Part shown: positions 1 to 34,338 of the stretch, one piece after another
Numbering within the stretch: the first letter of the stretch is position 1
How the letters are laid out: each line of letters begins with the position of its first letter
DNA from: Longimicrobium sp.
GTDB lineage: Bacteria > Gemmatimonadota > Gemmatimonadetes > Longimicrobiales > Longimicrobiaceae
NCBI GenBank assembly: GCA_036377595.1
Contig: DASUYB010000126.1
Location: 1 to 34,338, forward strand
DNA length: 34,338 nucleotides
Direction: 5' to 3'
Position numbers and translations under genes: made by a program
The notes under the pieces: model-generated
What the model saw: the letters and a program-made list of their open reading frames with translations, nothing else
Database searches by the model: none
Told to the model about the DNA's origin: nothing

Positions 1-126
1 GGGGCCGCGGCGCCGAGGGAACGCACCCCCGCATCTCCGCCCCATCCAATTCCAGTTCACGCACCCTCGCACCCCCGCACCTCCGCACCCGTGCAGTTCC
101 CGCACTCGCGCACCCGTTCGCAGTCC
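1..126. repeat. Degenerate CGCAC-rich short-period repeat
   Basis: The stretch before the DUF445 gene is an imperfect series of short units built on CGCAC followed by C- or T-rich triplets (for example GCACCCTCGCACCCCCGCAC). It looks like a decayed relative of the clean 8-bp CGCACTTT tandem array at 32037-32156. No gene is visible in it. It lies just past the stop codon of the minus-strand DUF445 gene. Confidence 0.5.
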
Positions 127-1506
127 CTACCAGTGCGCGAAGATCTGCGACAGCGTGTAGATCACCAGCCCCGCGAGCCCGCCGACCAGCGTACCGTTGA
201 TGCGGATGAACTGCAGGTCCTTGCCGATCTGCAGCTCGATCTTGCGCGTGGTGTCCTCGGGGTCCCACGCGGCCACGGTGCTGGAGATGAGCTCGGCCAC
301 CTCGCCGCGGTACTGCTCCACGAAGTAGAGGACGGCGCTCTCGATCCATCCGTCCACCTTGGCCATCATCTCCGGATCGTGCCGCATCGACTCGGCGAAG
401 CGCGTGACCGTGTGCGCGATGCGGCGGCGGAACTCGCTCCCCGGGTCGGCCGCGTGCTTCAGCACCGACGCCTTCAGATCGCCCCACAGCGACGCCGAGT
501 AGCCGCGCACCGCGGGGTGCTCGAGCAGCTCCTCCTTCAGGTGCTCGCCGCGCTCGATCATCTCGGGACTGGTGCGCAGCTTCTCGATGAACTCCAGCAT
601 CGCCTCGTTGTAGCGGTGCCGGAGCGGGTGCTCGGGGTTCTGCGCCACCTCGTCCAGCGTGTGCTCAACGCCGGTGATGATCTTCTGGTAGATCTTCTCG
701 TCGATGGGCGTGGGCACCCACCAGGGGAGCTCCTGGCGGATGCGGTCGCGCAGCGCGTCGCGGTTCTCGTCCACCAGCCGGTCGACCAGCTTGAGCGCGG
801 CGTCGAGCAGCTCCTGGTGGCGGTCGCCGTGCGTCATCAGGCTCAGCACGCGGCCGACCACGGGCGCCACCTGCGTGGCCCGCGCGCGGCGGATCACGCT
901 GGTCTCGATCAGCTCCTGCACCTCCTCGTCCTTCAGCACCTGCACCACGCCGGTGACCGCCGCGGCGGCGTGCTTCCCCACCAGCTCGGCGTGCTCGGGG
1001 TGGCTCAGCCAGTCGGCCGCCTTGTGCGCGATCTGCGCGTTCTTCAGGCGGACGGAGATGACCGCGGGGGAGAGGAAGTTGTTCTGGACGAAGTTGCCCA
1101 GGCTGCGGCCGATCCGCTCCTTGCGGTTGGGGATGATGGCGGTGTGGGGGATCTTGATCCCCATCGGATAGCGGAAGAGCGCCGTCACCGCGAACCAGTC
1201 GGCCAGCCCGCCCACCATCGACGCCTCGGCGGTGGCGCGCACGTAGCCGATCCACGGCCAGCGCGTCTCCAGGATGCGGGTGAGGATGAAGACGACCGTG
1301 GCGCCCACGAGCAGCCCCGTGGCGCGGAACTTCATCTTCGCCAGCTGCTCGCGCTTCAGCTCCTCGTCCTTGATGGGCTGCAGCGCGAAGGCGTCCGCCG
1401 CCGCCTGCGCGGGGGCCGCCGCCGGTCGGGACAGGCGCGGATCAGGCGGAGATTCCACCCTTGCGTTCAACGTTCGCTCCCTGCGGGTCGGATGGCGGGG
1501 GAGCAC
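127..1506 (-). CDS. DUF445 family membrane protein
   Basis: This 459-residue protein matches the DUF445 (YjiN-like) family: an N-terminal hydrophobic segment at about residues 64-82, then the family stretch with AEASMVGGLADWFAVTALFR and PHTAIIPNRKERIG, a long helical charged middle, and a C-terminal membrane segment (GTLVGGLAGLVIYTLSQI). Two terminal membrane anchors around a large soluble helical body is the usual family layout. The molecular function is unknown in the family. The first 40 residues are proline/alanine/arginine-rich and unlike the family, so the true start may lie further in (for example the Met of KMKFRATG). It is a single gene with no obvious operon partner. Confidence 0.85.
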   Translation of the reverse strand: MLPRHPTRRERTLNARVESPPDPRLSRPAAAPAQAAADAFALQPIKDEELKREQLAKMKFRATGLLVGATVVFILTRILETRWPWIGYVRATAEASMVGGLADWFAVTALFRYPMGIKIPHTAIIPNRKERIGRSLGNFVQNNFLSPAVISVRLKNAQIAHKAADWLSHPEHAELVGKHAAAAVTGVVQVLKDEEVQELIETSVIRRARATQVAPVVGRVLSLMTHGDRHQELLDAALKLVDRLVDENRDALRDRIRQELPWWVPTPIDEKIYQKIITGVEHTLDEVAQNPEHPLRHRYNEAMLEFIEKLRTSPEMIERGEHLKEELLEHPAVRGYSASLWGDLKASVLKHAADPGSEFRRRIAHTVTRFAESMRHDPEMMAKVDGWIESAVLYFVEQYRGEVAELISSTVAAWDPEDTTRKIELQIGKDLQFIRINGTLVGGLAGLVIYTLSQIFAHW

Positions 1507-1623
1507 GCAACTGCCGGAACGCTCCCCGCCGGATCAGCGGTGGAGGATGCATGCCACCGCCGCGGCTGACAATACCGTCTCCGGGGAACGAAAGATTCGG
1601 ACGCGGAGGAGATCTGCAAAGAA

Positions 1624-1716
1624 TTTCACACAGAGAACACAGAGAAAACAGAGAGGCACAGAGGAAAAGATTCGTTCTCCGTGCCTCTGTGCCCTCCGTG
1701 TCCTCTGTGTGAGAAA
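1624..1716. repeat. Purine-arm inverted repeat (copy 1)
   Basis: A long imperfect inverted repeat. The left arm (1624-1670) is made of CACAGAGAACACAGAG-type purine-rich words. The right arm (1675-1716) is its pyrimidine-rich complement, CTCTGTGCCCTCCGTGTCC-like, with scattered transitions. It lies in the 238-bp gap between two minus-strand genes. Three similar elements occur in this window at about 9664, 19183 and 30189. It can fold as a long hairpin and may act as a transcription end or be a mobile palindrome; nothing shows which. Confidence 0.75.
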
Positions 1717-1744
1717 CAGGAGAATCGGAATCGCGCGCGAAGGC

Positions 1745-2701
1745 CTACGTCGCGACGAGACGCGCGACCTCGGTGTCCCACCGCCATGGGGATTCACGGC
1801 CGTGGAGATGGACACCGCCGAGCCAGCGGTCGATCCCGTTCAGCCGCACGTGGTCCTCGCGCCCGTCCATCACCGCGCGGCCGGCGTCCGTCAGCGCCAC
1901 GCGATGCGAGAGCACGGCATCTTCATCCCCCCCGGCCCCGTTCCCCTCCAGCCTCACCAGGGGTGACGGGCCGGCGGCCAGGTTCTGGAGATACCACCCG
2001 AACCAGCTGTCGCCGAGCCAGATCGGGTCCTCGCGCCGCGGGTGCGAGGCGAGGTAGGCATCGCGCACCGTCTCGGCGCCGGCGGCGATGGCCTCCAGCG
2101 CCTGCTGCTCGCTGCGCGACAGGCCGTTGCGGACGGAGGGGAACTGCTCCAGGTGCCGCTCCAGTGCCGCCGCCAGGAACGGCAGCGCCGACGAGTCCTC
2201 GTCCAGCAGCGCGACGATTGCCGTGGGATCGGGAGAGCGGAAGGCGGCCCAGGCGTCGCGCGCCAGCAGCATCTCCGCCTCCGTCACCTCGCTGCGCTCG
2301 GCGAACCGCTCCGCCAGCCGCGCCGGCGCCGAGTTCCCCAGGTACTCCGCCCCGCAGACGAGCGTCAGCCGCGTGGCGCCGAGCGCCTCTTCGCCCAGGA
2401 AATCCAGCACCTGCGCCAGCTGCAGCTGGTCGTACAGGTCGTGCTCGAACCAGAGCACCGTCTCGTCGTGCCCCCGATACCCGGCCAGCGCGCGGTCGCG
2501 CTCCTCGAATTGGCGCGCGATCTCTTCGTCCCAGTCGCCGTCGGCGATGAAGCGCGCGCGCACGGCGCTCAGCTCCGCCAGGGGGAGGCCGGCGGGCACC
2601 GGGCCGTCGTGCAGCACGTCGCGCCAGGGAAGGATCTCGCCCTCGATTCCCGCCGCGCGCATCTTGCCGGCCGCGGCGTCGCCGTTGGTCACGTGGAGCA
2701 T
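1745..2701 (-). CDS. DUF1835 domain-containing protein
   Basis: A 318-residue soluble protein that opens with MLHVTNGDAAAGKMRAAGI, the H-x-x-N/x-G-D signature at the start of DUF1835 proteins. It continues with ILPWRDVLHDGPVP and LWFEHDLYDQLQL, both typical of this family. The C-terminal half (LSRSEQQALEAIA, then LTDAGRAVMDG and RWLGGVHLHG) resembles the winged-helix-like tail in such proteins. The function is not established. The start is clear because the HVTNGD motif begins at residue 3. The next minus-strand gene upstream (2719-2964) ends 17 bp before it, so the two are probably co-transcribed. Confidence 0.8.
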   Translation of the reverse strand: MLHVTNGDAAAGKMRAAGIEGEILPWRDVLHDGPVPAGLPLAELSAVRARFIADGDWDEEIARQFEERDRALAGYRGHDETVLWFEHDLYDQLQLAQVLDFLGEEALGATRLTLVCGAEYLGNSAPARLAERFAERSEVTEAEMLLARDAWAAFRSPDPTAIVALLDEDSSALPFLAAALERHLEQFPSVRNGLSRSEQQALEAIAAGAETVRDAYLASHPRREDPIWLGDSWFGWYLQNLAAGPSPLVRLEGNGAGGDEDAVLSHRVALTDAGRAVMDGREDHVRLNGIDRWLGGVHLHGRESPWRWDTEVARLVAT

Positions 2702-2718
2702 CGCGTCTCCTTCCGCCG

Positions 2719-2964
2719 TCAGGTGCGCAGGGGCGTGTCGCCGGGCTCGGACCAGCCGGGGCGGCCGCGCAGCTCCGACGCCAGCGGGCTGTCGCGCCGC
2801 GCCACCATCACCACCGTCTGCCCGGCGCGGGTCACGTGCATCGCCTTGTGGTAGCCGCTGGCCTCGCGCGGCACGCCGCGGGCCGCCAGCGCCCGCAGCG
2901 CGTCATCGACCTCGGCCAGCGCGTCGCCGCTCCGGATCAGGATGTGCCAGGCCGTCTCCGCCAT
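2719..2964 (-). CDS. Small hypothetical protein
   Basis: An 81-residue protein beginning MAETAWHILIRSGDALAEVDDALRALAARGV and ending near GDTPLRT. I chose the ATG at 2964, which has a GA/G-rich stretch (GAGGCGGGG) just upstream. The reading frame stays open for more than a kilobase further upstream, but that extension is low-complexity Arg/Gly antisense to the redoxin gene and is rejected. I do not recognise a family. The regular spacing of hydrophobic residues suggests a small compact alpha/beta fold. It sits 17 bp upstream of the DUF1835 gene and probably shares its transcript. Confidence 0.6.
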   Translation of the reverse strand: MAETAWHILIRSGDALAEVDDALRALAARGVPREASGYHKAMHVTRAGQTVVMVARRDSPLASELRGRPGWSEPGDTPLRT

Positions 2965-3138
2965 CGCCCCGCCTCGTGGTGGGTTCGCTGGAGAAGGTAG
3001 GCGATCGCGCTCCGGCGCGCATCGCCCCGCATTGCCGCCGAAGCCGCGTGGGCTACCGCCGGTGCATCTGCCGACGTAAATTGCGAGGCATCCACGGGCA
3101 AACATCCGGCTTATCGAACCCTGACGGGAGACGGCGAC

Positions 3139-3792
3139 ATGGACCGCATCACGCGCATCCTGCCGTACGCGGCGCTGGTGGCGGCGGCGGTGCTGGTGGT
3201 GGTGCTCGGCAAGCAGAAGGGCGACCTGATCACCCGCTACAACGACCTGCAGACGCGCTACGTGAAGGCGCTGCGCGAGCCGCTTCCCAACTCGTACATG
3301 CCGGCGTTCCAGACGGCCACGCTCGACGGGCAGCCGGTCACCGTCGGCCAGCTTCCGCAGGCGGGGCGGCAGGTGCTGCTGGTCTACACCACCACCTGCC
3401 CGTACTGCAAGGCGTCGCTCCCGGCGTGGAAGCGCATCGCCACCACCCTCGACACGATGACGTCGCCGCGCGCGCAGGTGTACGGCGTGTCGCTGGACTC
3501 CGTCGACGTCACCCGGCGCTACGCCGCGCGCAACGCGCTGCCGTATCCCACCATCCGCTTCCCCGAGGAGAAGCTCGTCTCCATGTACCGCGCGGGCGCC
3601 GTGCCACTGACGCTGGTGCTGGACGAGAACGGCCGCACCGTCTACAGCCGCCTGGGCGAGATCTCCACCCCCGCGGCCATCGACTCGGTGATCGCCGCGG
3701 TGAAGCAGAAGCCGCAGCCGGCGCGCCCGCGTCCCGCCGCCCCGCCCGCCCCGCCCGCCCCGAACACGTCGCCGGGGCGCTCGGCGAGCTGA
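3139..3792 (+). CDS. Membrane-anchored thioredoxin-fold protein (redoxin/TlpA-like)
   Basis: A 217-residue protein with an N-terminal signal anchor (residues 8-24, hydrophobic) followed by a short coiled stretch and a thioredoxin fold. The redox motif is C87-P-Y-C90 in VYTTTCPYCKASLPAW, and the later cis-proline segment is AVPLTLVLDENG, both as in TlpA/AhpC-TSA proteins. It is expected to face the periplasm and act in thiol-disulfide exchange; the substrate is unknown. The last 35 residues are a Pro/Ala-rich tail. The ATG at 3139 has GGGAGA upstream at suitable spacing. It is a single gene ending 28 bp before a strong bidirectional terminator shared with the convergent gene. Confidence 0.85.
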   Translation: MDRITRILPYAALVAAAVLVVVLGKQKGDLITRYNDLQTRYVKALREPLPNSYMPAFQTATLDGQPVTVGQLPQAGRQVLLVYTTTCPYCKASLPAWKRIATTLDTMTSPRAQVYGVSLDSVDVTRRYAARNALPYPTIRFPEEKLVSMYRAGAVPLTLVLDENGRTVYSRLGEISTPAAIDSVIAAVKQKPQPARPRPAAPPAPPAPNTSPGRSAS

Positions 3793-3820
3793 CAACGTCG
3801 GAGGGAGACGGAGGAACGGC

Positions 3821-3849
3821 GAAGGCCCGGGCAGCGCGCCCGGGCCTTC
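3821..3849. terminator. Bidirectional intrinsic terminator
   Basis: A perfect 12-bp stem (GAAGGCCCGGGC and its complement) with a 5-nt loop lies between the stop of the redoxin gene and the convergent membrane-protein gene ending at 3873. The stem serves both directions. The T-run is weak (TCGTCGTCTTG), as is common in GC-rich genomes. Confidence 0.8.
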
Positions 3850-3872
3850 GTCGTCTTGCGGGGGATGGGGAG

Positions 3873-5390
3873 CTACTTCGTCGGCTGCTCCGCGAGACGC
3901 TTCCCGGCCGCCTCGGGCGACTTCGCCTTCTCGTCCGGCGCGCGGCCGGCCGAGCGGATGTTGATGATCTTGTTGAGCGTGTCGAACCAGAACGGCGCGC
4001 CCAGCGACAGCGCGAACGCCGTCAGCAGGATGCCGAGCAGCTTGGCCAGGATCGGCCAGAACTTCCAGCCTCCCGGCGAGGCCTCGTAGACGGGGAGCGG
4101 GGTGGCCGCGATGCGCGCGCTGTCGGCGTGCGTGGCCCTGCCGTTCAGCTTCGCGAACTCCGCGGCCACGATCGAGTTCCGCCGCGCCTTGGCCCGGTCG
4201 GCCGGCATCCGCCGCGCGAACCCGAGCTTCTCCGCGTCTTCCCATCCCCAGCCGAAGCCAAGCTGCGTGCGGCGGAGGATGGCGTTGGCCGAGTCGTACA
4301 GCGCCCGCGCATGGGCCAGGTCCGCCAGCGAGTCCGTCTGCGCACGCGTCTCCGGCGATGCGGGCGTGTTCTCGGTGCCGACCGCCTTGGCCGAGTCCGT
4401 GGAGTCGCCGGTGGCGGCCGGCGCGTTCGCGTCCGACGAGTCGGTGGTGGCGGATGAATCCGTCGCCGCGGTGGAGTCCGTCGTGGTCGAATCCGTCGTG
4501 GCGGCCTTCCCGCTGTCGCCCGGGACGGCCGCGTTGCCGCCTCCGCCGTTCGGCGCGCCCGCGTTGGAACTCGCCACGGTGGAGTCGGTCGTCGAGCCGT
4601 TCGCGCCGCGGCCGGGGACGAAATTCGCCAGGTCCTCCAGCGAGTTGGACGCCTGTGTGGCCACGCTCTCCCGCAGCTTGTCATCCGTCGACAGCCGGTT
4701 CCACATGTCGAGCGTGTCGGCGTTCAGCGCGAAGGCGGTGATGAGCCCCAACACGAACAGCACCTGCTGCGTGTGCCGCTTGTAGGCGCCGGAGACGCGG
4801 TCCATGGAGTTGTTGAACCACACCTCCACGCTGTCGTGCAGCTTCTGCAGATCCGTCCGCGTCGTGGCGACGGCGCTCTGCACCGCACGGCGGGCGCCCG
4901 CCGGCAGCGGAGCGGCGTCCACCACCTCGTCGACCTCGGTCGAGATCTGCTGCACCACGTCCGTCAGCGCATCGTCCTTCATCAGGTGCAGCAGGTCCCG
5001 CACGCTCTGCGGGGCGTCGCGCGCGGGGCCGGCCGCCGGGGCGCCGTCCGCCTCGGCGGCGGCCGCTTTCGCCGCCGGCTCGGGCGTGTTCTCGACCACG
5101 TCGAGCAGCGCCATGGCGAACGTCCGCGCGGGGATGTACGACGGCGCGCGCTCGGCACCCCGGCGATCGTGGCCATACAGGCACCGGATCAGGCGGTGGT
5201 TGAGGACCGCGTTCTTCAGGTTCGGATCCTGGGCGTCGTCGAGGAGCTTTTCGATGCCCGCGATCAGGATCTTGCCGCGGCGGTTGGTGAGCCCGGCGAT
5301 GTACTCGTTGATGGCCGAGCAGATCAGGCTCAGCAACAGGTACACGAAGGCGAGCCCGAGGATGACGTCGAGGATTTCGAGACCGAACAT
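3873..5390 (-). CDS. Membrane protein with Ser/Thr/Asp-rich linker
   Basis: About 505 residues from the ATG at 5390, which has AGGA 7 nt upstream; an in-frame ATG at 5453 would add 21 poorly placed residues. Layout: membrane segment 1 at residues 5-28 (GLAFVYLLLSLICSAINEYI), a soluble helical region containing the VQQISTEVDEVVDAAP stretch, a second membrane segment (QQVLFVLGLITAFALNAD), then about 90 residues of low complexity rich in Thr/Asp/Ser (TTDSTTTDSTAATDSS-like), a soluble domain, and a C-terminal hydrophobic pair (LGILLTAFALSLGAPFWFD followed by TLNKIINIRS). I recognise the general architecture of uncharacterised bacterial membrane proteins ending with a DTLNKI-type motif, but no function. 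It stands alone and converges on the redoxin gene. Confidence 0.75.
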   Translation of the reverse strand: MFGLEILDVILGLAFVYLLLSLICSAINEYIAGLTNRRGKILIAGIEKLLDDAQDPNLKNAVLNHRLIRCLYGHDRRGAERAPSYIPARTFAMALLDVVENTPEPAAKAAAAEADGAPAAGPARDAPQSVRDLLHLMKDDALTDVVQQISTEVDEVVDAAPLPAGARRAVQSAVATTRTDLQKLHDSVEVWFNNSMDRVSGAYKRHTQQVLFVLGLITAFALNADTLDMWNRLSTDDKLRESVATQASNSLEDLANFVPGRGANGSTTDSTVASSNAGAPNGGGGNAAVPGDSGKAATTDSTTTDSTAATDSSATTDSSDANAPAATGDSTDSAKAVGTENTPASPETRAQTDSLADLAHARALYDSANAILRRTQLGFGWGWEDAEKLGFARRMPADRAKARRNSIVAAEFAKLNGRATHADSARIAATPLPVYEASPGGWKFWPILAKLLGILLTAFALSLGAPFWFDTLNKIINIRSAGRAPDEKAKSPEAAGKRLAEQPTK

Positions 5391-5854
5391 GGGTTCCTGT
5401 GGGGGATCGGGTGGGATGGTGGCGGCCGAGGACGATTGCCGCCGGAATGACAAAGGAATGGAGGGACGGACTCCAGCGATTTTCCGGAACTATGTGCGGT
5501 TGGATCGGCTTCTCACACGCGCCGTCCGAGCAATTGTGGGACCGGAAACGGCAGCTATCGTGCTGGTCAATCCAAACGTTTACGCGAGAACGGCTTGCCT
5601 CGCCGGCTGCGTCGACGCTCGCGCAACTTGCGGGGCGGCTGGGACACGGAAGGGACCGGCGGCGCGGGGCAACGGTGCCGCGATCGTCCGTGCCCCATTT
5701 CAAATGGTCGCAAACGAGGCGGAAGATGCACGACCATGCCGCGCGTGACAGGTCGTGCTCGAAATCCCGTCGCCCGCGGGTTAGCTTGCGGTTCCGAGAC
5801 CCCGCCGCCCGGCGGGGCCTCCGTTCATCGGGGGAAGGAGATCGGGAGAACCAC
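5391..5854. other. Intergenic region, no gene recognised
   Basis: This is the 464-bp gap between the divergent membrane-protein gene (minus) and the HD gene (plus). It is slightly AT-richer than its surroundings around 5450-5600. Open frames crossing it are extensions of neighbouring frames without protein-like composition. A GC hairpin (CCCCGCC / GGCGGGG, 5800-5817) lies about 38 bp before the HD start. Promoters for both genes should be here, but I cannot pick convincing -35/-10 pairs. Confidence 0.5.
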
Positions 5855-6556
5855 GTGGCGGAGATGGACGAGCAGCTGCGGCGGGAGATCCTCGCGCGCA
5901 CCGAGGCGCACGTGCGGCGCGAGATGAGCGGCGAGGGGACGGGGCACGACTGGTGGCATGTGCACCGCGTCCGCCGGACGGCGCTGCGGCTGGCGGAGGA
6001 GGAGGGCGCGGACCCATACGTGACGGAGTTGGCCGCGCTGCTGCACGATGTGGCCGACCACAAGTTCCACGGCGGCGACCACACCGCCGGCCCGCGCGCC
6101 GCCCGCGCCTGGCTCGAAGCCGCCGGCGCGGAGCCGGAGACCGTCGACCACGTCTGCGAGATCGTGGCCGGGCTGTCGTTCAAGGGCGCGGGCGTCCCGA
6201 CGCCGATGCGCACGCCGGAGGGCCGCGTGGTGCAGGACGCCGATCGCCTGGACGCGCTCGGCGCGGTGGGGATCGCGCGGGCGTTCGCGTACGGCGGCAG
6301 CCGAGGGCGCCCGCTGCACGACCCCGACGCGGCGCCGGAGATGCACGACAGCTTCGAGGCCTACAAGTCCGGAGCGGGCGCGACGACGGCGCACTTCCAC
6401 GAGAAGCTCCTCCTCCTCCGCGACCGGATGAACACCGCCGCCGCGCGCCGCGTGGCCGAGGGGCGGCACCGCTTCATGGAGGCGTTCCTGGCGCGCTTCC
6501 ACGCCGAGTGGGAGGGAGAGGACGGGATGGAGACGGATGGCGGCGGAGACGGCTGA
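5855..6556 (+). CDS. HD-domain phosphohydrolase
   Basis: A 233-residue protein with the HD metal-site residues in order: H35 and H37 in DWWHVHRV, the H64-D65 doublet in LLHDVADHKF, and D130 in VQDADRLDALGAVGIARAF. The pattern and length fit the YedJ-like HD hydrolase group, which acts on phosphorylated small molecules or nucleotides; the substrate is unknown. I prefer the GTG at 5855 because GGGAG lies 6 nt upstream; the ATG at 5864 (MDEQL) has poorly spaced signal and is the alternative. The 3' end overlaps the start of the metallo-hydrolase gene by 20 bp in another frame, so the two are translated together. Confidence 0.88.
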   Translation: MAEMDEQLRREILARTEAHVRREMSGEGTGHDWWHVHRVRRTALRLAEEEGADPYVTELAALLHDVADHKFHGGDHTAGPRAARAWLEAAGAEPETVDHVCEIVAGLSFKGAGVPTPMRTPEGRVVQDADRLDALGAVGIARAFAYGGSRGRPLHDPDAAPEMHDSFEAYKSGAGATTAHFHEKLLLLRDRMNTAAARRVAEGRHRFMEAFLARFHAEWEGEDGMETDGGGDG

Positions 6557-7442
6557 CCTGGGTGGCGGCGCGTACGTGCTGCGCGGCGCCGTCAACAGCG
6601 GGCTGGTGGAGACGGAGAACGGGCTCCTGGCCGTCGACACGGGGCTGGACCGCGGCGCCGCCAACCGCGTCGCGCGCGCGGCGGAGGAGCTCGGCCGGCC
6701 CCTCGTCGCCATCCTCAACACCCACGCGCACGCCGACCACCACGGCGGCAACGCGCACCTCGTCCGCCGGCTCGGCATCCCCGTCCACGCGCCGGCGGTG
6801 GAGGAGGCGGTGATCCGCGAGCCGCGCTACGAGCCCGTGTACCTGTACGGCGGCGCCGCGCCCGTCTCCGCGCTCACCAGCAAGTTCCTGCAGGCCGAGC
6901 CCTCGCCCGTGGACCACGTGGTGCGCGCGGGCGAAACGGTGACGATCGACGGCCGCGCGCTGGAGATCGTGGACCTGGCGGGGCACAGCCTGGCGCAGGT
7001 GGGCGTCCGCGCGGGCGACGTGCTCTTCGTGGCGGACGGCTTCTTCGGGCGCGAGCCGCTGGAGAAGCACGGCGTCCCCTATCTCGTCGACGCGGGGCGG
7101 TGGATGGAGACGCTGCGCGCGCTGGGCGGGATGGACGCGGCGTGGATGGTCCCCGGCCACGGCGAGCCGCTCGACGACCCGCGGGAGACGCTGGCGCTGA
7201 ACCTCGCCGTCCTCCAGCGCGCGTCCGACTGGCTGCGCGACCGCTTCCGCCGCGGTCCCGCGCGCACCGAGGACCTGCTCGTCGAGTTCGCCGGGGCGAT
7301 GGGGATGCGCCTGGTCGACCCGCCCTCCTACGCGCTCAACCGCGCCGCCATGCTCGGCTTCCTCTCCACTCTCGAGCGCGAGGGCGCCGTGCGCGTGATG
7401 ATCGACGGCGGCCGCTGGACGTGGCTCCCCGCCGAGGGGTGA
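6537..7442 (+). CDS. MBL-fold metallo-hydrolase
   Basis: A 301-residue metallo-beta-lactamase-fold protein. Zinc-site residues are visible: H63-x-H65-x-D67-H68 in NTHAHADHHGG, H150 in DLAGHSLAQVG, D167 in FVADGFFG and H208 in MVPGHGEP. The last 90 residues (RTEDLLVEFAGAMGM ... LNRAAMLGFLSTLEREGAV) look like the winged-helix tail of MBL hydrolases that act on thioesters or similar substrates. It probably hydrolyses a small metabolite. The ATG at 6537 lies inside the end of the HD gene, so both products are likely made from one message in a related process. Confidence 0.88.
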   Translation: MAAETADLGGGAYVLRGAVNSGLVETENGLLAVDTGLDRGAANRVARAAEELGRPLVAILNTHAHADHHGGNAHLVRRLGIPVHAPAVEEAVIREPRYEPVYLYGGAAPVSALTSKFLQAEPSPVDHVVRAGETVTIDGRALEIVDLAGHSLAQVGVRAGDVLFVADGFFGREPLEKHGVPYLVDAGRWMETLRALGGMDAAWMVPGHGEPLDDPRETLALNLAVLQRASDWLRDRFRRGPARTEDLLVEFAGAMGMRLVDPPSYALNRAAMLGFLSTLEREGAVRVMIDGGRWTWLPAEG

Positions 7443-7501
7443 AGCGGAGTCGACCAGGCCGCACGCCATCCCGCGTCCGCGCGTACGAGCGAAGCGAGCC
7501 C

Positions 7502-7533
7502 GTCCCTCCCCCAGTCTGTTTTGGGGGAGGGAC
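7502..7533. repeat. Perfect 12-bp hairpin in a short dispersed repeat
   Basis: GTCCCTCCCCCA pairs perfectly with TGGGGGAGGGAC across an 8-nt loop, flanked by GAGCGAAGCGAG on the left and GACGCGAAGCGTC on the right. Together they form a compact palindromic cluster 60-90 bp after the metallo-hydrolase stop. Related CCCTCTCCC hairpins occur at 25904-25937 and 26087-26109. It could help end transcription, but its composition suggests a dispersed intergenic palindrome. Confidence 0.6.
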
Positions 7534-7606
7534 AGACGCGAAGCGTCAGGGAGAGGGCCACGCGGCGGCGTCTGCGGCTGGATCGATGCGTTTGGTATGA
7601 TCGAGA

Positions 7607-7648
7607 ACGAAGCGGGGCCGGAAGAATCTCCGGCCCCGCTTCGTTTTT
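7607..7648 (+). terminator. Strong intrinsic terminator
   Basis: A perfect 16-bp stem (arms 7607-7622 and 7629-7644, core GCGGGGCCGGA) with a 6-nt loop is followed by a T-run on the plus strand. It ends the HD/MBL transcript. It also lies 25 bp past the stop of the convergent peptidase gene and may stop that transcript too, though the minus-strand side lacks a clear T-run. Confidence 0.85.
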
Positions 7649-7672
7649 CCTCATCTCCCGATCACCCCAAGC

Positions 7673-9406
7673 CTACTGCACGCAGCGGCCGTTCGGGTCG
7701 GGCTTCGGGTGATCGACGACCGGGCGATGGTCGAGGTTGGCCACGTGCGTCGCCAGGTCGGCCACGTAGTTGGCCACCTGCGCCAGCCGCGCGTAGTCGA
7801 TGTGCTGCGGCTCGTCGGTCACCTGGTGGTAGTCCGCGTGCCCGCCGGTGGTGAAGAAGATGATGGGTATGCCGTAGCGCGCGTACTCGTAGTGGTCGCT
7901 GCGGCAGTAGATGTTCTGCGGGTGCCCGTTGGCGTCCATCGCGTAGTCGAAGTTCAGCCCGTGGTTCCCCTGGCGGTTCACCGTCTCGGCCAGGTCGCCC
8001 AGCTCCGTCGACAGCCGCCGCGAGCCCACCAGCTGCACGTAGCCCGGCCCGCCGTGCAGCTTCGCGCCGTCCTTGCTGGAGCCGGTGACGTCGTCCGCGC
8101 CGCCGCGGCCGATCATGTCCATGTTCAGCTGCGCGACGATGGACTCGCGCGGCACCGTGGGATGGTCGGTGAAGTACTCCGAGCCGAGCAGCCCCGCCTC
8201 CTCGCCCACGTGCCACACGAACAGCAGCGAGCGCTTGGGATGCGGCCGCGAGGCGAAGTACTGGGCGATCTCCAGCAGCCCCATCGACCCCGAGCCGTCG
8301 TCGTCGGCGCCGTTGTAGATGGTGTCGCCGCGCGCGGACGTGCCGCCGGTGCGCTGGCGGATGGTGGCCAGGATGCCGTTCACCTGCGCCTGCTGCTCGG
8401 CCGTCAGCCGCGGGGCCGGATCGTCGGCGCCCTCGGTGCGGAAGAGGTGGTTGACGACGTAGATGGAGTCGTTCGCGACGGGGTCGCCGCCTTCGCCCAC
8501 GTGGTCGTTGTGCGCGCCGAGCGCGACGTACTCGCGGCGCAGCGCGGGGTCGCTCCCCGGCAGCACCGCCACCACGTTGCGCGCGGAGATGGGCACCGGC
8601 CGCTCGATGAAGCGCGGCCCGCCCGTCACCGTGCCGCCCGTGGCACCCGGCTGCAGCGTCGCCGGGTCCGCGCCCAGCAGCGCCGCGGCCGCCCGCTTCG
8701 TCACGTACATGTACGCGGGAAGCTCGGGAGACTGGCCGCCCTGCATCACCTGCAGCGGCTGGCGGTAGATGGCCAGCGACGCGGGGGTGATGTCGTCGAG
8801 CCCGGCGATGGCGATCCCCGCGGCGCGGCGGTAGCGGCGGGTGATGGCGGGGCGGCTGACGGTCCCCGGCGGGTTGCCCACGAAGCCGGGGCCGAGGGCC
8901 ACCACCACCAGCTTCCCGGCCACCGCGGCCGAGTCCACCATGTGCGCGGAATCGGCCATCATCCCCGCGTACACCACCTGCACCCCCTCCAGCGAGCGCG
9001 CGCCGGAGCCGTTGTCGCGCGGGAGATAGTCCACCCAGGCGCGCAGTCGCTGGCCACCGGCGTTGAGCGTGGCGGTGGTGTCCATCACCCGCTCGACGTA
9101 GGGGATGGCCTGGAAGAAGGTGCCGTTGTCGCCGGCCGGCTGCAGCCCGAAGCGCCGCAGCTCGCTGGCGATGTACTCCACCCCCTTCCGGTTCCCCTCC
9201 GAGGCGATCAGCCGCCCGCCCATGGAGTCGTCGGAGAAGGCGTACAGCCGCGTCATCAGGTCGGCGGGATTGATGGCGGCGGTGGTGGGCGTGGGCGCGT
9301 GCGTGCGCGGGCGGCCCAGCCCCGCCCACGGGTCCGGAGCCTGCGCGGCCAGGGGCGTCGCGGCCAGCGCCAGCAGCGGAAGGAGCCTCGAAAGCGTGCG
9401 TGTCAT
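7673..9406 (-). CDS. Secreted M28 family metallopeptidase
   Basis: A 577-residue protein from the ATG at 9406 with a classical signal peptide (MTRTLSRLLPLLALAATPLAAQA). It has the five M28 zinc-site positions in order: His in ALGAHNDHVG, Asp in YNGADDDGSGS, the Glu pair in WHVGEEAGLLGSEYF, Asp in LNMDMIGRGG, and His near the end in GGHADYHQVTDE. The stretch between the signal peptide and the first ligand (with VVYAGMMADS and KLVVVALGPGF) looks like an inserted protease-associated (PA) domain. It should be a periplasmic or extracellular aminopeptidase. An in-frame ATG at 9508 would put 34 polar residues ahead of the signal peptide and is rejected. It is a single gene. Confidence 0.93.
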   Translation of the reverse strand: MTRTLSRLLPLLALAATPLAAQAPDPWAGLGRPRTHAPTPTTAAINPADLMTRLYAFSDDSMGGRLIASEGNRKGVEYIASELRRFGLQPAGDNGTFFQAIPYVERVMDTTATLNAGGQRLRAWVDYLPRDNGSGARSLEGVQVVYAGMMADSAHMVDSAAVAGKLVVVALGPGFVGNPPGTVSRPAITRRYRRAAGIAIAGLDDITPASLAIYRQPLQVMQGGQSPELPAYMYVTKRAAAALLGADPATLQPGATGGTVTGGPRFIERPVPISARNVVAVLPGSDPALRREYVALGAHNDHVGEGGDPVANDSIYVVNHLFRTEGADDPAPRLTAEQQAQVNGILATIRQRTGGTSARGDTIYNGADDDGSGSMGLLEIAQYFASRPHPKRSLLFVWHVGEEAGLLGSEYFTDHPTVPRESIVAQLNMDMIGRGGADDVTGSSKDGAKLHGGPGYVQLVGSRRLSTELGDLAETVNRQGNHGLNFDYAMDANGHPQNIYCRSDHYEYARYGIPIIFFTTGGHADYHQVTDEPQHIDYARLAQVANYVADLATHVANLDHRPVVDHPKPDPNGRCVQ

Positions 9407-9748
9407 CGGGATTTCAGGGGGTGAGCGTGAATGGGCGGGCGAGCCGCGCGGGATCGGATTCTCCGGGTGAGCGCGCCAAGGTACCCGGTCGTCCGCAGAA
9501 AGGTGCACAGTCGTGCTGAGAAGTTAGCACTGTGGGACGAACTGCCGCCACCGCGTGACGAATCGCATCCACGCGCGGACGAATGGATGGATCGATGTGG
9601 GACAAACTGGAGGAATGGGGATGGAGATCGAGGAGATGGCGATTCCCGCATCTCCAGAAAAGGCTGACGCGGAGCCGCGGAGAGCTCACCCCGGCGATGA
9701 GTTCTCCGCGACTCCGCGTCTCCGCGTGAGGCCCTGTGGTTCAGGAGA
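9407..9748. other. Intergenic region with an inverted repeat
   Basis: A 342-bp gap between two minus-strand genes. It contains the purine-arm inverted repeat at 9664-9729 and otherwise nothing I recognise. The sequence around 9520-9536 (AAGTTAGCACTGTGG) is less GC-rich and could hold the peptidase promoter, but no confident hexamers are visible. Confidence 0.45.
9664..9729. repeat. Purine-arm inverted repeat (copy 2)
   Basis: The left arm contains GACGCGGAGCCGCGGAGAG and the right arm CTCCGCGACTCCGCGTC, complementary except for isolated changes, across a short loop (about 9691-9695). It has the same architecture as the elements at 1624, 19183 and 30189. It lies 20 bp past the stop of the DUF4383 gene, so it may serve as that gene's terminator. 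Confidence 0.7.
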
Positions 9749-10153
9749 TCAGGACGCCGGCACGCCCGCCGGAGCGCGGTCCGTAAAGCCGACGCCGGCT
9801 AGCACGATGCCGAGCAGCGCGTGCAGCCACACGTCGTTCCCGCCGATGGGGATCAGCCCGAACGTCGTCGGCGCGATGAAGCCCAGGATCGCCAGCACGA
9901 TGTAGATGGCGCCGCCGATCCGGCAGTACGTGTTGGCCGCCGACCAGGTGCGCGACGCCACGATCCCCCACACCCCGAACAGCAGGTGCACCACGTTGTG
10001 CAGCAGGTTCACCGGGAACAGCCCGAGCAGCTTCGGCGCGGTGGCCATGTCCGCCGCCATCGAGGTGCCGCCCGCGGAGATGAACCCGAGCAGCGCCACC
10101 AGGATGAACACCGCGCCGAATGCCAGCGCGACCGTCTGCGACAACGACTTCAT
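9749..10153 (-). CDS. DUF4383 family integral membrane protein
   Basis: A 134-residue protein with four predicted membrane segments (starting VALAFGAVFILVALLGF, LHNVVHLLFGVWGIV, GGAIYIVLAILGFI, WLHALLGIVLAGVGF). The stretch GLFPVNLLHNVVHLLFG is the DUF4383 signature, and the length is normal for the family. Function is unknown. The ATG at 10153 is chosen because the signature pattern begins soon after and AGGAGG-like sequence (GGAGGCTCC) lies upstream on the minus strand. It is divergent from the Gly/Tyr-rich gene at 10354. Confidence 0.85.
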   Translation of the reverse strand: MKSLSQTVALAFGAVFILVALLGFISAGGTSMAADMATAPKLLGLFPVNLLHNVVHLLFGVWGIVASRTWSAANTYCRIGGAIYIVLAILGFIAPTTFGLIPIGGNDVWLHALLGIVLAGVGFTDRAPAGVPAS

Positions 10154-10353
10154 GGAGCCTCCTCCGTGGGGGGTGGAACCACCGGAATCGGGGCGCCCGC
10201 GGCGGCGTGCCGCGGCGCCTGCGGCCCTGCCGTGTTCCCGCGCCACAACAGTGCGGACAACGGCCGGATCGCGCAAGAAATTTCCTCCGGCCGCACGGGC
10301 CGGAATCTTGCTCCCCCGCCCCGTCTGCACTGCCAGACACGAGGAGGAGAGCG

Positions 10354-10974
10354 ATGGGACGGCATCCCTACGACCACGGACGCAGCCCCCACGAGCGTGA
10401 CCGCCACGGCTACGGCCGGTACGGCTACCAGATGGACCCCGGCTGGGGCTGGGGCGACGACCGCGACCCCAACTTCCGCGGCGGCGAGTACCAGGGGAAC
10501 CGCATGCGCGGCGACGGGCGGCACGTGGCGCCCTACGGCGAGCACCGCTTCTTCCGTCAGTACGACCTGGGAGGCTACGGCGGATTCGACGGGCGCTACG
10601 ACCTGCCCGACGGGTGGTACGACGCGGAGGGATACTACCACGAGGCGTACGAGCAGCGTGGCGCGCCCATGCCGGGCCGCTTCGTGCCGCACCCGCCGCT
10701 CGAGGCGGGGCCGTCGCGGGGCGGCGTGCGCTACGACCGCGAGTACCTGCGCCAGTACAACGCGTACAGCCCGGGGCTGGAGCGCGGCGGCCCGGAGCGC
10801 TCGTGGGGCTTCAGCGACGGCCCCGACGCCCCGCCGATGCGCGGCCGCGACGCCCGCGACCGGCGGACGGAGGAGCGCCGCTACGCCGGCTACAGCGAGG
10901 GGGGATTCGCGGAGGGCAAGTACGCCGGCCCCGGCCAGCGCGGCTCCCTCCCTACCCAGAAGGGCGGCCGGTAG
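10354..10974 (+). CDS. Gly/Tyr/Arg-rich low-complexity hypothetical protein
   Basis: A 206-residue protein with an excellent ribosome site (GAGGAGGAGA, 3-4 nt before ATG). Composition is extreme: Gly, Tyr, Arg, Asp and Pro dominate, with almost no aliphatic core. Recurrent words include RYDLPDGWYD, EGYYHEAYEQ, RYDREYLRQYN and GFAEGKYAGPG. It has no signal peptide or membrane segment. It is expected to be intrinsically disordered, perhaps nucleic-acid binding or surface-coating; that is inference from composition. It is conserved-gene-like in having a strong ribosome site and its own terminator. I do not recognise a family. Confidence 0.7.
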   Translation: MGRHPYDHGRSPHERDRHGYGRYGYQMDPGWGWGDDRDPNFRGGEYQGNRMRGDGRHVAPYGEHRFFRQYDLGGYGGFDGRYDLPDGWYDAEGYYHEAYEQRGAPMPGRFVPHPPLEAGPSRGGVRYDREYLRQYNAYSPGLERGGPERSWGFSDGPDAPPMRGRDARDRRTEERRYAGYSEGGFAEGKYAGPGQRGSLPTQKGGR

Positions 10975-10982
10975 AAACGACA

Positions 10983-11008
10983 AGGCCCGCGGCACCCGCC
11001 GCGGGCCT
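10983..11008 (+). terminator. Intrinsic terminator
   Basis: An 11-bp perfect stem (AGGCCCGCGGC and complement) with a 4-nt ACCC loop, followed by CTTC, begins 8 bp after the stop codon of the Gly/Tyr-rich gene. The convergent minus-strand gene ends at 11052, so it may act in both directions. Confidence 0.8.
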
Positions 11009-11051
11009 CTTCATCACGAGGAAATCCTCAATCTATCATCGGATCGATGAA

Positions 11052-11513
11052 TTACCTCACGGCTTTCAGGATCGAAAGCGCTGTCTTCGCACAACTAGCT
11101 AATCCGTGTACTCCGGCTGCTGAAAACACTGACCAATAGCCTCGGAGTCTTACCCATCGCGCTTTCCACGGGCGCTCCTCAGCCCATGCGTGCGCGTATT
11201 CCTCCTGCAGATCAGCGACCGTCGGCTCGAATATCTCATGATAGGTCTTCGCCGAATACAGAAACTCAGCGATTGCAAGCAGTCGGAAACCTGGAGGACG
11301 ATGGATCTGTCCCGTCCGACGGTATCGCCCAAACACGCCAAGAGCCGCTGAAGCTCGGTTCAGGAGTTCAACGAGGCCCACCTTTAGAAGAATCCCAACC
11401 TTCGCCGCGAGTTCGAACTCTTTATCACTGATCAAAATCCCGCGACCCCACCACACTATGAATTCCTTAAGGAGAGTCCAGCGGTGAGCCGAGGCTTTCT
11501 TCAGGTTGCCCAT
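11052..11513 (-). CDS. Hypothetical protein paired with PadR regulator
   Basis: A 153-residue protein whose ATG overlaps the end of the PadR gene by 13 bp, so translation is coupled. Conserved-looking core: PPGFRLLAIAEFLYSAKTYHEI, then FEPTVADLQEEYAHAW and KARWVRLRGYWSVFSAAG. I recall short proteins with a related SPKTYE...VADMQxEY...KARWIRxR pattern next to PadR genes in other bacteria, but I cannot name a domain with certainty. The C-terminus (WSVFSAAGVHGLASCAKTALSIL) is amphipathic to hydrophobic and could touch the membrane. Base composition is visibly AT-richer than flanking genes, hinting at separate acquisition. It may be the regulated target or a cofactor of the PadR protein. Confidence 0.7.
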   Translation of the reverse strand: MGNLKKASAHRWTLLKEFIVWWGRGILISDKEFELAAKVGILLKVGLVELLNRASAALGVFGRYRRTGQIHRPPGFRLLAIAEFLYSAKTYHEIFEPTVADLQEEYAHAWAEERPWKARWVRLRGYWSVFSAAGVHGLASCAKTALSILKAVR

Positions 11514-11794
11514 GCGGCCTCCATGGCAAGGCGCCCGGCCTCCGAAGCATGAAGGGCTCGAGCGCCCAATCCCGTAATGCGATACAATCGCTTGGGAGGG
11601 CCATCGCCAATACCCAGTTCCTCCTGACGCGAGTCCACGAAACCTTTTTCACTCATCCGACCAAGGGTAACATACACTGTTCCCCGCTTGAGCCGCTCGG
11701 ACGCGTTCACCAGCTCGAGCCCGTACATTTCGCCATTTGCGATCAGGAGGCGGAGGATCTCGGCTTCCTTCGCGGAGAGTCGTGGAATGTCCAT
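11501..11794 (-). CDS. PadR family transcriptional regulator
   Basis: A 97-residue winged-helix regulator. LSAKEAEILRLLIANGEMYGLELV is the PadR first-helix pattern, and LKRGTVYVTLGRMSEKGFVDSR is the recognition helix and wing start (family pattern GTxYxxLxRLexxGlv). The short length makes it a minimal PadR without a large C-terminal dimer domain. The ATG at 11794 lies 8 bp from a 17-bp palindrome (11802-11818), suggesting autoregulation. It overlaps the following small gene. It lies 65 bp downstream of the cyanophycinase gene on the same strand, so read-through from that unit is possible. Confidence 0.87.
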   Translation of the reverse strand: MDIPRLSAKEAEILRLLIANGEMYGLELVNASERLKRGTVYVTLGRMSEKGFVDSRQEELGIGDGPPKRLYRITGLGARALHASEAGRLAMEAAWAT

Positions 11795-11801
11795 GGCAAT
11801 A

Positions 11802-11818
11802 TCTTACACATTGTAAGA
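11802..11818 (-). promoter_or_regulatory. Palindromic operator-like site before padR
   Basis: TCTTACACATTGTAAGA is a perfect 7-bp inverted repeat with a 3-bp spacer, 8 bp upstream of the PadR start codon and AT-rich against a GC-rich background. On the minus strand, TTGCGC and TAAGAT are 17 nt apart, with the -10-like element inside the palindrome. A repressor bound here would block the promoter, fitting PadR autoregulation. If this promoter is right, the message would be nearly leaderless. Confidence 0.55.
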
Positions 11819-11859
11819 CTGGTGCGCAAGCACCTCGTCCCATTTGTGTTCGAGAACGG

Positions 11860-12831
11860 TCACCCCACGGTGCGCACCATCGCGGGCGTCGAGGCCTCGA
11901 CCTCCTCGCTGCGGAGGACGGTGGTCTCGCCCTGCTCGCGGCGGTTCTGGAGGATGACCTCGAGCTCGCGCTCGCGCAGGTTCAGCGTGTACCCCGCGCC
12001 CACGATCCCCACGCGCAGGTAGCTGAGGGTGAGCGCGCAGCCGTCCATGCACTGGTCGGCGTTGTCGAAGCGCACCCCGCGCCCGTCCACGAACGTCACC
12101 GAACCCCGCCCCACCACCTCGCCCAGGTGGCCGCGGACGACCATCGCCGTGTCTTCGTCGATCCCCAGCCCCATCAGCTCGGCGTTGCGGGCGATGACCA
12201 TGAACAGGCGCTGCAGCCGCCGCCGCTGCGTGAAGTGCGTGTCGATCACCGCGCGGAAGCCCAGCAGCCCGAAGCCGGGACCGAGGTGGACGTCCTGCAT
12301 CTTCCCGTACTCGTCGGGCTCGCCGCCGGCCAGGATGGTCTCGGTGAGCGCCGCCGCGCCCGCGCTGGTGCCGCAGACCACGGCGCCCGCGGTGTACGCC
12401 TCGGCCAGCGCGCGCCCCACCCGCGACCCGCCGATGGTGGTCACCAGGTGCACCTGGTCGCCGCCGCCCAGGAAGATGCCGTCGGCCTCGCGGATCATCT
12501 CCGCCACCCGGGCGTCCTGGGCGCGGTCGCGGCTGTCGATGATGGGCATCTCCACGTGCGTGGCGCCCGCCTCGATGAACGACCGCAGCCACTCGCGCGC
12601 CGACCGCGTGGGGTTGGCCGACGCGGTGGTGATGCCCACGATGCGGCCGCCCTCGCGCCCGCCGGCCAGGTCCACGAAGCGGCCGAACGCCTCGCCGGTG
12701 GCCTCGCAGGCGCCGCCGATCAGCACCAGCGTGCCGTCGTGGCGGTCGCCGCGCCGCCGGTTGGGCGCCTCGTCCGCCGCGACGCGGCCGCGGTCGCCGC
12801 CGCTCCTACCGTTCCCCGACTGCCGCTCCAT
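11860..12831 (-). CDS. cphB: Cyanophycinase (peptidase S51)
   Basis: A 323-residue protein matching cyanophycinase, which cuts cyanophycin (multi-L-arginyl-poly-L-aspartate) to beta-Asp-Arg dipeptides. Visible hallmarks: GTLVLIGGACE at the start of the fold, Gln126 in FLGGGDQVHLV, the nucleophile Ser156 in CGTSAGAAAL, and His199 in VIDTHFTQRRRLQRL followed by GLGIDEDTAM, all in CphB order and spacing. The ATG at 12831 is chosen because the core starts 30 residues later; frames further upstream are Arg-rich shadow. It overlaps the end of the CphA-like gene by 26 bp, so the two are co-translated. No signal peptide is seen, so it is probably cytoplasmic. Confidence 0.92.
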   Translation of the reverse strand: MERQSGNGRSGGDRGRVAADEAPNRRRGDRHDGTLVLIGGACEATGEAFGRFVDLAGGREGGRIVGITTASANPTRSAREWLRSFIEAGATHVEMPIIDSRDRAQDARVAEMIREADGIFLGGGDQVHLVTTIGGSRVGRALAEAYTAGAVVCGTSAGAAALTETILAGGEPDEYGKMQDVHLGPGFGLLGFRAVIDTHFTQRRRLQRLFMVIARNAELMGLGIDEDTAMVVRGHLGEVVGRGSVTFVDGRGVRFDNADQCMDGCALTLSYLRVGIVGAGYTLNLRERELEVILQNRREQGETTVLRSEEVEASTPAMVRTVG

Positions 12832-13897
12832 CCGCCTGTCGCTCCCCGGTTTCCGTCTCCAGCTCCCGCAGCGAGCGCACCGCCAGCGCCGCCGCCACCT
12901 GCGCCGCGGGCGAGGCCCCGCCGTCCACCTCGCCCCCATCTTCCGTAGACCCCGCAAGCTCCATCACGATCCGCCCCTCGCGCACGAAGGCCACGGCGTG
13001 GGCCACGCGCGCGTCGCGCTCGGTGACGTCGTCGCCCGTGGAGAAGATGGCCACACGGCACCCGGCGTCGCGCGCGATGTCCTGGATCTCCCACTCCTTC
13101 GCGGGGCAGACGACGATGCCGTCCTCGACCACCGCGTCGGCGGGGACGGAGACCAGGCGCCGCGCCAGCTCGGGGTCGCGGTAGCGGTCGGGGACGTCGC
13201 CCGGCTCGGCGTCGAGCACCACGGCGATGTCGCTGCGCGCGTACGGCAGCCCGGCGTTGAGGAGGTACGACGGCGCCAGGTCCACCACCAGCTCGCCCGG
13301 GCCGAGCCCGCGCCGCACCATCTCGTCGCGCACCCCCGCGCGGTCGCCCCCGCCGGCGATGCCGCACAGCACGTGCTGCTGCAGCGCTGGGACGTCCGGC
13401 GTCCCAGCCAGCGCGGCCAGCTCGGCCAGCGCGAAGTCCACCGCGGCGCGGTCCAGCTCGCCCGCGAAGCCGCGCTGCACCAGCTCCAGCGCCAGCGCGG
13501 CGGCGCGCAGCCCCACCTCGGCGTGCAGGTGCTCGAAGATCACCGTGTACTCGCCCGCCCGGTCGCCGCCGCGCGCGCGGCCGTAGCCCACGTCGTGGCC
13601 CACCATCGACTGCAGCTCGAGCCCCACGTGCTCCACCACGTGCGGCGCGAACGTCCCCCGCCGCAGCCGGGTGACGAAGCCGCCGCGCTCGCCGATGCTG
13701 CAGCGGTGCTCCCACAGCCCGGGAAGCGCGGCGATCAGGGCCTCGGTGAACCCCGCCGCGTGCGCCGACGAGATCTCGTCGTACGCGCCCGGCGCCAGGT
13801 CGACGCGCGTGACCGGGCGGCGCGACCAGAGGTTCGCGCCGCGCAGGCTGCGCAGGGACAGCAGGCGGATCTCGGTGTACGGGTCGGGCCGGCTCAT
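12806..13897 (-). CDS. Shortened cyanophycin-synthetase-like protein (N domain plus remnant Mur-like segment)
   Basis: A 363-residue protein whose first ~150 residues match the CphA N domain: IRLLSLRSLRGANLWS (10-25), LPGLWEHRCSIGERGGFVTRL (58-78), then GTFAPHVVEHVGLELQ with H86-V-V-E89-H90, and YTVIFEHLHAEVGLRAA. Full CphA is about 870 residues with an ATP-grasp domain and then a Mur-ligase-like domain. Here the ATP-grasp is absent. Residues ~200-316 (ELVVDLAPSYLLNAGLPY, SDIAVVLDAEPGDVP, DGIVVCPAKEWEI, CRVAIFSTGDD) align by eye with the middle of the Mur-like domain, while the P-loop region reads GIAGGGDRAG without Lys. It therefore cannot be a normal polymerase. The ATG at 13897 is chosen because the N-domain signature starts at residue 10; the closest GAGGA is very near it. 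It overlaps cphB. Confidence 0.82.
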   Translation of the reverse strand: MSRPDPYTEIRLLSLRSLRGANLWSRRPVTRVDLAPGAYDEISSAHAAGFTEALIAALPGLWEHRCSIGERGGFVTRLRRGTFAPHVVEHVGLELQSMVGHDVGYGRARGGDRAGEYTVIFEHLHAEVGLRAAALALELVQRGFAGELDRAAVDFALAELAALAGTPDVPALQQHVLCGIAGGGDRAGVRDEMVRRGLGPGELVVDLAPSYLLNAGLPYARSDIAVVLDAEPGDVPDRYRDPELARRLVSVPADAVVEDGIVVCPAKEWEIQDIARDAGCRVAIFSTGDDVTERDARVAHAVAFVREGRIVMELAGSTEDGGEVDGGASPAAQVAAALAVRSLRELETETGERQADGAAVGER

Positions 13898-13998
13898 TTC
13901 CTCGCGATAACGGACGCGCGGCGGTGTGCGCAAGGGCCGGGCCTCGTCCGCGAGGATCTGGATCTCACGGCAGTGGATGGATGATGCGGCTCACGGCG

Positions 13999-14030
13999 AC
14001 GGCCCGCCGGGACGAGCCCCGGCGGGCCGT
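13999..14030 (-). terminator. Probable intrinsic terminator
   Basis: A perfect 13-bp stem (ACGGCCCGCCGGG and complement) with a 6-nt loop, 95 bp past the stop of the alpha/beta hydrolase gene and 100 bp before the CphA-like start on the same strand. It probably separates the two transcription units. There is no T-run. Confidence 0.65.
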
Positions 14031-14124
14031 TCCGATCCCCCGTCGATGGCGATGAGCCGCGCGATCAGGCAAGAATGTCCTTCATCCTTCGCCAGATCCT
14101 GCCTGCCAGCAGTCTACGCGCGAT

Positions 14125-14952
14125 CTACGGCTGGCCGTCCAGGAGCAGCTTCAGCGCCGCGACGATCGTCTCCGGCTGCTGCCGGGGGATGTCGTGCTGC
14201 GACCGCTCGGCAACGATCAGCCGCCTGCGGGGCGACGCAGCGGCAATGTCGGTGTGACTCTGCCGCCACGCCTGCTCGACCTCCGCGGGGCCCCAGAACC
14301 CTCGTCCGGCGGAGACGATGACCATCGGCTGCCGCAGCGTGGGCTCCGTGGCGGCGACCTCGCCGAGAAGGCCGCGGAACCCCTCCATCAGCCGCACCGT
14401 CGCACGCTCGCGGTCGTTCGAGGGGTGCTCGATGGGCCGGACGGTGGAGAAGATGAAGTCGCCCGTGCTGGCGACGAAGCGCGGGTTCATCGGATCGACC
14501 AGCACCACGCCCTGCACGCGGTCGGGGAAGCGTGCCGCGCTCAGCATCGCCAGCAGCCCGCCGTACGAGTGGCCCACGTGGATGGTCCGCTCGGGGACAG
14601 CGACCGCGCGCAGGGCACGGTGCAGGTCCGCGATCTCCTGGTCGGGCGTGAGGTCCGGCGCGCCCAGTCCGCTGCGCCCGAACCCGGCGCGGTCGTACGC
14701 GACGACGGTCGCCCCCGTCTCCCGCGCCAGGCGTTCCGGCACGTCGTACCATCCCCCGATGTCCGATCCGCCGCCCGCGTCGAGCACGATCGTCACCGGA
14801 CGCGTCCCACGCCGGATCACCAGGTGCAGCGCGTGGTCGCCGACGCTGACCATCGTGTCCCGCGGCTCGGGCTGCGCGCCTGGGACGGGCGTGGACGGCG
14901 TGTGGCTGCCGGCGATCAGGAGGCTCGTCAAGCCGAGCGTCAATCCAGTCAT
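14125..14952 (-). CDS. Alpha/beta hydrolase
   Basis: A 275-residue protein with the alpha/beta hydrolase fold: VTIVLDAGGGSDIGGWYDV (oxyanion region), YDRAGFGRSG, the nucleophile elbow G127-H-S129-Y-G131, LVDPMNPRFV, and His253 in ERSQHDIP near the end. The order and spacing fit haloperoxidase/esterase-like hydrolases. The substrate is unknown. The N-terminus (MTGLTLGLTSLLIAGSHTPSTP) resembles a weak signal peptide. I chose the ATG at 14952; an in-frame start at 15033 would add a Pro-rich polar stretch before that signal. It is a single gene. Confidence 0.88.
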   Translation of the reverse strand: MTGLTLGLTSLLIAGSHTPSTPVPGAQPEPRDTMVSVGDHALHLVIRRGTRPVTIVLDAGGGSDIGGWYDVPERLARETGATVVAYDRAGFGRSGLGAPDLTPDQEIADLHRALRAVAVPERTIHVGHSYGGLLAMLSAARFPDRVQGVVLVDPMNPRFVASTGDFIFSTVRPIEHPSNDRERATVRLMEGFRGLLGEVAATEPTLRQPMVIVSAGRGFWGPAEVEQAWRQSHTDIAAASPRRRLIVAERSQHDIPRQQPETIVAALKLLLDGQP

Positions 14953-15148
14953 GGGCCTGGGGATCGGGGTCGAAGTGCTGGGTGGAGGCGGTAGCCTGTA
15001 CGTCTCAGGATCTCGATGGGATTCACGAAACATACTGCGCCGGGAGCCATCTCGATCTCCATCGGGACAGGATGAAGGATGGCGTGACGAATCGTCGTCC
15101 GCGCGGAGTAAGGGCAGTTCAGAAGATGACTGTGTACACCGTGGAGAT

Positions 15149-15215
15149 TGTCATTCCGAGGACGACCAGACCGATCTTGCGTCCGCTCCGTAGGTCGCAG
15201 CCCGAGGAATCTATC
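15149..15215. repeat. ~70-bp dispersed element (variant ends)
   Basis: The unit begins TGTCATTCCGAGGACG and ends CCCGAGGAATCTATC, the ends being imperfect inverted copies (ATTCCGAGG / CGAGGAAT). Its length and end pattern match the elements at 25716-25784 and 28751-28944, with TTCC in place of the TCCT core. Confidence 0.6.
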
Positions 15216-15274
15216 GCCTGCATTACGAGCGAGAGGCCGCCTGTCGCTCGTAGGCGAAATTTCTCAAGCGCGAT

Positions 15275-15305
15275 GAAGCCGGGACGACACCGTCGCCCCG
15301 GCTTC
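15275..15305 (-). terminator. Intrinsic terminator of the GH13 gene
   Basis: A 9-bp stem (GAAGCCGGG / CCCGGCTTC) extended by an inner ACGAC/GTCG pairing lies 20 bp past the minus-strand stop codon at 15326. The T-run is weak. Confidence 0.7.
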
Positions 15306-15325
15306 TCCATCTCCCGGACGCAGTG

Positions 15326-17245
15326 CTACTCGTCCCGCGAGAGGATGATGGCGGTGTAGGGGCCGATGCCGATCGCCGCGCTGTGCGGCATGTCGTGCAG
15401 CGGGCCGCCGTCGGCGCGGGTGTGATAGCTCGGCGTGTCGAGGAAGTCGTCCCCATATCCCCGCCAGTCGCCGTTGAAGCGCACCTTCCACTCGCCGGCG
15501 CGCGGCATTCCGATCCAGTACTCGCCGTACGAGCGGTCGGCGAAGTTCAGCACCACCACCACGTCATCGCGCGGGCCGCCGGCGTCCCAGCGGTGGAATG
15601 CGATCACCTTGTCGGCGTCGTTCACGTGGTGCACGTGCACGTTCTGCCCGCGCAGCCCGCGCGTGGTGTCGAACCAGTCGCGGCGCAGCTTCATCAGGTC
15701 GCCGTACAGCAGGTGGACGCCCGCGAAGGTCTCCAGCTTCGTCCAGTCGATGGGGTCGCCGTCCGCGAACCAGCGGTCCTCCAGGATCTCCTGCCCCTGG
15801 AAGATCATGGGGATCCCCGGCGCGGTGAACACCAGCGCCGCGCCGAGCGTCGACCGCTTGCGCGAGTACCAGCTCGCCGCGTTCCCCGGCCAGATCTCCT
15901 CCGGCACCCGCGCGTGCCCGTTGGCCACCTCGTCGTGCGATTCCGTGTAGATCACGCGCTTGAACGCGTCGCCCTCGTAGCGGTGCTCCACGGCGCGGCG
16001 GATCTCGTCCATGCTGCGCTGCCAGTCGTTCTGCTGGATCAGCGCGCGGCGCACGGGGTGCACGAACTCGCTCTCCCACTGCGTGTCGAACCCCGCGCCG
16101 CCCAGCTCCGGCGCGCGCACGATCCACCCGTTGCCGCGCAGGTCCTCGGCGATGTGCAGCTTCCACGGCTGCCGCTCGTTGGTCTCGCGGTTGATGTCCT
16201 GCATCAGCGACCACCCGTCGCCGATGTCGTGCGCGGGGTCGTCGGTGTTGCCGTAGATGTTGCGGATGTACGCGGTGGCGTCCCAGCGCAGCCCGTCGAA
16301 GCGGAACTCCTCCAGCCAGCGCACCGCGTTGTCGCGGATGAACTTCTTCACCATCTCGCGCCCGTAGTGCGGCCGCGTGTCGCCCCAGGGCGTGTTCCGC
16401 CGCTCGTCCTCGTAGAAGTAGATCCCCCCGAGGCCGCTCTCCGACCAGCCATCGAACTGCCACAGGTCCAGGTCGCTGGGCCCGAAGTGGTTGTAGACCA
16501 CGTCGAAGATCACCGCGATCCCGTGCTCGTGCGCCTCCTTCACCAGCCGCTTGAGCGCGTCCGGCCCGCCGTACACGCTTTCGATGGCGAAGATGTCGCC
16601 GGGGTTGTAGCCCCACGAGTAGTCGCCCGCGAACTCCACCGACGGCATCAGCTCGATGCAGTTGACGCCCAGTGCGCGCAGGTACGGCAGCCGCGCGCGC
16701 ACGCTGTCGAAGCTCCCCGGCGCCCCGCCGGCCTCGGGGTCGTTGAAGGTGCCCACGTGCAGCTCGTAGATCACCAGCTCGTTCCACGCCGGCGTGAACC
16801 ACGGCGCGTCGCCCCAGTCGAACCCGTCGGGATCGGCCACGATGCACTCGCGCCGCGTCAGCCCGATCTCCGCCGCGTAGGGATCGCGCCGCTTCAGCGT
16901 CTTCCCGTCCGGCGTGCGGACCACGAACTCGTACTCGTCGCCCACCTTCGCGCCGGAGACGTCGGCGGACCAGCAGCCGTCCGCCTCGCGCGCCAGCGGG
17001 TTGGCATCCTCCGCGAAGCCGTTGAACGTCCCCGCGACGGCCACGCCCGCCGCGTTCGGCGCCCACACGCGGAAGGTGACGCCGGACGCGTCGCCGTCGC
17101 CGTGCGGCCGCGCGCCCATCCCCACGCGCGCCGACGGCTCGGCGGCGGGCGCCTCCGCGGCTCCCGGCGTCTCGACCTGCGTGGAGGCGGAATCTTCCTG
17201 GTCTTCGGGAGATGGGGATGACGGCTCGGGGGCGGGGTCGCTCAT
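15326..17245 (-). CDS. GH13 alpha-amylase-family enzyme with CBM48 (branching-enzyme-like)
   Basis: A 639-residue protein. An acidic Pro/Ser-rich leader (1-45) precedes a CBM48-type module (GVTFRVWAPNAAGVAVAGTFNGF, 55-77) and a GH13 barrel. The four GH13 regions are present: DVVYNH (248-253), GLRWDA with nucleophile D322, HIAEDL with acid E367, and ESHDEV with D438. A C-terminal beta domain includes DDVVVVLNFADRSYGEYWIG. The SHDEV region IV and CBM48 favour a 1,4-alpha-glucan branching enzyme or close relative; ELHVGTFN and the region II context also occur in trehalose-releasing GH13 enzymes, so specificity is open. Cytoplasmic by lack of a signal peptide. The ATG at 17245 has CGGAG 8 nt upstream. 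No other glycogen gene is nearby. Confidence 0.9.
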   Translation of the reverse strand: MSDPAPEPSSPSPEDQEDSASTQVETPGAAEAPAAEPSARVGMGARPHGDGDASGVTFRVWAPNAAGVAVAGTFNGFAEDANPLAREADGCWSADVSGAKVGDEYEFVVRTPDGKTLKRRDPYAAEIGLTRRECIVADPDGFDWGDAPWFTPAWNELVIYELHVGTFNDPEAGGAPGSFDSVRARLPYLRALGVNCIELMPSVEFAGDYSWGYNPGDIFAIESVYGGPDALKRLVKEAHEHGIAVIFDVVYNHFGPSDLDLWQFDGWSESGLGGIYFYEDERRNTPWGDTRPHYGREMVKKFIRDNAVRWLEEFRFDGLRWDATAYIRNIYGNTDDPAHDIGDGWSLMQDINRETNERQPWKLHIAEDLRGNGWIVRAPELGGAGFDTQWESEFVHPVRRALIQQNDWQRSMDEIRRAVEHRYEGDAFKRVIYTESHDEVANGHARVPEEIWPGNAASWYSRKRSTLGAALVFTAPGIPMIFQGQEILEDRWFADGDPIDWTKLETFAGVHLLYGDLMKLRRDWFDTTRGLRGQNVHVHHVNDADKVIAFHRWDAGGPRDDVVVVLNFADRSYGEYWIGMPRAGEWKVRFNGDWRGYGDDFLDTPSYHTRADGGPLHDMPHSAAIGIGPYTAIILSRDE

Positions 17246-17666
17246 GGCTCGGGCTCCGGGGGATCTGATGCGAGGCGGCGAAAGATTGGGCGATTCGGTG
17301 ATGCCGGGCGCAGGCGGCCCCCGCGCCGCGAGAGCCGTGCCGCGCGCGCAACCCTGGTTGGGCGGTACCAAACCCCATCATCGACCACATCTGCGCAAAC
17401 GGCTCGTCGTCACGTAAACGCAGGTTTCACATGGAGATGAGGCACGGGCGTCCCAGTTTCCGGGGCGGCCGCGCCTCTGCTACGAATCGCGATCGGAAAC
17501 GGAGGGTGCGCGGGAGATGCCGTAACCTCCCCGATCGTACGAAGATGGAGATTTCCGCGCAGAATGCGCCCTACAGGGCACACGTGATGCCCGTGAGGTG
17601 GCCCGCCTTCCGGTGGGCCGCATCTCCGTGGCCCGCCACTCTTCCTCTCCCTCCGGAGAATTCATC
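17246..17666. other. Intergenic region between divergent genes
   Basis: The 421-bp region between the GH13 gene (minus) and the first lipoprotein gene (plus). A GC hairpin (GGCCCGCC-TTCC-GGTGGGCC, with wobble) lies around 17600-17620, about 50 bp before the lipoprotein start, and may sit in its leader. The stretch 17520-17570 is the least GC-rich and could carry the lipoprotein promoter. No gene is recognised. Confidence 0.45.
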
Positions 17667-18299
17667 ATGCATGCTCGAACCCTCTCACTCGCCCTGCTCG
17701 CGGCCGCGTCGCTCGCGGCGTGCGGCCGGGCCGACCAGCCGCTCACCGGCGCGGACCGCACGCCCGTCGGCCCGCGCGCGGCGCCCCTTGCACCCGTCTG
17801 CGTCAGCTTCGACGTGCCTGCGCTCGGCGCGCTCTTCGGCGCGCCGGTGGGCACCCCGCCGGGTTCGGTGGTGTGGACGGAGAACGGCATCCCGGTGTCG
17901 GTGCACAAGTTCTTCCTCGCCGGCGGCGGCTCCGCCTTCAACTGGCTGCGCATCGAGAACGCGCCGGCCTCGTTCACGCTGGGGGCGGGAAAGACCGGTC
18001 ACACCAACAACATCAACGTGGGCTTCGACTTCACCGCGCTGCCGTTCGTGCCCTCGGGCGTCAAGTTCAACTTCCTGCACCTGGGCGGCTACGAGAACCT
18101 GCAGGTGAACACCAGCGGGGTGTTCATCGGGCCGCTCACCGCCCCGCCCACGCCGTGGGGCGGCGTGAACGTGACCTCTTCGTGGGCGCCCGTCCCCGGT
18201 GGGGCGCAGGGAACGGTCACGCTGTCCGGCGGGTCGGTGAAGTGGCTGATGGTGGGCGGGCAGGAGCTCTGGCTGGACGACGTCTGCGCCTACCCGTGA
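17667..18299 (+). CDS. Lipoprotein, tandem paralogue A
   Basis: A 210-residue exported lipoprotein: signal peptide with lipobox L-A-A-C19 (LLAAASLAACGRA), then a short linker DQPLTGADRTPVGPRAAPLAPVC shared almost word for word with the next gene. The mature part looks all-beta (FNWLRIENAPASFTLGAG, NVGFDFTALPFVPSGVKFNFL, GGYENLQVNTSGVFIGPLT), ending in LWLDDVCAYP. Cys residues near each end of the domain (PVCV and DVCAYP) could form a disulfide. I do not recognise a named family. The ATG at 17667 has GGAG 8 nt upstream. It has the same length as paralogue B, from which it is separated by 151 bp containing a hairpin. Confidence 0.85.
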   Translation: MHARTLSLALLAAASLAACGRADQPLTGADRTPVGPRAAPLAPVCVSFDVPALGALFGAPVGTPPGSVVWTENGIPVSVHKFFLAGGGSAFNWLRIENAPASFTLGAGKTGHTNNINVGFDFTALPFVPSGVKFNFLHLGGYENLQVNTSGVFIGPLTAPPTPWGGVNVTSSWAPVPGGAQGTVTLSGGSVKWLMVGGQELWLDDVCAYP

Positions 18300-18322
18300 G
18301 CCGCGGGTGAGGCGGGACGAGT

Positions 18323-18348
18323 GCCCGCCGGACCCGCGTCCGGCGGGC
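18323..18348 (+). terminator. Hairpin between the lipoprotein paralogues
   Basis: A perfect 11-bp stem (GCCCGCCGGAC and complement) with a 4-nt CCGC loop, 23 bp after the stop of paralogue A. It may end or attenuate transcription before paralogue B. No T-run follows. Confidence 0.6.
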
Positions 18349-18450
18349 GCTCGCGCCGTTTCGGGGCTCGTCCGATGCGGCCCCGACGCAATCCCTTCCC
18401 GGCGGCCGCGCTCCGGCCGCCGCCTTTCCCACCACTCCCCGGGAGGGCTC

Positions 18451-19083
18451 ATGCACGCTCGCACCATCTCCGTGACACTCCTGGCCGCGGCAGCGCTCGG
18501 CGCCTGCGGCCGGACGGACCAGCCGCTCACCGGCGCGGACCGCACGCCCGTGGGCCCGCGCGCGGCGCCGCTCGCGCCTGTCTGCGTCTACTTCAACGTT
18601 CCCCCGCTCGGCGCCGTCTTCGGCGCGCCGGTGGCCACCCCGCCCGGCACCGTGGTGTGGGTGGAGAACGGGATCCCCGTCTCCGTCCAGAAGTTCCTGC
18701 TGATCGGCGGCGGGTCGGCGTTCAACTGGCTGCAGATCGCGAACGTGCCGGGCGCATTCACGCTCGGCGCGGGCAAGGCGGGGCACTACAACAACATCAA
18801 CACCTCCTTCGACTTCACCGGCCTGGGATTCGCTCCCAAGGCGGTCACGTTCAACTTCTACGACCAGGGCGGCTACGAGAACCTGCTGGTGAACACGAGC
18901 GCGGTCTACATCGGCCCGATCACCACCCCGCCGTCGCCGATGGGCGGCGCGAACGTGTCGGTGGCGTCGGCGGCGGTGTTCGGCGGCGTGCAGGGCACCG
19001 TCAAGATCGACGGCGCACCGGTGTACCGGGTGATGGTCGGCGGCCAGGAGTTCTGGGTCGACAACGTCTGCGCGTACCCGTGA
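18451..19083 (+). CDS. Lipoprotein, tandem paralogue B
   Basis: A 210-residue lipoprotein with lipobox L-G-A-C19 (AAAALGACGRT). It is clearly a duplicate of the preceding gene, with equal length and the same linker, core words (GSAFNWLQI, AFTLGAGKAGH, YNNINTSFDF, GGYENLLVNTS) and ending (FWVDNVCAYP). Divergence concentrates in the second half of the domain, where copy B has MGGANVSVASAAVFGG for A's WGGVNVTSSWAPVPGG. The ATG has CGGGAGGG upstream at good spacing. Whether it is translated from its own promoter or from paralogue A's message is unclear, because a hairpin intervenes. Function unknown; the outer or inner leaflet of the envelope is expected. Confidence 0.85.
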   Translation: MHARTISVTLLAAAALGACGRTDQPLTGADRTPVGPRAAPLAPVCVYFNVPPLGAVFGAPVATPPGTVVWVENGIPVSVQKFLLIGGGSAFNWLQIANVPGAFTLGAGKAGHYNNINTSFDFTGLGFAPKAVTFNFYDQGGYENLLVNTSAVYIGPITTPPSPMGGANVSVASAAVFGGVQGTVKIDGAPVYRVMVGGQEFWVDNVCAYP

Positions 19084-19182
19084 TCTCCGAGCGCGTAAGT
19101 CCAGGTGCCCGCCGGGTCACGGCGCCGGCCGCGCACCTCGTTTCTACCCATAAGACTCTCTGCACGCCAGCCAAAGGAATAC

Positions 19183-19267
19183 CTCACACGGAGGGAACGG
19201 AGGGAACGGAGGGAACGGAGGAACTGCTCCCATCGTTTCTCCGTTTCCTCCGTTCCCTCCGTGTGAG
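19183..19267. repeat. Purine-arm inverted repeat (copy 3)
   Basis: The left arm (19183-19223) is three tandem GGAGGGAAC units followed by GGAGGAA. The right arm (19236-19267) is the complement TCCTCCGTTCCCTCCGTGTGAG. The CTCACACGGAGG / CCTCCGTGTGAG ends pair perfectly. It lies 100 bp after the stop of lipoprotein B and could end its transcript. Same family as the elements at 1624, 9664 and 30189. Confidence 0.75.
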
Positions 19268-19431
19268 ACTCTTCTGAATCCGAGTTCCCGAAATGGGGCC
19301 GTCCGCGCAACTCGATACCATACCTCCCCTCCTGTCCGGAGCACTCCCTGCATCCGCGGGGAGATCGCCCGCTCGCGCAGCTGTCCGCCGACCGCGAGCG
19401 TGAGCGGGGACGACGAGAGTTGTGGCATTAT

Positions 19432-19446
19432 CAATAATCATTATTG
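19432..19446 (+). promoter_or_regulatory. 7-1-7 Fur-family-like operator
   Basis: CAATAATCATTATTG is a perfect 7-1-7 palindrome, 34 bp before the ATPase start codon. It resembles the TGATAATNATTATCA core of Fur-type boxes and the similar PerR/Zur 7-1-7 sites. A plausible promoter overlaps it: TTGTGG at 19420-19425 and TATTGT at 19442-19447 with 16-nt spacing. The regulator itself is not encoded in this window. Confidence 0.55.
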
Positions 19447-19480
19447 TTAGTAAGCTGATCTACTTTCGACCGGGGGATGG

Positions 19481-21601
19481 ATGGACGAGCGGACGTGCGC
19501 CGGGGACGGCGAGCGGCGATGCTGTGGAAACGTGCTTCCCGCGCGTGAGGAAGAGCAGCCGTCGCACTGGCTGGGCGGCCGCGTGGTGCGCGGCTTCGTG
19601 CTGGCGGGGCTGACGCTGTTCGGCGTGCTGGCGGGGTTCACCGTGCAGGCCGCCGGGCACCCGTGGCTGCACTGGGCGTTCTTCGGCCTGGCCTTCCTCA
19701 CCGGCGGCGTGCCGTCGGCGATCGCGGCGTTCGAGGAGCTGGTGGGCGCGCGCAAGCTCAACGTCGACCTGCTGATGGTCGTCGCCGCGCTCGGCGCCGC
19801 GTCCGTCGGGCAGGCGGGCGACGGGGCCATCCTCCTCTTCCTCTTCTCCCTCTCCAACGCGCTGCAGACGTGGGCGTTCGACCGGACGAAGAACGCCATC
19901 CGCGCGCTGATGAAGCTCCATCCCGCCGGCGCCACGGTGATCGGCGAGGACGGGCGCGAGCGCTGGGTGCCGCTGGAGGAGCTGGCGCCCGGCCACCTCG
20001 TCCTGGTCCGCCCCGGCGAGCGCTTCCCCGCGGACGCGGCGCTGGCGGACGGCTACACCTCGGCGGACGAGAGCGCGCTGACCGGCGAGTCCGCGCCCGT
20101 CGACAAGGCGCCCGGTGACCGCGTGTTCGGCGGCACGCTGAACGGCGAGGGCGTGGTCCGCGCGCGCATCGAGCGCCCCGCGTCGGAGAGCGCGCTCGCG
20201 CGGCTGGTGCGGATGGTCGAGGAGGCGCAGGCCGCGCGCGGGCCCACGGAGGAGTTCGCGGCGCGCTTCGAGGGGCCGTACACCATCGCCGTCCTCCTCT
20301 CCGTCCCCGTCGTCTTCTTCGCCCTCCACCTCCTCGCCGGGGTGGAGACGGGACCCGCGTGGTACCGGGCGATGACCTTCCTGGTGGTCGCCTCGCCCTG
20401 CGCGGTGGTGATCAGCACGCCCGCGGCCGTGCTGGCGGCGATGGCGGCGGGCGCCCGCAACGGCGCGCTGTTCAAGAGCGGCGCGGCGCTCGAGGCGCTG
20501 GCCGCCGCGCGCATCGTGGCGTTCGACAAGACGGGGACGCTCACCGAGGGCCGCATGCGCCTGGTCGAGGCGGTCGCCGTGGAGGGCGATGGAGATTCGC
20601 TGCGGGCGCTGGCGGCGGGGCTGGAGCGGCACAGCGAGCACCCCGTGGCGCGGGCGATCGTCGGCGGGTGGACGGGCGACGCGCCCGCGCTCGACGCCGT
20701 GCAGGCGCTGCGCGGGCTGGGGATCCGCGGCCGACTGGCGGGCGAGACGGTGTGGGCGGGGAGCCGGCGCATGGCAGCGAACGAGGGCGCCGCGCTCCCC
20801 GCGGACGCCGAGCGGCGGCTGGCGCGGATGGAGGCGGCTGGGATCACCACCGTGCTCGTCGGCCGCGGCGCGCGCGTGGTGGGGATGCTGGGCGTGGCCG
20901 ACACCCCGCGCCCCGAGGCGGCCGCCACCGTGCGCGCCCTCCGCGACCGGGGCCTGCGCGTGGTGATGCTGACGGGAGACCGCGAGGCCGTCGCGCGCCA
21001 CGTGGCCGCGGAGCTGGGGATCGGCGAAGTGCGCGCCGAGCTGCTGCCGGAGCACAAGCTCGGCGCCATCGCCGACCTCCGCCGCGAGGCGCGCGTGGCG
21101 ATGGTGGGCGACGGCGTGAACGACGCCCCCGCGCTGGCCGCCGCCGACCTGGGGATCGCGATGGGCTCGGGGAGCGACGTATCGCTGGAGAGCGCCGACG
21201 TGGTGCTGATGAAGAGCGACCTGTCGCGCGCCGTCGGCGCGGTCGGGCTGGCGCGGAAGGCGGCGGCCACCATCCGCTTCAACCTCGCCTTCGCGATGGG
21301 GGTGATCGTGATCGTGGGGACGCTGTCGCTCTTCGGGCGCATCCCGCTGCCGCTGGGGGTGGTGGCGCACGAGGGCGGCACCATCTTCGTGGTCACCGTC
21401 GGCCTGCGCCTGCTCGCCTACCGCTTCGGCGCGATCGGGAAGACGGCGCCGGAGCGCACGCCCACCCGCATCCCCGTGCGCGCCGCGGAGGTGCCGGGGG
21501 GATTGATCTCCACGTATCGTCTGATGAGAGACGATGCGAGTGAACTCGCGGCTACAAAAACACACAGTCCGCCTTCGCGGACTTCGTCAACGCGCAAATG
21601 A
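19481..21601 (+). CDS. P1B-4 type heavy-metal P-type ATPase (Fe/Co/Zn efflux type)
   Basis: A 706-residue metal-transporting ATPase. Visible: TGES (201-204), transmembrane metal site S305-P306-C307, phosphorylation site D349-KTGT, SEHP in the nucleotide domain, MVGDGVNDAPAL, and HEGGT at about 630-634. SPC plus HEGGT, and no N-terminal HMA domain, are the marks of subgroup P1B-4 (CtpD, CoaT, PfeT/ZosA), which exports Fe2+, Co2+ or Zn2+. The short N-terminus has Cys6, Cys14 and Cys15 instead of an HMA domain. The last ~24 residues (from RDDASELAATK) are encoded by an inverted-repeat element and are probably not native. The ATG at 19481 follows a G-rich ribosome site. Confidence 0.9.
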   Translation: MDERTCAGDGERRCCGNVLPAREEEQPSHWLGGRVVRGFVLAGLTLFGVLAGFTVQAAGHPWLHWAFFGLAFLTGGVPSAIAAFEELVGARKLNVDLLMVVAALGAASVGQAGDGAILLFLFSLSNALQTWAFDRTKNAIRALMKLHPAGATVIGEDGRERWVPLEELAPGHLVLVRPGERFPADAALADGYTSADESALTGESAPVDKAPGDRVFGGTLNGEGVVRARIERPASESALARLVRMVEEAQAARGPTEEFAARFEGPYTIAVLLSVPVVFFALHLLAGVETGPAWYRAMTFLVVASPCAVVISTPAAVLAAMAAGARNGALFKSGAALEALAAARIVAFDKTGTLTEGRMRLVEAVAVEGDGDSLRALAAGLERHSEHPVARAIVGGWTGDAPALDAVQALRGLGIRGRLAGETVWAGSRRMAANEGAALPADAERRLARMEAAGITTVLVGRGARVVGMLGVADTPRPEAAATVRALRDRGLRVVMLTGDREAVARHVAAELGIGEVRAELLPEHKLGAIADLRREARVAMVGDGVNDAPALAAADLGIAMGSGSDVSLESADVVLMKSDLSRAVGAVGLARKAAATIRFNLAFAMGVIVIVGTLSLFGRIPLPLGVVAHEGGTIFVVTVGLRLLAYRFGAIGKTAPERTPTRIPVRAAEVPGGLISTYRLMRDDASELAATKTHSPPSRTSSTRK

Positions 21602-21740
21602 CATCGCGGCGGCCAAGCACTCGCTCGGCCGCCGCGATGTTGATACTCCACGCCCAGAGATGCGGCGGCTCGCCGGTGAAGTCCGCGAAGGCGGACTGTG
21701 TGTAGTTGTAGCCGCGACGCCGCGACTTCAGTCGCATCGT
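21531..21740. repeat. Composite inverted-repeat element I
   Basis: The left arm is ~21531-21585 and the right arm ~21678-21740, inverted copies of one another with an 8-bp length difference. Each inner end is itself a hairpin: AGTCCGC-CTTC-GCGGACT at 21566-21583 and its flipped form with a GAAG loop at 21680-21697. The outer parts carry ATGCGA...TCGCGGCTACAA words. The core between the arms has no gene. The left arm overlaps the 3' end of the P1B-4 ATPase gene. A second copy lies at 22231-22390. Confidence 0.8.
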
Positions 21741-21803
21741 CCCAATCCACCTCGCATCGCCCGCGTCTGCAGGCGCCGTCTCGTTCGATGAGCTCGCCGG
21801 CGC

Positions 21804-22184
21804 TCAGACCGGCTCCACCACCAGCTTGCCGCGGAGCATGTTCATCCCGCAGGTCCAGGTAAACTCGCCGGGCTGGTCGGGCGTGAACTCCACCGGCGTG
21901 GTCCGGAACGCCGGCAGGTCGCGGGCGATGCCGAAGTCGCCGAACACCACCTGCTCGCTGCAGCTGGCCGTCTCGTCGCGGTAGAAGTCCAGGCGCACGG
22001 GGCGGCCCTGCTTCACCACCACCACGTCGGGGCTGTAGCCGCCCTTCACGGTGATCTTCACCTCCTGCACGCCCGACTCGGTGGTCGTGGCCGCCACCCC
22101 CTGCCGCTCGCCGAAGAAGTACCACAGCACCGCCACGATGGCGATCACGCCGCCGGCGACCACCAGGATCTCGCTCGTATCCAT
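21804..22184 (-). CDS. Membrane-anchored cupredoxin-domain protein
   Basis: A 126-residue protein: an N-terminal membrane anchor (ILVVAGGVIAIVAVLWYFFG, 6-25) and a cupredoxin domain (VKITVKGGYSPDVVVVKQG through the end). Candidate copper ligands are Cys75 in ETASCSEQVVF and the cluster C112-G-M114-N-M116 in FTWTCGMNMLRGKLVV. It probably binds or relays copper at the periplasmic face. It follows copA on the same strand but is separated by 260 bp holding an inverted-repeat element, so it may have been parted from the csoR-copA transcript by that insertion. The start is fixed by the anchor; AGATGTGAGGGGAT precedes the ATG on the minus strand. Confidence 0.87.
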   Translation of the reverse strand: MDTSEILVVAGGVIAIVAVLWYFFGERQGVAATTTESGVQEVKITVKGGYSPDVVVVKQGRPVRLDFYRDETASCSEQVVFGDFGIARDLPAFRTTPVEFTPDQPGEFTWTCGMNMLRGKLVVEPV

Positions 22185-22230
22185 CTATCCCCTCACATCT
22201 CCCAAGTTGTTGAGGGCGAATGAATTCGCT

Positions 22231-22390
22231 GCAACAACCACACGAAGTCCGCCTTCGCGGACTACGACCTCTCGTTCCACTCACCGTCGGCGCACGCAGC
22301 AGGCTTCGGTCGGAAGCGCGTCGCGAGCACCGAAGCATCGGCCGAGCCGAAGCCGGTAGTCCGCGAAGGCGGACTTCGTGTAGTTGTTGC
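22231..22390. repeat. Composite inverted-repeat element II
   Basis: The left arm (22231-22265) and right arm (22356-22390) match over about 34 bp with a single difference. Each contains the AGTCCGC-CTTC-GCGGACT hairpin (22246-22263) or its flipped form (22358-22375), flanked by GCAACAAC(C/T)ACACGA. The 90-bp core has no gene. It has the same inner hairpin as element I but different outer words, so these are two subtypes of one family. Confidence 0.8.
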
Positions 22391-22444
22391 CGCGGTTTCA
22401 ACCGCCCCCCTCCCATCCCACACTCAGCACTCAGCACTCAGCAG

Positions 22445-25243
22445 TCATCTTCCGAACCGCTTGAGCCGCAGCGAGTTCGTCACCACGCTCACGCTCGACA
22501 GCGACATCGCGGCGCTGGCGATCACCGGGCTCAGGAGCCAGCCGGTGAGCGGATACAGCGCGCCGGCGGCGATCGGGATCCCGATCACGTTGTAGACGAA
22601 GGCCCAGAACAGGTTCTGCTTCACCGTGCGGATCGTGGCGCGCGACAGGGCGATGGCCGTCACCACGCCGCGCAGGTCGCCGCGGATCAGGGTGATGTCG
22701 CTGGCCTCGATCGCCACGTCCGTCCCCGTGCCGATGGCGATCCCCACGTCGGCCTGGGCCAGCGCGGGCGCGTCGTTGATCCCGTCGCCCACCATGGCCA
22801 CGCGGCGGTGCTCCTCGTCCTGCAGCCGCTTCACTTCGCGCGCCTTGCCGTCGGGGAGCACCTCGGCCAGCACGCGCTCGATCCCCGCCTGGCGCGCGAC
22901 GGCATCGGCGGTGCGGCGGTTGTCGCCGGTGATCATCACCACCTGCAGCCCCATCTCCCTGAGCGCCCGCACCGCCTCCGCCGACTCGGGCTTCAGCGTG
23001 TCCGCGACGGCCACGATCCCCGCGTACCGCCCGTCGATCGCCGCGAAGGTCGGCGTCTTCCCCGCCTGTGCGAGCGCCGCCGCGCGCTGCTCGGCATCTC
23101 CCGTGTCGATCCCGCGCTCGCGGAGCAGCTTGGCGTTGCCGATCAGCACCGCGTGCCCATCGACCGTCGCCTCGATCCCGTGCCCGGCGACGGCACGGAA
23201 GCCGGACGCGTCCGCCAGCGCGATCCCCCGCGCCTGCGCGCCGCGCACCACCGCCTCGCCCACCGGGTGCTCGCTCCCGCGCTCGGCGGAGGCGACGAGG
23301 CGCAGCAGCTCGTCCGCCGCCAATCCCTCCGCGGGGACGACGTCGGTCAGCTCGGGGCGGCCGGCGGTGAGCGTCCCCGTCTTGTCGAGCACGATGGTGT
23401 CCAGCCGGTGCGCCGTCTCCAGGCTCTCGCCGCCCTTGATCAGCACGCCGTTCTCCGCGCCGCGCCCGGTGCCCACCATGATCGCCGTCGGCGTGGCCAG
23501 CCCCAGCGCGCACGGGCAGGCGATGATCAGGACGGAGACGAAGTTCACCAGCGCCATCGTGAAGCGCGTCTCCGGCGGAGCCGCCACGAACCAGACGACG
23601 AAGGTGGCGATGGCGATGGAGATCACCACGGGCGTGAAGATGCCGCTGATCACGTCCGCCAGCCGCGCGATGGGCGCCTTCTGCCCCTGCGCGTCCTGCA
23701 CCATGCGCACGATCTGCTGCAGCGCCGTGTCCTTCCCCACCTTGGTCGCGCGGAAGCGGAACGAGCCGGTGCGGTTCAGCGTCGCGCCGAATACCTCGTC
23801 TCCCGGCGACTTCTCCACGGGGATGCTCTCGCCCGTCAGCATCGACTCGTCCACCGCCGACGCGCCGTCCGCAACCGTGCCATCCACGGGGATCTTCTCG
23901 CCCGGGCGCACGACCACGATGTCGCCGGGAACGACCTCCTCGACGGGGATGTCGGCCTCGGCGCCGCCGCGGACCACGCGCGCGGTCTTCGCCTGCAGCC
24001 CCATCAGCCGGCGGATGGCGTCGCTGGTGCGGCCCTTGGCGCGCGACTCCAGCATCCGCCCCATCAGCAGCAGCGCGGTGATCACCGCCGCCGCCTCGTA
24101 GTAGACCGGCGGCCGCATCCCCATCCCCCCCATCCCACCCTGTCCCGCCAGGAAGAAGCGGGGGAAGAAGGTGGCGGCGACGGAGTAGACGTACGCCGTG
24201 CCCGTGCCGACGGCGATGAGCGTGTTCATGTCGGCCGCGCGGTGCCGGAACGCCGCCCACGCGCCGCGGAAGAACTGCGCGCCGCAGAAGAGGACCACGG
24301 GCGTGGTGAGCGCGAGCTGCACCCACACCGCGCCGGGGAAGTCGAGCCAGGGGATGCGCCCGTGGCTCATCGCCATCGCCAGCACGGGAAGGGAGAGGAC
24401 GGCGGCGATCCAGAACTTTCTTCGGAGATCGCGATACTCCGCCGCGTGCGCCGCCTCCAGCGAGTCCTCCGCCCGGCCGCCCCCGTCCGGGGGGACGTCG
24501 CGCACCACGTAGCCGAAGTCCTCGATCGCCCGCCGCAGCGTGGGGATGTCCGTCGCGCCGGGGAGGTACTCGATGCGGATCTCCATCGTCCGAAGGTTGA
24601 AGTCGGCCGAGACGACGCCGCGGACGCGCTGCAGGTGCTTCTCCAGCGGCTGCGACGAGCCCGAGGGCCGCGCGGAGTCGTCGACCACGAAGTCGGCGCG
24701 CGCGGTGCCGGCGGTGCCGTAGCCGACGTCCTCCACAACGCGCATCAGGTCGCGCACTCCGGTCTGCTCCGGGTCGTACTCCACCGTCGCGCGCGAGGTG
24801 GCCAGGTTGACGCCCGCGCGGCGAACGCCGGGTGCCTTCGCCAGCCCCGTCTCGATCCGCCGCGCACACGCCGCGCAGCTCATCCCCGTGATCGGCAGGT
24901 CGATGCGCTCCGCCGCGCCGTCCGCCGTGGCCGAGGCGCTGCGGCCGCTGCCGATCGACAGCTGCACGACGGGGTGCGTCGGGACGCGATCCTGCTTCGC
25001 CCCCAGCTGCACCATCGGCTGCGGGGACGCGGCGGGCGCGCGGCCGCGATCGTGATGCGCGTCGCCGATCGGGCCGGCGGCGGCGCCTTCGACGTACCTC
25101 GCCGGGTCGGCGTCGAACGCGGCCTTGCAGCCGGCGGAGCAGAACCAGTACGTCCTGCCCGCGTTCTCGCTGCTTCCCGCGGCCGTCGCGGGGTTCACCG
25201 TCATCCCGCAGGCGGGGTCGATCACCTTGGTTCCGGTAGCCAT
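22445..25243 (-). CDS. copA: Copper-exporting P1B-1 ATPase with YHS and HMA domains
   Basis: A 932-residue Cu+ exporter. Order: YHS/TRASH-like metal domain (DPACGMTV ... [12 protein letters not shown], residues 8-50), linker, HMA domain with G120-M-S-C123-A-A-C126, a second HMA-like fold (about 180-250) with no CxxC, eight membrane segments, TGES, the C576-P-C578 copper site, D620-[20 protein letters not shown], and the C-terminal YN and MSLSS motifs of P1B-1 pumps. It exports Cu+ from the cytoplasm. csoR ends 11 bp upstream on the same strand, giving a csoR-copA operon. The ATG at 25243 is supported by the YHS domain beginning at residue 8 and GAGGGGCGAG upstream. Confidence 0.95.
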
Positions 25244-25254
25244 CTCGCCCCTCC

Positions 25255-25563
25255 TCAGCGGGCGTGCCTGTACATCAGGTCAAGCACCTCGGCGTACGCC
25301 TGCTCGCGGTCGCGCTCGTCGCCCTGCAGCGCGCCGGTGATGCAGTGCTGCAGGTGGTTGCGCATCAGCAGCTTGCCCACGCCGCGCAGCGCCTCGTGCA
25401 CGCTGGCGACCTGCACGAGGACGTCGCCGCAGTAGCGCTCCTCCTCCACCAGCCGCTGCAGCCCGCGCACCTGCCCTTCGATGCGCTTCAGCCGCTCGAG
25501 CGCCTTCTTCTTCAGCTCCGGCTCCATGTGCGCGGCGTGCCGGGTTTCGGTCTGCGTTTCCAT
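25255..25563 (-). CDS. csoR: CsoR-type copper-sensing repressor
   Basis: A 102-residue all-helical metal-sensing repressor of the CsoR/RcnR family. The Cu(I) ligand set is Cys45 ([10 protein letters not shown]), His70 and Cys74 (RNHLQHC) with the H-x3-C spacing typical of Cso[22 protein letters not shown] is the family core. It should release DNA when Cu(I) binds, derepressing itself and copA, which starts 11 bp downstream. The ATG at 25563 gives a 13-residue His-containing extension before the family start; an internal ATG at residue 13 (MEPELKKK) is an alternative. An operator-like site lies just upstream. Confidence 0.93.
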
Positions 25564-25579
25564 CGCGATCCTGAGATTT

Positions 25580-25610
25580 AGGATACCCCCCTACCCTATA
25601 TAGGATGCAA
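25580..25610 (-). promoter_or_regulatory. Probable CsoR operator/promoter
   Basis: The sequence GGATACCCCCCTACCCTATA, bracketed by TTTAGGAT and TATAGGAT, lies 17-47 bp upstream of csoR. A C-tract flanked by AT-rich half-sites (ATACCCCCCTACCCTAT) fits known CsoR operators, which have G/C-tracts between AT flanks. On the minus strand TTGCAT (25605-25610) is a possible -35, putting the G-tract in the spacer. This is the expected place for copper-regulated control of csoR-copA. Confidence 0.55.
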
Positions 25611-25715
25611 GATAATGAGTTCGCCAAGGAGTGCAAGAGGAGGGTGAGGGGTGGGATCTGGGGTGGTGATACGAAACCGGGATTGAGGTTGATGCCCCCC
25701 GGCCGAACCGCGCCG

Positions 25716-25784
25716 ACGTCATCCTGAGGCCGGCCAGACCGTAATCAGCGTTGGTGCAAGCGTTTGCAGGCCGAAGGATCTATC
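25716..25784. repeat. ~70-bp dispersed element
   Basis: The unit starts ACGTCATCCTGAGGCCGG and ends GGCCGAAGGATCTATC, with imperfectly inverted ends (ATCCTGAGG / CGAAGGAT). The middle is variable. The same ends occur at 28751-28820 and, inverted, at 28875-28944; the left end alone recurs at 34199-34214. Confidence 0.7.
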
Positions 25785-25903
25785 ATCCCGGCAGCACGGG
25801 AACCGGTCGGATACACCAATGCTCCACCCGGATTCGGCGTGAGCTGGGAGGCTTCGGTGTGCGGAGATGCGATGCGCCCTCTCCGGCTCGCTTAGGCTCG
25901 CCA

Positions 25904-25937
25904 CCTCTCCCGTACCGGGGGCCCGTACCGGGAGAGG
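25904..25937. repeat. GC-rich palindrome
   Basis: CCTCTCCC pairs with GGGAGAGG around two direct CCCGTACCGGG copies. It is flanked by short echoes of the same words (CCCTCTCCGG at 25878 and GAGGTAGGGGTGAGG at 25934). It resembles REP-like intergenic palindromes. Confidence 0.55.
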
Positions 25938-26086
25938 TAGGGGTGAGGACATCGGCGCGGGTGGCGAGGATTTGTGCGGCGCGGAGTGGCCCCCTCCCCC
26001 GGCCCCTCCCCCGCTGCGCAGGGGAGGGGAGAACTCAGCGCACGACGAGGGTTCGGCTCATCGCGCCGTCGTGCGTGCACAAAAAC

Positions 26087-26109
26087 CCCTCTCCCGGTAC
26101 GGGAGAGGG
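26087..26109. repeat. CCCTCTCCC hairpin
   Basis: A perfect 9-bp stem CCCTCTCCC / GGGAGAGGG with a GGTAC loop, preceded by AAAAACC. It has the same arms as the palindrome at 25904-25937. It lies 80 bp past the stop of the DUF6941-like gene on the minus strand; the upstream A-run reads as a T-run in that direction, so it could be that gene's terminator. Confidence 0.6.
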
Positions 26110-26189
26110 CGAGCGCTCCAAGGCGCGGGGAGAGGGCGGACGGGTGCCGGCGCGACGGGTGGATGCCTGGACCGGACGCGCGCCGAAGC

Positions 26190-26603
26190 TCAGTTCAGCT
26201 CGTGGTCCTGGGGCGCGGTGCTGACGTTGAACTCCGTCTCGTGCGGCGGGAGGCCGCCGATGGTGACCACGAACTTGTAGATGCCGGGGCTGGGGAACTG
26301 CAGCCCCACCAGCGTGAACACCTGGTTGGCGGTGGAGAGCTCACCCGGGGGGACGATGGGCGGGTTGATCTCGCCCGCGGCGTCGAACAGCACGCCGCCG
26401 TCCTCGTCCACCAGGCGGATCTGCACGGGGAAGGTGCGGCCCCCGTCCGCGAACCCGGCCTGCACGCGGAAGGCGAACACCATCCGCGGATGGATCACCG
26501 GGAACTCGGACGCGGCGATGCGGTCGAAGATCCCCAGCACGTTCAGCTTGCCTTCCTGCGAGATGTTGGCCTCGTCGGCCAGGAACGCCATCGGGATCTT
26601 CAT
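26190..26603 (-). CDS. DUF6941-like hypothetical protein
   Basis: A 137-residue soluble protein starting MKIPMAFLADEANISQEGKL, followed by NVLGIFDRIAASEFPVIHPR and an all-beta body (FAFRVQAG, FPVQIRLVDEDGG, GIYKFVVTIGGL). ADxAxxxxGKLxxxGIFDxI with FPxxHP is the pattern I associate with DUF6941; the function of that family is unknown. Its ATG overlaps the stop codon of the upstream lipoprotein gene as ATGA, so translation is coupled. No signal peptide. Cytoplasmic partner or sensor roles are possible but unsupported. Confidence 0.72.
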   Translation of the reverse strand: MKIPMAFLADEANISQEGKLNVLGIFDRIAASEFPVIHPRMVFAFRVQAGFADGGRTFPVQIRLVDEDGGVLFDAAGEINPPIVPPGELSTANQVFTLVGLQFPSPGIYKFVVTIGGLPPHETEFNVSTAPQDHELN

Positions 26604-27667
26604 CGTCCGCCTTCCCCCGGCCGCGCCGGGCAGTCGTCGCTTCCCTTCCGCACCCACATCGACGTGACAGCCACGTCGTCCGGAACGGAATCGGCATTCA
26701 CCTGCGCGGGCCGCCACGCCTTCGTCGCCACCGTGTCCAGCCCGAAGCTGAGCCCCGGCGCGTTCGGGAACCACACCGCCACCCGCCCCTCGCCGCGCCC
26801 CGCGCACATCCGCCCGAAGCGCGCGCGCAGGTCGGCCACCGTGGCGCCGACCGCCGCGCCCGCCGCTGTCTTCAACCCGGGCTGGTCGACGATGATCCGC
26901 TCCACCGCGTTCCCCGCCGTCACCGCCACCGCGCGGCGGCCGCCCGGCGCCACCACGAGGCCGCTGTCGACGGCCCCTTCCGCCCGCCACGTCGTGTCCT
27001 TCGCCTCGGGGCAGGCGGCGCGGAGCGCGTCCACCGGCATCCCCACGCGCACGGGGCCGATCCCGTAGCGGGTGACGACGGCGTCGCTGACGTTGCCGCA
27101 TCCCCCCACCACCACCTCGCTTTCCATGCGCATGCGCAGCGAATCCTCGGCCGGCGCGGCCAGCAGCGCCCCGTCCGTCTGCCGCTCCAGCCGCGCGCGG
27201 ACCAGGTAGCCCTGCGTCGGCTCCGCCGCGGGCGCCTGCTTCTGCGCGCCCGCGCCCCCCCCCGCGGCGGAGAGGGGCGCCGGGGGCGTGCGGATGCGCT
27301 GCCGGATCTGCACCGTGCGCCCCGCCGCCACGGAGGCCACGGGGATCTTCAGGCGCGTGGCCACGGGGAGGATGGTCACGGTCGGCTTCGGCCCGGACGC
27401 GGCCGAGTCGACCAGGGCCACGATCGGCGCCTGCAGGAGCAGGTTGATCACCGCGTCGGGCACCGGCGCCGCGCTGCCGTTGGCGATGGTGATCACGATC
27501 TCGTCGTCGGAGTTCCACGCGGGCTGCCGCGGCAGCGCCATCGTCATCTCCAGCCGCCCGCTCGCGGGAGGCGTGCCCTGCTGCCGCGCGGGCGGCTGCT
27601 TCGCGTCGCCGCGGCATCCCGCCAGCGCCAGCGCGGCGAGGGCGATCCCCATCTTCGTCCGCATCAT
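26600..27667 (-). CDS. Hypothetical lipoprotein
   Basis: A 355-residue exported lipoprotein with lipobox L-A-G-C18 (ALAALALAGCRGD). The first half has a beta-rich domain resembling an Ig-like fold (SDDEIVITIANGSAAPV ... VTILPVATRLKIPVASV ... RTVQIRQRIRTPP), followed by a Gly/Ala/Pro linker. The second half has two copies of a GVGxxxxxxR-type pattern: GIGPVRVGMPVDALRAACPE and GAAVGATVADLRARFGR. Near-identical motifs occur in other uncharacterised surface proteins of this kind. I cannot name a family. Start codon: two adjacent ATGs at 27667 and 27664 are equally possible. The stop overlaps the next gene's start by 4 bp. Confidence 0.75.
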   Translation of the reverse strand: MMRTKMGIALAALALAGCRGDAKQPPARQQGTPPASGRLEMTMALPRQPAWNSDDEIVITIANGSAAPVPDAVINLLLQAPIVALVDSAASGPKPTVTILPVATRLKIPVASVAAGRTVQIRQRIRTPPAPLSAAGGGAGAQKQAPAAEPTQGYLVRARLERQTDGALLAAPAEDSLRMRMESEVVVGGCGNVSDAVVTRYGIGPVRVGMPVDALRAACPEAKDTTWRAEGAVDSGLVVAPGGRRAVAVTAGNAVERIIVDQPGLKTAAGAAVGATVADLRARFGRMCAGRGEGRVAVWFPNAPGLSFGLDTVATKAWRPAQVNADSVPDDVAVTSMWVRKGSDDCPARPGEGGR

Positions 27668-27716
27668 CGTCGAGAGGGCAGGTCTGAGTCTTCCGCGCGT
27701 CCGGCGAGCCCCGGTT

Positions 27717-27744
27717 TTGCGTGCGTCGCGCGGCGCTCTATCTT
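27717..27744 (+). promoter_or_regulatory. Possible promoter of the LOG-family gene
   Basis: TTGCGT (27717-27722) and TATCTT (27739-27744) are separated by 16 nt, 59 bp before the ATG. They lie in the 135-bp divergent gap between the lipoprotein gene and the LOG gene. The match is by eye to the sigma-70 pattern; Gemmatimonadota promoters are poorly described. Confidence 0.35.
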
Positions 27745-27802
27745 GTCGCCCTTCCCGCTCTCGCGATAGGGCGGGCCAGCGACGGAGACCGGTCACGGGA
27801 CG

Positions 27803-28711
27803 ATGGCAGACGACGGAAAGCCGCAGCGGGGGAAGGAGAACCCCACGCTCAACCGCGCCGCGCGGATGGGCGCCGCCACCGAGGACGAGCAGCTGCTGCA
27901 GTCGCCGGCGGCGCAGCCCGCGCGCGCGGTAGACTTCACCAGCTCGGACCCGTGGCGGGTGTTCCGCATCATGGGCGAGTTCGTGGAGGGGTTCGACGCG
28001 CTGGCCAGGATCGGCCCGGCGGTCACCATCTTCGGCTCGGCGCGCGTGCAGCCCGACCACGAGCAGTACGGGCTGGCGCGCGAGACGGCGCGGCTGCTGG
28101 GCGAGGCGGGGTTCAGCATCATCACCGGCGGCGGGCCGGGGATCATGGAGGCGGCCAACCGCGGCGCGCGCGACGCGGGGGTGCTGTCGGTGGGGTGCAA
28201 CATCGAGCTGCCCTTCGAGCCGGCCATCAACGAGTACGTCGACGTGGCCATCAACTTCCGCTACTTCTTCGTGCGGAAGACGATGTTCGTGAAGTACGCC
28301 GAGGCCTTCGTGATCTTCCCCGGCGGCTTCGGCACGCTCGACGAGCTGAGCGAGGCGCTGACGCTGATCCAGACCGGGAAGATCCGCGACTTCCCGGTGG
28401 TGCTCTACGGATCGGGCTACTGGCAGGGCTTCCTGGACTGGATCAAGGGCACGCTGCTGGACGAGGGGAAGATCTCCCCCGAGGACCTCGACCTGATGGT
28501 GGTCACCGACAGCCCCGAGGAAGTCTGCCGCATCGTGCTGGAGCGCAGCGGCAGCGTCCTCGACGGCGCGGCACGCGGGGTGGTGCCCGAGAACCCGGAG
28601 CGCCACGGGCTGATCAAGCGGAAAGCCGCGCAGAAGCCATCCGTCGAGGAGAAGCCGGCGGCGGCGGACCCCGGATCACCCGCGGAGCCGCACAAGGCGG
28701 ACGCACAGTAG
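27803..28711 (+). CDS. LOG family (TIGR00730) Rossmann-fold protein
   Basis: A 302-residue protein with both LOG-family motifs: GGGPGIMEAANRGA (109-122) and PGGFGTLDE (173-181), in a Rossmann core starting VTIFGSARV. The family includes cytokinin riboside 5'-monophosphate phosphoribohydrolases and pyrimidine/purine nucleotide 5'-monophosphate nucleosidases; the bacterial substrate here is not known. A ~45-residue polar N-terminal extension and a Lys/Ala/Pro tail (residues 270-302) lie outside the core. The larger size matches the longer bacterial LOG subgroup. It is divergent from the lipoprotein gene and has no obvious operon partner. Confidence 0.9.
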   Translation: MADDGKPQRGKENPTLNRAARMGAATEDEQLLQSPAAQPARAVDFTSSDPWRVFRIMGEFVEGFDALARIGPAVTIFGSARVQPDHEQYGLARETARLLGEAGFSIITGGGPGIMEAANRGARDAGVLSVGCNIELPFEPAINEYVDVAINFRYFFVRKTMFVKYAEAFVIFPGGFGTLDELSEALTLIQTGKIRDFPVVLYGSGYWQGFLDWIKGTLLDEGKISPEDLDLMVVTDSPEEVCRIVLERSGSVLDGAARGVVPENPERHGLIKRKAAQKPSVEEKPAAADPGSPAEPHKADAQ

Positions 28712-29019
28712 GCCGGGCGTTGGCCTGGGCGATTTCATCGCCCCGAACGGTGTCATCCTGAGGGAGCCCGTGCACCGATCTCTCGACCGCGCCGAATCCA
28801 GTGGGCGACCGAAGGATCTAGCCGACGCGGGCAGAAAGTCCGTCCGGACGAGCAGGCTTCTGCGCGGGGACAAGTAGATCCTTCGGTCGGCGCCGTAGAT
28901 CGGTGTTCACGCGGATTCGGTGCGGCGCCTCCCTCAGGATGACATCTGACGGGGGTCTCCGTCGCCGGGCATGGATGGCGGACGCATTGTAACTTCCAGC
29001 GTAACTACGGGTGAGGCAG
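28712..29019. other. Intergenic region filled by an inverted pair of dispersed elements
   Basis: The 308-bp gap is mostly the composite repeat at 28751-28944. The remaining 75 bp before the next gene (TTGTAACTTCCAGCGTAACTACGG) is AT-richer and should hold the promoter of the deoxyhypusine-synthase-like gene. No gene is recognised. Confidence 0.55.
28751..28944. repeat. Inverted pair of ~70-bp dispersed elements
   Basis: Two head-to-head units. 28751-28820 starts TGTCATCCTGAGGGAG and ends GACCGAAGGATCTA; 28875-28944 is the reverse complement of a unit with the same ends. The interiors share words such as GCACCGA, CCGAATCC and CACCGATCT in different order. The 54-bp centre has a weak GCAGAAAG / CTTCTGC pairing. 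The whole could fold as a very long hairpin. Confidence 0.78.
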
Positions 29020-30180
<1,161 letters not shown>

Positions 30181-30188
30181 CACCCACC

Positions 30189-30278
30189 GAATCCGGGAGA
30201 GCCGCAAAGGACACTGAGAGAACAGAGATGTTTCTCCCTGTCCTCTGCGGCTCTTCCCCTTCTTCAGAAACCGGATTC
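30189..30278. repeat. Purine-arm inverted repeat (copy 4)
   Basis: The left arm (30189-30228) reads GAATCCGGGAGAGCCGC followed by AAAGGACACTGAGAG. The right arm (30232-30278) gives TCCTCTGCGGCTCTT and ends CCGGATTC. The GAATCCGG / CCGGATTC outer ends pair perfectly and the middle is imperfect. It lies 9 bp after the stop of the deoxyhypusine-synthase-like gene and may end its transcript. Confidence 0.7.
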
Positions 30279-30318
30279 CACGGATATTCTCTCCGGACCC
30301 GCGATCCGGAGAGTGACC

Positions 30319-30588
30319 ATGCCGAGAGATATCGAACCCGAGTATTGTGATCTGCCGATCGAAGTCGTTCGGGAGATGTCGGGCGAAGAGCGCATTCGCA
30401 TCGCCTTCGAGCTGACGAACAGGATGCGCCGGAAGGTCTGGGAGAGGGTCTGCGAAGAGCACCCGGACTGGCCGATGTGGCAGAAGAAGGTCGAGTTCAT
30501 GCGATGGTTCTTCGATCCCGAGCCGCTGCCGGAGGGATTCGAACAAGCCTTGCGCGCACGCGCCGACATCGATTCCCCCTGGTTCTAA
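30319..30588 (+). CDS. Small hypothetical protein
   Basis: An 89-residue charged protein. The ATG at 30319 has CCGGAGAG upstream at good spacing. Core: EMSGEERIRIAFELTNRMRRKVWERVCEEHPDWPMW..VEFMRWFFDPEPLP. The pattern (M-x-x-E-E/Q-R-x-x-x-A-x-E-L ... R-x-x-HP-x-W) recurs in short uncharacterised bacterial proteins sometimes found beside toxin-like or nucleotidyltransferase genes, but no partner is next to this one and I do not assign it to a toxin-antitoxin system. No membrane segment. Confidence 0.65.
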   Translation: MPRDIEPEYCDLPIEVVREMSGEERIRIAFELTNRMRRKVWERVCEEHPDWPMWQKKVEFMRWFFDPEPLPEGFEQALRARADIDSPWF

Positions 30589-30622
30589 CGCTGGACACAC
30601 GCCTGGTCCCCGCCTCCCCGAG

Positions 30623-31255
30623 ATGAGCGACACCGTGCGGCAGTGGCTGCGCGATCCGGAGAAGTGGCTCCAGCTGCTGACGCTGGTCGGCGGCCTGACC
30701 GCGTTCGGGATCGGGCTGCACGAGTACCGCCAGGAGCAGCGCTGGAAGCGGCTTGAATACTTCACGCAGCTGCTGCAGTCCGTGGAGGCCGAGCCGGAGG
30801 TGCGCGGCGCGCTGGCGATGCTGGAGTACAACCAGCCGCGCGTCTGCGCGCACGACGGCGAGGCGCCGCGCTGCTTCGTGGCCACCGACAGCCTCCTCCT
30901 CGCCGCGCTCGACGGCGCGATGCGCAACCGGGCGCTCTCTCCCGACGAGCACCAGGTGATCTACTCGCTCGACCGGCTGCTGACGACGCTGGACCGGCTG
31001 GAGTACCTGCAGGCGCAGGGCTTCGTGGAGGAGGAAGTGCGTCATCCCACGGCAGCGTACTGGATCTCGCTGATCGGCGACCGCCGCAACCGAGCGAAGC
31101 CCGCCGCCGTCCGCGCGAAGCTCTGCGAGTACGTGCGCTACTTCGAGTACGAGGGCGCGCTGCGGCTGATCGCCCGCTACACGCCGCCGCGCGACCTCAT
31201 CCGCGAATGCGCCGTGGACGGCTCGCGGGCCCATGACGGCAGCAACGAGCGATGA
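30623..31255 (+). CDS. Membrane-anchored hypothetical protein
   Basis: A 210-residue protein with one N-terminal membrane segment (LLTLVGGLTAFGIGLHEY, about residues 17-34) and a helical cytoplasmic domain (RQEQRWKRLEYFTQLLQSVEAEPEVRGALAMLEYNQ ... DEHQVIYSLDRLLTTLDRLEYLQAQGFVEEEV). The helical body resembles DUF4760-type proteins, but I am not certain. The stop overlaps the next gene's ATG (ATGA, 31252-31255), so the two are translationally coupled and probably function together. Function unknown. Confidence 0.7.
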   Translation: MSDTVRQWLRDPEKWLQLLTLVGGLTAFGIGLHEYRQEQRWKRLEYFTQLLQSVEAEPEVRGALAMLEYNQPRVCAHDGEAPRCFVATDSLLLAALDGAMRNRALSPDEHQVIYSLDRLLTTLDRLEYLQAQGFVEEEVRHPTAAYWISLIGDRRNRAKPAAVRAKLCEYVRYFEYEGALRLIARYTPPRDLIRECAVDGSRAHDGSNER

Positions 31256-32013
31256 GCCAGATCGTCGTCGCTATCCCCGGACCCTGGAGGGACCGGTCCG
31301 AGTTGATGCAGGCGCTCGCGCGGGTGGACAGGGATCACATGTTCGCCTACCGCACCTTCTTCGAGCAGAGCACGAACACGTCGTGCGAGTTCGACCTCTA
31401 TCCGCACGAGCCCGAGCTGCGCGGGACGTTCGAGATCTCCGGGCAGGGGAGATTCTCCCGGGAGGAGCTGGACCTGCTCGGATCCTACGCCTCCGCCGCC
31501 TGCCTGACCTTCGACGATCCCGGCTACGAGAACGCCCGCACCGCGGCCCGCTTCGCCAAGGTGCTGCTGGAGGCCGGCGGATTCGCGGTGAAGGTGGACT
31601 CGGGCGGCGTGGCGCACACCCGCGAGCGCTGGCTGCGCGACTGGGATTCCGACGACCCGTGGACGATCTACTCGCTCTTCGTCGTGCTCGTCGGCGGCGA
31701 TGGGCTGGTCTATTCCTGCGGGATGCACAACTTCGCGCTGCCGGACGCGGCCGTGCCCGAGTCGCTCGGCGACGAGGCCGGGATCCAGCTGCTCAACGTC
31801 TTCAACGTGTACCAGCTGACCGAGTCGCCCGAGCTGGCCACGGGCCACACCTTCAGCGCCGACGCCGACGCGCCGCGCTTCCGGCTGCGGCACGGCCCGT
31901 ACGCCGACGGCTACGATCCCGAGTCTCCGCTCTACAATCCGTACGGGATGTGGTCGCTGGAGCCCGCCGACCCGCCTCCGCCGCGCCGCCGCTGGAGCTT
32001 CCGCCGCCGCTGA
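31252..32013 (+). CDS. Hypothetical protein, possible DUF4261-like domain
   Basis: A 253-residue soluble protein. MSQIVVAIPGPWRDRSELMQAL starts an alpha/beta domain. The later segment IYSLFVVLVGGDGLVYSCGMHNFALPDAAV, then LLNVFNVYQL, resembles the DUF4261 pattern (glycine-Met turn, then F-x-x-P/D), but this is a tentative call. The tail is Pro/Arg-rich. It is coupled to the preceding membrane-anchored gene by an ATGA overlap. The stop codon lies 23 bp before the 8-bp tandem repeat array. Confidence 0.7.
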   Translation: MSQIVVAIPGPWRDRSELMQALARVDRDHMFAYRTFFEQSTNTSCEFDLYPHEPELRGTFEISGQGRFSREELDLLGSYASAACLTFDDPGYENARTAARFAKVLLEAGGFAVKVDSGGVAHTRERWLRDWDSDDPWTIYSLFVVLVGGDGLVYSCGMHNFALPDAAVPESLGDEAGIQLLNVFNVYQLTESPELATGHTFSADADAPRFRLRHGPYADGYDPESPLYNPYGMWSLEPADPPPPRRRWSFRRR

Positions 32014-32036
32014 CGGCGCCGATCTCGTCCAATCCC

Positions 32037-32156
32037 CGCACTTTCGCACTTTCGCACTTTCGCACTTTCGCACTTTCGCACTTTCGCACTTTCGCACTTT
32101 CGCACTTTCGCACTTTCGCACTTTCGCACTTTCGCACTTTCGCACTTTCGCACTTT
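32037..32156. repeat. Tandem array, 15 perfect copies of CGCACTTT
   Basis: Fifteen identical 8-bp CGCACTTT units run head to tail, followed by two or three degenerate CGCAC units (TGCACCTCCGCACTCG) reaching the ATG at 32175. It lies between the stop of the DUF4261-like gene and the start of the DUF2461 gene, so it replaces that gene's normal leader. Uniform copies suggest recent slippage expansion. Related degenerate sequence is at 1-126. Copy number could vary between cells or assemblies. Confidence 0.95.
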
Positions 32157-32174
32157 TGCACCTCCGCACTCGTC

Positions 32175-32866
32175 ATGGACTTCCCCCGCCTGACCCGCTA
32201 TCTGGCCGACCTCGCGGCGCACAACGAAAAGCCGTGGTTCGAGGCCAATCGCGCCGAGTACCAGGCGCTCCGCGACGAATTCCACGCGTACGTGGCGCGG
32301 GTGATCGCGGGGATCGCGGAGTGGGACGATTCGGTGCGGTGGGTGGACCCGAAGGACTGCATCTTCCGCATCTACCGCGACGTACGCTTCAGCCGCGACA
32401 AGACGCCGTACAAGACCACCTTCTCCGCCGCCATCAGCGAGCAGGGGCGCCGCGGCGTGCGGCCGGCTACTACTTCCACGTCGACGGGAAGGGGACGATG
32501 CTGATCGCCGGCGGCGTGTACATGCCGCCGCCGGAGGTGGTCACGCTCGTCCGCGAGCACGTCGCCGACGATCCCGAGCGGCTGGCGGAGATCCTGGACG
32601 CGCCCGCGTTCAAGGCCGCGTTCGGCGGGCTGTGGGACGGCCACTCGCTGAAGCGCCCGCCCGCCGGCTACGCGCCCGATGCGCCGCTGATCGGCGTCAT
32701 CAAGCTCAAGAGCTTCATCGTGGAGTGCGAGCGCGACGTCTCGGCCGAGACGGGCGACATCCTGCCGTGGATGCTCGAAACCTTTCGCGCCATGCATCCG
32801 TTCCTCGTCTGGCTGGGCGACGCGCTCGCCGGCTACGTCGAGCCGGTCCCCCGGCGGCGCACCTGA
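32175..32866 (+). pseudogene. DUF2461 (TIGR02453) family gene with a -1 frameshift
   Basis: The gene starts at ATG 32175 (MDFPRLTRYLADLAAHNEKPWFEAN) and carries the family signature FRIYRDVRFSRDKTPYK at residues 65-80. At about 32441-32463 the frame breaks: the first frame goes on to nonsense ending at 32504, while the rest of the family (GYYFHVDGKGTMLIAGGVYMP through VEPVPRRRT, ending 32866) is in the next frame. One extra base near GGCGTG would restore GRRGG-A-A-GYYFHV. Restored length would be about 230 residues, normal for the family. Function of DUF2461 is unknown. The break is either a real mutation or a sequencing error in G-rich sequence. Confidence 0.8.
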
Positions 32867-32915
32867 TCTCCCCGAATCTTTGGATGATGAACCCCACCGC
32901 ACCCGGAGCCGACGC

Positions 32916-34151
32916 GTGAACCTCGCCTCCGCGCGCGTGGGGATGGCCGCGCTGCGCGTGAACCCGCTGCGCACCGCGCTCTCCACCCTGGGCGTGGTGA
33001 TCGGCGTCGCCTCGATCGTGGCGGTGCTGTCGCTGGGCGACGGGATGGAGGCGCTGATGCGCGACCAGATCGCGGGGACGACGGCGCTGCAGAACGTCTT
33101 CGTCGCGCCTGTCACCCACGACACCGTCGACGGCATCCCCGTCGCGCGCGAGCGGATCACCCTCTTCTCCAACGAGGATGTCCGCGATGTGTCGCGGCGC
33201 ATCCCCGGCCTGTCCGGCGCGGCGGTGACGTACAGCGGCACGACGATGCTGGACGCGCCGCCGGGCGCCCGCCCGCGCGCGGCACGCGTGACCGCCGCCA
33301 CCGCGAGCACCGCGGCGATGTTCGGGATCGAGCTCGGCGCCGGCCGCTTCTTCACCGACGCGGAGGTGGCGGCGGACGCTCCCGTCGCCGTCGTCTCTTG
33401 GAACACCGCGCAGGCGATCGCGCCCGGCGCATCGCCCAATGCCGCACTCGGGCGGACGGTGTCGCTGCGGGGGACAGCGCTGCGCGTGGTCGGCGTGGTC
33501 GCGCGCGACACGCTGGCCCGCGGGCTGGGCGTGCACGTGCCGCTGGGGATGGGACCGCGCGTGATGACGGCGGCCGAGGCGGCGGGTCCGCGCATGCTGG
33601 TGCTGAAGGCGGCGAAGGTCGAGCGGGTGGATTCCGTCCGTGTCGCGACGGAGGCGTGGCTCGACCGGCGCTTCGGCGGCGCGGCGAAGAACTTCCGGCT
33701 GCACACCTACCGCGAGCGCGCCGAGCAGGCCAGCCGCGCGTTCCTGCTCTTCAAGGTGTTCATGGGCGCCATCGCCGGCATCTCGCTGCTGGTGGGCGGG
33801 ATCGGGATCACCAACGTGCTGCTGGCGTCCGTCACCGAGCGCACGCGCGAGATCGGCATCCGCAAGGCGGTGGGCGCGCGCCGGCGCGACATCGTCGTGC
33901 AGTTCCTCTCCGAGGCCGTTGCCATCACCGGCTCGGGGAGCCTGCTCGGGCTGCTGCTGGGCGTCGGCGCCGCGTTCGGCATCACCGCGGGGATGCGCGC
34001 GACGCTCAAGGCCCCGATCTACGCCGGACTATCGCTCTCGACGATGCTGGTGGCGGCGCTGTCGGCCATCGTCGTCGGTCTCACCTTCGGCACCTATCCC
34101 GCGCTCCGCGCCGCGCGCCTCTCCCCCATCGACGCCATCCGCCACGAGTAG
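32916..34151 (+). CDS. ABC transporter permease (MacB/FtsX type)
   Basis: A 411-residue permease. First membrane segment ALRVNPLRTALSTLGVVIGVASIVAVLSLGDGM (an N-terminal MacB signature), a ~230-residue periplasmic MacB_PCD-like domain, then three C-terminal membrane segments: VFMGAIAGISLLVGGIGITNVLL, the segment after SVTERTREIGIRKAVGARRRDIVVQF (the FtsX coupling region), and TMLVAALSAIVVGLTFGTYPALRAARLSPIDAIRHE. It works with an ABC ATPase in lipoprotein, peptide or drug export; no ATPase gene is in the window. The GTG at 32916 has CGGAG 8 nt upstream; a TTG at 32880 would add 12 residues without a good ribosome site. Confidence 0.9.
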   Translation: MNLASARVGMAALRVNPLRTALSTLGVVIGVASIVAVLSLGDGMEALMRDQIAGTTALQNVFVAPVTHDTVDGIPVARERITLFSNEDVRDVSRRIPGLSGAAVTYSGTTMLDAPPGARPRAARVTAATASTAAMFGIELGAGRFFTDAEVAADAPVAVVSWNTAQAIAPGASPNAALGRTVSLRGTALRVVGVVARDTLARGLGVHVPLGMGPRVMTAAEAAGPRMLVLKAAKVERVDSVRVATEAWLDRRFGGAAKNFRLHTYRERAEQASRAFLLFKVFMGAIAGISLLVGGIGITNVLLASVTERTREIGIRKAVGARRRDIVVQFLSEAVAITGSGSLLGLLLGVGAAFGITAGMRATLKAPIYAGLSLSTMLVAALSAIVVGLTFGTYPALRAARLSPIDAIRHE

Positions 34152-34338
34152 GAACTGCAGGGGACAGAGGACAGCAGGAGCTCGACGCGCCCACATCCGA
34201 CGTCATCCTGAGGCCCAGAGTGTGTCAGAACTCTGGCGGGCGGCTTGTTTACTCTGTACACTATATGTATCCTCGCTGACGTCAGGCCTTCGTTGCTGGA
34301 GGGATGGTGAGCGGATACAGGATTGGAGCGGACCGCGG

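Follow-up and report, generated by a model that had tools for sequence, protein, structure and literature searches.

How cyanophycin chains are started was an open problem until 2022, when a site in the N domain of the synthetase CphA1 was found to make primers, and the authors of that work knew of no other polymerase with a primer-making site of its own (PMC9262961). In the Synechocystis UTEX2470 enzyme (SuCphA1; PDB 7lg5 and 7txv; PMC9262961), the N domain cleaves cyanophycin into primers at a metal site of one cysteine and two histidines together with a glutamate, which are C59, H79, H83 and E82, arranged as Cx19HxxEH. This N-domain class of endo-cyanophycinase is further marked by the supporting residues H57, F67 and R70, by zinc binding and by cleavage of cyanophycin to (beta-Asp-Arg)4. 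In the CphA1-polymer complex, S603 and E607 of the M domain also contact the chain lying in the N site. The N domain by itself is insoluble until its M-facing loop is mutated (PMC9262961). Supplied in trans, the isolated SuCphA1 N domain makes a primer-dependent CphA1 primer-independent (Sharon et al. 2022; PMC9262961), indicating that an N-domain protein can serve a separate synthetase. Two other proteins invite comparison: CphA2, a reduced CphA relative that is an active ATP-dependent ligase without the N-site motif (PMC9262961, PMC10206079), and the cyanophycinase CphB, which also degrades cyanophycin but belongs to the unrelated S51 family and acts as an exo-enzyme (PMC10206079).

We analysed a 34,338-nt stretch of DNA from Longimicrobium sp. 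(contig DASUYB010000126.1), here called the window, in which a short CphA-derived gene lies next to a cyanophycinase gene. The relevant features are:

11860–12831, minus strand: cyanophycinase (CphB, peptidase S51; TIGR02069, E = 4e-54, above cut-off; PF03575, E = 4e-20)
12806–13897, minus strand: short CphA-derived gene, a predicted stand-alone endo-cyanophycinase of 363 aa (ORF and translation; PF18921; AlphaFold2 model)
12863–13384, minus strand: reduced Mur-like core, residues ~172–345, without P-loop Lys, catalytic His or lid (profile E = 1e-6; Mur ligases, Z 12–15)
13136–13150, minus strand: S250 to D254, aligned with the polymer-touching S603 and E607 of the SuCphA1 M domain
13418–13870, minus strand: N domain, residues ~10–160 (PF18921; aligned with SuCphA1 2–157)
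13628–13702, minus strand: metal site C66-x19-H86-x-x-E89-H90, equivalent to SuCphA1 C59, H79, E82 and H83 (sequence; published site in PMC9262961)

The short gene runs from an ATG at 13897 to a stop at 12806 through 363 uninterrupted codons. Its product matches PF18921, the CphA N domain, over residues 32–141 (E = 6.9e-33; 113.5 bits against a cut-off of 27); this is the sole Pfam match across the 363 residues, with no ATP-grasp, Mur, S51 or M16 domain, and ATP-grasp Pfam domains are present in the CphA1 of the same genome. NCBIfam synthetase models align with the first 145 residues and score 154 bits against a cut-off of 877. Comparison with relatives gave a dN/dS of ~0.37–0.49, pointing to purifying selection. 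The sequence-only reading of this DNA had described an intact frame that is not a dying gene, an N-terminal CphA N domain with H86-V-V-E89-H90, and the loss of the ATP-grasp domain, the C-terminal lid and the P-loop lysine, and each of these points stands.

The same reading had noted that some CphA N domains are reported to hydrolyse cyanophycin to make primers and had suggested that HxxEH could be part of such a site, in agreement with the published Cx19HxxEH (PMC9262961). It had missed C66, which lies 19 residues before H86 and makes the motif exact. The window protein aligns directly with Synechocystis CphA1 at the metal site, and since the chain in 7txv, which is CphA1 E82Q solved with bound cyanophycin, reads HIVQHV where the wild type has HIVEHV, E89 corresponds to E82, the general base that was mutated there. 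Across the 31 short N domains that we collected, C66, H86, E89 and H90 are invariant, and all 31 keep H57, C59, S60, F67, R70, H79, E82, H83, R102 and Y110 (Synechocystis numbers), including the supporting residues of the class; the E90 contact is conserved neither among the shorts nor in most of the CphA1s that we gathered. The short proteins have kept metal ligands, general base and polymer contacts alike, so the hydrolase half of the earlier suggestion, a stand-alone hydrolase or polymer-binding module, is the better supported; zinc binding and cleavage to (beta-Asp-Arg)4 are predicted for the short protein as well. We also considered membership of the M16 inverzincins, given the HxxEH, and rejected it: the candidate third ligand is an upstream cysteine, as in CphA1, and no M16 Pfam match was found.

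Profile and structure comparisons bore out the by-eye relation of the second half to the centre of a Mur-like domain. For residues ~155–363, a profile built from twelve short relatives found cyanophycin synthases as its only significant PDB matches, at M-domain residues 555–667 (E = 1e-6 and 2e-5); a whole-length hhalign comparison was set aside, as its C-terminal half ran into the ATP-grasp region. An AlphaFold2 model built from 16 sequences (mean pLDDT 94.2, pTM 0.87) superposes through residues 10–345 on residues 1–709 of the 7txv chain, with Z 32.4 and 2.6 Å over 333 residues. Since one superposition fits both domains, their packing is that of CphA1 with the ATP-grasp excised. The second half of the model matches the centres of Mur ligases (Z 12–15), and CphA2 is a further structural match (Z 12.9–13.8), although the short protein, unlike CphA2, has the N-site motif and no ATP-grasp.

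Compared with CphA1, the short protein lacks the ATP-grasp, the GTNGKT P-loop, the D585-H586 catalytic pair and the Mur lid, and therefore cannot be a synthetase. GTNGK and the lid are absent from the short proteins, and H586 is replaced by V or L in 16 of 16 aligned shorts. The segment GIAGGGDRAG had been taken for a decayed P-loop. Two comparisons place it differently: in the structural matches the aligned ranges begin with the P-loop strand of Mur ligases, which favours the old P-loop, whereas MAFFT sets GDRAG on the GDMTGP motif (GDxTGP), downstream of the P-loop; whichever placement holds, the short protein has no P-loop. The equivalent of E607 is D or E in all 16 aligned shorts; where SuCphA1 has S603, most of them have S or N. 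The insolubility of the isolated N domain explains why the short protein would keep its M core, which we infer to cover the N domain and to form one side of the cleft. This retained half of the M domain, which distinguishes the natural protein from the isolated SuCphA1 N domain, would take the place of the solubilising mutations and provide contacts like those of S603 and E607. In the short protein of one relative (G012; L040/L066), the Mur-like half is strongly diverged from residue ~170 onward and the N domain is conserved.

The short form occurs in ~30 Gemmatimonadota genomes overall. Within the family of the window genome, 16 of 21 genomes carry it; among 298 genomes sampled across the phylum it was found in 22, all of which also have a full CphA1, and it extends to a second family, probably Gemmatimonadaceae. 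The ATP-grasp-less form was absent from sampled genomes of Pseudomonadota (0/398), Acidobacteriota (0/247), Planctomycetota (0/246) and Bacteroidota (0/247), and one collection scan showed none outside Gemmatimonadota among the matches listed. In an N-domain tree the shorts form a single clade (support 100/99), so the ATP-grasp-less clade with conserved H86, E89 and H90 that had been envisaged exists. That tree groups them with the partnered Gemmatimonadota CphA1s at 92/82. A second tree gives this grouping a support of 55, both branches are long, and with the M-core profile no CphA class scores clearly best, which leaves the ancestor of the short form unsettled.

A 171-aa N-domain ORF in Bacteroidota, tried as a second stand-alone form, was discarded: the remaining CphA lies 2.3 kb downstream, making this an interrupted gene.

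L161:2840–3352 and 5636–7966, plus strand: interrupted CphA, Bacteroidota, with a ~2.3-kb break just after the N domain

Separately, a 291-aa protein from Acidobacteriota (L163:2256–3128, plus strand) with a sub-threshold PF18921 match (E = 1e-5) and an HLLEH motif is possibly a very divergent second stand-alone relative.

The usual gene order in relatives is cphA1, short gene, cphB, with small gaps or overlaps. In the window genome and its sister species (G003), the short gene stays with cphB, and cphA1 is located elsewhere. In the window, the ATG of cphB lies within the short frame, and the two genes share 26 nt. The two N domains of the window genome are those of the short protein and of a full-length CphA1 on another contig (L003 7028–9763), a gene whose presence had been suggested as a check. 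A second cyanophycinase (L003:14313–15209, minus strand), ~36% identical to that of the window, lies ~4.5 kb from the full-length cphA1. The last steps of degradation could fall to two isoaspartyl-peptidase-type genes (PF01112) at other loci of the genome.

The partnered synthetases differ at positions that touch the polymer. In CphA1s that have a short partner, position 102 is V (28/29), 110 is W (26/29) and 607 is A (25/29), with the metal ligands mostly kept; Gemmatimonadota CphA1s without one have R102 in 17 of 20, Y110 in 19 of 20 and E607 in 11 of 12 readable cases. The sole row with R and Y in the partnered group is the short protein of G195, grouped there with its match cut by a contig end, and the sole W in the unpartnered group belongs to a species of the window genus (G002). 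The partnered synthetases form one clade, so the three replacements count as one change rather than 29. A second, independent case of site loss in a partner synthetase comes from another genome, G274:

L168:3778–7152, plus strand: full-length CphA1 with an intact frame that has lost R70, H79 and H83, adjoining a short protein with the full site

This CphA1 reads C-V-G-G-A-S-G-D-F-A-E-A-L-T-S-G-A-E-L-T-F-V-L-E-R through the site. A lost site in the synthetase and a complete one in the neighbouring short protein are as expected if the short protein carries the function.

These comparisons establish the architecture, its conservation, the operon, the modelled fold and the residue replacements in the partner synthetase. 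From them we infer the catalysis, metal, substrate and direction of use of the short protein: it is probably a stand-alone, likely zinc-dependent endo-cyanophycinase that took over primer-making, descended from a CphA-type protein that lost its ATP-grasp and whose Mur domain decayed. The predicted metal ligands are C66, H86 and H90, with E89 as the residue that would activate water, and a groove between the N domain (S67, R77, R109 and Y117) and the Mur-like core (S250 and D254) would take up the cyanophycin backbone. This core, its ATP binding gone, would still cover the hydrophobic face of the N domain and form one wall of the cleft. Zinc-type endo-cleavage of the polyaspartate backbone would release short beta-Asp-Arg oligomers. 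These would most likely prime the full-length CphA1 of the cell, in which the N site lacks some of its polymer contacts, and the internal cuts would also give CphB, the exo-enzyme of the next gene, more chain ends to work from. Whether the whole history applies, with the cutting site of CphA1 duplicated into a trans-acting primer-maker, a dead Mur core reused as a wall and the synthetase site decaying afterwards, we regard as evenly balanced. As the metal ligands persist in most partnered CphA1s, the N site of these synthetases may still work and the short protein may in part duplicate it; the replacements they carry may also go back to one ancient event that had nothing to do with the short gene.

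The main rival keeps the endo-cyanophycinase and changes its purpose: by opening chains, the enzyme would let CphB mobilise granules faster. This reading, which does not exclude primer-making, is credible but somewhat the less expected. The overlap with cphB and the exo mode of CphB (PMC10206079) speak for it, and the persistence of the short-cphB pair in the two genomes where cphA1 has moved counts against a primer role and fits degradation equally well. That separation was probably one event, however, since the two genomes are sister species; in most relatives cphA1 lies directly upstream in the same array, and a hand-over of the primer function accounts better for the site residues missing from the partnered CphA1. 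The short protein might instead join full-length CphA1 as a subunit of one assembly, contributing its N site or altering the oligomer, with little activity alone. The CphA1-like N/M packing of the model and the shared operon in most relatives are consistent with this, as is the report that in CphA1 the closeness of the N, G and M sites accelerates synthesis without a primer (PMC9262961), but the protein has no ATP-grasp domain and the two genes sit on different contigs in the window genome, and we consider co-assembly unlikely.

A non-catalytic cyanophycin-binding or granule protein would account for the polymer contacts retained in the shorts, and the CphA1 N domain does also bind the polymer loosely (PMC9262961); yet binding alone needs no invariance of C66, H86, E89 and H90 in 31 of 31 sequences, which makes this reading improbable. 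That the gene is a decaying or mis-assembled CphA has next to no likelihood. Two domains are absent or reduced, and one relative (G013) has its short gene broken across two frames, probably through an assembly error, but the well-supported clade, the purifying selection, the confidently modelled fold and the intact full-length CphA1 alongside all refute it. A broken or split CphA is thus ruled out, as is an intact CphA interrupted in one assembly.

The chemistry and the domain of the proposed endo-cyanophycinase are already known. A search of the open-access literature found no natural stand-alone or truncated form without the ATP-grasp, and the main text of a cyanophycin gene cluster survey (PMC10206079) mentions neither the N domain, nor truncated or stand-alone forms, nor Gemmatimonadota. 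If the primer-making reading is true, some bacteria have moved the starting of storage-polymer chains into a separate protein, and a natural site-only protein beside a site-depleted synthetase would show primer-making to be a separate, separately regulated step. The short protein also offers a natural, possibly soluble, predicted endo-cyanophycinase for comparison with the engineered N domain. In heterologous hosts the yield depends on how much primer is available, which limits it about two-fold in E. coli (PMC9262961), and an enzyme of this kind could therefore be of use in production.

A similar separation is seen in another architecture. Beta-proteobacterial tandems, near 5900–10800 of L072, L076, L083, L084, L086, L099, L105, L106, L109, L115, L120 and L126, encode a ~745-aa CphA' with an intact Cx19HxxEH and an ATP-grasp, followed by a ~860–905-aa CphA without the motif; here as well, one protein seems to carry the primer site and another the polymerase. 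Like the short protein, CphA' is related to CphA, has the motif but no canonical P-loop, and is encoded in tandem with a full synthetase. Unlike the short protein, it keeps the ATP-grasp domain. The CphA'/CphA pair is the nearest parallel that we encountered.
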